Origin: Candidatus Zhuqueibacterota bacterium
GTDB taxonomy: Bacteria; Zhuqueibacterota; QNDG01; JABMRT01
DNA: 46,635 bases
Reading direction: 5' to 3'
NCBI GenBank assembly: GCA_013202295.1
Contig: JABMRT010000050.1
Coordinates: forward strand, 1-46,635
Both the position numbers and the translations under genes were made by a program. The notes under the pieces are model-generated. The model saw only the letters and a list, made by a program, of their open reading frames with translations, made no database searches and had not been told where the DNA came from. Of this stretch, positions 1-46,635 are shown one piece after another. The first letter of the stretch is position 1; the number at the start of each line of letters is the position of its first letter.

Positions 1-212
1 ACTGTAAGGGATTCAATATATGTTTTATCGGCCATCCCAGGATCGGTCATAATCGTAGCAGGATTAGAATTAACCAGAACAACTTCATACCCTTCCTCTC
101 TCAAAGCTTTACAGGCTTGTGTTCCCGAATAATCAAATTCACATGCTTGACCAATAATAATCGGACCGGATCCAATGATCATTACTTTATGAATATCTTT
201 ACGCTTAGGCAT
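1..212 (-). CDS. carB: Carbamoyl-phosphate synthase large subunit, N-terminal fragment
   Basis: Only the first 70 or so residues are inside the window; the gene runs off the left edge. Reading the minus strand from the ATG at 212-210 gives [20 protein letters not shown], then [17 protein letters not shown], and later [11 protein letters not shown]. These are the nucleotide-binding start of the ATP-grasp large subunit that makes carbamoyl phosphate for pyrimidine and arginine synthesis in the cytoplasm. A strong GGAGG site lies 5 bases upstream of the start, which fixes it. No carA lies directly upstream in this orientation, so the small subunit must be encoded elsewhere. The identity is secure although the gene is partial. 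Confidence 0.95.
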
Positions 213-730
213 TTTTCCTCCATTAAAACGGGGTAAGGGAGATAGAATTTAAATAAAGTTCACAAACAAATTTCTTGTATGGTGACCGTTCAGCATATCA
301 TGATTCAATTGGCATGATCGATATGGTGCTTGCCATCACTCGCGTTATTTCAGTCATTATAAAGTGTATATAATACCTAGTAATTGCTTGACAATATAGA
401 GGCTGATAGAATGAATGTCAAGCAAGATTCATAAAAACACAACAAAATTGTCAGCATTAAACAGGATAGTAGTCAAATTTGGTTGGGGCTGTTTTTATAT
501 TTCTGCGACGAAACAATATGCTTCCAGATTTTGGAACAATAAAAAACACTTGCTTTTTATCTCATGAACTTGCTAATTGTTATTGATTCGACAATCACCA
601 ATCATTTCTTCCAACGGGTTGAAGTCATCTGAGGCGCAAGAGATGCTAAAACCATACGAATAGACATCAAATCTGGATTAAACATAACCATTTTGAGGTG
701 TTTTCATTCATTAACGAAAGGGGACTTGAA
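213..730. other. Divergent intergenic region between carB and the OmpA-like gene
   Basis: About 520 AT-rich bases separate the two divergent genes. Apart from the carB promoter candidate and the ribosome site GAAAGGGG just before 731, I find no convincing ORF, repeat, RNA gene or hairpin here. A plus-strand promoter for the OmpA gene must be present, but no pair of boxes stands out. Confidence 0.5.
367..394 (-). promoter_or_regulatory. Candidate sigma-70 promoter for carB
   Basis: On the minus strand TTGTCA (394-389) is followed after 16 bases by TATATA (372-367). It points at carB and would leave a leader of about 150 bases. I see no terminator or anti-terminator pair in that leader, so pyrimidine attenuation is not supported. 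Confidence 0.35.
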
Positions 731-2152
731 ATGAAAGAGGTGATCCGAGGGGGATTGATTCTTTCGCTTTTGTTTTTAGTTGTTGTAGTACAAGCACAAC
801 CTGCGGCAGGTCGGGGGCATGTGGGTCTCGCCCTGAGCGCTGTAAAAATGGTCGGAGATGAATCCGATGCAAGCATGATCAGCCCATGGGCACAACTCAG
901 CCTGGGCTATGCGATTACGGACAAAATAGATCTTGAAGTCACAGGCGGTTTCGGCTGGGATCGGGCATTTGATACCGAGGAAAGTTTTCCGATCAAATAT
1001 TTCAAGCGGCGTCCGGGTTCGCCATATCGAACCTTTCAGTATCCCATTATGGCACATGTGCGTTATCATCTCCGTGATCAGGAAATGGTCAGTCCCTATC
1101 TGACTCTGGGGGCCGGCATGCTGATCTGGGATCTCAGGGATGTCAGTGGTGTGGATAAATGGTTCTGGGGCTCACGATTCGGTGAGACTGTTCATGATAC
1201 ACAGACCAATCCATTAATCAGTTTGGGCGCTGGATTGGAATGGTGTATTACCCAGCAATTCGGAGTGGATTTTAGCCTGCGTTATCAATACCTGATCAAT
1301 CAGGATGTGGATATGACCGGCTACGGTGACGTGAATACAGGAAACATAGAATTTCGAATTGCAGCAAAATGGTTCTTCGGCGGGAGCACCGATTCAGACG
1401 CAGACGGTGTTCTGAACCGATATGACGGTTGTCCGAAAGATCCCGAAGATATGGATGGTTTTGAAGATGAGGATGGATGTCCCGATCCCGACAATGATGG
1501 CGACGGTATTCCGGATATGCACGATAAAGCACCCAATGCTGCCGAAGATGTGGATGGCTTTGAAGATGCGGATGGTGTACCGGATCTGGATAATGATAAT
1601 GATGGCATTCCGGATGATCGTGATGCGGCCCCCAATATAGCTGAAGACATTGATGGATTTGAAGATGAAGACGGCAAACCCGATCCGGATAATGATCAAG
1701 ACGGTATCCCCGATGAGAAAGATGACTGCCCGAACGAACCGGAGACTGTGAATGGATTTGAAGATGACGACGGCTGCCCGGATGAGGAAATGGAGGTCAT
1801 TATTTCAAAAGAAGCGGGAACTGTGATTCAGGGTGTGACTTTCAATACGGGAAGTTCGGAGCTCTCGCTTAACGCACAAAGCGTGCTTGATGGGGTATTC
1901 AGAACAATGGAAGCCAATCCGGCAATGAAAATGGAAGTCGGCGGTTATTCCGACAGCACCGGACCGCTTGCATTGAATATGCGATTGTCGCAGGCGCGAG
2001 CCGATGCGGTTAAGGCCTATCTTGTGAGACAGGGCATCAATCCCACACGGATTGAGTCCAAAGGCTATGGTCCGGCCAGTCCGGTTGCGACCAACAGCAC
2101 AGCGGAGGGTCGCGCACAAAACAGACGTATCGAATTCATCCGAACGGATTAA
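731..2152 (+). CDS. OmpA-family outer membrane protein with thrombospondin type 3 repeats
   Basis: This 473-residue protein probably ties the outer membrane to peptidoglycan. It has a signal peptide (1-22, ending AQA-like before QPAAG) and a beta-barrel-like region (about 25-215). An Asp-rich stretch (about 220-352) follows, and then an OmpA C-terminal domain (about 355-473) with the GGYSDSTG and GRAQNRRIEF signatures. The Asp-rich stretch contains three copies of a 33-residue thrombospondin type 3 unit, each with the DxDxDGIPD calcium-binding pattern, plus a partial fourth. ATG 731 is chosen over an in-frame GTG at 698 because AGGGG precedes it and it opens directly into the signal peptide. 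The gene stands alone and is closed by a strong terminator. This architecture is common in FCB-group bacteria; the specific role is unknown. Confidence 0.9.
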   Translation: MKEVIRGGLILSLLFLVVVVQAQPAAGRGHVGLALSAVKMVGDESDASMISPWAQLSLGYAITDKIDLEVTGGFGWDRAFDTEESFPIKYFKRRPGSPYRTFQYPIMAHVRYHLRDQEMVSPYLTLGAGMLIWDLRDVSGVDKWFWGSRFGETVHDTQTNPLISLGAGLEWCITQQFGVDFSLRYQYLINQDVDMTGYGDVNTGNIEFRIAAKWFFGGSTDSDADGVLNRYDGCPKDPEDMDGFEDEDGCPDPDNDGDGIPDMHDKAPNAAEDVDGFEDADGVPDLDNDNDGIPDDRDAAPNIAEDIDGFEDEDGKPDPDNDQDGIPDEKDDCPNEPETVNGFEDDDGCPDEEMEVIISKEAGTVIQGVTFNTGSSELSLNAQSVLDGVFRTMEANPAMKMEVGGYSDSTGPLALNMRLSQARADAVKAYLVRQGINPTRIESKGYGPASPVATNSTAEGRAQNRRIEFIRTD

Positions 2153-2157
2153 ACTCC

Positions 2158-2187
2158 AAGGCGGCCCGAAAGGGCCGCCTTTTTTGT
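2158..2187 (+). terminator. Intrinsic terminator after the OmpA-like gene
   Basis: Perfect 10-base stem, AAGGCGGCCC (2158-2167) pairing with GGGCCGCCTT (2172-2181), with a GAAA tetraloop and a following T run. It begins 6 bases after the stop codon. Confidence 0.93.
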
Positions 2188-2216
2188 TTAACACTCTTCT
2201 TTTTCGAAAATAGATA

Positions 2217-2245
2217 TTGATTCCCAATTTTGCTCTTCATAATAT
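2217..2245 (+). promoter_or_regulatory. Predicted sigma-70 promoter for the GH44 operon
   Basis: TTGATT (2217-2222), a 17-base spacer, then TAATAT (2240-2245). It lies just after the upstream terminator and about 40 bases before the GH44 start. Confidence 0.55.
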
Positions 2246-2287
2246 GTATGGAAGATAAATCCTGTAATAAGTTAAATTGGGGAAATT

Positions 2288-4147
2288 ATGAAAATGTTTG
2301 TTGTTGGTTTTATTGTCGTCTTGCTTTTACCGGTCAGTTTTATTCTTGCTGATGTACGAATACAAATTGATCTGACTACCGAGACCTGGCCGATCAGTTC
2401 CCTGCTTTATGGAGTAAATCAAGATATGGGGCTCTCGATCTGGAAATCGCGACGGATCGGCGGCAACCGCATGACCGGATACAACTGGGAAACCAATGCC
2501 TCGAACGCGGGCGCGGACTGGTATCATTCCAGCGATAATTTCATGTTGTCCAATTCCGATATCCCCTCGAACCAGTGGAATCAACCTGGCGTAGTAATCA
2601 CACACTTTCATGATCAATCCCTTGCCATGAATGCCTATTCACTTGTCACGCTGGAAATGGCGGGGTACGTTGCACGAGATATGAACGGAGAGGTCAGTGA
2701 GGCAGAGACTGCACCTTCGAGTCGATGGAATGCGGTGATCGCCAAGAAACCGACGCCCTTGAGTGCGTATCCCAGTTTGCTGGATTTCACGGTGTACATG
2801 GATGAGCAGGTCTACTTTTTAACACAAACCTACGGCATGTCCACCGATGCCAATGGTATCAGGGCTTACGCGTTGGATAATGAACCAGCACTCTGGTCAA
2901 GCACCCATTCGAGGATTCATCCTGATGCCCTAACATGCGAGGAGTTGATTCAGCGCAGTTTGGAATATGCGTCTGCCATCAAGGATGTGGATCCCGATTG
3001 TGAGATTTTCGGACCGGCATTGTATGGTATGGGCGCCTATGCCACTCTACAGGGTGCACCGGATTGGAGTGCGGTTCAGGACGATTATCTCTGGTTCATT
3101 GATTACTATCTGGCTGAGATGAAAAAGGTCGAGGATGCGACGGGCCGGCGATTTCTCGATGTGCTTGATGTGCATTGGTATCCTGAAGCGCAAGGCGATG
3201 AGCGTATTACTGAGGGAGGTACAACTCCGGCAGATAATCAAGCACGAGTTCAGGCCTCACGCTCGCTATGGGATCCTAACTATGTTGAAGACAGCTGGAT
3301 TGGGCAGTACATGCAACAGTATCTGCCGCTGATTCCAAAGCTCATTGCTTCTGTTGAGCAATATTATCCCGGTACGAAACTGGCGTTTACTGAATTTAAT
3401 TGGGGCAATGGTGAGCATGTTTCAGACGGTATCGCGATTACGGATGTGTTGGGCATTTTCGGGCAGTATGGTGTTTATTTTTCGACGTTATGGGGAGGCG
3501 GCAGTGAAAGCATATACACGCAGGCGGCCTACAGGATGTTCCTTGATTATAACGGCCAAGGCGGCGAATTCGGGAACACAGGTATCCATGCCACCACCAA
3601 TGACAGTGTGAGCACCTCGGTTTACGCCTCCATTCATGATGGTGATGCCACACGACTGCACCTAATCGCAATCAATAAAAATCTTTATCTTCCGACCACG
3701 CTGGATATTCAAATTTCCGGCTCCATGCAATATACATCTGCGACGGTTTATGGATTTGATTCGGGGAGCGCACAGATTCAGCAGATCCAAACCATTAATT
3801 CTATCGAAGACAATCAATTCACGTTCAACATGGACAGAGCCTCTGTGTCACATCTGGTTCTTGAAGGTGCAGGCATGACAGGCGTATTCGATTCGCAATT
3901 GGATGCATTTCCCAATCCGTTTGAGAGAGACTGCCAGCTCACATTTTCTGTGAATAACGCGAACCGGATTCGAATTTTTAATGCGATTGGGCAGAGCATT
4001 CGTGTTTACGATTCGCTTGAAAACCGGGAATCGGTGACCTGGGACGGCCGCGATCAGAACGGCCGGATTGTCGCGGACGGGATTTATCTTGTTCAGCTTG
4101 AATCACCGGCAGGTCATTCTACCCGAAAAGTGACGTTCATAAGATAA
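2288..4147 (+). CDS. Secreted GH44 endoglucanase/xyloglucanase with C-terminal sorting domain
   Basis: This 619-residue secreted glycoside hydrolase probably cuts beta-1,4-glucan backbones such as xyloglucan or mixed glucans, as characterised GH44 enzymes do. It has a signal peptide (1-21) and a GH44 TIM barrel carrying GGNRMTGYNWETN near 58-70. The acid/base is E199 in YALDNEPALW and the nucleophile is E369 in AFTEFNWGNG; their spacing matches known GH44 enzymes. A beta-sandwich follows, then from about 534 a Por/FlgD-like sorting domain with FPNPF, the WDGRDQNG turn and a basic end (KVTFIR). GGGGAA precedes the ATG. A Gfo/Idh oxidoreductase follows 12 bases downstream, so the two are probably cotranscribed. 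Family assignment is firm; the preferred substrate is not visible. Confidence 0.92.
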   Translation: MKMFVVGFIVVLLLPVSFILADVRIQIDLTTETWPISSLLYGVNQDMGLSIWKSRRIGGNRMTGYNWETNASNAGADWYHSSDNFMLSNSDIPSNQWNQPGVVITHFHDQSLAMNAYSLVTLEMAGYVARDMNGEVSEAETAPSSRWNAVIAKKPTPLSAYPSLLDFTVYMDEQVYFLTQTYGMSTDANGIRAYALDNEPALWSSTHSRIHPDALTCEELIQRSLEYASAIKDVDPDCEIFGPALYGMGAYATLQGAPDWSAVQDDYLWFIDYYLAEMKKVEDATGRRFLDVLDVHWYPEAQGDERITEGGTTPADNQARVQASRSLWDPNYVEDSWIGQYMQQYLPLIPKLIASVEQYYPGTKLAFTEFNWGNGEHVSDGIAITDVLGIFGQYGVYFSTLWGGGSESIYTQAAYRMFLDYNGQGGEFGNTGIHATTNDSVSTSVYASIHDGDATRLHLIAINKNLYLPTTLDIQISGSMQYTSATVYGFDSGSAQIQQIQTINSIEDNQFTFNMDRASVSHLVLEGAGMTGVFDSQLDAFPNPFERDCQLTFSVNNANRIRIFNAIGQSIRVYDSLENRESVTWDGRDQNGRIVADGIYLVQLESPAGHSTRKVTFIR

Positions 4148-4159
4148 GAGGATTTTAAT

Positions 4160-5194
4160 TTGGCCCCCAAAATACAGATTGGTCTCATTGGAGCCGGCAT
4201 GATTGGCGATGTGCTGATCAATGCAGTTCGAAAAGACGGACGCGGAGAGGTCACGTGGATCGCGACTCGCACAGAGAAAACACTCCAAGCTAAAATGGAG
4301 AAATTCAATGTCCCTAACGGAACCATGGATTATCATGAGCTGCTTCAAGATCCAACTCTCAACGCAGTGATTATCGCTTCGCCGCCATTCACTCATCTTC
4401 AAATGGTGAAAGACGCACTCCAGGCAGGCAAGCACGTTCTGCTTGAAAAGCCGATGGTGATCAATCGCGAAGAACTGGAATCACTTCAGCAAATCGTCGC
4501 GCAACATCCTGATCTGACTGTGCTTGATTGCTCCTGCCGCCACACCAAGCTGACGCCCCGATTCCGGATGATCAAGGAGATGATTGACTCCGACGATTTG
4601 GGTGAGATTTATCATATCCATCAGCGCGGATTGACGCGGGGTACGTTCATTGAATACAATCCGGCGGGTGCGTGGGCGCATCGGAAGTCCATGGCGGGCG
4701 GCGGCCCTTTCCTGGATCTGGGCGTGTATGATCTGGCGTTTCATCTCGGTTTGCTGGATGACAAACCGCAGATTCGCTCCCTCCATTCCTTCACAAGAAA
4801 TGGATTGAAGAAATTTCCAGCCCCATCCTTCCATTCTGACATCGAAGAGCACGGTGCGGCCTGGATGGAGTTTGATACAGGGCTGACCTATTATTATGAG
4901 CGGGGCAATGGAGCGCCCTGTGAAGCGCCCAATCAAACACGGCTTCACGGAACCAAAGGATCACTGCGCTTCAGCTTTAACAGCTGGGATCCCCCGGAAT
5001 TGGATTTTTTCCACATGGAAGGCGGAAAAGAAAAACAGACGACCCTGACAATGCCGTCACAGGGCGGGGAGGAGGACAATGTGGAACTCATCCAGCACTT
5101 TCTTGATGTGATCCTCGATGGTGTGAAGCCTTTGATGCCGGTGAATTTGGCGGCAAGGCATTTGGAGATTTTATTCAGGATAATTGAAGAGTAG
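4160..5194 (+). CDS. Gfo/Idh/MocA family NAD(P)-dependent oxidoreductase
   Basis: A 344-residue cytoplasmic dehydrogenase of the Gfo/Idh/MocA family, which oxidises or reduces sugars and sugar derivatives. The Rossmann motif GAGMIG is at 11-16 and the family EKP motif at 96-98 (in LLEKPMV). The C-terminal half fits the GFO_IDH_MocA C-terminal alpha/beta domain. The start is a TTG preceded by AAGAGG, because no better-placed ATG exists. Placement 12 bases after the GH44 gene suggests it processes a sugar released by the secreted glucanase, but the substrate cannot be read from the sequence. A second, distant member of the family lies at 37651 in the lipid A operon and should not be taken as a duplicate. 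Confidence 0.85.
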   Translation: MAPKIQIGLIGAGMIGDVLINAVRKDGRGEVTWIATRTEKTLQAKMEKFNVPNGTMDYHELLQDPTLNAVIIASPPFTHLQMVKDALQAGKHVLLEKPMVINREELESLQQIVAQHPDLTVLDCSCRHTKLTPRFRMIKEMIDSDDLGEIYHIHQRGLTRGTFIEYNPAGAWAHRKSMAGGGPFLDLGVYDLAFHLGLLDDKPQIRSLHSFTRNGLKKFPAPSFHSDIEEHGAAWMEFDTGLTYYYERGNGAPCEAPNQTRLHGTKGSLRFSFNSWDPPELDFFHMEGGKEKQTTLTMPSQGGEEDNVELIQHFLDVILDGVKPLMPVNLAARHLEILFRIIEE

Positions 5195-5222
5195 TGTGTT
5201 CATCCAGATTTTTCGGAATAAG

Positions 5223-5254
5223 AAAAGCCCCTGAAATTTTTCAGGGGCTTTTTT
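5223..5254 (+). terminator. Bidirectional intrinsic terminator between convergent genes
   Basis: AAAAGCCCCTGAAA (5223-5236) pairs with TTTCAGGGGCTTTT (5239-5252). The GC core has A and T tracts on both sides, so it can stop transcription from the Gfo/Idh gene and from the minus-strand gene ending at 5277. Confidence 0.88.
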
Positions 5255-5276
5255 AATCCAGAATGTTGAAGGAAGT

Positions 5277-6413
5277 TTATTTCATAAGCAGAATCTTTCG
5301 CGAGAGCTGAGAAGTCCGATTTCCAGTACCGGTATCCATGTGTACAAAATAGACTCCGCTCGGTACGATCTGGCCGGTCATGCTGGTTCCATCCCATCTT
5401 GCTGCGTGAATCCCAACAGATTGAGATCCTGTAAACAGGGTTTTCACATGACGGCCATTGACATCATATACTGACAAGGTCACATCTCCTGGCTGGTTTA
5501 ATTCGTAGGGAATGGTCACGTTCATATTGAACGGATTGGGATAGGCATTGTGAAGCGTGAATGATGAAATGCCTTTTCCTGACATGTTGATGGCCTTTAC
5601 CGAAGAAACCTGGTCATCAATTATAGACACCTCATCAAGATAGAAACCGATGAGATTGTTGGCTATATTAAACTTTAAAATCGCGCCCGGATCATCATCT
5701 ACACAGTCAAAATAAAAGGGCCCGTACCAGTCAATGCCATCCACTGTAATATCTTCATGCAAGTATTCTATATGAGGCTCCACATTCTGCTGAATTGTCA
5801 TATCGATTTCTTTTTCATCGTCAGCGGCAGCCGCGAATGTAATCTCATAACTATGTCCTGGATAAATAGGGAAATCGTGCTGGAGCTGCAGATGCCACTC
5901 CATGGTGCCGGCTTGTGTCACATCCACATATAGATAGGTGTCGTCATCGAATAAGCCGTCATCATAGGCTTCCATATTGCCCGCGGCACCTTCGTATCCC
6001 ACCAGTCTCCAGGGCGTGGTTTTCAGACAGTCGAAACTGCCGTTTAATATCAGATCACCGTGATCCAAGTCCCCTACTTTGATAAGAATTGTGTCTGAGT
6101 AAGCAACCGTGTTATCTTGGTCTCTGGCACGCGCATACACCCTGTAATTTCCAGCAGGCACTTCCTCCCATAATATCCCATAAGGCTCATCATTACTAAG
6201 ACCGACACTGCCTTCCTGATAATAATATCGAACTTCTTTCATACCGTCCGCTGCGGTTGTTTGAACATCCACTTCGAATTGTATGTCAGAACAAACCGCA
6301 TAGCTGGCGCCGTATGACGGGCTGGTTATCTCAACAGTGAGTTCCGCGTATGTAATTCCTGTTACAAGCAAGCTGATGCCCAATGTCCAAAACCAGATTC
6401 TTGATGTTTTCAT
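5277..6413 (-). CDS. Secreted CBM-containing protein with Ig-like and sorting domains, no catalytic domain
   Basis: A 378-residue secreted protein. It has a signal peptide (1-23) and an Ig-like sandwich (about 25-115, starting LTVEITSPSYGASY). A CBM4/9-like module follows (about 118-266, NGSFD near the start and GFYLDEVSIID at the end), then a Por/FlgD-like sorting domain (about 285-378) with YPNPFN, VYDVNGR, SGVYFVHMD and the end KILLMK. No glycoside hydrolase domain is visible, so it probably acts as a surface glycan-binding protein rather than an enzyme. ATG 6413 is preferred over an in-frame TTG 12 bases earlier because GGAGAA sits just upstream of the ATG. It is monocistronic, between its own promoter and a terminator. 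The CBM call rests on fold-like pattern and is less certain than the sorting domain. Confidence 0.8.
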   Translation of the reverse strand: MKTSRIWFWTLGISLLVTGITYAELTVEITSPSYGASYAVCSDIQFEVDVQTTAADGMKEVRYYYQEGSVGLSNDEPYGILWEEVPAGNYRVYARARDQDNTVAYSDTILIKVGDLDHGDLILNGSFDCLKTTPWRLVGYEGAAGNMEAYDDGLFDDDTYLYVDVTQAGTMEWHLQLQHDFPIYPGHSYEITFAAAADDEKEIDMTIQQNVEPHIEYLHEDITVDGIDWYGPFYFDCVDDDPGAILKFNIANNLIGFYLDEVSIIDDQVSSVKAINMSGKGISSFTLHNAYPNPFNMNVTIPYELNQPGDVTLSVYDVNGRHVKTLFTGSQSVGIHAARWDGTSMTGQIVPSGVYFVHMDTGTGNRTSQLSRKILLMK

Positions 6414-6449
6414 TGTGTTCTCCAAAGTTGTTATCTGTTTACATTCTTA

Positions 6450-6477
6450 ATTAAAGGATTCATTTTTAATTTGTCAA
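6450..6477 (-). promoter_or_regulatory. Predicted sigma-70 promoter for the CBM protein
   Basis: On the minus strand a perfect TTGACA (6477-6472) is followed after 16 bases by TTTAAT (6455-6450), or after 17 by TTAATT. It lies about 37 bases from the start codon. Confidence 0.6.
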
Positions 6478-6522
6478 TAGAAATAATCCTGTTTTTAAAT
6501 TTCAGGTTCCTCCGAAATTCAC

Positions 6523-6551
6523 TTGCATTGAATGAAAAAGATGTGTTAGAT
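6523..6551 (+). promoter_or_regulatory. Predicted sigma-70 promoter for deoC
   Basis: TTGCAT (6523-6528), exactly 17 bases, then TTAGAT (6546-6551). It lies 30 bases before the deoC start and is divergent from the promoter at 6450-6477. Confidence 0.5.
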
Positions 6552-6581
6552 TAGTCTGTTCAATCATAATGTGAGGTAAAG

Positions 6582-7334
6582 ATGAATCCTGTTTATGAAC
6601 TGGCAAAATTGATCGACCATTCATTGCTGCACCCGACCATGACCGATGATCAACTCAAGATGGGATGCGAGCTGGCAAAGAAGTATGATACCGCATCGGT
6701 ATGCATCAAACCATACGCCATTCGTCAGGCGGCTGAATGGCTCACCGGATCAGATGTCCTCGTGGGTACGGTCATTGGATTTCCGCATGGCAATTCCGCG
6801 ATTGACATCAAGGTAGCTGAGACGATCCAGGCGTGTAAGGATGGTGCCGTGGAGATCGACATGGTGGTGAACGTAGGGAAGGTGTTGGGTGAAGACTGGA
6901 ATTTTGTGGATAAGGAAATCCGGGCAATTCTCAAAGCGTGCCGGGATCACAAGGCGATTCTGAAAGTAATTTTTGAGAACGATTATCTGACGGAGGATCG
7001 ATTTAAAATCCGCCTTTGTGAAATCTGTCGCGAGGCAGGTGTGGATTATGTGAAGACATCCACAGGATATGGATTTGTAAAAAATGTTGATGGCGTGTAT
7101 GGATATCAGGGCGCCACGGAGCATGATTTGAAACTCATGCTGCATCATGCGGGTCCGGATATGAAAGTCAAGGCAGCGGGCGGCGTGCGCACGCTGGATG
7201 ATCTGCTCCATGTCAAGGAGCTGGGTGTCTCTCGTGTCGGCGCCTCAGCCACGGCGACTATGCTCGAAGAGGCCAAGGCGCGATATGGTGTGGGAAATGC
7301 GGAGGCTGTGGATGGAGAAAGTGAAGGTTATTAA
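6582..7334 (+). CDS. deoC: Deoxyribose-phosphate aldolase
   Basis: A 250-residue cytoplasmic class I aldolase that splits 2-deoxyribose 5-phosphate into acetaldehyde and glyceraldehyde 3-phosphate. The Schiff-base lysine is K158 in YVKTSTGYG, with D93 in EIDMVVNVG and K197 in VKAAGGVR as the usual catalytic partners. Length is normal for the family. GAGGT lies upstream of the ATG. The next gene, a GH5 lipoprotein, begins 21 bases later, so the pair is likely one transcript. No other deo genes are present. Its presence in a glycan region may be incidental nucleoside salvage or aldehyde handling. Confidence 0.95.
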   Translation: MNPVYELAKLIDHSLLHPTMTDDQLKMGCELAKKYDTASVCIKPYAIRQAAEWLTGSDVLVGTVIGFPHGNSAIDIKVAETIQACKDGAVEIDMVVNVGKVLGEDWNFVDKEIRAILKACRDHKAILKVIFENDYLTEDRFKIRLCEICREAGVDYVKTSTGYGFVKNVDGVYGYQGATEHDLKLMLHHAGPDMKVKAAGGVRTLDDLLHVKELGVSRVGASATATMLEEAKARYGVGNAEAVDGESEGY

Positions 7335-7355
7335 ACTTTATCAAAGGAGATCAAA

Positions 7356-8447
7356 ATGAAAATGGGAATTATTTGGGCATGGCTTTTTATCCTGACCCTT
7401 TCTGTGGCGTGCTCCTTCTTGACCACGGAAAAGAAGTTTACCGTCCAAAGGGGTACAAATATTTCACACTGGCTCTCACAGAGTGATCGCCGCGGTGAGG
7501 AGCGTGTGGCCTGGTTCACAGAGAAGGATGTGGCATATCTGGCCAGTCTTGGATTTGACCATCTGCGCATCCCGGTAGACGAAGAACAGCTCTGGGATGA
7601 AGCGGGCAACAAGGAACTGGAAGCGTTCGCGCTGCTGCAATCCAGTTTGGACTGGAGTGAGAAATACGGATTGCGAGCCATTGTGGATCTTCACATTTTG
7701 CGCTCACATTATTTCAACGCGATCGATATTCCTTTGTGGACCGATCCTGCGGCTCAAGATCATTTTGTCCAGTTGTGGCGTGAACTTTCAACCGAACTCA
7801 AGGATCGCCCCGCACATTTGGTGGCTTACGAACTGATGAATGAAGCTGTGGCCGAAGATCCCGATGACTGGAACCAACTTGTAGCAAGGGCATTCTCAGT
7901 GGTTCGCGAGCAGGAACCGGAACGTGTGATCGTGATCGGATCCAACCGCTGGCAGATTGTGGATACCTTTGATGTGCTGAAGGTGCCTGAAAATGATCCT
8001 AATATCCTTTTAAGTTTTCACTTTTATACACCCATGACGTTTACGCATCATCAGGCAAGCTGGTGGCGAAATGGCGGTGAATATACAGGACCGGTAAAGT
8101 ATCCGGGCCTGATTGTGGAAGAGAAAGATCTGGATGGATTTCCTGAGAATGTTCAGGAGACAACTCGCAATAATAACGGTGTCTTCAACGCCGATACACT
8201 TGAGGCAATGTTAGAAAAACCCTTAAAAAAGCGTGAAGAGCTGGGACTTCCTTTATATTGTGGCGAGTGGGGATGCCTTCCAACTGTGCCTGAAAAAGAT
8301 CGGATGCAGTGGTACACTGACATGAGAACCATGCTCGAGAAAAATGATATTGGTTGGGCAACCTGGGATTATAAAGGTGATTTCGGGATTCGTAACAGAG
8401 AAACGGGTGAGCCTGTTGAACCATTGATTGAGGTGTTGTTGAAGTAG
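7356..8447 (+). CDS. GH5-family glycoside hydrolase, probable lipoprotein
   Basis: A 363-residue GH5 (cellulase superfamily) enzyme. The N-terminus is hydrophobic and ends at C19 (LSVACS). That is a weak lipobox, since position -3 is Ser rather than Leu, but it makes membrane anchoring likely. The barrel shows RGTNISHWL early, FDHLRIPVDE, VDLHI, acid/base E163 in AYELMNEAV, SFHFYTP, and nucleophile E304 in YCGEWG. No binding module or sorting domain is attached, unlike the GH5 at 13218, which suggests a periplasmic or inner-face role on oligosaccharides. AAGGAG precedes the ATG. It is convergent with the AT-rich SIR2 module. The GH5 subfamily and so the exact bond cut cannot be fixed by eye. 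Confidence 0.87.
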   Translation: MKMGIIWAWLFILTLSVACSFLTTEKKFTVQRGTNISHWLSQSDRRGEERVAWFTEKDVAYLASLGFDHLRIPVDEEQLWDEAGNKELEAFALLQSSLDWSEKYGLRAIVDLHILRSHYFNAIDIPLWTDPAAQDHFVQLWRELSTELKDRPAHLVAYELMNEAVAEDPDDWNQLVARAFSVVREQEPERVIVIGSNRWQIVDTFDVLKVPENDPNILLSFHFYTPMTFTHHQASWWRNGGEYTGPVKYPGLIVEEKDLDGFPENVQETTRNNNGVFNADTLEAMLEKPLKKREELGLPLYCGEWGCLPTVPEKDRMQWYTDMRTMLEKNDIGWATWDYKGDFGIRNRETGEPVEPLIEVLLK

Positions 8448-8465
8448 GTATTTTGATATTCTATA

Positions 8466-8494
8466 TTGTAGTCCATCTACATGATGGACTACAA
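8466..8494. terminator. Perfect inverted repeat between convergent genes
   Basis: TTGTAGTCCATC (8466-8477) and GATGGACTACAA (8483-8494) form a perfect 12-base stem with a 5-base loop. It lies between the GH5 stop and the SIR2-module stop. There is no long T run, only CTTTATTTC on the plus side, so terminator function is likely but not textbook. Confidence 0.6.
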
Positions 8495-8496
8495 CT

Positions 8497-11406
8497 TTAT
8501 TTCAACAAATCACCAAAATCGAAATACCCAAGAGCACCGAATTGATTTACTACTTCTTCGGCTTTCTCTCTAACTTTAAAATTATCGTTTATAAGTGCAT
8601 CTGATAAAATCTTCCTTGCATCATCTTTCCAAAAAACTTGATATCTTTCTTTGTGGTTAATAATCATTAAATTTAAACATTCAAGCGTTTGAAATGGAAA
8701 ATCACTGAATACTTTAGATAAATATTCAACAACGTCTTTATCATGCTCTACTTTGACACCAGCCTGAAGGACATTAAGTAATTTTTCGATTACCCAATTT
8801 ATTTCAAGGATATCCGAAGCCACCCAAATTCCAAACCATTTGAGCGAGTCTTTATCTTCTTCAGACAATTTATTAAAATCGTATTTCTTCTCTAACCAAT
8901 CCCACAGTTCAATAAATTTTACTTTCATATCATCAGGAATTGTACCTTCAGAATTTAAAAGCAATAAACCACTATAATCGAAAATATGTAATTTTATCTT
9001 GGCCGGTGAAAGATTGAAAAATTTATCAAGTAAGCTACCCTCTTTAAATTCAATTAATCCCCGCAATGAGTAAACAACTAGATGTTCGACAAGTGATTCG
9101 CTTGGTTTATACATTTGGTTATCATCATCCATCTCCTGAATTTTATGAATAGCATAATCGTAGACATGTTTAAGAATTGGGAATACATTATCAAAAGCTC
9201 TAGTAAATGTTATATATGAATACCAAGCAGAAAAAAAATAATTTTCATATTCATGATCTTGTGGGAATATTACATTTACATGTTTTTCTGCCCATTTTTG
9301 ATCCAATAGAACAAGCCATGGGAACCATTTACCATAAACGGAGCGTATCGTTAATCTTGGCTCTTTTTTTCTATCTAATTTCAAGTTGAGTAAATCTCTC
9401 AATTCAGGTATATGAACGAAACCTTCCTCTACTAGCTTTTTAAAGTTAACTTGATTTTCTTGTTTGCGTCTTACCCATAAACCATAGCGTATTGTAGCAT
9501 GCATTGCTTGTCCGCTTACAGTGTTTATTGACATTGATGAATAATCGTTACTTGGACGGTCTTCCTCAATCGTTGGATCTGGATCATCAGTCAACAACCT
9601 AATTATTTCCCATATTTTTGAACGAAATTTTTCTGGTATTTCAGTAGGCTCACTTGAAAAACCGTGTTCAAGTAGATCAGCCGTCCGTCTTCTTGCGAAT
9701 ACAAATCCGGGATCATTATACTCACTTTTATATTCAGATACTTCCCTGGGTTGCGCCATGACCCATTGTAAAAATTCTATAACCTGTTCCCATTCTATTT
9801 GTTTCTTATCTTTGATAGCTTCTCTAAAACCACTGATAATATCACGAATGTATACAGGATCAATTTTTGTATCATGGAACAAGGATAATTTTTCAGTGAA
9901 CTTTTGAGGGTTGTCTTTTACCATTAATTCAATTTGTCGAGCCAAACCCTCTCGAGAGGGTGCCATTCTTTCATTACTTGGCTGCCATAATATGAGATAT
10001 TGTGTTAGCTCTTCAATAGATTTGTTAGAAATGTCCTCATATTCTTTTGGGCTTGTTGGCCCTACCCATGACACACCATGAGTATATGACAGATCTGGAT
10101 TTTCCGATGAACCAAATTCTTCTTTGTATTTAATGTATGTACTGTTCCAATCATCAGATAGATACTTCTGTATCGGTATTAGCTTTTCATATTTCCATCT
10201 TCTGATTCTATCTTCTTTTTCAGATTTAGAAAATTTCTTTTTATGTTCTGTTTGAAGCCATTCAATTGTCTTGATTGCTCCAAATCCAGAATTCACAAGT
10301 TTTAAGTACTCATCTTTGGTCTTTTCACTGAATTGTTCAAAGCGGTCTTCAAGCAAATGATATAATTCATATTTAAAATGATTATCTTCACATATCTCTT
10401 TATCTATTATTAGATTCTCAGTATTCTGTTTATCGAGATTGGACCATTTGCGTCGAAGGTGCATCGCTATACGTTTGAATATCACATATTGTCGATCTTG
10501 CGCCTCAAGATATCTGAGTATTTTTAAACCATATTTAGGCATTAGTCTTATTGCCGCATCACGAACAGACTCGACTAGAATTTCCTGAAGGTCCATGGGT
10601 GTATTTTCTTCATGATCTTCTATTGCTGGTCGCCATATATATGAATAATCAGCTGGCCCTTCTTTTTCTGATTTATTGACCATGGAATATTTTATGGCTT
10701 TGTACAATAGGTCAATAAGAAGGAAAAATGTATCCATTTCTCCAGCTTCGACCAAATCAGGCATGTGTTTTTTTAATATATTGCTATAATCATGTGTATC
10801 CATTTTTATTTGAAGTTGCGGGGATGGGGATAGAAAGCTATCTTGAACTTCCATTTCGAATCTTGGATCAGGTTTAATATCTAATACAATTTTGGCAAGT
10901 TTTAAGGCTGCCTGTATCTTATTCCCTTTTGCCAATTTACTCAAAATATGACCGATTCTGTGTGAATAAAGTATATGTATCTTTTCCTGGTTTTTTAAAT
11001 AATCAAGTTCCTTGACCATTATCTTTGCAGCAAGTTCAGGATTTAGTTTTTCTGCTATATCGAGTATGTCATAATGAACAGTAAAATTATCAGTTTCTTG
11101 TATGTCGAGAATTGTATCACATACTAAAATTTCGTCTTTTAATACCATCCTTGTTAAATAATCCATTTCAGGCCAATTGGGATATTGAATAAAGTCACCT
11201 TTTTTTTCGGGATTGGGAGGTTTTGAGAAAACATTTTTTTCTTTTAGCGCTATCAGCCATTCTTTTGAGTCAAGATTTTTATATGCATATTCAGCAAGTA
11301 TCGAGTTTCTTGTAAGATTCAGAAATTCAGTTAACGATTTGATATTGGGCTGTTTTGAAATTAAATCATCTAATTTCGATATTTGATTAAAAAACTTTTC
11401 AGGCAT
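8497..11406 (-). CDS. Large helical-repeat protein of unknown family, partner of SIR2 protein
   Basis: I do not recognise a named family with confidence. It has 969 residues, no signal peptide and no membrane segment, and appears almost entirely alpha-helical with many charged and aromatic residues. A landmark segment lies near 446-490 (WVGPTSPKEYEDIS, then YLILWQPS and PSREGLARQIELM). The last 45 residues look like a HEAT-type repeat ending GYFDFGDLLK. No Walker A, nuclease or helicase motif was found. It starts 3 bases after the SIR2 stop with GAGAGG inside the SIR2 coding end, so the two are translated as a pair. Together they total 1288 residues, in the size range of single-chain DSR-type sirtuins. 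By analogy it may be the phage sensor or scaffold for the SIR2 NADase; that is inference. Base composition is much lower in GC than the flanking genes. Confidence 0.8.
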   Translation of the reverse strand: MPEKFFNQISKLDDLISKQPNIKSLTEFLNLTRNSILAEYAYKNLDSKEWLIALKEKNVFSKPPNPEKKGDFIQYPNWPEMDYLTRMVLKDEILVCDTILDIQETDNFTVHYDILDIAEKLNPELAAKIMVKELDYLKNQEKIHILYSHRIGHILSKLAKGNKIQAALKLAKIVLDIKPDPRFEMEVQDSFLSPSPQLQIKMDTHDYSNILKKHMPDLVEAGEMDTFFLLIDLLYKAIKYSMVNKSEKEGPADYSYIWRPAIEDHEENTPMDLQEILVESVRDAAIRLMPKYGLKILRYLEAQDRQYVIFKRIAMHLRRKWSNLDKQNTENLIIDKEICEDNHFKYELYHLLEDRFEQFSEKTKDEYLKLVNSGFGAIKTIEWLQTEHKKKFSKSEKEDRIRRWKYEKLIPIQKYLSDDWNSTYIKYKEEFGSSENPDLSYTHGVSWVGPTSPKEYEDISNKSIEELTQYLILWQPSNERMAPSREGLARQIELMVKDNPQKFTEKLSLFHDTKIDPVYIRDIISGFREAIKDKKQIEWEQVIEFLQWVMAQPREVSEYKSEYNDPGFVFARRRTADLLEHGFSSEPTEIPEKFRSKIWEIIRLLTDDPDPTIEEDRPSNDYSSMSINTVSGQAMHATIRYGLWVRRKQENQVNFKKLVEEGFVHIPELRDLLNLKLDRKKEPRLTIRSVYGKWFPWLVLLDQKWAEKHVNVIFPQDHEYENYFFSAWYSYITFTRAFDNVFPILKHVYDYAIHKIQEMDDDNQMYKPSESLVEHLVVYSLRGLIEFKEGSLLDKFFNLSPAKIKLHIFDYSGLLLLNSEGTIPDDMKVKFIELWDWLEKKYDFNKLSEEDKDSLKWFGIWVASDILEINWVIEKLLNVLQAGVKVEHDKDVVEYLSKVFSDFPFQTLECLNLMIINHKERYQVFWKDDARKILSDALINDNFKVREKAEEVVNQFGALGYFDFGDLLK

Positions 11407-11409
11407 TTT

Positions 11410-12369
11410 TCAAATATCCTCTCGGGGGCTTATCCTTATTGGTGCCCTTTTAAATGCTTCAGCAAAATCACAAATTTTCTCTAGTATATATTCTATTTCC
11501 TCATGTAAGTTTTCATCCCTTGGTATATATTTTATAACATCAATACTTAATTCATTAAAATATTTTATGCGATTTTTTTCGGTTTCATTGATCGTTGTAA
11601 TTTCGTCTTCACAATTGTTAATACTGGTTCGGCTTTCAGTTGCTAAAAGCATGCTTTTTTGTGGTTTATTCCACCTTGGGTCTTCTTCGGTTATTTGAAG
11701 TTGTATATCATTAACATTATGTAAAACCCTTTTAATCTCATCTTCCTCTAGCTGACAACCAATAAATAGTATATTGTACATTTGTAAAACAGATTTTAAA
11801 AAACTACTTACTACTCCCGGATCTGAATATGCCTTATAGAATTCAGAATTAGATAAAACGAGATTATTCTTTAAAGATGGATTTTCTTCTCTAGCTAGAC
11901 CATGTATATAATAAATTGATTTATCAGATGTGTTAATTGAGCTTAAATCTAAGTGAGGATATTTATAGATGTTCTTTCCCCTATCCTCCAGGAGATCAGC
12001 AGCCTTCATTAGGAGATGATCAAAATTTGTAGTTATATACCCCTTAAATGGTAATCTTAATAATAAGTGATAAGCACGTCGGTCTCTGACAGTGCGATGT
12101 CCAAATAAATCACTTAAAACTCGTGAATATTCATCTGGGTTTTTTAATTTACACTTATCAGCGATATGCATTAGCGATTTTGCAGTATAATTTTTTGATT
12201 GATCAAGTTCTTCCAAACAACATCTATTACATAACTGATTAATTGTGCTCTTCCAGTTTGGGTATCCTGCAATTACCGACAATCCTGAACCAATCCATAC
12301 AATGCAATTATTTTTTTCTATTAATTTCCAAAGTTTCTTAGAAATTTCAATTAGTTCAGTTTGGTCCAT
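11410..12369 (-). CDS. SIR2-like domain protein, probable defence NADase
   Basis: A 319-residue SIR2-like (SIR2_2 type) protein. The NAD-binding motif reads IGSGLSVIAGYPNW (26-39). TTNFDHLL follows with N115, then YYIHG with H156, and FIGCQLEEDEI (202-212). N115 and H156 correspond to the Asn/His pair needed for NAD cleavage in anti-phage sirtuins such as DSR2 and ThsA. The zinc-ribbon cysteines of deacetylase sirtuins are absent. It is the first gene of a two-gene operon with the 969-residue protein. A near-consensus promoter lies about 55 bases upstream; the ribosome site before the ATG is weak. The likely action is NAD depletion on phage infection. The catalytic call is established for the family, while the defence role here is inferred from partner and context. 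Confidence 0.85.
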   Translation of the reverse strand: MDQTELIEISKKLWKLIEKNNCIVWIGSGLSVIAGYPNWKSTINQLCNRCCLEELDQSKNYTAKSLMHIADKCKLKNPDEYSRVLSDLFGHRTVRDRRAYHLLLRLPFKGYITTNFDHLLMKAADLLEDRGKNIYKYPHLDLSSINTSDKSIYYIHGLAREENPSLKNNLVLSNSEFYKAYSDPGVVSSFLKSVLQMYNILFIGCQLEEDEIKRVLHNVNDIQLQITEEDPRWNKPQKSMLLATESRTSINNCEDEITTINETEKNRIKYFNELSIDVIKYIPRDENLHEEIEYILEKICDFAEAFKRAPIRISPREDI

Positions 12370-12423
12370 TGTATCCAGAGGTTTATTAATGAGAGAATTT
12401 ACTTCGGTGGTGTGAATGAGAGT

Positions 12424-12452
12424 AATATAATTTCATTTGTTTTAAATGTCAA
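12424..12452 (-). promoter_or_regulatory. Near-consensus sigma-70 promoter of the SIR2 operon
   Basis: On the minus strand a perfect TTGACA (12452-12447), exactly 17 bases, then TATATT (12429-12424). It sits between the terminator of the DUF1080 gene and the SIR2 start, giving a leader of about 48 bases. The module therefore does not depend on the upstream glycan operon. Confidence 0.75.
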
Positions 12453-12463
12453 GATCGATTCAT

Positions 12464-12485
12464 AGGGTGGGCCATTACCCACCCT
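12464..12485 (-). terminator. Hairpin after the fucosidase/GH5/DUF1080 operon
   Basis: AGGGTGGG (12464-12471) and CCCACCCT (12478-12485) form a perfect 8-base stem with a 6-base loop, 11 bases past the DUF1080 stop. No T run follows on the minus strand, so it may be an imperfect terminator or an mRNA 3' end stabiliser. Confidence 0.6.
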
Positions 12486-12496
12486 GTTCGAAACAT

Positions 12497-13192
12497 TTAT
12501 TCCAATTCCCAAATTTTAATATTTCTGAAGAAAATCGGCGCACCGGCGTGCTTGCCCTGAAATCCGACGTGACCCTTGGTGGGCAGCTTTGCAAACGGTG
12601 TTGAGAGCCAAGATGGAATGTCCGTTCCATCCGGATTCTTTGTGCCGGATGTCCAGAGGCTCATATCCATGTGTGTGACAGATTTTCCATTGAGCATGAT
12701 CCAGATGTCTTTGTCCTTACAGGTGATGGTGTAGCGGTTCCACTCACCTGGCTGTTTAACCACGCTTTTGGATGCGCCCAAATGTCCAAAAATTGCGGCA
12801 CATTGCCATGTCTTATCTGAGTTGGCCCACTGCTCTGCATAGTCATCCGCGATTTGCACTTCCACGGAATTCGGAATCCAGTTCTCAGTATCACTGCAAT
12901 AAACAATTGCACCGCTGTTTGTGCCTTCAGCTGTCTTGAATTCGAGATCCAGAATGAAATTATCATAAACCTTCCCACTCCAAATGTTCTGATCCTCGCT
13001 GGCCGTCAGAATACCATCCTCAAAGGTCCATACGTTGTCTGGCTTGATGGTATTTAATAGATCGGGTGCGAACAGATCCTGCCAACCACTGACATCGGGA
13101 TGGGTTTTCGGCGGGATGTCCATCTGGGCAGAACATGAGATGAGAAAAAATCCAATAAGAATTAAAACAAACAAAGATTTTACATGATCCAT
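12497..13192 (-). CDS. DUF1080 (3-keto-disaccharide hydrolase-like) lipoprotein
   Basis: A 231-residue lipoprotein: signal peptide with lipobox FLISC (C20), then one DUF1080 domain. Recognisable parts are GWQDLF, WTFEDGILTA, FILDLEFKT, NSGAIVYC, GEWNRYTITC, and GHVGFQGKH with FFRNIKIWELE at the end. The fold is a concanavalin-like sandwich; characterised members hydrolyse 3-keto-glycosides or bind glycans. ATG 13192 is preferred over ATG 13198 because AAAGGA is well spaced only for the former. It is the last gene of the minus-strand operon, 25 bases after the GH5-CBM6 gene. If it acts on 3-keto sugars, the Gfo/Idh gene at 4160 could be a functional partner, but no direct evidence links them. 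Confidence 0.87.
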   Translation of the reverse strand: MDHVKSLFVLILIGFFLISCSAQMDIPPKTHPDVSGWQDLFAPDLLNTIKPDNVWTFEDGILTASEDQNIWSGKVYDNFILDLEFKTAEGTNSGAIVYCSDTENWIPNSVEVQIADDYAEQWANSDKTWQCAAIFGHLGASKSVVKQPGEWNRYTITCKDKDIWIMLNGKSVTHMDMSLWTSGTKNPDGTDIPSWLSTPFAKLPTKGHVGFQGKHAGAPIFFRNIKIWELE

Positions 13193-13217
13193 TATCATGT
13201 CCTTTCTATTGTGTGGA

Positions 13218-15230
13218 TTAGCGAATCAGAAGCATACGCTTCACAGTGGTTTGATTTCCAATTTTCATGCGATATAGATAGATGCCTGTTGCAGCATCTG
13301 AACCGTTTTTCGTTTGACCGTTCCAGGCCAGAGTTTGATCTCCATCTCCGAACCATTCCTTTTGTGTTGAATGAATGACCTGTCCACTGATATTATAAAT
13401 GGAAAGCTGAACTTGCGCTGGATCGTCCAACGTGAAGGGAATGGTTGTCTCACCGATAAATGGATTCGGGTGATTCTGCTTGATTTGAAATCCTACATCT
13501 GATGAGCCGGATCCAACCCTGTCAAATATGATTTGATTGATGTTGAATCCGCCTTCAATGAATTGAAGTCTGATTGAATGCTTTCCTTCTGGAATCGTGA
13601 CATGCCCCGCTTCAATCGTGGACCAGTTCGACCATCCCCCTGTCTGAGGGATATTTATCTGGCCTGTAAATGGTTCGTTATCCAACTGGATTTCGAATTG
13701 GCCCCCACCATTTAAGCTGGCCACACGAACAGAAACCTTAAGGCTATCCTCCCAATTCGCATGCACTGAATATTGCAACCATTCATTGTCTTCGATCCAG
13801 CCGACATTAAAATTAGGGCCCTGACTATCATCGCATACCTCGATATCCACTCCGTCATTTCGGTAAACCCAGCCGTTGTTCCATGCAGTATAATTATTTG
13901 TTGAAACATGATAATCGGCAATATCGCTGTCGCGGTATGCGCGGTTGTGCCGTCCCAAATCGAAATCAACAGCATCAATGGTTCCAGGGATTTGATGGGC
14001 CTTGAACGGGATGGTGGTATCCGTCCTGACCTGACGGAACATGGCATCGATAACATCTTTATTAAATTCGCAATTTTCCATTTTGGCATTCTCAGCCAGA
14101 TCCATCAGAGCTGTTTCTGCGAACTGGGCTGTGGGTCTGGATGCGTTGCCCTCCCAATAGTCCAGCAGGATTTGATAATCCTCAGGTTTGATAATAGACA
14201 ACGGCCCTGAAATAGATTCCACTTTTTTCATTGGCCACCAGGCCCAGCCGATGTTGTTGTCCTCGAACAGCCGGATTGCTTGTGTGAACCAGTAATTCGA
14301 GTTTTCTCCTGATTCACCGCACCAGATTGGAATGTTGTGCTGGCTCCGAATGTTCAACATCCACTGAATGGAGGCCTGATCGTTATGGCTCCAGTATTTA
14401 TGGAAGCTGTAAATCATGTTGTCATCCCAGGGCGGGGTCAGGCCGGTAAAGTCATTCGCGAACCAGTTGCCTTCGATAATGATCATGTGGTTTGTGTCCA
14501 CTTCTCGTATCGCATCTGTAATGTCGAGATAGAGTTGTTTAAGAGGTGTGTTTCCTGACATATTCCAGTTTGTCTCATTGATCAAATCATACCCACCGAT
14601 CCAGGGCTCATCCGAATATCGCTCGGCCAGTTTCCGCCATAATGCCACGGTCTTTGCACGGTTCTGGGAGCTTTCCCACAGCGAGGGTTTCGAACTGTCA
14701 TAATCCGATATAGCCGCTTCATACCCCTGACCTCCGGGCGCACCATGCAGATCCAGGATCAAGTATATCTGATTGTCTTCACACCACGACAACAGATCAT
14801 CAGTCAGCTCGAATCCTGTGTCCAGCCACGTGTTCTCTCCTTCAACCGGTTCCTGCTCAATTGGAAGTGTAAAGAGGTTGTAATGCATGGGCAGACGCAC
14901 GCTGTTGAATCCCCAGGCGGATAGAGAATCAATATCAATTTCGTCAATATGATTTTCGAGCCAGGCATCGTAAAAATCTTGCATTTTCAAGGGGCCAATC
15001 AAATCCTGGATCTTGTCTTTGAGTTCATGCTGGGTTGACGCGAACGAACCCGTCTGCATCATATAGCCTTCCTGAAGCATCCATCCGCCCAGACCCATGC
15101 TGCGCAGGACAATATTTTGTCCTGCGCCATCCACAATATTCTGATTGTCCCGCCTGAGAAATCCTTGGGAAAATCCAGAGTATGTTATCAATAATACCGT
15201 AACAAGAGATAGTATTGTTATTCGCTTCAT
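13218..15230 (-). CDS. Secreted GH5 glycoside hydrolase with CBM6 and C-terminal sorting domain
   Basis: A 670-residue secreted enzyme with a signal peptide (1-22). The GH5 barrel (about 25-380) opens with LRSMGLGGWMLQEGY, a pattern also seen in exo-glucanase-like GH5 members. The acid/base is E219 in YDLINETNW and the nucleophile is E306 in PIWCGESGEN. A CBM6 follows (about 410-572) with IPGTIDAVDFD, NDGVDIE, VGWIEDNEWLQYSV and a beta-jelly-roll end. From about 582 there is a Por/FlgD-like sorting domain with HPNPF, IYNISGQ and the end KRMLLIR. It sits 40 bases after the MIF-like gene in the fucosidase operon. It probably cuts a beta-glucan or related backbone at the cell surface; the exact substrate is not readable. 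Confidence 0.9.
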   Translation of the reverse strand: MKRITILSLVTVLLITYSGFSQGFLRRDNQNIVDGAGQNIVLRSMGLGGWMLQEGYMMQTGSFASTQHELKDKIQDLIGPLKMQDFYDAWLENHIDEIDIDSLSAWGFNSVRLPMHYNLFTLPIEQEPVEGENTWLDTGFELTDDLLSWCEDNQIYLILDLHGAPGGQGYEAAISDYDSSKPSLWESSQNRAKTVALWRKLAERYSDEPWIGGYDLINETNWNMSGNTPLKQLYLDITDAIREVDTNHMIIIEGNWFANDFTGLTPPWDDNMIYSFHKYWSHNDQASIQWMLNIRSQHNIPIWCGESGENSNYWFTQAIRLFEDNNIGWAWWPMKKVESISGPLSIIKPEDYQILLDYWEGNASRPTAQFAETALMDLAENAKMENCEFNKDVIDAMFRQVRTDTTIPFKAHQIPGTIDAVDFDLGRHNRAYRDSDIADYHVSTNNYTAWNNGWVYRNDGVDIEVCDDSQGPNFNVGWIEDNEWLQYSVHANWEDSLKVSVRVASLNGGGQFEIQLDNEPFTGQINIPQTGGWSNWSTIEAGHVTIPEGKHSIRLQFIEGGFNINQIIFDRVGSGSSDVGFQIKQNHPNPFIGETTIPFTLDDPAQVQLSIYNISGQVIHSTQKEWFGDGDQTLAWNGQTKNGSDAATGIYLYRMKIGNQTTVKRMLLIR

Positions 15231-15270
15231 TTACCGATCCCAATCTTATTTTTAAACGTAACAGTTGTAC

Positions 15271-15618
15271 TTACCCGAATGTACTCCTGTTCCATCCCCA
15301 GTGAGAGCGTGCAATGTCTGTAAAATTCAGATAAACGCGATCTGGCGGAATGCCGAGTTTGTCCTTTAAAAGAGTACAGATCCGGTCGGAGATGGCTTTG
15401 TTGACATCGTGCGTGAGGCCGCCAATACTGCGCACGTCTGCAAAAGCAGCCGGTTGTTCTGTGCCGGACATCATTATCCCGCATTGCGACAGGGTGACCA
15501 TGACATAGGTTTCGGGCTTGCCGATTTCTTCCGAAATGGTTCTGGACAAAATCGGAAGCAGTTCCGCTTTCTTTTCCTCCGTTAACTCAGCAGAGGTTTC
15601 AAGTTTAATGAGAGGCAT
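15271..15618 (-). CDS. MIF-like phenylpyruvate/dopachrome tautomerase family protein
   Basis: A 115-residue protein strongly like macrophage migration inhibitory factor. Met-Pro at the start gives the catalytic Pro1 after Met removal. K33 in IGKPETY matches the active-site Lys32 of MIF. The C-terminal part reads IPPDRVYLNF and ends GWNRSTFG, close to the animal MIF ending and including the active-site Tyr and Asn. A strong AAGGAGG precedes ATG 15618; the longer in-frame N-terminal extension is rejected because it would bury Pro1. It lies between the fucosidase (13 bases upstream) and GH5-CBM6 (40 bases downstream), so it is cotranscribed with them. The in-cell role is unknown, and a link to glycan breakdown is not obvious. 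Confidence 0.92.
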   Translation of the reverse strand: MPLIKLETSAELTEEKKAELLPILSRTISEEIGKPETYVMVTLSQCGIMMSGTEQPAAFADVRSIGGLTHDVNKAISDRICTLLKDKLGIPPDRVYLNFTDIARSHWGWNRSTFG

Positions 15619-15631
15619 GTGATCCTCCTTC

Positions 15632-17665
15632 TCAGTGAAAAAGCATGTCTTTTGTGAGTGTCTGTTTTGGCATGTCCGGCCCTTTGAGCGAAACAATCAG
15701 ATCATCACCGCCATTGCGTTCAAAGAATTCTACTCGGATATTATGAAATCCCGCTTCCAGAGGAATAAGACCGCCCTGTTCTTCCATGCCGTGTATGCCG
15801 TCATTTTCGACGATGTGCCTTCCGTCGATCAAAAGGCAGCTGCCGTCATCCGATTCGGTGTAGAAGCGATACATACCGGTCGTGGGTACGCGTATGAATC
15901 CCTCAAATACGATGCCATAATAATCGACCTGTTCCCTGATTGAAACAGTGATGGATTTAGTCACGCCCGATTTTTCGGATTTTAATTTGTTAAAATTCGG
16001 AAGCGCATCCCAGTTACCGTGATAATATTTATATCGAATCCCCGGATTCACCTTCCTGGCTTGGATGGATTTCAATGGCGCTACTTTTTCAAAGAAGCTT
16101 TCTGCGGTTCCGCTCACCGGCTTTTCATCACGAAAACAGCGCGCCTTTACTTTTACACTTGAGGTGAGCGTGATCGGTGCGGTATAAACAGGTGATTTCG
16201 CTGTTACTGGCATTCCATCCGTGGTATAACGGATCTGAATATCCTCACGATCGGATTTGATTTCCACGGTCAGTTCGTCCATAAAAAGATTTTGCTCGGC
16301 ATGAATGTCCGGCCTGTTTCCGATATCGGGTTTGCCCTTGACATCCAGTACCACAACTGTATTGATGGGATCCAATGCAGCGTCCGGCATAGAAATGATC
16401 AGGGCATCCTCCTGTCGGGTTACATCAAGCGCAGTTTCAGGATCGCCCAGCAGATGCGCATTGTCCGCTTTATTGTAGATACCAGGAATTACGAGTTTTC
16501 CATCCATCGGCCAGTTGAACACGTGCAAATAAAGCCGTGTTCCGCTCCAAACAGATTTCTGGGTACAGCGTCCCCATTCCAGATATTTGAACGGGCTTGC
16601 CTTTGTGCCATAAATGGATTCCCCATTCACATCCATCCAATCTCCGATGGCGGCCAGCCGGTCAATGGATTCCTGCGGAAAAGTGCCATCCGGTTTGGGC
16701 CCGACATTCAAAAGAAAATTCCCGCCCTTGGATGCGATGTCGGCCAGCTTCCGAAGCAGGTCCTCTGTGGATTTCCAGTTCTTGTCAATCTTGTTCCAGC
16801 CCCAGTGATCATTCATGGTCATGCAGGTTTCCCAATCCAGATTCGGCAATCCAGTCGCCGGAATCTCCTGCTCAGGCGTGCCGAAGTCGCCTGCATATTC
16901 CCCTTCTTTGGTCAATCCCGCCATACCAGACCGGCCTTTGCCGACGCGATTGTTGATGATCAGATCTGGATCCATTTTCTTCAAATAATGATATAGATCC
17001 CAGCCGAGTTCAGGCGTCCAGGTTTCCTCCCATTCGCCGTCAAACCAGAGCACACCGATGTCGCCATAGTTGGTGACCAGCTCTTCCAGCTGGTTTTTCA
17101 TGTGCGCAATGTATCGCTCCAGATCAGCGTCTTCGGATGAACGGTTTGTTTCCCAGCTTCGTCTAGGCAGATAATCGGGATGATGCCAGTCCATGATGGA
17201 ATGATACCAGCAGATTTTGATCCCCGCTTTATGACACGCATCCGCCAGTTCTTTCAGGATGTCCCGCTTGAAAGGTGTGGACATGACATCATAATCTGTA
17301 TACTCCGAATCAAAAAGACAGAATCCATCATGATGCTTGGATGTGATCGTGATATATTTCATGCCTGCGTCTTTGGCCATGCGCACCCAGGCTTCGGCAT
17401 CGTAATTCACCGGATTGAATTGATCTACAAACTTGTCATATTCGTCCACCGGGATTTGCGCATTGGTGCGAATCCATTCCGCATAGCTCGTGACGCCATC
17501 CCACTCACCGGCAGGAATCGCGTATAATCCCCAATGGATGAACAGGCCGAACCGTGCTTCGCGCCACCAGGCCATGTTATCCTGTTTTTGACATTGAAAA
17601 CCTGAGACACTCAGAAGTAAGATTAAAAACGTTATCATTAGACAGTAAAGGCGATTGTTGTGCAT
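15632..17665 (-). CDS. GH29 alpha-L-fucosidase with C-terminal PA14 domain
   Basis: A 677-residue exported enzyme that should release alpha-linked L-fucose. The N-terminus is a signal sequence; a Cys at 25 follows it, but the lipobox is poor. The GH29 barrel has FGLFIHWGLYA, SKHHDGFCLFDS (H111, H112), and nucleophile D209 in VLWFDGEW. After the GH29 sandwich comes a CHB_HEX-like repeat (about 460-525, with RYTTDG). A PA14 carbohydrate-binding domain follows (about 540-673, with YRFYTESDDGSCLLIDG). ATG 17665 is chosen because GGAGGG is 5 bases upstream; an earlier TTG is possible. This is the first gene of a four-gene minus-strand operon. A TTGACA at 17724-17719 could be its -35 box, but no good -10 lies at the right distance. 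Confidence 0.93.
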   Translation of the reverse strand: MHNNRLYCLMITFLILLLSVSGFQCQKQDNMAWWREARFGLFIHWGLYAIPAGEWDGVTSYAEWIRTNAQIPVDEYDKFVDQFNPVNYDAEAWVRMAKDAGMKYITITSKHHDGFCLFDSEYTDYDVMSTPFKRDILKELADACHKAGIKICWYHSIMDWHHPDYLPRRSWETNRSSEDADLERYIAHMKNQLEELVTNYGDIGVLWFDGEWEETWTPELGWDLYHYLKKMDPDLIINNRVGKGRSGMAGLTKEGEYAGDFGTPEQEIPATGLPNLDWETCMTMNDHWGWNKIDKNWKSTEDLLRKLADIASKGGNFLLNVGPKPDGTFPQESIDRLAAIGDWMDVNGESIYGTKASPFKYLEWGRCTQKSVWSGTRLYLHVFNWPMDGKLVIPGIYNKADNAHLLGDPETALDVTRQEDALIISMPDAALDPINTVVVLDVKGKPDIGNRPDIHAEQNLFMDELTVEIKSDREDIQIRYTTDGMPVTAKSPVYTAPITLTSSVKVKARCFRDEKPVSGTAESFFEKVAPLKSIQARKVNPGIRYKYYHGNWDALPNFNKLKSEKSGVTKSITVSIREQVDYYGIVFEGFIRVPTTGMYRFYTESDDGSCLLIDGRHIVENDGIHGMEEQGGLIPLEAGFHNIRVEFFERNGGDDLIVSLKGPDMPKQTLTKDMLFH

Positions 17666-17751
17666 GGTTCCCTCCATCAATATAATGTATGCTTCATACT
17701 GTGAATATTTTACGGAATTGTCAAGGTGAAAATCCTTTAATAAAATTTTGG

Positions 17752-17780
17752 TTGATCAAAGCATAAAACTTTCGGATATT
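17752..17780 (+). promoter_or_regulatory. Weak candidate promoter for the MBL-fold gene
   Basis: TTGATC (17752-17757), 17 bases, then GATATT (17775-17780), 41 bases before the start codon. Only a partial match, particularly at -10. Confidence 0.3.
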
Positions 17781-17821
17781 GTTTAGTTATTCTATATATC
17801 CAAGAAAGAGGAGACGATGCG

Positions 17822-18544
17822 ATGAAATTGCGCCTTATCTTAATATGGATTTTTCTTTTTATGTTTTGTCTGGTGTTGGCAGAAACATCCACTTTTGATG
17901 TGTTGGAAACCAAAGCAGGGCCTCTGAAAATCACTTTGGTAGGGCATGGCTCGGTACTATTTGAGTTCAACGAGAAGGTGATCCATGTGGATCCTTTCTC
18001 TCGTGTGGCGGATTATACGCAGATGCCCAAGGCGGACCTCATCCTGATTACACATGAGCATGGCGATCACCTGGATACGGGTGCCATTGAAAAGATCAAG
18101 AAAGAAGACACACAAATCCTGCTTACACAAATTTGCTTTGACCGGGCCGAATTCGGGAGTGTGATGAAAAACGGCGACAAACAAAAGGTACTTGGCATCC
18201 TCATTGAGGCAGTGCCCGCTTATAATATCGAACACAAGCGGGACAGCGGAGAGCCCTTCCATCCAAAAAATAATGGCAACGGGTATGTGCTGACCTTTGG
18301 AGACAAGCGGATCTATGTGGCGGGAGACACGGAAAACACGCCTGAGATGAAGGCGCTGAAGAATATTGATGTGGCATTTCTCCCAATGAATGTGCCTTAT
18401 ACCATGACGCCTGGAATGGTGGCGGATGCGGCCAAAGCATTTCAGCCCAGGATACTCTATCCCTATCATCGTGGGGATACTGATACAAATGAATTAATCG
18501 AATTGCTGAAGGATGAGCCGGGAATTGAGGTGCGTGTACGATGA
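17822..18544 (+). CDS. Exported MBL-fold metal-dependent hydrolase
   Basis: A 240-residue metallo-beta-lactamase-fold protein with an N-terminal signal peptide (1-20). The metal motif HEHGDHLD lies at 78-85. Further conserved pieces are GHGSVLFEF, a GNGYVLTFGDKRIYVAGDTE stretch, and FLPMNVPYTM with PYHRGDTD near the end. This places it with the Lactamase_B_3 / UPF0173-type hydrolases, whose substrates vary. Location is periplasmic or extracytoplasmic, which is unusual because many relatives are cytoplasmic. The ribosome site is AGAGGAG; an overlapping upstream ATG is closed by a stop after two codons. It is divergent from the fucosidase operon. I cannot name a substrate. Confidence 0.85.
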   Translation: MKLRLILIWIFLFMFCLVLAETSTFDVLETKAGPLKITLVGHGSVLFEFNEKVIHVDPFSRVADYTQMPKADLILITHEHGDHLDTGAIEKIKKEDTQILLTQICFDRAEFGSVMKNGDKQKVLGILIEAVPAYNIEHKRDSGEPFHPKNNGNGYVLTFGDKRIYVAGDTENTPEMKALKNIDVAFLPMNVPYTMTPGMVADAAKAFQPRILYPYHRGDTDTNELIELLKDEPGIEVRVR

Positions 18545-18605
18545 AAGTGATTTATCCAATGTTCTATATAAAATTCTATCCAATTAAAATTTATTAGGAG
18601 TTTCT

Positions 18606-19622
18606 ATGCCAGTTCAAACACTTCCCTGGGGCAAGACAGATTCAGGTAAATCTATCAACCGCTTTATTTTAACCAACATCAATGGAATTTCCGCTGAGGT
18701 GATCAATTATGGCGGCATTTTAACAGAAATGAACATGCCGGATAAAAATGGCATGATAGACAATCTCTGTTTGGGATACCCAGATCTTGAGAGTTATGAA
18801 AATGATTCTTTCTTCATTGGTGCCACAGTAGGGCGATTTGCCAACCGGATTGCGAAAGGCAAGTTTATCCTGAATGGCAAGACGTACACCCTCCCGATAA
18901 ATAATGAACCAAACCATCTCCACGGCGGCCCGGCCGGCTATTATAAAAAAGTCTGGAAGGCCAAATCTTTTGAAGAATCCGGCTCAACAGGAGTGATACT
19001 TAATTACTTGAGCGAAGATGGTGATGCGGAGTATCCAGGTAATTTAAAGATCAAAGTGATATATCGTTTGACCGATGAGAATGAATTACGCATCGATTAT
19101 GAAGCTACGACCGATCAGGCCACGCCTGTCAATCTGACCAACCACGCGTATTGGAATCTGTCCGGTACGGGATCAATAAAAAATCATCTTCTCAAACTTT
19201 TTGCCTCCCGGTATCTTCCAATGGACGATACTGCGATTCCCACAGGCGAGATGGCAGAAGTCCAAGGCACACCATTGGATTTTACTACGCCAAAGATTAT
19301 TGAGAAAGATCTGGCTAACGTCGAGGGCGGCTTTGATCATTGCTTTGTCATTGATTCTTCGGATGAGGCACTCGCGCCAGCTGCCGTGTTGAAAGATCCT
19401 GACAGCGGACGGGTGATGGAGGTTTTTACGACCAAACCGGGCATTCAGTTTTATAGTGGTAATTTTCTTGCGGGGCCATTTGTCAAACATGGCGCACTCT
19501 GTCTGGAGACTCAGTTTTTCCCTGATTCGCCCAATCAACCGGATTTCCCTTCCTGCATTTTAAATCCCGGGGAGACCTATCAGCATACAACCGTGCATCG
19601 GTTTGTTGTAGAAAAGAAATAA
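18606..19622 (+). CDS. galM: Aldose 1-epimerase
   Basis: A 338-residue mutarotase that interconverts alpha and beta anomers of galactose, glucose, arabinose and similar sugars. H106 (in NHLHGG) and H180 (in NLTNHAYWNLSG) are spaced 74 residues apart, as the catalytic histidines are in characterised GalM. The acidic partner lies in CLETQFFPDSPNQP near the C-terminus. Length is normal. No signal peptide is visible, so it is cytoplasmic. TTAGGAG precedes the ATG. It comes before the arabinose genes in the same orientation, which fits the need to mutarotate freed sugars before isomerisation or phosphorylation. Confidence 0.95.
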   Translation: MPVQTLPWGKTDSGKSINRFILTNINGISAEVINYGGILTEMNMPDKNGMIDNLCLGYPDLESYENDSFFIGATVGRFANRIAKGKFILNGKTYTLPINNEPNHLHGGPAGYYKKVWKAKSFEESGSTGVILNYLSEDGDAEYPGNLKIKVIYRLTDENELRIDYEATTDQATPVNLTNHAYWNLSGTGSIKNHLLKLFASRYLPMDDTAIPTGEMAEVQGTPLDFTTPKIIEKDLANVEGGFDHCFVIDSSDEALAPAAVLKDPDSGRVMEVFTTKPGIQFYSGNFLAGPFVKHGALCLETQFFPDSPNQPDFPSCILNPGETYQHTTVHRFVVEKK

Positions 19623-19663
19623 TCTTTTTATCTGGAGCTGTATTAAAAGACTATTTTATATTA

Positions 19664-19768
19664 TTGCGAGGAGCCCCGTGATGAAGCACGGGATAAACTC
19701 CACGATATGGTAATCTTCCAACGTAGGTTAAAAATTTAGGGGATTGCTTCGAAGAAAGATTCTCGCAA
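19664..19768. repeat. Putative interspersed palindromic repeat element
   Basis: TTGCGAG (19664-19670) and CTCGCAA (19762-19768) are perfect terminal inverted repeats bounding 105 bases. Inside, CCCGTG (19675-19680) and CACGGG (19687-19692) form a second perfect hairpin. The look, with GGATTGCTTCG near the right end, resembles the short REP-like elements that many bacteria scatter between genes. Only one copy is visible here, so the class is a guess. Confidence 0.45.
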
Positions 19769-19829
19769 AAACATCCCCAAGACTATTGATACAGCCATAG
19801 ATTGCACTTTGGAATAGAAAGGAAGCATT

Positions 19830-21509
19830 ATGCCTGAAGAATTTTATGTGATTGGGCTGGATTATGGAACTGATTCCGTACGGTCTGTTCTAATCAATGC
19901 GATGACTGGTGAAGAAATCACCAGTGTTGTTTTTGAGTATCCCCGCTGGAAAGCGGGCAAATATTGTGATCCTGCAAAAAATCAATTTCGACAGCACCCG
20001 CTGGATTATATCGAGGGACTGGAACACACAATAAAAGAAGCCATACACCAGGCGCCTGACGGCATTGCGCAAAAAATCAAGGCCATTGCTGTGGATACAA
20101 CTGGTTCGACACCCGTGGCTGTGGATGAAACCGGCGCGCCTCTCTCCTTGACGTCCGAATTTCAGAACAATCCTAATGCGATGTTCGTGCTTTGGAAAGA
20201 TCATACTGCAGTCAAAGAAGCCTCTGAAATCAATGCACTGGCCCGGAATTGGGGCGGTATCGATTATACGCAATATGAAGGCGGCATCTATTCCTCCGAA
20301 TGGTTCTGGGCAAAAGTTCTTCATGTGCTTCGTGAGGATGAAAAAGTCCGAGACGCCGCTTATTCGTGGGTGGAACATTGCGATTGGATTCCCGCGTTGC
20401 TGACAGGCGTGCAGGATGTCAAGGCTGTTAAACGGGGCCGATGCTCGGCAGGGCACAAGGCCATGTGGCATGAATCCTGGGAAGGATTGCCAGCGGAAGA
20501 ATTTCTGGTAAAACTGGATCCGGTTCTTAGCGGTCTGAGAACGCGGCTCTATGATGACACAGAAACCAGCGATGTGAGCGCAGGATCTTTAACAAAGGAA
20601 TGGGCCAGCCGTTTGGGACTGAGTGAAGATGTTGTGGTCAGCGTCGGCGCGTTTGATGCGCATATGGGTGCGGTTGGTGGTGGTGCCAAATCATTCTATC
20701 TCACAAAAATTGTCGGCACATCCACTTGCGATGTATTGATAGCACCTATGGATGAATTTGGCGATAAGTTTATACGCGGCATTTGCGGTCAGGTGGATGG
20801 TTCGGTCGTGCCGGGCATGCTGGGTATGGAAGCAGGACAATCTGCATTTGGTGATATTTACGCATGGTTCAAACAGGTATTGCTGTTCCCAGTCGAGCAA
20901 GTCGTGGGATCAAGTGCATTACTAGATTCAGCCACCAAGGAAAAACTTATCGCAGAAACATCTGAGCGCCTCATTCCCGAACTGACCGATGCTGCGGAAA
21001 AAATCCCCATTGATGAGTCCGGCATTGTGGCTCTGGACTGGATGAATGGTCGGCGAACACCGGATGCGAATCAGCTTTTGAAAGGTGCACTCATCGGATT
21101 GAATCTTGGTTCAGACGCCCCGAAAATATTTCGCGCGCTTGTGGAGGCAACAGCATTCGGCGCTAAAAAAATCGTTGATCGTTTTTGTGATGAAGGTGTG
21201 CCCATCGAAGGCGTGATTGCTTTGGGAGGCATTCCCAAAAAATCCCCCTTTGTGATGCAGGTGCTGGCTGATGTTTTAAATCGACCCATTTTAGTGACCC
21301 GTTCGGAACAGGCATGCGCTTTGGGTGCAGCCATGTTCGCTGCGACTGCAGCTAAAATTTATCCAACTGTTGAAGCGGCTCAAGAAGCCATGTCCAGTGG
21401 ATTTGAACATGAATATCATCCCAATCCTGAGAATGCGAAAAAGTATAAAACATTATATGCCAAATATTCAAAGTTGGGTGAATTCATAGAAAAAGAGACA
21501 TTGTCATGA
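19830..21509 (+). CDS. araB: Ribulokinase
   Basis: A 559-residue FGGY-family kinase that phosphorylates L-ribulose to L-ribulose 5-phosphate. The N-terminal phosphate-binding part reads GLDYGTDSVRSVLI (9-22). DTTGSTPV follows, then the ribulokinase-type segment with HCDWIPALLTG and KRGRCSAGHKAMWH. The C-terminal ATPase half has GAFDAHMGAVGG and ALGGIPKKSPF. Length matches AraB. AAGGAAG lies before the ATG. It overlaps araD by 4 bases (ATGA), so the two are translationally coupled. Confidence for AraB over other FGGY kinases is high because of araD next door. Confidence 0.95.
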   Translation: MPEEFYVIGLDYGTDSVRSVLINAMTGEEITSVVFEYPRWKAGKYCDPAKNQFRQHPLDYIEGLEHTIKEAIHQAPDGIAQKIKAIAVDTTGSTPVAVDETGAPLSLTSEFQNNPNAMFVLWKDHTAVKEASEINALARNWGGIDYTQYEGGIYSSEWFWAKVLHVLREDEKVRDAAYSWVEHCDWIPALLTGVQDVKAVKRGRCSAGHKAMWHESWEGLPAEEFLVKLDPVLSGLRTRLYDDTETSDVSAGSLTKEWASRLGLSEDVVVSVGAFDAHMGAVGGGAKSFYLTKIVGTSTCDVLIAPMDEFGDKFIRGICGQVDGSVVPGMLGMEAGQSAFGDIYAWFKQVLLFPVEQVVGSSALLDSATKEKLIAETSERLIPELTDAAEKIPIDESGIVALDWMNGRRTPDANQLLKGALIGLNLGSDAPKIFRALVEATAFGAKKIVDRFCDEGVPIEGVIALGGIPKKSPFVMQVLADVLNRPILVTRSEQACALGAAMFAATAAKIYPTVEAAQEAMSSGFEHEYHPNPENAKKYKTLYAKYSKLGEFIEKETLS

Positions 21510-22201
21510 GCATTTATCAAAGTTTGAAAGAGCAGGCCTGGGAAGCAAATATGGAGCTTCCCAAAAGAGGGGTAGTGATTTACACCTTTGGCAATGTGAG
21601 CGCTTTGGATAAAGATCGTGCCGTGTTTGCAATTAAGCCCAGTGGTGTGCCCTATGATGTGTTGAAAGCGGATGAAATGGTTGTAGTGGATCTTGAAAAC
21701 AAGATCGTTGAAGGGAAATTGAATCCCTCCTCCGACACCAAAACACACATAGTTCTGTATCGCCACTTTGATAGCATCGGCGGTGTGACACATACACATT
21801 CCACCTATGCCACGGCCTGGGCGCAAGCAGCGCGAGCCATTCCGATTTACGGCACGACCCATGCGGATCATTTGGCCGGAGAGATTCCCTGTACCGCATT
21901 CATGACAGACGAAGCTATTAAAAAAGATTATGAAGAAGAAACAGGCCATCAGATAATCAGCATATTTCAGGATTTGAATCCCTCGGAAGTGGAAATGGTT
22001 TTGGTGGCCGGGCACGGCCCGTTTACCTGGGGAAAGACAGCAGCCAAGTCTGTCTATAATGCAGTGGTTTTAGAGGAGCTTGCCAGGATGGCCTGTTTTA
22101 CAGAAAAAATCAATCCACAGGCGGCACCTTTAAAACAGGCATTGATTGATAAACATTATCATCGCAAACATGGCAAAAATGCTTATTACGGACAAAAATA
22201 G
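21506..22201 (+). CDS. araD: L-ribulose-5-phosphate 4-epimerase
   Basis: A 231-residue class II aldolase-fold epimerase converting L-ribulose 5-phosphate to D-xylulose 5-phosphate. The metal ligands H96 and H98 (VTHTHSTYA) and H170 (VAGHGPFTW), with D77, line up with the E. coli AraD residues. GNVSALD and KPSGVPYD form the phosphate-binding loops. Its start overlaps the araB stop. It completes the lower arabinose pathway, feeding the pentose phosphate route. Confidence 0.95.
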   Translation: MSIYQSLKEQAWEANMELPKRGVVIYTFGNVSALDKDRAVFAIKPSGVPYDVLKADEMVVVDLENKIVEGKLNPSSDTKTHIVLYRHFDSIGGVTHTHSTYATAWAQAARAIPIYGTTHADHLAGEIPCTAFMTDEAIKKDYEEETGHQIISIFQDLNPSEVEMVLVAGHGPFTWGKTAAKSVYNAVVLEELARMACFTEKINPQAAPLKQALIDKHYHRKHGKNAYYGQK

Positions 22202-22216
22202 GAACGCATCTCAATA

Positions 22217-23239
22217 TTGAAAACAGCAATCCTGACAGCCCCAAGCATGATGCGAGTGATGGATATTGAGAATCCAAGACTCACAAAGCCTGCCGATGTT
22301 CTAATCCGAATCGATTATGCGGGCATTTGTGGATCGGATCTGCATTATTTCAGAACTGGCAGGATCGGGGATCAGTTGGTCGAATTTCCATTTGTCATGG
22401 GACATGAATGTGTTGGCACCATCCGAGAAATTGGGAAGGATGTGACCTTCGTAAAAATCGGCGATCGTGTGGCTGTTGAGCCGGCGGTTTCTTGCGGGGT
22501 GTGCGATCAGTGTCGAATTGGACGGTCAAATACATGCCGCCATCTTAAATTTCTCGGTTGTCCTGGTCAGCTCAGCGGTGCTATGGCTGAATTTCTGATC
22601 ATGCCTGAATCAAGCTGTTTTCCATTGCCAGAGGAACTGCCCCTAAAAGAAGCAGTGTTTGTAGAACCCATGTCGATTGCGCTTTATGCCTGGCAATTTT
22701 TAAAGGGATTGGATGTTCGGTCTATCGGGATATTGGGTGCCGGGCCAATCGGACTCAGTGTTTTATTGGCTGCGCAAGAGCGAAAAGATGTGAGATCTTA
22801 TGTCACAGATAAAATTGATGCACGGTTGCAGGTGGCTCAAAATTTGGGAGCCTATTGGACTGTGAATCCAGATAAATCGGAAATTGTCCAAAATACAGAA
22901 TTTGAATTGGATGCAGTTTTTGAATGCTGCGGTCAGTCCGAAGCGTTGAATCATGCTGCCAAGTTACTAAAACCAGGAGGCCATCTGGTGATTGTGGGCA
23001 TTCCCGAAGTGGATGATATTCTGTGGGACTTGCATTTGCATCGGCGTAAGGAGATTACTATTCACAATGTCAGACGTCAAAATGAATGTATAGAAGAAGC
23101 CGTTCATTTTTGTGCCAATCATGTGGATGAAATAGGACCTCTGGTAACACATTCGTTCCTCATAGAAGATGTGCAAAAAGCGTTCGATATGACCGCCGGG
23201 TATTGGGATGGTGTTGTGAAAGCGGTGATCGGATTTTAA
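22217..23239 (+). CDS. Zinc-dependent sorbitol/threonine-type dehydrogenase
   Basis: A 340-residue medium-chain alcohol dehydrogenase. Catalytic zinc ligands are C38, H63/E64 and E150. The structural zinc lobe has C93, C96, C99 and C107 (CGVCDQC followed by NTC). The NAD-binding motif GAGPIG is at 174-179. The overall pattern is closest to L-iditol/xylitol or galactitol-1-phosphate type dehydrogenases. The TTG start at 22217 has only a weak AGGAA some distance upstream, and it follows araD by 15 bases. In an arabinose cluster it might oxidise a pentitol or an aldose; the exact polyol is unknown. Confidence 0.83.
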   Translation: MKTAILTAPSMMRVMDIENPRLTKPADVLIRIDYAGICGSDLHYFRTGRIGDQLVEFPFVMGHECVGTIREIGKDVTFVKIGDRVAVEPAVSCGVCDQCRIGRSNTCRHLKFLGCPGQLSGAMAEFLIMPESSCFPLPEELPLKEAVFVEPMSIALYAWQFLKGLDVRSIGILGAGPIGLSVLLAAQERKDVRSYVTDKIDARLQVAQNLGAYWTVNPDKSEIVQNTEFELDAVFECCGQSEALNHAAKLLKPGGHLVIVGIPEVDDILWDLHLHRRKEITIHNVRRQNECIEEAVHFCANHVDEIGPLVTHSFLIEDVQKAFDMTAGYWDGVVKAVIGF

Positions 23240-23426
23240 TATGTTATTTCGATCCATCGGCTGATGGAGAGAGATTCCATCGTCAAAGGTAGTAGTATAT
23301 TATTGACTATTTAAGATTTCTCTCCGCCAAAAAGATGGCAGATTAAAATGACAGAAAAAGATTTTATCAATATTCATTCGATAATTGAGTTCAAAATAAT
23401 AATATATTATTTAGAAAGGATACATT

Positions 23427-24911
23427 ATGCAGAACATTCCAAAAGTGAAGCTTGGCATTGTAGCAGTCAGCCGCGATTGTTTTCCCATTGAACTTTCCCA
23501 AAAAAGACGGGGGAAAGTGGTTGAAGCATGTCAATCCCAAGAAATACCGATTGTCGAAATTAAGGTCACGATTGAGAATGAAAATGATGCACTGAAAGCG
23601 CTGCAAGAAATTCAGAGCCAGGGTGTGAACGCATTGGTAATTTATTTAGGCAATTTCGGTCCTGAAGGCCCAACAACCATTTTGGCGCAAAAATTTGACG
23701 GTCCGGTCATGTACTCAGCAGCAGCCGAAGAATCCGGAAAAGACATGATCAATGGCCGGGGCGACGCTTATTGCGGTATGTTGAATGCTTCTTACAATAC
23801 GGGCCTGAGAAAATTACGCCCTTACATTCCTGAATATCCGGTGGGTATTCCCGAAGAAGTGGCTAAAATGATCGGTGATTTTCAAAACATTGCCCGAATT
23901 ATGCTGGGTTTGAAAAAATTAAAAATATTTTCTTTTGGTCCACGGCCTCAGGATTTTCTGGCCTGCAACGCCCCCATTAAACCTCTGTATGATATTGGCG
24001 TCGAAATCATGGAAAACAGTGAGCTGGACCTTTATGATATTTATCAATCCGCTGCCGGAGACAAACGCATTGAATCCGTGGCGCAGGATATGGCTAAGGA
24101 ATTGGGCGCTGGCAATCAATATCCCGATATTCTGAATAAACTTGCCCAGTACGAAGTGGCGTTGGTGGATTTTATGGAGAAGAACCTGGGTGCCTCCGAA
24201 TATGGTATTTTCGCCAACAAATGCTGGCCTGCCTTTGAGAAATATTTTACGTTTGTGCCTTGCTATGTAAATTCTCGCTTGGCAAGCCGCGGAATTCCAG
24301 TCTCCTGTGAAGTGGATATTTACGGCACGCTCAGCGAATATATGTGCGCCTGCGCTTCCGAGTTACCTCCCACGCTGCTTGACATCAACAACACAGTACC
24401 TTATGATATGATCAAAGAGGCTAAGGGACAAGTTGGCAATTATAAATTCAATGATCTGTTCATGGGATTTCACTGTGGAAACACCCCGGCTTCTTGCATG
24501 GCGAATCATGCTATGAAATATCAGCTTATTATGCATCGATTGATGGAACCAGATCAGGATCCAAATATTACACGAGGCACGCTTGAAGGCCAGATCCGCT
24601 CTGGTGAAATTACTATTTTCCGACTGCAGTCAACTGCGGATACGATTCTACGTTCTTATGTTGCGGACGGGGAAGTGTTGAATATTAATCCCAAATCTTT
24701 CGGTGGGATCGGCATTTTCGCAGTTAAGGAGATGGGACGTTTCTATCGTCATGTATTGATTGAAAAACGCTATCCCCATCATACGGCTGTCGCGTTCAGG
24801 TATTCCGGCAAATATCTATTTGAAGCGGTGAAGATGTTGGGCGTGGAAGACATCGCCTTTAATCAGCCTGCGGGTATGCTGTATCCGAAGGAGAATCCGT
24901 TTTCGAAATAA
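23427..24911 (+). CDS. L-fucose/L-arabinose isomerase superfamily protein
   Basis: A 494-residue sugar isomerase of the FucI/AraA superfamily, but not a canonical AraA. An early segment is LGIVAVSRDCFPIELSQKRR. A Glu-rich central part carries FGPRPQDF and CEVDIYGTLSEYMC. The C-terminal fucose-isomerase-like barrel has FMGFHCGNTP and EGQIRSGEITIFRLQ. AAAGGA lies before the ATG. There is no separate araA in the window, and araB and araD are nearby. The simplest reading is that this enzyme supplies L-ribulose from L-arabinose. It may also accept L-fucose released by the GH29 enzyme. That substrate view is inference; the family call is firm. Confidence 0.82.
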   Translation: MQNIPKVKLGIVAVSRDCFPIELSQKRRGKVVEACQSQEIPIVEIKVTIENENDALKALQEIQSQGVNALVIYLGNFGPEGPTTILAQKFDGPVMYSAAAEESGKDMINGRGDAYCGMLNASYNTGLRKLRPYIPEYPVGIPEEVAKMIGDFQNIARIMLGLKKLKIFSFGPRPQDFLACNAPIKPLYDIGVEIMENSELDLYDIYQSAAGDKRIESVAQDMAKELGAGNQYPDILNKLAQYEVALVDFMEKNLGASEYGIFANKCWPAFEKYFTFVPCYVNSRLASRGIPVSCEVDIYGTLSEYMCACASELPPTLLDINNTVPYDMIKEAKGQVGNYKFNDLFMGFHCGNTPASCMANHAMKYQLIMHRLMEPDQDPNITRGTLEGQIRSGEITIFRLQSTADTILRSYVADGEVLNINPKSFGGIGIFAVKEMGRFYRHVLIEKRYPHHTAVAFRYSGKYLFEAVKMLGVEDIAFNQPAGMLYPKENPFSK

Positions 24912-25000
24912 TAAAAAGGCAAAAGCTAAAAGTTAAAAGTGATAGGCGATTGATGAAGGCAATATTATCTTTTCATTAGCTGAATTATAGGTCCATTTTC

Positions 25001-29738
<4,738 letters not shown>

Positions 29739-29790
29739 GTGAAGACGGTATTGCGATGCAAGCGTTTTACATCTAAATCATGGAGGCACC

Positions 29791-31824
29791 GTGCGTTCCA
29801 GAACAATCATAATCCGTATACTGATCTGTCTGTCTGCTATATTACTACTGGTCTACAGCAATGACTTACAAGCTGCCATTATCACCTCACCCGACGGGCG
29901 CATTGCCGTTACGGTTCAGATTCAGAAAAAGTCAAAAGCTCATCCGACAGGTGATCGGCTGTATTACTCAGTCAAGCTCGACGGCAAACCGATTTTGCTT
30001 GCTTCTCCGTTTCAGCTGGATTTCAAGGGCATGCCTTCCATTGCAAAGGGATTGTCCATTGTGGATGAATCCACAAAGAAAATCAAGGAAACCTGGACAC
30101 CGGTATGGGGCACACAGTCCCAATACATCAATCACTGCAATGAACTGTTCTTAAAACTCAAGGAATCTGATGCCCCGGGTAGATCGATCACATTTACAGT
30201 TCGTGTGTTTGATGACGGAGTGGCATTTCAATACGGCATTCCTGAACAATCAGGAATTTCTGACTTCAAGATTACCCAGGAATTCAGCGAGTTTCATTTT
30301 GCGGGCAATCCCACGGCCTGGATTGGAAATTATCCCTCTTTTCGAGAGCACCAGGAAACAGAGTATAATAAAAAGATGCTCCAGGACGCCAAGCCTGGTG
30401 AAATCATCGGGTGTCCACTCCTCCTTGAAACTGATAATGTGTGGGTGGCTCTAACCGAGGCCAACCTTGTAGACTGGGCTGGTATTTATTATACTCGCCA
30501 TAGTTCGGTGCCCAACGCAGTGGTTTCACTGCTGTCTCCCAGACTTGACGAGCAGGATGTGGCTGTTATTTCAAAAGCGCCGCGCGTTTCACCCTGGCGC
30601 GTAATTATGATCGGGGATAAGCCGGGTGATCTGATCGAGAACAATATGATTGTGAATCTGGCCGATCCTAGTGAGATTGAAGATCCATCCTGGATTACAC
30701 CTGGTATTTCAGCCTGGGATATCTGGTGGTGCGGTAATTACGCGCCCGATTTTGAAGGTGACTTTAAAATGGACAATGCGTCCATGAAATATTTTATTGA
30801 TTTCGCCGCTGAGATGGGTTGGGAATATCAGTTGGTGGACTGGACCTGGTATGGTGCTCCTTTTGATCCCGATCAGCCGTTGGGAGCGGCTGGTAATACG
30901 GCTGTGAGCACCCTGGAGCAGGCGAAAGATGTGAATATCCCCGAACTGGTTACATATGCAGAAGAACGCGGCGTTAAAATCCTGATCTGGCTTGACTGGT
31001 TCCACGCAGATCAGGAAATGGAACAGGCCTTTCCCCTATATGAACAATGGGGCGTGGCCGGTGTTAAAGTAGATTTTATGGCCCGGTATGATCAATATGT
31101 CGTGAATTTTTATCACAGACTCGTCAAGCTGGCGGCTAAACATCACCTGACTGTTGATTTTCACGGTGCTTATAAACCAACCGGATTCCGCCGCACTTAC
31201 CCCAACCTGCTGACAAGAGAAGGTGTGCTTGGCAATGAATACAACAAGTGGTCCGACCGTATTACTCCCAGGCACAATGTGACATTGCCTTTTACGCGCA
31301 TGCTTTGCGGCCCCATGGATTATACACCGGGTGGATTTCGTAACAAGACGCTGGAAACTTTCCGCGTTGTGGGTGGAGGTGATCCGGGTCCATTTGTCAT
31401 GACTACGAGGTCGCAGCAGCTGGCTATGATGGTGGTGTACGAAAGTCCATTGCAGGTTTGCTGTGATTCACCGTACAACTACCGCATGAGTCCTGCTGGA
31501 ACGGACTTTCTTAAACTTGTGCCCACAACCTGGGATGACACGAAGGTTCTGGATGGGTATCCTGGTGAATATATCCTGATCGCCAGAAAATCAGGCAAAT
31601 CGTGGTTTGTCGGTGGCATGACCAACGAATCCATCAGAACTGTAAAAGTTCCTCTATCCTTCCTTGGTAAGGGGACGTTCAATGCAACAATCTGGAGTGA
31701 TCCGGAAGAAACTGCTGATTATCCAGATCGCATCTGGAAGAGCAATCGCATTGTCACTGCCGATGATGTCCTGACTCTCGATATGGCTGCAGGTGGCGGT
31801 TTTGTAATTCACATTGATAAATAG
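29791..31824 (+). CDS. GH97 glycoside hydrolase, retaining type
   Basis: A 677-residue exported GH97 enzyme. The N-terminal beta-super-sandwich (about 30-300, ITSPDGRIAVTVQ and FRVYDDGVAF-like) leads into the TIM barrel with DIWWCGNYAP and WLDWFHAD. D428 in VKVDFMARYDQY is the expected nucleophile of retaining GH97 members. E483 in GNEYNKW lies 55 residues further on, the same spacing as D415/E470 in the characterised alpha-galactosidase BtGH97b. Inverting SusB-type members lack this Asp. Related retaining members are alpha-galactosidases or beta-L-arabinopyranosidases, and the latter would fit the araBD genes nearby. GTG start with GGAGG in front. It follows the GH2 gene by 52 bases. Confidence 0.92.
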   Translation: MRSRTIIIRILICLSAILLLVYSNDLQAAIITSPDGRIAVTVQIQKKSKAHPTGDRLYYSVKLDGKPILLASPFQLDFKGMPSIAKGLSIVDESTKKIKETWTPVWGTQSQYINHCNELFLKLKESDAPGRSITFTVRVFDDGVAFQYGIPEQSGISDFKITQEFSEFHFAGNPTAWIGNYPSFREHQETEYNKKMLQDAKPGEIIGCPLLLETDNVWVALTEANLVDWAGIYYTRHSSVPNAVVSLLSPRLDEQDVAVISKAPRVSPWRVIMIGDKPGDLIENNMIVNLADPSEIEDPSWITPGISAWDIWWCGNYAPDFEGDFKMDNASMKYFIDFAAEMGWEYQLVDWTWYGAPFDPDQPLGAAGNTAVSTLEQAKDVNIPELVTYAEERGVKILIWLDWFHADQEMEQAFPLYEQWGVAGVKVDFMARYDQYVVNFYHRLVKLAAKHHLTVDFHGAYKPTGFRRTYPNLLTREGVLGNEYNKWSDRITPRHNVTLPFTRMLCGPMDYTPGGFRNKTLETFRVVGGGDPGPFVMTTRSQQLAMMVVYESPLQVCCDSPYNYRMSPAGTDFLKLVPTTWDDTKVLDGYPGEYILIARKSGKSWFVGGMTNESIRTVKVPLSFLGKGTFNATIWSDPEETADYPDRIWKSNRIVTADDVLTLDMAAGGGFVIHIDK

Positions 31825-31839
31825 CAGGATGAATCTCTG

Positions 31840-32919
31840 GTGAAGCAAAAGAATATGATTCGACTCCGGTTTTTGTTTCCGAGCTTGCTTCTGGGAATGG
31901 GCCTTATTTCAGCCACAGCCGAACTGCATTATCCACCCTATGTTGTGCCGCTGATGATCCGACCGCAGGACCCGGTTACTTCTGCAATGGGATTGACCGG
32001 TGTGGCGTATCGATCTGGGTCGCTTGCTGTGCTCACCAATCCTGCCGGACTGTCCTTTCTGTATGAAACAGAACTGGCGGGTGTGCATGTACCGGCCCAG
32101 GATCAGGGGCTTATCCCGGAGAACCGTCCACAATATTTAAATCAAGAGTCAGTAGCAATCGGGCATCCATTCCACGGCTTTGTGCTCGGTGGGATGTTTC
32201 TCTATTACAATCTTGGCAGCAGTTCGGAAGGGCAGGAGGATGGAACATCTGCCAGTCATTTTGTCAGAATGTATCAAGTGAGTTGTTCGAGACGATTTTC
32301 ATTTGGAGAAAATTGTGAATTGTCCACAGGGCTGAACCTTAAGCGGATTGAGAACAAGCTGGCACACAAACATGGTGTTGGCTATTTAGGAGATATAGGA
32401 TTTCAGATCCATCACACCCAAGATACAAGGGTGCTAATGGCCGGATTGTCTGTGTCGAATCTGGGGCCAGACATTCGATACAAAATGCATCTGGATACAG
32501 AGTATGAAACACCGTTGCAATTACTTCGAATAGGTGCTGCTGCCCGGTTTTTAAATCAACTCCAATTTTTCCAAACAGATATTCTTGCGGCTTTGGAATA
32601 TCAGCGCAATCTCAATGAAGATCAAATTTATTTTCAGAATTGGGAATTGTTGAGCGGGGGCGTTGAGTGCAGGGTGTTCAAATTCCTTTTCGTCCGCATG
32701 GGAATGGTTCTTGATCTTGAGACCGATAGAAATCGTGATTCGATTGAAGGATTTACATTCGGTCTGGGATTTCACACTCAGATCCCGTTTGAATCCATGC
32801 CGCCGCTTCATCTGGAATTGGATTATGGCCGGGGACTGGATATCTCAGATTTAAATCAGAATATGATTTCACTCACGCTGGGGTATGATCTAACAAGTGA
32901 AAACCTGGTAGGTTTTTGA
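31840..32919 (+). CDS. PorV/PorQ-family outer membrane barrel protein
   Basis: A 359-residue outer membrane beta-barrel protein with a signal peptide (about 1-28, ending ATAEL). The N-terminal pattern DPVTSAMGLTGVA, then LTNPAGLSFL, is typical of the PorV/PorQ (FadL-like) family. Alternating hydrophobic strands fill the rest. PorV proteins shuttle type IX secretion cargo; this one may serve that purpose, or just be a general barrel of the family. The GTG start at 31840 follows AGGA; ATG 31855 is a possible alternative. It is the fourth member of the galU-like/GH2/GH97 transcript, 15 bases after GH97. A terminator hairpin overlaps its stop. Confidence 0.8.
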   Translation: MKQKNMIRLRFLFPSLLLGMGLISATAELHYPPYVVPLMIRPQDPVTSAMGLTGVAYRSGSLAVLTNPAGLSFLYETELAGVHVPAQDQGLIPENRPQYLNQESVAIGHPFHGFVLGGMFLYYNLGSSSEGQEDGTSASHFVRMYQVSCSRRFSFGENCELSTGLNLKRIENKLAHKHGVGYLGDIGFQIHHTQDTRVLMAGLSVSNLGPDIRYKMHLDTEYETPLQLLRIGAAARFLNQLQFFQTDILAALEYQRNLNEDQIYFQNWELLSGGVECRVFKFLFVRMGMVLDLETDRNRDSIEGFTFGLGFHTQIPFESMPPLHLELDYGRGLDISDLNQNMISLTLGYDLTSENLVGF

Positions 32920-32932
32920 AACCTGCCAGGTT
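32902..32932. terminator. Hairpin overlapping the PorV-like stop codon
   Basis: AACCTGGTAGGTTT (32902-32915) pairs with AAACCTGCCAGGTT (32919-32932) with one G-T type mismatch and a 3-base apex. It lies between convergent genes. A short TTTT follows only on the minus strand, so it works best for the TonB receptor gene. Confidence 0.6.
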
Positions 32933-32940
32933 CGTCCTCT

Positions 32941-35349
32941 CTAAAATTCTATTGAAACTCCACCAACCGGGAAAACCTGAAACTGGTAGACATTCTCTAC
33001 GGTTCCGTCTGCATTATAAGAATACATCCATATATTATCTCGAGCATAGATATTCATGATGTCAAGAAAGGCCACCATGTTCCAGCTGTTGTACATGTGA
33101 CGCCAATCCACACGGAAATCGAGCCGATGATATTGGGGATAGCGCAATCCGTTGAATGGCGTGGACGGCTCCACCACCCATCTGCGGTATTCGGGATGGT
33201 AGGTTCGCTCTGAATAGGGACGCCCGCCAAGATAACGCCAGCGTACGCCAACTTCAACCTGATCGGCCAGCGGGACGAGCCACCCGAAAAAATCATAGAG
33301 CCAATGCTTCTTCATGGATTTATACCATTCCTTATTTCGCAAATCATAATGCGCACCGCCGATAAAGGTGAAATGCTGGCGATAGTCGTAATCCCAGCTG
33401 AATTGCTCCCCATTGCGCGGGTCCCTTCCCTTTGAAATTGAATAAGCATAACTGAGGGTGAAATGATATTGATGCGTGAGTTTTTTCTGAAGGAAGAACT
33501 CAAATCCCTTGGCGTATCCTTCTCCCTCATTGACCAGATGGCCGTTCGAAGCATCGAATGGATTGGGTGTAAGTGAGGCTTTCGAGATGGGCACATTGAA
33601 GTAATCCTTATAAAAAACTTCAACCGTGCCACGCATGTCTTCTGTGAACAGGCGGCTGAATCCGCCTGCGATCTGGCGGTTGCTTTTATAATCCAAACTA
33701 TTATTTCCAGGATGCGCTGTGATCTGAACGTAAGCGGGGGATTGTGAAAACTGTCCCACTGCAAAGTTAAGGTCTGTCTTTTCTGTGATCGCGTATGAAA
33801 ATCCAATCCTGGGATCGAGTGACAACTTGTCGGTATATTTAAAATGGTCCCCGCGTAATCCCATTGAAAGTGTCAGGCGATCCCAGGGATTCCATTTTAC
33901 CTGCAGGAATCCGGCAGTCTTCAATGTGGTTTCTTTTTCCATGCGCTTGTATTCGGGATAAATAATCGAATCACTGAGGATCTGGGTCGTGCCCGGTTGA
34001 AACACAAACATGGTGTCCGCATCGGCCCAGATGTCGATGTCAAAAGGAATGGATTTGACATGGCCGCCCACACTGAACTCCAGCCGTTTGGACAACTGAT
34101 AGGTCCAGTCCGCCTTGAGTGTACGCTCAATCTCGGTGGATTGATTGGTGAAGTAAGGATCACCATCGCTCTCCCACACAAATTGGTCCCAGTTGTTGGC
34201 AACTTGGGAGAGAGTGATGCGGGAGAATCCTTTTTTACCATATAGCGAACGGAGTGTAATGCCTGTTGCATACTGGTAACTTTCCGATTTCACATTCTCT
34301 GCGCCACGTTCATATCCCCCCCCTTCATCCTCATCAATGGTGATTTCATCATCCCCGAAAATCCCGTTCCAGATCAACTGATTGGTTGCGTTCAGATCAA
34401 CCACAACCTTTCCCTGAAGACTGTAATAATGGGGTACCGCAGTCAGGCCCGTACTTGAAATGATAAGATCCAGAAAGCTTTTTCTGGCGCTGAACATGTA
34501 TGATCCGCGATTTTTAATGGGGCCTTCGATCATGGCACCCACACCTGCCATACCGAGATAAGCATGGCCTGTGATGCGGTCCCGACTGCCTTCTCTGAGC
34601 GAGATTTCCATTGCAGAGGAGGCCTTGTCTCCATACCGGGCAGGGAAAGCACCCGCATAAAAATCGATCCGTCTCACAAATTCTGTATTGATCATGTTGA
34701 TCGGGCCGCCGCCCAGACCCTGAGATGCGAAATGGTTGGGATTGGGGATTTCGATATGATCCATAATAAACAGGTTCTCACCCGGCATACCGCCGCGTAC
34801 GATGATTTCATTGTCCTGATCCGATCCGGAAACCACAGATGGCAGAGCCTGGACCACACGTTGTATATCTCCTACACTGCCGGGATCCATGCGAATCTCT
34901 TCGAAATCCATGCTGCGGTTGCTGATGACCGCGTCCTTGGCTTCCTGGAAAAATCCGGCCGTAATCGAAACGCCTTCCATTTCAAGCACTGTGGATTTTA
35001 ACTCAACAGTAAGCCAGGTGGTCAATCCCGGATTCACAACCACACTGTTCACAACGCGAGTCTCATATCCTATCATCATGAATCGTACATTGTAGATTCC
35101 AGGCGGGATACGCTCAATAAAATATTGTCCTTCCATGTCTGCGGCTGCGCCGAGCGGTGTGTCATCAATCATGATGGTTGCTGCAGGCAAAGGGATTTGC
35201 GTGGATTCATCCAAAATCGTTCCTTTGATGATTCCGGGTCGCAATGATTCATCGGGCTCAGCCATGACTGAAAGAGATAGCATCGTGCAATAAATAAAAA
35301 GCAAGAATAGTTCGAATATCTTTTTATTAAGTTCTCTGTGAGACTCCAT
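32941..35349 (-). CDS. TonB-dependent outer membrane receptor with carboxypeptidase-regulatory domain
   Basis: An 802-residue outer membrane receptor. Signal peptide (about 1-30), then a CarboxypepD_reg-like domain (about 38-125, GIIKGTILDESTQIPLPAA). The plug follows (about 130-235, with NEIIVRGGMPGENLFIMD and GLGGGPINMINT), and then a 22-strand-type barrel ending in aromatic VSIEF. It resembles the SusC-like/FCB transporter pattern, but no susD partner is adjacent. GAGGTG lies before the ATG, and a promoter at 35417-35445 is predicted. It is placed next to glycan-degradation genes, so it may import oligosaccharides, but siderophore or other ligand use cannot be ruled out. Confidence 0.9.
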   Translation of the reverse strand: MESHRELNKKIFELFLLFIYCTMLSLSVMAEPDESLRPGIIKGTILDESTQIPLPAATIMIDDTPLGAAADMEGQYFIERIPPGIYNVRFMMIGYETRVVNSVVVNPGLTTWLTVELKSTVLEMEGVSITAGFFQEAKDAVISNRSMDFEEIRMDPGSVGDIQRVVQALPSVVSGSDQDNEIIVRGGMPGENLFIMDHIEIPNPNHFASQGLGGGPINMINTEFVRRIDFYAGAFPARYGDKASSAMEISLREGSRDRITGHAYLGMAGVGAMIEGPIKNRGSYMFSARKSFLDLIISSTGLTAVPHYYSLQGKVVVDLNATNQLIWNGIFGDDEITIDEDEGGGYERGAENVKSESYQYATGITLRSLYGKKGFSRITLSQVANNWDQFVWESDGDPYFTNQSTEIERTLKADWTYQLSKRLEFSVGGHVKSIPFDIDIWADADTMFVFQPGTTQILSDSIIYPEYKRMEKETTLKTAGFLQVKWNPWDRLTLSMGLRGDHFKYTDKLSLDPRIGFSYAITEKTDLNFAVGQFSQSPAYVQITAHPGNNSLDYKSNRQIAGGFSRLFTEDMRGTVEVFYKDYFNVPISKASLTPNPFDASNGHLVNEGEGYAKGFEFFLQKKLTHQYHFTLSYAYSISKGRDPRNGEQFSWDYDYRQHFTFIGGAHYDLRNKEWYKSMKKHWLYDFFGWLVPLADQVEVGVRWRYLGGRPYSERTYHPEYRRWVVEPSTPFNGLRYPQYHRLDFRVDWRHMYNSWNMVAFLDIMNIYARDNIWMYSYNADGTVENVYQFQVFPVGGVSIEF

Positions 35350-35416
35350 TTATTTTCACCTCATTTAAAAGTAGTTTTCTTTGATTCTAAATGTCCGTTG
35401 AAGAGCTTATGAGGGC

Positions 35417-35445
35417 AATTTATGCATTTACTCAATGAATTTCAA
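35417..35445 (-). promoter_or_regulatory. Predicted sigma-70 promoter for the TonB receptor
   Basis: On the minus strand TTGAAA (35445-35440), 17 bases, then TAAATT (35422-35417). It would give a leader of about 60 bases. Confidence 0.5.
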
Positions 35446-35576
35446 GTTTATCGATGTGTGCAGGTTTTATGGTTTGATTTTCACAGCCACTCTTCGTCTT
35501 GGCAGAATGTCTGAGTTCACCATTTGGAGTGTCAGCGGGAAAATGGCAGGTGAAACGAATTGTTAGTAGGAATAAG

Positions 35577-36293
35577 TTACCCTAAAATATTTTGTCCGAT
35601 CATTCCAACAAGAAAACCAAAACATGCGCCAAGTGCAGGAAACCAACTTTTCTCCAATTTTGACATTGGTGCAATATCCTGAAATATTAAGTAAAGTATC
35701 CCACCACTGGAAAACAACATCAAAGATGCTGTAAGTTTTGGCATATTACTCAGCAAATAATATCCTGAAACAGCGGCGAAGACTCCTGAAAAACTCAGAA
35801 ACAATAAGATGAATAAGCATTTTTTTGAAGAATATCCATTGTTGAGCAAATCCAAATAGGAATTGAATGATTCCGGAAAATTTTGAAGTCCTATAAAAAT
35901 TGCTAATAACAATCCCAAATTGTGGTCGGTCGCGAATACTGCGCCCAATGCAATTGCTTCTGGAACAAAATCCATCAACATTGTTAAAAGTTGAGAAATT
36001 GTTCCTCCTTTTTTTTCTATGTATTTATCCAAAAAGAAGAATAGAATTGCACCTGTTAAGAATAGTATTGCCATTGGTGCCAGAGGCAATACATCCATAC
36101 CTTTTGGTACCAGAACGAGTGCAACGGCAGCAAGAATTATCCCCCCGCCAAATGCAATTGATGTATGAAGAACCTCTTCTTTTACAAATCCTTCATGGAA
36201 ATATTCTTTAAAATATTTGGAAAGAAGTCCTCCCAAGAAAACGGTGATACCGGCAAAAGATGAGTACAGTATTATTTTAAATAAATCTTCCAT
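35577..36293 (-). CDS. ZIP-family metal (zinc) transporter
   Basis: A 238-residue multi-pass inner-membrane protein with about eight hydrophobic segments. The ZIP metal-site helices appear as MDFVPEAIALGAVFA (TM4) and IGLQNFPESFNSYL (TM5). The first is altered from the usual HxxPEG form, with Asp-Phe in place of the first His region. It probably moves zinc or another divalent metal into the cytoplasm. AGGAG lies 6 bases before the ATG. It is the third gene of a small minus-strand cluster after two tiny membrane proteins (36277-36516 and 36523-36639). The metal and the direction are inferred from the family. Confidence 0.87.
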   Translation of the reverse strand: MEDLFKIILYSSFAGITVFLGGLLSKYFKEYFHEGFVKEEVLHTSIAFGGGIILAAVALVLVPKGMDVLPLAPMAILFLTGAILFFFLDKYIEKKGGTISQLLTMLMDFVPEAIALGAVFATDHNLGLLLAIFIGLQNFPESFNSYLDLLNNGYSSKKCLFILLFLSFSGVFAAVSGYYLLSNMPKLTASLMLFSSGGILYLIFQDIAPMSKLEKSWFPALGACFGFLVGMIGQNILG

Positions 36294-36516
36294 TTATACT
36301 CCTGTTAACTATAAGATAATCGATCATAATGATTGATACAAGCCCTGCAAGAAATAATGTGATTGATAAACATACAATCGGCTTTGCGGGCATAATTGAA
36401 ACCGGTTGAAAGGGGGTAATAACAGTATTGTGGGATTTTTCAATATTTATGTATATGATCACGGATAGAGTAGTAAAAATGAAACCTGTGAATAAATCGA
36501 TTTTTCTTCTTTTCAT
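36277..36516 (-). CDS. Small two-helix membrane protein
   Basis: I do not recognise the family. It has 79 residues: a basic start (MKRRK), a hydrophobic helix (about 9-24), a short outside loop with ITPFQPVSIMP, and a second helix (about 47-70). Its end overlaps the ZIP start by 17 bases in another frame, so the ZIP ribosome site lies inside it. There is no clear ribosome site, but its ATG lies 6 bases past the stop of the 38-residue protein, so translation by reinitiation is likely. It probably sits with the ZIP transporter, but no function can be assigned. Confidence 0.55.
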   Translation of the reverse strand: MKRRKIDLFTGFIFTTLSVIIYINIEKSHNTVITPFQPVSIMPAKPIVCLSITLFLAGLVSIIMIDYLIVNRSINGRFI

Positions 36517-36522
36517 CGGATT

Positions 36523-36639
36523 TTAAGACATGTGAGTTCGGTTTGTTCTTAGGAAATGTATAAAGCAATAAATGGCTGCCACCATGAGTGCGATTAAAAT
36601 GGCATAATCATACACATTAAAAAATGTAAAGGATCGCAT
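36523..36639 (-). CDS. 38-residue single-helix membrane protein upstream of ZIP
   Basis: A short ORF read on the minus strand from ATG 36639-36637: start MRSFTFFNVYDYAILIALMV, then AAIYCFIHFLRTNRTHMS and TAA. It has one clear transmembrane helix (about 12-29) with a basic tail. GGGAAGAG lies a few bases before the ATG. It leads the small cluster with the 79-residue protein and the ZIP transporter, and the spacing is tight. The size and layout resemble small accessory subunits of membrane transporters or oxidases. The function is unknown. Confidence 0.55.
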   Translation of the reverse strand: MRSFTFFNVYDYAILIALMVAAIYCFIHFLRTNRTHMS

Positions 36640-36956
36640 TGCTCTTCCCTGTTTCGCTAAAACAGGTATTCCGAATTACTAAAGAATAGCGATACATGAA
36701 TTCTTACATATATACACTTTGTTTGAATAAAGATTTCAGCTGCATGTGCTGATTCTCAAATCCGACATCGCCAATGATCCGGCTTAACTTTTTCAGAATT
36801 CATAAATTTCTTTCTTGGAATACAAGTCTTTTATGTCCGCATTCATGTAAAGAAACGATTGATCAACAAACAGGTTTCCTCTAAACCAAGAAAACGGTGG
36901 AAATTAGTTATTCTATATCATATGTTAATGTCATCCCGATTAAAATGAGAGGATGG
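36640..36956. other. Intergenic region between the ZIP cluster and the methyltransferase
   Basis: Apart from the leader hairpin at 36648-36666, about 317 AT-rich bases contain no ORF with a believable start or similarity. TATATA-like words lie at about 36708-36717, but no paired -35 box is convincing. Promoters for both divergent units must be here. Confidence 0.5.
36648..36666 (-). promoter_or_regulatory. Hairpin in the leader of the ZIP cluster
   Basis: CCTGTTT (36648-36654) and AAACAGG (36660-36666) form a perfect 7-base stem with a 5-base loop. On the minus-strand mRNA the stem ends directly in front of, and partly overlaps, the ribosome site of the 38-residue ORF, so it could modulate translation. 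Confidence 0.35.
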
Positions 36957-37491
36957 ATGAAAAAGCTGGATTTAGGTTGTGGGCCGCGAAAAAAAATGGG
37001 GGGCGATAGGATTGGATATTCGTCCTGCACCTCATGTGGACGTGGTTCATGATTTGAATATTTACCCCTATCCTTTCAAAGACAATGAATTTGATCACAT
37101 CGAGATGTCCCATGTAATTGAGCATATGAAACGGCCTTTAAATACGATGAGTGAGGTTCACAGAATCGGAAAGCCGGGTGCGACGATCCGTGTTGTTACA
37201 CCTCATTATACATCCCAGCTTTCTTATGGAGACATGGAGCATTTTCATCGTTTTGGATACATCACATTTCTATCCCTCAAGAATACCGGATTGTTTAAGA
37301 TTAAGAAGCACAAAATCCATTTTACGGATTTATACAAGGTTCTTGGGATCAGCCTGCTTGCCAATCTCGGCCCACGAAGGTGGGAGAAGTATTTTTCATT
37401 CATGTTTCCAGCACTCTATGTTGAAGTTGTTTTGGAAGTTGATAAATTCGAGGATAATCCAAAACGTCTAATCGAAGATTATATGTATTAG
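36957..37491 (+). CDS. SAM-dependent methyltransferase, frameshifted near its start
   Basis: The body (from about 36979) encodes a class I methyltransferase-like domain: GLDIRPAPHVDVVHDLN, then FDHIEMSHVIEHM, PGATIRVVTPHY and GDMEHFHRFGY. The SAM-binding glycine motif is missing from that frame. It is found in the frame that starts at ATG 36957 with GAGAGG in front: MKKLDLGCGPRKK. The two frames join at an A8 run (36989-36996). Deleting one A gives a continuous protein that runs from DLGCGPRKK into WGAIGLDIRP. So the gene is either newly broken, rescued by slippage, or has a base-call error. The product probably methylates a glycan or lipid-linked substrate; the family is wide. A terminator follows at 37548. 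Confidence 0.75.
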
Positions 37492-37547
37492 ATTTTTATC
37501 CGCATATTATTTAAACGGATTCTCATTCCGAGACAATCCCCATAATC

Positions 37548-37573
37548 AGGGCTCATGGAGCCCTTCATTTTTT
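37548..37573 (+). terminator. Intrinsic terminator after the methyltransferase
   Basis: AGGGCTC (37548-37554) pairs with GAGCCCT (37558-37564) across a 3-base loop, then TCATTTTTT. It lies about 57 bases past the methyltransferase stop. Confidence 0.75.
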
Positions 37574-37585
37574 CAAAAAAATCAG

Positions 37586-37614
37586 TTGATTATCCCTTGT
37601 GGAATTATTAGATT
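37586..37614 (+). promoter_or_regulatory. Predicted sigma-70 promoter for the lipid A operon
   Basis: TTGATT (37586-37591), exactly 17 bases, then TAGATT (37609-37614). It lies directly after a terminator and about 37 bases before the GTG start at 37651. Confidence 0.55.
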
Positions 37615-37650
37615 GACCTGTCTCAAATCGGACACTTCTGTGGAGGATGT

Positions 37651-38622
37651 GTGGAAAAAACCAAGATTGGTGTGATCGGCGTGGGTCATCTGGGCCGGTA
37701 TCATGCCTTGAATTATGCCCAAATCGTGGACGCGGATCTAATCGGTGTTTTTGATGCCGATCCTGAACGCGCCAAACTGGTCGCGGATGAAGGCCATTGT
37801 GAGGTTTTCGAATCCATTGAAGGCCTATTGGATGCAGTGTACGCGGTCAGTGTGGCTGTGCCCACGGATCATCATTATGATATAGTCAAATCAGTATTTC
37901 AAAAGGGGATTCATTGTCTCGTTGAGAAGCCGATTACAGCAACTGTTGAAGAAGCAGATCAACTTGTACAATTAGCCAATGAAAAAGGATTGGTTTTCCA
38001 TGTGGGTCAGATTGAGCGATTCAATCCAGCAATCCGGGCGATTGGTAGCATGGATCTTCATCCACAATTTATCGAAGCGCATCGGTTGGCGCCCTTTAAT
38101 CCCCGTGGCACGGAAGTCGCAGTGATCCTCGATCTCATGATTCATGACATTGATGTGGTGCTCAGCCTGGTTAAATCCCCGGTTGCACATCTGGATGCGA
38201 GCGGTGTAACCGTGGTTTCAGAATCCACTGATATTGCAAACGCACGTATACGGTTTGAAAACGGGTGCGTGGCCAATCTTACGGCAAGCCGTATTTCGCA
38301 GAAGAAGATGCGCAAGATGCGCCTCTTCCAGAAGGATACCTACATCTCCATAGATTTTGATGCCAAGATGTCCGAGATTTACCAGCTCGAATCCGAAATC
38401 TCCGAGAAAGCGGATATGGTCGTAGGAGAAATTGGTGCGGAAGGGCGTAAGCGGCGCATCATTTATTCCAAGCCGCAGAAGGATGAAGATAACGCGCTTA
38501 AAACTGAACTTGAAACATTTATCCACGCGGTTCAGGGGAAACCCGAATCAGGTGTAAGTGGCGCTGAGGGCCGAGATGCTCTGGCCGTGGCGGAACAGAT
38601 ATTAAAACTTGTGGAGGACTGA
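37651..38622 (+). CDS. Gfo/Idh/MocA oxidoreductase in lipid A operon, possible GnnA-type
   Basis: A 323-residue Rossmann-fold oxidoreductase with GVGHLG at 10-15 and EKP at 92-94, plus the C-terminal Gfo/Idh domain containing DLMIHDIDVVLSLV. It begins with GTG after GGAGGA and is the first gene of a run that goes on to lpxB and lpxK. In Acidithiobacillus and Leptospira, a Gfo/Idh protein (GnnA) oxidises the 3-OH of UDP-GlcNAc for lipid A with amide-linked acyl chains. Location and size make GnnA plausible here, but its aminotransferase partner GnnB is not in the window. The link is therefore inference, while the family call is firm. Confidence 0.82.
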   Translation: MEKTKIGVIGVGHLGRYHALNYAQIVDADLIGVFDADPERAKLVADEGHCEVFESIEGLLDAVYAVSVAVPTDHHYDIVKSVFQKGIHCLVEKPITATVEEADQLVQLANEKGLVFHVGQIERFNPAIRAIGSMDLHPQFIEAHRLAPFNPRGTEVAVILDLMIHDIDVVLSLVKSPVAHLDASGVTVVSESTDIANARIRFENGCVANLTASRISQKKMRKMRLFQKDTYISIDFDAKMSEIYQLESEISEKADMVVGEIGAEGRKRRIIYSKPQKDEDNALKTELETFIHAVQGKPESGVSGAEGRDALAVAEQILKLVED

Positions 38623-39195
38623 TTGACACCTGGGCAATTTTTCTTTAAACATCGCAGCTATACTCCCATCCCGCTGCTGCTGGCAGTGCTGATTCTGGCT
38701 GATACGACATGGACCAGTTTTCTGACGGGACTGACCATCATGTTTCTTGGCGAAAGTATGCGGTTTTGGGGAGTGCTGTACGCCGGATCGGCCACGCGCA
38801 CAACCGGTGAGGTGGGCGCGGGCAGGCTGGTCACGGATGGTCCTTTCGCGCATGTGCGCAATCCGCTTTACGTGGGGAATTTTTTATTAAGTCTCGGTCT
38901 GACCGTGATGAGCCGGGCATGGATGCCATGGATGCTGCTGGTCTTTCTCTTTCTTTTCGGTATACAATATGCGTTCATCGTGAAAGAAGAAGAAGGATTT
39001 CTGGCCAAACAGTTTGGTGATCAGTATGCTGAATATTGCCAGCATGTCCCGCGCTGGATTCTAAAAATTCGAGGTTTCACCAATTCCGAATTGTCCAGCC
39101 CAGTCTTTGCCAAGGCCCTGCGTTCTGAGCGCAATACACTTCAGTCCGCTCTTGCTGTCACACTACTCATGTTAATAAGATGGCATCTGCTCTAA
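38623..39195 (+). CDS. Isoprenylcysteine/phospholipid-type membrane methyltransferase
   Basis: A 190-residue multi-pass membrane protein of the ICMT/PEMT-like methyltransferase family. It has four or so hydrophobic segments. The SAM-related motif VTDGPFAHVRNPLYVGNF (70-87) is followed by the late signature VKEEEGFLAKQFGDQYAEYC. TTG start with GGAGG in front; it starts right after the previous stop (TGA at 38620-38622). It overlaps lpxB by 16 bases. Position between the Gfo/Idh gene and lpxB suggests a job on an envelope lipid or isoprenoid, but the substrate is unknown. Confidence 0.83.
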   Translation: MTPGQFFFKHRSYTPIPLLLAVLILADTTWTSFLTGLTIMFLGESMRFWGVLYAGSATRTTGEVGAGRLVTDGPFAHVRNPLYVGNFLLSLGLTVMSRAWMPWMLLVFLFLFGIQYAFIVKEEEGFLAKQFGDQYAEYCQHVPRWILKIRGFTNSELSSPVFAKALRSERNTLQSALAVTLLMLIRWHLL

Positions 39196-40352
39196 ATAAC
39201 ATTGGCGCATCCTCCATTCTGATCATTGCAGGGGAGGCCTCAGGGGATACACGCGGCGCTGAATTGATGGCCGCGTTGCAAGAGAAGCATCCCCATTTAA
39301 AATTCTTCGGTATTGGCGGCGATCTGATGGCCAAAGCAGGGATGCACATTGTGCATCACGCTCGTGAAATGGCCTTTCTTGGATTTTTTGAAGTGATCCG
39401 GCATTTTCCATTTATTCGAAAAGTCTTTCGCGAGATGACGGATCTGCTCGAGACCGAGCGTCCCGATCTGGTTATTCTGATCGATTATCCTGGATTCAAT
39501 CTTCGGTTCGCTAAGCAAGCCAAGAAACGCGGCATCCGCGTGGTTTATTATATTAGTCCACAGATCTGGGCGTGGAATCAAAACCGAATCCATAAAATCC
39601 GCGAAACGGTCGATCATATGATTGTACTTTTTCCTTTCGAAGAGACCCTGTATCGCGAAGCGGGCGTGCCAGCCACGTTCGTGGGGCATCCGCTTAAAGA
39701 AACATTTCAGGTCAACACATCCAAATCGGAATTTTACAAATCGCTTGGCTTGAATGCTGATTTCAAGACCCTCGCGTTGCTGCCGGGATCCAGAAAACAG
39801 GAAGTTGAGCGACTGCTGCCGGAGATGATCCGCTCCTCTAGGATTTTAAAGCAGGATGTTCCGCAGCTTCAAATCCTCCTGTGCCAATCTCCGACACTGT
39901 CCGACACATTTTATCGCGTCCTGTTGCAGCATAATCCAGATATTCATCTCATTGAAGGCCAGACACACAGGGTGCTCAACCATAGCGATGCTGCTCTCGT
40001 GGCTTCGGGTACGGCCACGCTTGAGGCGGCATTGGCGGGTGTACCAATGGTGGTGCTTTATAAAATGGCGCCGCTTTCGTATCTTTTGGCCCGGCTTCTG
40101 GTGCGTGTCCAATATATTGGTCTGGTGAACATTGTGGCTGGCCGTGGTATTGTCCCCGAATTGATTCAGGGAGCGGCCCATGCAGAACGGATCTCTGAAA
40201 CCATCAGGCCATTTCTCATGAATTCGGAGCAAGCACAACAAGCCAGGGCCAACTTAGCCGAAGTGTCTGAAAAGTTGGGTGAATCGGGCGCGGCAGAAAG
40301 AGCTGCCGACGTCATTTTGCAAGAACTCCCCAAAACAGGAATTGTATTATGA
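39180..40352 (+). CDS. lpxB: Lipid-A-disaccharide synthase
   Basis: A 390-residue GT19 glycosyltransferase that joins 2,3-diacylglucosamine 1-phosphate with UDP-2,3-diacylglucosamine to give the lipid A disaccharide at the inner membrane. Recognisable features: AGEASGDTRGAEL (17-29), FFGIGGDLMAKAG, GFFEVIRH, LIDYPGFNLRFA, YISPQIWAWNQNRI, FVGHPL, LLPGSRKQEV and a late ASGTATLEAAL. It overlaps lpxK by 4 bases (ATGA). The ribosome site is weak, as its start lies inside the previous gene. Length is normal. Confidence 0.97.
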   Translation: MASALNNIGASSILIIAGEASGDTRGAELMAALQEKHPHLKFFGIGGDLMAKAGMHIVHHAREMAFLGFFEVIRHFPFIRKVFREMTDLLETERPDLVILIDYPGFNLRFAKQAKKRGIRVVYYISPQIWAWNQNRIHKIRETVDHMIVLFPFEETLYREAGVPATFVGHPLKETFQVNTSKSEFYKSLGLNADFKTLALLPGSRKQEVERLLPEMIRSSRILKQDVPQLQILLCQSPTLSDTFYRVLLQHNPDIHLIEGQTHRVLNHSDAALVASGTATLEAALAGVPMVVLYKMAPLSYLLARLLVRVQYIGLVNIVAGRGIVPELIQGAAHAERISETIRPFLMNSEQAQQARANLAEVSEKLGESGAAERAADVILQELPKTGIVL

Positions 40353-41392
40353 TCCGGCTCTGGAAAAACAGGCGATTCAGTATTCTGCTCTGGCCCCTGT
40401 CACTGCTCTATCAGGTTGTTATTCAAGTTCGAAACCGAAATTACGATTCCAATAAAAACAAGGTATCCCAATTTAATGCCAAGGTTATCAGTGTTGGTAA
40501 TATCACAGTCGGAGGTACAGGCAAGACTCCACTTGTAATGGCAATGGCTGAATGGTTGCAGGCAGAAGGCCAAAGCGTTGCCATACTCAGCCGGGGATAC
40601 GGCCGGAATGGCAAATCGCCATTCGTCGTTTCGGATGGCAAAAACACACAAAACAATGTATCCCATACAGGTGACGAGCCATTGATGATGGCTCGTCGTC
40701 TTCCTGAAGTGCCGGTGATTGTAGGGTCCAGCCGGTCAGAGGCGGGAAAGTTCGCGATTGAACAATTCCATCCGGATCTGATTATTCTGGATGATGGATT
40801 TCAGCATCGAAAAGTTGCCCGAGATCTGGATGTGGTGACACTGGATGCAACTTGTCCTTTCGGCAATGAGTGGCTGCTTCCGGCAGGACCACTCCGGGAG
40901 TCTATCTCTGCCTTGCAACGTGCGGATCTGATAGTGCTCACACGATCCGATCAAATCGACGATGTATCATCCATCCATCCATCCATTCAACAATGGACGG
41001 ACGCGCCTATTCTAACTGCCAGGCACAAACCTTTAGATTGGGTTAGGCTGGAAACTGAAGAAATCCTGCCGCTCAACTATCTGTGCGATCGCTTTTGTCT
41101 GGCCTTCTCCGGTATCGGGAATCCAGACTCTTATGAAAAGACGGTTCGGTCCACCGGCATCCAACAATTAAAGGCTTTGCGATTCGGAGATCATCATCGG
41201 TATTCTGAACGGGATTTTGCACGAATCGATCGGGCTGCGGAAAAATTCGGTGCTGTGGCAATTATCACCACAGAGAAAGATGGAGTGCGTCTGGGCAAGG
41301 AACGACAGACTCGATTGCCGGTTTACGCATTGCGCATCGTTTTAGAAGTAGACCGGGGAAAAGACACGTTAATCCACTTGCTTTCAAAATAA
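40349..41392 (+). CDS. lpxK: Tetraacyldisaccharide 4'-kinase
   Basis: A 347-residue membrane-bound kinase that phosphorylates the 4'-position of the lipid A disaccharide, giving lipid IVA. A hydrophobic N-terminal segment (about 10-28) is followed by the P-loop VGNITVGGTGKTP (49-61). ILSRGYGRNG follows, then LILDDGFQHRKVARDLDVV and LPAGPLRES. It overlaps the lpxB stop by 4 bases, so they are translationally coupled. Together with lpxB it shows a complete late lipid A step set in this operon. Confidence 0.97.
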   Translation: MIRLWKNRRFSILLWPLSLLYQVVIQVRNRNYDSNKNKVSQFNAKVISVGNITVGGTGKTPLVMAMAEWLQAEGQSVAILSRGYGRNGKSPFVVSDGKNTQNNVSHTGDEPLMMARRLPEVPVIVGSSRSEAGKFAIEQFHPDLIILDDGFQHRKVARDLDVVTLDATCPFGNEWLLPAGPLRESISALQRADLIVLTRSDQIDDVSSIHPSIQQWTDAPILTARHKPLDWVRLETEEILPLNYLCDRFCLAFSGIGNPDSYEKTVRSTGIQQLKALRFGDHHRYSERDFARIDRAAEKFGAVAIITTEKDGVRLGKERQTRLPVYALRIVLEVDRGKDTLIHLLSK

Positions 41393-41414
41393 AAAAGCTT
41401 TAGGGGTAATAAAA

Positions 41415-42785
41415 ATGGCTAAGCCATGTATAATGATTGTGGATGACGAGAAGAATGTGCGTCTCCTGATTCGGGATATCCTTACTGAAAAACGCCAATA
41501 TGACATCGTTCAGGCCACAAGTGGAGAAGCGTGCCTTCGTAAACTTGATGAAAAAGGCGTGGACCTCGTGCTTATGGATCTCCAAATGCAGGGCATGGAT
41601 GGTCATGAAACTCTGAACGCGATCCGGCAGCAGCACCCGTATTTGCCTGTGATTATTATGACCGCGCATGGTACGATAGAGCGGGCAGTCGATTCCATGA
41701 AATCGGGATCCTACGATTTTCTCACCAAACCATTCACGGGTGAACGACTCATCGTCACAGTAAAAAATGCTTTGGCAGCAAACGCGTTGAAGACAGAGGT
41801 TCAGTCTCTTCGATCCGAGCTCAAAGATCGTTATAAATTTGAAAATATTATCGGGCAAAGCGGTGTAATGCAAGAGGTCTTCCGGGCGCTTGAGAAAGTT
41901 GTAAACAGTGATGTCACTGTCCTCCTTCAGGGAGAGAGCGGTACGGGCAAGGAGTTGTTTGCCCGGGCCATTCACAACCAGTCCACGACACGCAAGGACA
42001 AACCCTTTATTGCTGTGAATTGTACGGCCCTGCCTGAATCTCTACTGGAAAGTGAATTGTTCGGGCATGAGAGAGGCGCCTATACCGGTGCCGTTTCAAG
42101 AAGAATCGGAAAATTCGAATCGGCTAACGGGGGCACCATTTTTCTGGATGAAATCGGGGATATGAGCCAGCCGATCCAGGCCAAAATCCTCCGTGTCCTT
42201 CAGGAACGTGAGTTTGAGCGATTGGGTGGCAATCAACTGGTGAAAGTTAATCTTCGTCTTATATCTGCAACCAATCAGGATCTATCCGACCTGGTTCCAA
42301 AAGGTCTGTTCCGAGAAGATCTTTTCTATCGTATCAGTGTTTTTCCTATTCGGCTGCCTCCACTTCGTGAGCGTAAAAGCGACATACCGATTCTGGCCTC
42401 TCATTTTATCAATCGGTACAGTCTCCGTGAGAAGAAGAAGATTGCCGGAGTGCATCCTGAAGCGATCAAGGTTTTAATGGGGTATCACTGGCCAGGCAAT
42501 GTGCGTGAACTTGAGAATACAATCGAGCGGGCCGTGGTGGTTTCAACCACCCCTGAAATTCAGATCGCCGATTTGCCTTCTCATATTATATCCATTGGGC
42601 ATGAACACATCGCAGCCAGCGATGAAACTCTACCCCAGTGGATTGAGAGGCTAGAGGTGGATATTCTGAAAAAAACGCTTCTCGAATTTGAAGGCAATGT
42701 ATCCCAGGCTGCGAGAAAACTGGGCATTGGTCGAGCTACGATTTATAGAAAAGCCAAGAAGTATAACTTGCCGATTTCAAAGTAG
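41415..42785 (+). CDS. NtrC-type sigma-54-dependent response regulator
   Basis: A 456-residue activator with three parts. The receiver domain (1-120) has phospho-acceptor D55 in LVLMDLQMQG and K105. The AAA+ domain has Walker A GESGTGKE at 173-180, the sigma-54 contact loop as GAYTGA at 221-226 (usually GAFTGA), and Walker B TIFLDEIGD at 241-249. The Fis-type helix-turn-helix (about 420-450) contains NVSQAARKLGIGRATIY. No histidine kinase lies beside it, so it is an orphan regulator in the window. It sits 22 bases after lpxK with a GGGG-type ribosome site and 12 bases before nadB. The regulated genes are not known. Confidence 0.95.
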   Translation: MAKPCIMIVDDEKNVRLLIRDILTEKRQYDIVQATSGEACLRKLDEKGVDLVLMDLQMQGMDGHETLNAIRQQHPYLPVIIMTAHGTIERAVDSMKSGSYDFLTKPFTGERLIVTVKNALAANALKTEVQSLRSELKDRYKFENIIGQSGVMQEVFRALEKVVNSDVTVLLQGESGTGKELFARAIHNQSTTRKDKPFIAVNCTALPESLLESELFGHERGAYTGAVSRRIGKFESANGGTIFLDEIGDMSQPIQAKILRVLQEREFERLGGNQLVKVNLRLISATNQDLSDLVPKGLFREDLFYRISVFPIRLPPLRERKSDIPILASHFINRYSLREKKKIAGVHPEAIKVLMGYHWPGNVRELENTIERAVVVSTTPEIQIADLPSHIISIGHEHIAASDETLPQWIERLEVDILKKTLLEFEGNVSQAARKLGIGRATIYRKAKKYNLPISK

Positions 42786-42797
42786 GGAGATGGTATT

Positions 42798-44471
42798 GTG
42801 AATCATCATTCCGATTTCCTTGTAATTGGAAGTGGTATCGCGGGTCTCAGTTTTGCGCTTCAAGTTGCAGATCAGGGATCTGTGATTATTCTGACGAAGA
42901 AGGAACGTGCAGACAGCAATACCAATCGGGCCCAGGGCGGGATAGCGGCAGTCTTCGGCAACGATGACTCCTTTGATTTACATGTTCAGGATACCCTGAA
43001 AGCGGGTGTTGGATTATGTCATACCGATGCTGTGGAACAGATTGTCCGCGAGGGCCCGGAAAGCATCCGTATGCTGCAGGACTGGGGTGTGGATTTTACC
43101 CATATTCAACCGAAATCCCCCAGTCTGGATCTGGGACGGGAAGGCGGTCACACACGGAACCGGATTATCCACTCCAAAGATCGAACCGGCATGGCAGTCG
43201 AGCATGCCCTTCTCGAGAATCTCCGGAGCCATCCGAATATTCAGATGCTAGAAAATCAATCGGCGATCGAGCTGATTACCGAACATCACCTTCCCAACAC
43301 AAGAGAAACAACCGGTCTGCATTGCTGGGGTGTCTATGCAGTGGATGGAAAAACAGGCGATGCTCATATATTTTCGGCTCATGTGACGGTACTCGCCACA
43401 GGGGGAGCGGGGTGGGTATACCCGCATACTACCAATCCTGATATTGCGACCGGGGATGGTGTGGCTATGGCGTATCGCGCCGGTGTGCCGGTGGCCAATC
43501 TCGAGTTTCTTCAGTTTCATCCCACATCTCTGTATCATCCTCAAGGTGATTCCTTTCTGATTTCCGAGGCTGTGCGGGGTTTTGGTGGCATCCTCAGAAC
43601 GGGGGATGGCGAAGCATTCATGACTCAGTATGATAAACAGGCGGATCTTGCACCGCGAGACATCGTGGCCCGGGCGATTGATTCTGAAATGAAACGGCGC
43701 GGCGATGAATGTGTCTACCTTGATGTGACACATCTGGATTCCGATAAAGTACGCGATCACTTTCCTACCATCCATGAAAAGCTGCTTTCACTGGATATTG
43801 ACATGACCCAGCAACTCATTCCGGTTGTACCTGCGGCCCATTATTTATGTGGTGGAGTCATCACGGATCTGGCTGGGAAAACGGTGATACAGGGACTTTA
43901 TGTCACCGGAGAAGCCGCATGTACAGGTGTGCATGGCGCCAACAGACTGGCCTCAAATTCATTGCTTGAAGCACTGGTTTTTTCAAATCGCGCCAGTCAA
44001 AGTGCAATACAGGATCTCCATCATTATCAAAAATCCGGCAGCCGGATTCCGGACATTCCGGAGTGGAACATCGAGGGCACATTTGACCAAGAGGAGTGGG
44101 TGCTCATCTCGCATGATTTGCGTGAAATCCAGAGACTCATGTGGGATTACGTGGGTATTGTCCGATCCAGCGAACGGCTCAAGCGGGCTTGGCGGCGTGT
44201 GGGTGTTATCAATCGCGACATCGAAACGTTTTACCGGAAGACACGCGTTTCTCCACAACTGCTGGAATTACGCAATATTTCATGCACGGCCTCTTTGATT
44301 ATTCGATCCGCGCTTTTCAGAAAAGAGAGCCGCGGTCTGCATTACACGACAGATTTTCCGGACCGCGATGATCAAAACTGGCTTGGCGATACGGTGATCT
44401 GGGGGTCCAATATTTTTCTGCGTCCACTGGGCGAATCCCTTCAGCAGCCTGAAACGGAGCAAACGATGTGA
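42798..44471 (+). CDS. nadB: L-aspartate oxidase
   Basis: A 557-residue FAD enzyme that oxidises L-aspartate to iminoaspartate, the first step of de novo NAD synthesis. The FAD motif GSGIAG is at 11-16. RAQGGIAAV (44-52), [17 protein letters not shown], and a late [18 protein letters not shown] are all family signatures. GTG start after AGGGAGATGG. nadA and nadC are not beside it. It overlaps the next gene by 4 bases (GTGA). Length and motif order match known NadB closely. Confidence 0.96.
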
Positions 44472-45217
44472 GCCGGGTCGGGATGACAGTCGATCCGTAC
44501 AAGGGGATTCCGCTCCCGGTACTGTTCCGTTTCGTCCGATGGGCCGGTGTGAGACACGCCGAAGTCACTCCCAAATTTCTGTTTTCACATTCTTTCATCC
44601 TCCGTTCAATTCGGGGGATGAGCCTTGGATTTCATCTGCCCAATGCCGGTCTCGACGGATATGATTTTTCGTCCAATTCATATCAGTCCGAGATTAAGGA
44701 TGTCATTACCCGGGTCTCCAATCTTTCCAAACATGTCCAATTTAAATATGCAGTGTGCCATCCACCCGAATCCCCGAAGAAGGATCGATCCCTCAGCCTA
44801 TATTTTCAATCCCTTCGCGAACTGAACCTTCCACTCGTGCTTGAAAACATCCAATCCTGCGCAGGTCATGATTTCATCCGTTTTCACGCACAATGTCAGC
44901 AAGAGTTGAACGATCAGCTCCTTGGCGTTTGTCTGGATGTTTCCCACGCCAGGCTATCCGGCGATAACTGGCAGAATCTCTTCCAGCTATTTAAATCACA
45001 AATCCAGGTGATTCACCTCTCCGACATCCAGGGCCGAGAAGACAAACACGCACCCTTCAGGGATGACAGTACGCTATCGCTTCACTCGATCCTAGATTAT
45101 CTTTTGGAACAGAAATATAAGGGCGTTCTGAATTTTGAAATCCTTCCGGAGGGATTGCACGGCATCATTCAAATGTTCCGGAACATTCGGCAGGCACAGA
45201 AATTATTTGACTGCTGA
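44468..45217 (+). CDS. Sugar phosphate isomerase/epimerase-like TIM-barrel protein
   Basis: A 249-residue protein of the xylose isomerase-like / AP endonuclease 2 TIM barrel group. Putative metal ligand motifs are the [14 protein letters not shown] strand, [24 protein letters not shown] and a late LNFEILPEG. The GTG start overlaps the nadB stop. Proteins of this group may be sugar isomerases, epimerases or nucleases, and nothing here decides which. Translational coupling to nadB is of interest but does not prove a role in NAD synthesis. Confidence 0.75.
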
Positions 45218-45261
45218 TTTCAATTCAACACATTGATTCAATCCACAGTATCATTATCTGA

Positions 45262-45840
45262 ATGAAAAAGACAGACACGGAATCTGAACACAGGTTAATC
45301 CGCCGGGCCAAGCGCGGAGATCTGCAAGCTTTTCAGACACTTGTTGAAAAATACGAAAAACGGGTGCTCGGGATTGCATATCAAATAACCGGTGATCCGG
45401 ATGCGGCCCGCGATATTGCGCAGGATGTTTTTCTCAGATTGTACCGGTTCCTGTCTCAATTTCAGACGCACAAGCGGTTTTTTACCTGGTTGTATCGGAT
45501 TACTGTGAATGCCAGCTATGATTATCTGAAGAGGGAACGACGATTTCGAGCAGTATCATTGGATGAACTCAATCATGAACCGGCAGGGAAAACAGAAAAT
45601 CCACATGATAATGAAATGGTGATTATTATTAAACAATTGATTGACAGACTGAGCACACCGCAAAAAACGAAATTCGTACTCAGAGAGTTGGAAGGTTTCT
45701 CCTGCAAAGAGATTGTGAAAATTATGGATTGTCCCGGAGGAACCGTTCGATCTTATCTCTTTTATGCGCGCAAGCATTTGAAAGAGAAGATTCGTTCACG
45801 ATACCCGGAATTTATCGAGGGTTGCAATTATGAAGTGTAA
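45262..45840 (+). CDS. ECF-type RNA polymerase sigma factor
   Basis: A 192-residue sigma-70 family factor of the extracytoplasmic function group. Region 2 (about 25-92) has AFQTLVEKYEKRVLGIAYQI and DIAQDVFLRLYRFL. Region 4 (about 130-180) has LRELEGFSCKEIVKIM and GGTVRSYLFYARKHLKEKI. An in-frame stop lies just before the ATG, which fixes the start, but there is no good ribosome site. It overlaps the next gene, an anti-sigma factor, by 11 bases. The pair probably senses envelope conditions and may drive the surface protein gene downstream. Confidence 0.93.
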   Translation: MKKTDTESEHRLIRRAKRGDLQAFQTLVEKYEKRVLGIAYQITGDPDAARDIAQDVFLRLYRFLSQFQTHKRFFTWLYRITVNASYDYLKRERRFRAVSLDELNHEPAGKTENPHDNEMVIIIKQLIDRLSTPQKTKFVLRELEGFSCKEIVKIMDCPGGTVRSYLFYARKHLKEKIRSRYPEFIEGCNYEV

Positions 45841-46345
45841 GTCGATTGAAAAGATGTTATCCGCATTTGCGGCGGATGAATTAAATTTCATCCAAAAGGG
45901 GAGGGTGCGCTGGCATGTACGGCGATGCGAATCGTGTTGTGCTGAATTGTCCGTGTACACAAAAACACGGGAACAGGTGCAAGCTACCCTCCGAACTCAA
46001 AATGAAAATTTGTCCGATGAACCAATCTGGCCGCAGATTGGTTCACGTGTTAAAATAATCCGAAACTCTCAAAAAAAGAGTGGGGCGCGGATTGTCCCGC
46101 TTGTTTGGAGAAAAGCTGTGCCTGTGCTTGCTGGCGCTTTCGTTCTTCTCATCTCTTTGTGGATACATCATGCGAGGCAATCTCCCGCTCCAGAAATTTT
46201 AAGAAGCGTCTTGCCCCTTGTTGAAGATTTTCATGAACCGGGTGTCACGATGATGACGTTTGAGACGGATGATCCGACAATATCGATTGTATGGTTTTTT
46301 AAAGACGATGAAGTAAATCTAGAAAATAAAAACGGAGGTGTGTGA
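45830..46345 (+). CDS. Putative anti-sigma factor with zinc-finger domain
   Basis: A 171-residue protein. Its N-terminal part (1-60) has a zinc-binding anti-sigma pattern, HVRRCESCCAEL, with the HxxxCxxC spacing. One transmembrane helix (about 98-116, VLAGAFVLLISLWI) follows, and the C-terminal 55 residues should be periplasmic. It overlaps the sigma gene by 11 bases and the next gene by one. This is the usual arrangement of an ECF sigma factor with its membrane-bound inhibitor. No signal-sensing domain is recognised in the C-terminal part. Confidence 0.85.
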   Translation: MKCKSIEKMLSAFAADELNFIQKGRVRWHVRRCESCCAELSVYTKTREQVQATLRTQNENLSDEPIWPQIGSRVKIIRNSQKKSGARIVPLVWRKAVPVLAGAFVLLISLWIHHARQSPAPEILRSVLPLVEDFHEPGVTMMTFETDDPTISIVWFFKDDEVNLENKNGGV

Positions 46346-46635
46346 TGAAGAGTAGACTGTTTCCAATGATAGTATGCGTTTTGCTTTTTACGAACTCTGC
46401 GATCGCGAGCATCTTTTTTAAGGGAATAATCCGGGATGCAGAGACAGGAAAGCCGATTGAAAATGTTAAAATTAAATACAAAATGAACACTCAAGAGACA
46501 TATGCATATGGAAAAGTAACTGATAAAGAAGGTTTTTTTACGTTACAATTATCAATAGGTAGGATATGGTTAATTCTTGCAGAAGCTGATGGGTATCAAT
46601 CCAAAGAAATGGAGATTATCAATGATGGTTCAGAC
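46345..46635 (+). CDS. Secreted carboxypeptidase-regulatory-like protein, partial
   Basis: The open frame begins with ATG 46345-46347, after GGAGG, and runs off the right edge. The first 21 residues are a signal peptide (MKSRLFPMIVCVLLFTNSAIA). The next part, GIIRDAETGKPIENVKIKYK then TDKEGFFTLQL, is a CarboxypepD_reg/CNA-B-like sandwich as found at the front of FCB surface proteins and TonB receptors. It is coupled to the anti-sigma gene (TGATG). The full product may be a larger receptor or adhesin. Confidence 0.72.
   Translation, partial: MKSRLFPMIVCVLLFTNSAIASIFFKGIIRDAETGKPIENVKIKYKMNTQETYAYGKVTDKEGFFTLQLSIGRIWLILAEADGYQSKEMEIINDGSD

Follow-up and report, generated by a model that had tools for sequence, protein, structure and literature searches.

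DSR1 has been described as a single-gene system (PMC10973363). The window analysed here, a contig of 46,635 nucleotides from a Candidatus Zhuqueibacterota bacterium (JABMRT010000050.1), carries a SIR2-like gene and, three bases further on, a gene for a 969-residue helical protein. This arrangement raises the question of whether the two genes form a split version of such a system, as a preliminary description had guessed from the sequence, or are the pieces of a broken gene. We consider it probable that they constitute a two-gene DSR1-like anti-phage system, in which a complex of two proteins would deplete NAD+ when infection triggers it.

The two genes and their match to DSR1

The features of the pair are listed in Table 1. 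The coordinates and the three-base spacing given in the preliminary description are correct, and the SIR2 gene lies upstream.

Table 1 Features of the SIR2 and helical gene pair, in window positions
Feature	Positions	Strand	Basis
SIR2-type NADase protein (predicted), 319 aa	11410–12369	−	Pfam SIR2_2, PADLOC ThsA/Dsr1 and PDB ThsA matches
All-helical 969-aa protein, DSR1 C-terminal homologue	8497–11406	−	PADLOC Dsr1 PDLC04166
Promoter-like TTGACA-17-TATATT	12424–12452	−	11/12 consensus; 55 bases 5' of SIR2 start codon
Junction: GAGAGG (possible Shine-Dalgarno), SIR2 stop TGA, AAA, helical ATG, in frame	11407–11429	−	Sequence
Terminator-like hairpin, 12-bp stem, immediately 3' of helical gene	8466–8494	reported +

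A SIR2_2 domain (E 5e-17) is the only domain that Pfam detects in the SIR2 protein, and no SLOG domain was found in it. Its motifs are GSGLS, TTNFD (containing N115) and IHG (containing H156). In an alignment with ThsA, N115 pairs with N112 (motif TTNYD) and H156 with the histidine of HG, bearing out the earlier reading of both residues as intact, and both are invariant in the SIR2 proteins of two other split pairs, L009 and L011. ThsA gives the better PADLOC match (7e-19, vs 5e-12 for Dsr1) and the best PDB match, the closest solved relative being 6lhx (E 8e-10). In a phylogenetic tree, the SIR2 proteins of the window, L009 and L011 are nearest relatives of each other and form one clade (SH-aLRT 97), to which neither ThsA nor the fused DSR1 that this genome also encodes belongs. 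That genome encodes a further SIR2_2 protein, in a 460-residue open frame (G000:C185:10176-10595; L080, L075). SIR2 matches on the plasmids examined belonged to Thoeris or other systems, never to a SIR2 and helical pair.

The 969-residue protein, which the preliminary description could not place, has no significant match in Pfam, and neither Pfam nor PADLOC gives an ATPase match. The HMM search against PADLOC models suggested there places it: residues 7-964 correspond to positions 292-1216 of the Dsr1 model PDLC04166 (E 1.5e-63), covering the C-terminal 75% of the model end to end. The SIR2 protein corresponds to positions 11-217 of the same model, and a genome search with PDLC04166 returned one continuous match, model positions 11-1216, spanning one internal TGA. 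Because the two proteins match the N-terminal and then the C-terminal part of one model, the genes are, at the level of sequence, two halves of DSR1 in their original order, cut at the domain boundary. The guess of a split DSR system accordingly holds, for the DSR1 rather than the DSR2 type, and the summed length thought to suit a split version (1288 residues) compares with 1227 in the Dsr1 model.

The ThsA matches have to be set against this assignment. They would be expected if the SIR2 protein acted or signalled other than by NAD+ depletion, for example by answering a nucleotide signal as ThsA does, with the helical protein as a scaffold; its best matches are indeed ThsA models and not Dsr1. 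However, the SLOG domain was not found, none of the flanking genes tested encodes a TIR protein, and in PADLOC the partner matches Dsr1 and no Thoeris part. We regard this alternative as improbable, and retain the split DSR1-like system as the preferred reading.

For the joined SIR2-helical chain, modelled with AlphaFold2 without its last 90 residues, pLDDT was mostly 80-97 in the helical part. In the SIR2 part it was mostly 30-60, a consequence of the small number of relatives at hand; this part is unreliable, and the SIR2-helical interface unreadable. Foldseek matched the helical protein to HEAT/ARM solenoids, the fifth-ranked match being Avs4 bound to a phage portal; all had a TM of about 0.2, a value that speaks for a solenoid and not for family membership. 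The protein would thus be a HEAT-like solenoid, and a role as sensor or scaffold is presumed for it.

The promoter-like site is the top consensus match within 8300-12700, and shuffled sequence yields comparable site counts; alone, it argues only weakly for a real promoter. The hairpin is nearly symmetrical and could act on either strand. Together the two sites flank exactly the SIR2 and helical genes, which are laid out as one operon, the whole unit running from about 8466 to 12452. A low-GC island spans exactly the same two genes (GC 32.6%, GC3 23-26%, vs 46.5% and about 50% on either side). The immediate neighbours are genes for a GH5 cellulase and a 3-keto-disaccharide hydrolase, and the surroundings are carbohydrate-related (GH5 cellulases, 3-keto-disaccharide hydrolase, DeoC aldolase); no defence island was found among the flanking genes of the window. 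The 3-keto-disaccharide hydrolase, the sole flanking gene searched for, had only distant matches in relatives. With a GC island of exactly two genes, promoter- and terminator-like sites of its own and carbohydrate neighbours, the pair therefore looks like one acquired two-gene cassette rather than a defence island.

A two-gene form or a broken fused gene

The SIR2 stop and the helical start lie in one frame (TGA-AAA-ATG), so a broken fused gene has to be weighed. The TGA would then have arisen recently by nonsense mutation, or be a mistake of assembly, in a formerly fused gene, and the pair a decayed or mis-sequenced single-chain DSR1, as the shared frame and the mere 3 bases between stop and next ATG would suggest.

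A code in which TGA is read as sense was also considered, and was rejected. TGA terminates 10 of the 30 long ORFs in the window, and at 38620-38623 (within 37651-39195) an in-frame TGA, with no gap, separates an oxidoreductase gene from a phospholipid-methyltransferase-like gene. These genes are unrelated and each is Pfam-complete; in this window TGA is used as a stop codon in the usual way.

The same pair recurs in two other phyla, so the adjacency of the SIR2 and helical genes is not due to chance. In a Pseudomonadota MAG (L009) the genes overlap by four bases, ATGA, and are out of frame; in a Thermodesulfobacteriota MAG (L011) the SIR2 gene ends in TAA, followed by AGGGAGGTG and a TTG start, with a strong Shine-Dalgarno sequence. 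These and the window pair, from three phyla, are the only split SIR2 pairs found. The preliminary description would have been contradicted had the genes never stood together elsewhere, which L009 and L011 show not to be the case. Its expectation of a conserved pair in defence islands stands as regards recurrence of the pair in these two MAGs, and does not hold for the window pair, which lies outside a defence island.

Ribosome-binding sites are present at the two other split pairs, and the nucleotide junctions of the three pairs are all different (n=3). The protein ends, in turn, are conserved: the SIR2 proteins stop at about the same position, with K/N-R-(P)-A-P-x... (the C-terminal end in the window, KRAPIRISPREDI, lines up with the others), and the helical proteins begin at the same position with MxxxKFF. 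That the protein ends are conserved while the junctions differ at the nucleotide level in all three cases speaks for a real two-gene form and not a broken gene. Decay or mis-sequencing of a fused DSR1 thus sits poorly with ends that match those of an out-of-frame ATGA overlap in L009 and of a gene with a strong Shine-Dalgarno sequence in L011. It also leaves 3.9 kb without any other stop or frameshift to be accounted for, and a fused SIR2 version was not found among close helical relatives; we consider it very unlikely. The history is complicated by the helical proteins of the three split pairs, which fail to group as one clade (AU p 0.014), although the window branch is long; SIR2 may have been joined to the helical module on more than one occasion.

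One helical module with different N-terminal partners

Relatives of the helical protein were gathered by an alignment-based scan of genome contigs, which gave 31 loci, vs no match when the genomes were scanned with the window protein singly. Phage records and viral contigs yielded no relatives. Every complete relative has an N-terminal partner, either fused or encoded directly upstream on the same strand. SIR2 is a separate upstream gene in three cases. The usual partner is a domain that we name AH, after recurring H..RE... and AH motifs: it is a separate upstream gene for a helical protein of 220-250 residues in about 12 cases, and a related domain of 130-260 residues is fused in about 18. 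A membrane nSTAND3 protein is encoded upstream of the module at L007:195-4467, in a genome judged to be of the same phylum (KSB1), and on haloarchaeal plasmids a STAND/AAA ATPase is fused to it (L045:2339-6790, L046:2591-6766 and L047:2633-6823).

Between close relatives the partner differs far more than the module. For L013 and L014, identity is 83% over the helical module and 21% over the partner, and in Phycisphaerae the values are 83% and 33% (L020, fused, vs L017, split). In Nostoc they are 91% and 40% (L022, fused, vs L025, split); here a segment of about 0.75 kb has been replaced (L022:7181-7959 vs L025:7111-7850), corresponding to the partner, and both sides are collinear with 94-96% DNA identity. 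Judging from these alignments, fused and split forms interconvert easily among close relatives, which supports functional equivalence of the split form in the window and fused DSR1.

The window's genome also contains a fused DSR1 of another branch, of 1176 aa. A second SIR2 protein, of 405 aa, is encoded immediately after it, with tyrosine-recombinase-like genes downstream; this locus (L079, G000:C83:131-4914 and 7406-11675) is likely a mobile defence locus.

A constant module beside a changing partner could also mean that killing, or the structural core, resides in the helical module, and that SIR2, AH and STAND are variable parts that trigger or regulate it; SIR2 would in that case be a sensor or switch and not the main effector. 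Modules at 83-91% identity beside AH partners at down to 21-40% are what one would see if a core stayed constant while its recognition part varied. Effector heads are, however, commonly exchanged among defence proteins. SIR2 with intact catalytic residues is moreover an established effector in DSR2, Avs5 and ThsA (PMC10973363, PMC12931631). There is little probability, in our judgement, that the roles are reversed in this way, and we keep SIR2 as the effector of a split DSR1-like system.

The AH domain is predicted to be all-helical (pLDDT 78), and invariance or near-invariance is confined to H53, R56, E57, H180, D220 and L223. No reliable match to it came from Pfam, PADLOC or Foldseek, and no significant one from the PDB; two members match pP_pnuc_1, with a best E of 8e-5 that is too weak for naming the domain. 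Assignment to HEPN, considered on account of RNRLPH-like motifs, was rejected because members of the family do not share a conserved motif of this kind.

Neighbours of the AH forms include type I restriction-modification genes (L010, L012, L024 and L032), PrrC (L010), a DrmD/DpdE-like helicase with a DrmMI methylase (L037), and DrmMI also at L029 and L038. The AH and helical genes stand directly downstream of DrmD/DrmMI or type I restriction-modification genes at L037:546-10832, L010:1630-10928, L024 and L032, and may be add-on guards of these systems. Such neighbours lend support to a defence role for the helical-module family.

We lean, on balance, towards a broader reading of the family: the DSR1 C-terminal region would represent one form among several of a widespread helical defence module with interchangeable partners (SIR2 NADases, AH, STAND ATPases), fused or separate, and swapped in place by recombination. 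AH, on this reading, would be a defence effector or recognition domain not described before, and would often act as a guard in restriction and DISARM operons.

Proposed mechanism and comparison with known systems

In DSR2, binding of the phage tail tube protein by the C-terminal domain is what switches on the SIR2 NADase (PMC10973363). By analogy with DSR2, we propose a working model in which the SIR2 protein would be the effector, kept inactive in a complex with the helical protein. The latter would be both sensor and holder and would recognise a component of the phage, probably one of its structural proteins, in the manner of the DSR2 C-terminus. Recognition would release the NADase, and the loss of NAD+ would block production of phage. 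What the sequences themselves show is homology to both halves of DSR1, intact catalytic residues, an operon layout, a split pair with conserved gene ends in three phyla, and exchange of partners on the helical module. Complex formation, the trigger, NADase activity with NAD+ depletion, and protection against phage are all inferred.

Like DSR1, the window pair has SIR2 first, with the catalytic Asn and His; a helical C-terminal region of about 950 residues, homologous to Dsr1, follows, and the total lengths are similar. It differs in consisting of two ORFs with a stop, a start and a possible ribosome-binding site, and in a SIR2 protein that scores higher against ThsA models. Against the NCBIfam Dsr1 model NF041818, with an equivalog cut-off of 1400 bits, the SIR2 protein scores 29.1 bits and the helical protein has no match. 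Since it is neither a single chain nor above the equivalog cut-off, we file the pair as a split DSR1-like variant and not as DSR1 proper. The open literature searched revealed no split DSR1 form, and the papers found contain no description of phage sensing by the DSR1 C-terminal region.

DSR2 (PDB 8k98, 8wya and others) likewise places a SIR2 NADase effector under a large C-terminal part, but it is a single chain and the sequence match is limited to the SIR2 part: the helical protein has no sequence match to DSR2 chains, and DSR2 is absent from its best 50 Foldseek fold matches. Nezha, or SIR2-HerA, is also a two-gene operon of a SIR2 NADase and a large partner; that partner is the HerA ATPase, whereas in the window it is a helical solenoid in which no ATPase domain is recognisable. 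Thoeris ThsA shares the SIR2 domain, but the features that distinguish it, SLOG and a TIR partner, are those missing from the window SIR2 protein and the flanking genes tested. Among Avs STAND proteins, the likeness lies in the haloarchaeal fusions to the same helical module and in Avs4 as a fold match; the window pair, in contrast, has no ATPase, and the Avs4 match is weak.

Such systems may be overlooked or misnamed by annotation tools built around a single chain or around SIR2, and the helical-module family exposes an unannotated AH domain that recurs in restriction and DISARM operons. Compared with single-chain DSR1 and DSR2, the natural split would allow sensor and effector to be purified, mixed and swapped without engineering, and a family of partners on one helical module makes its role as a general phage sensor testable.
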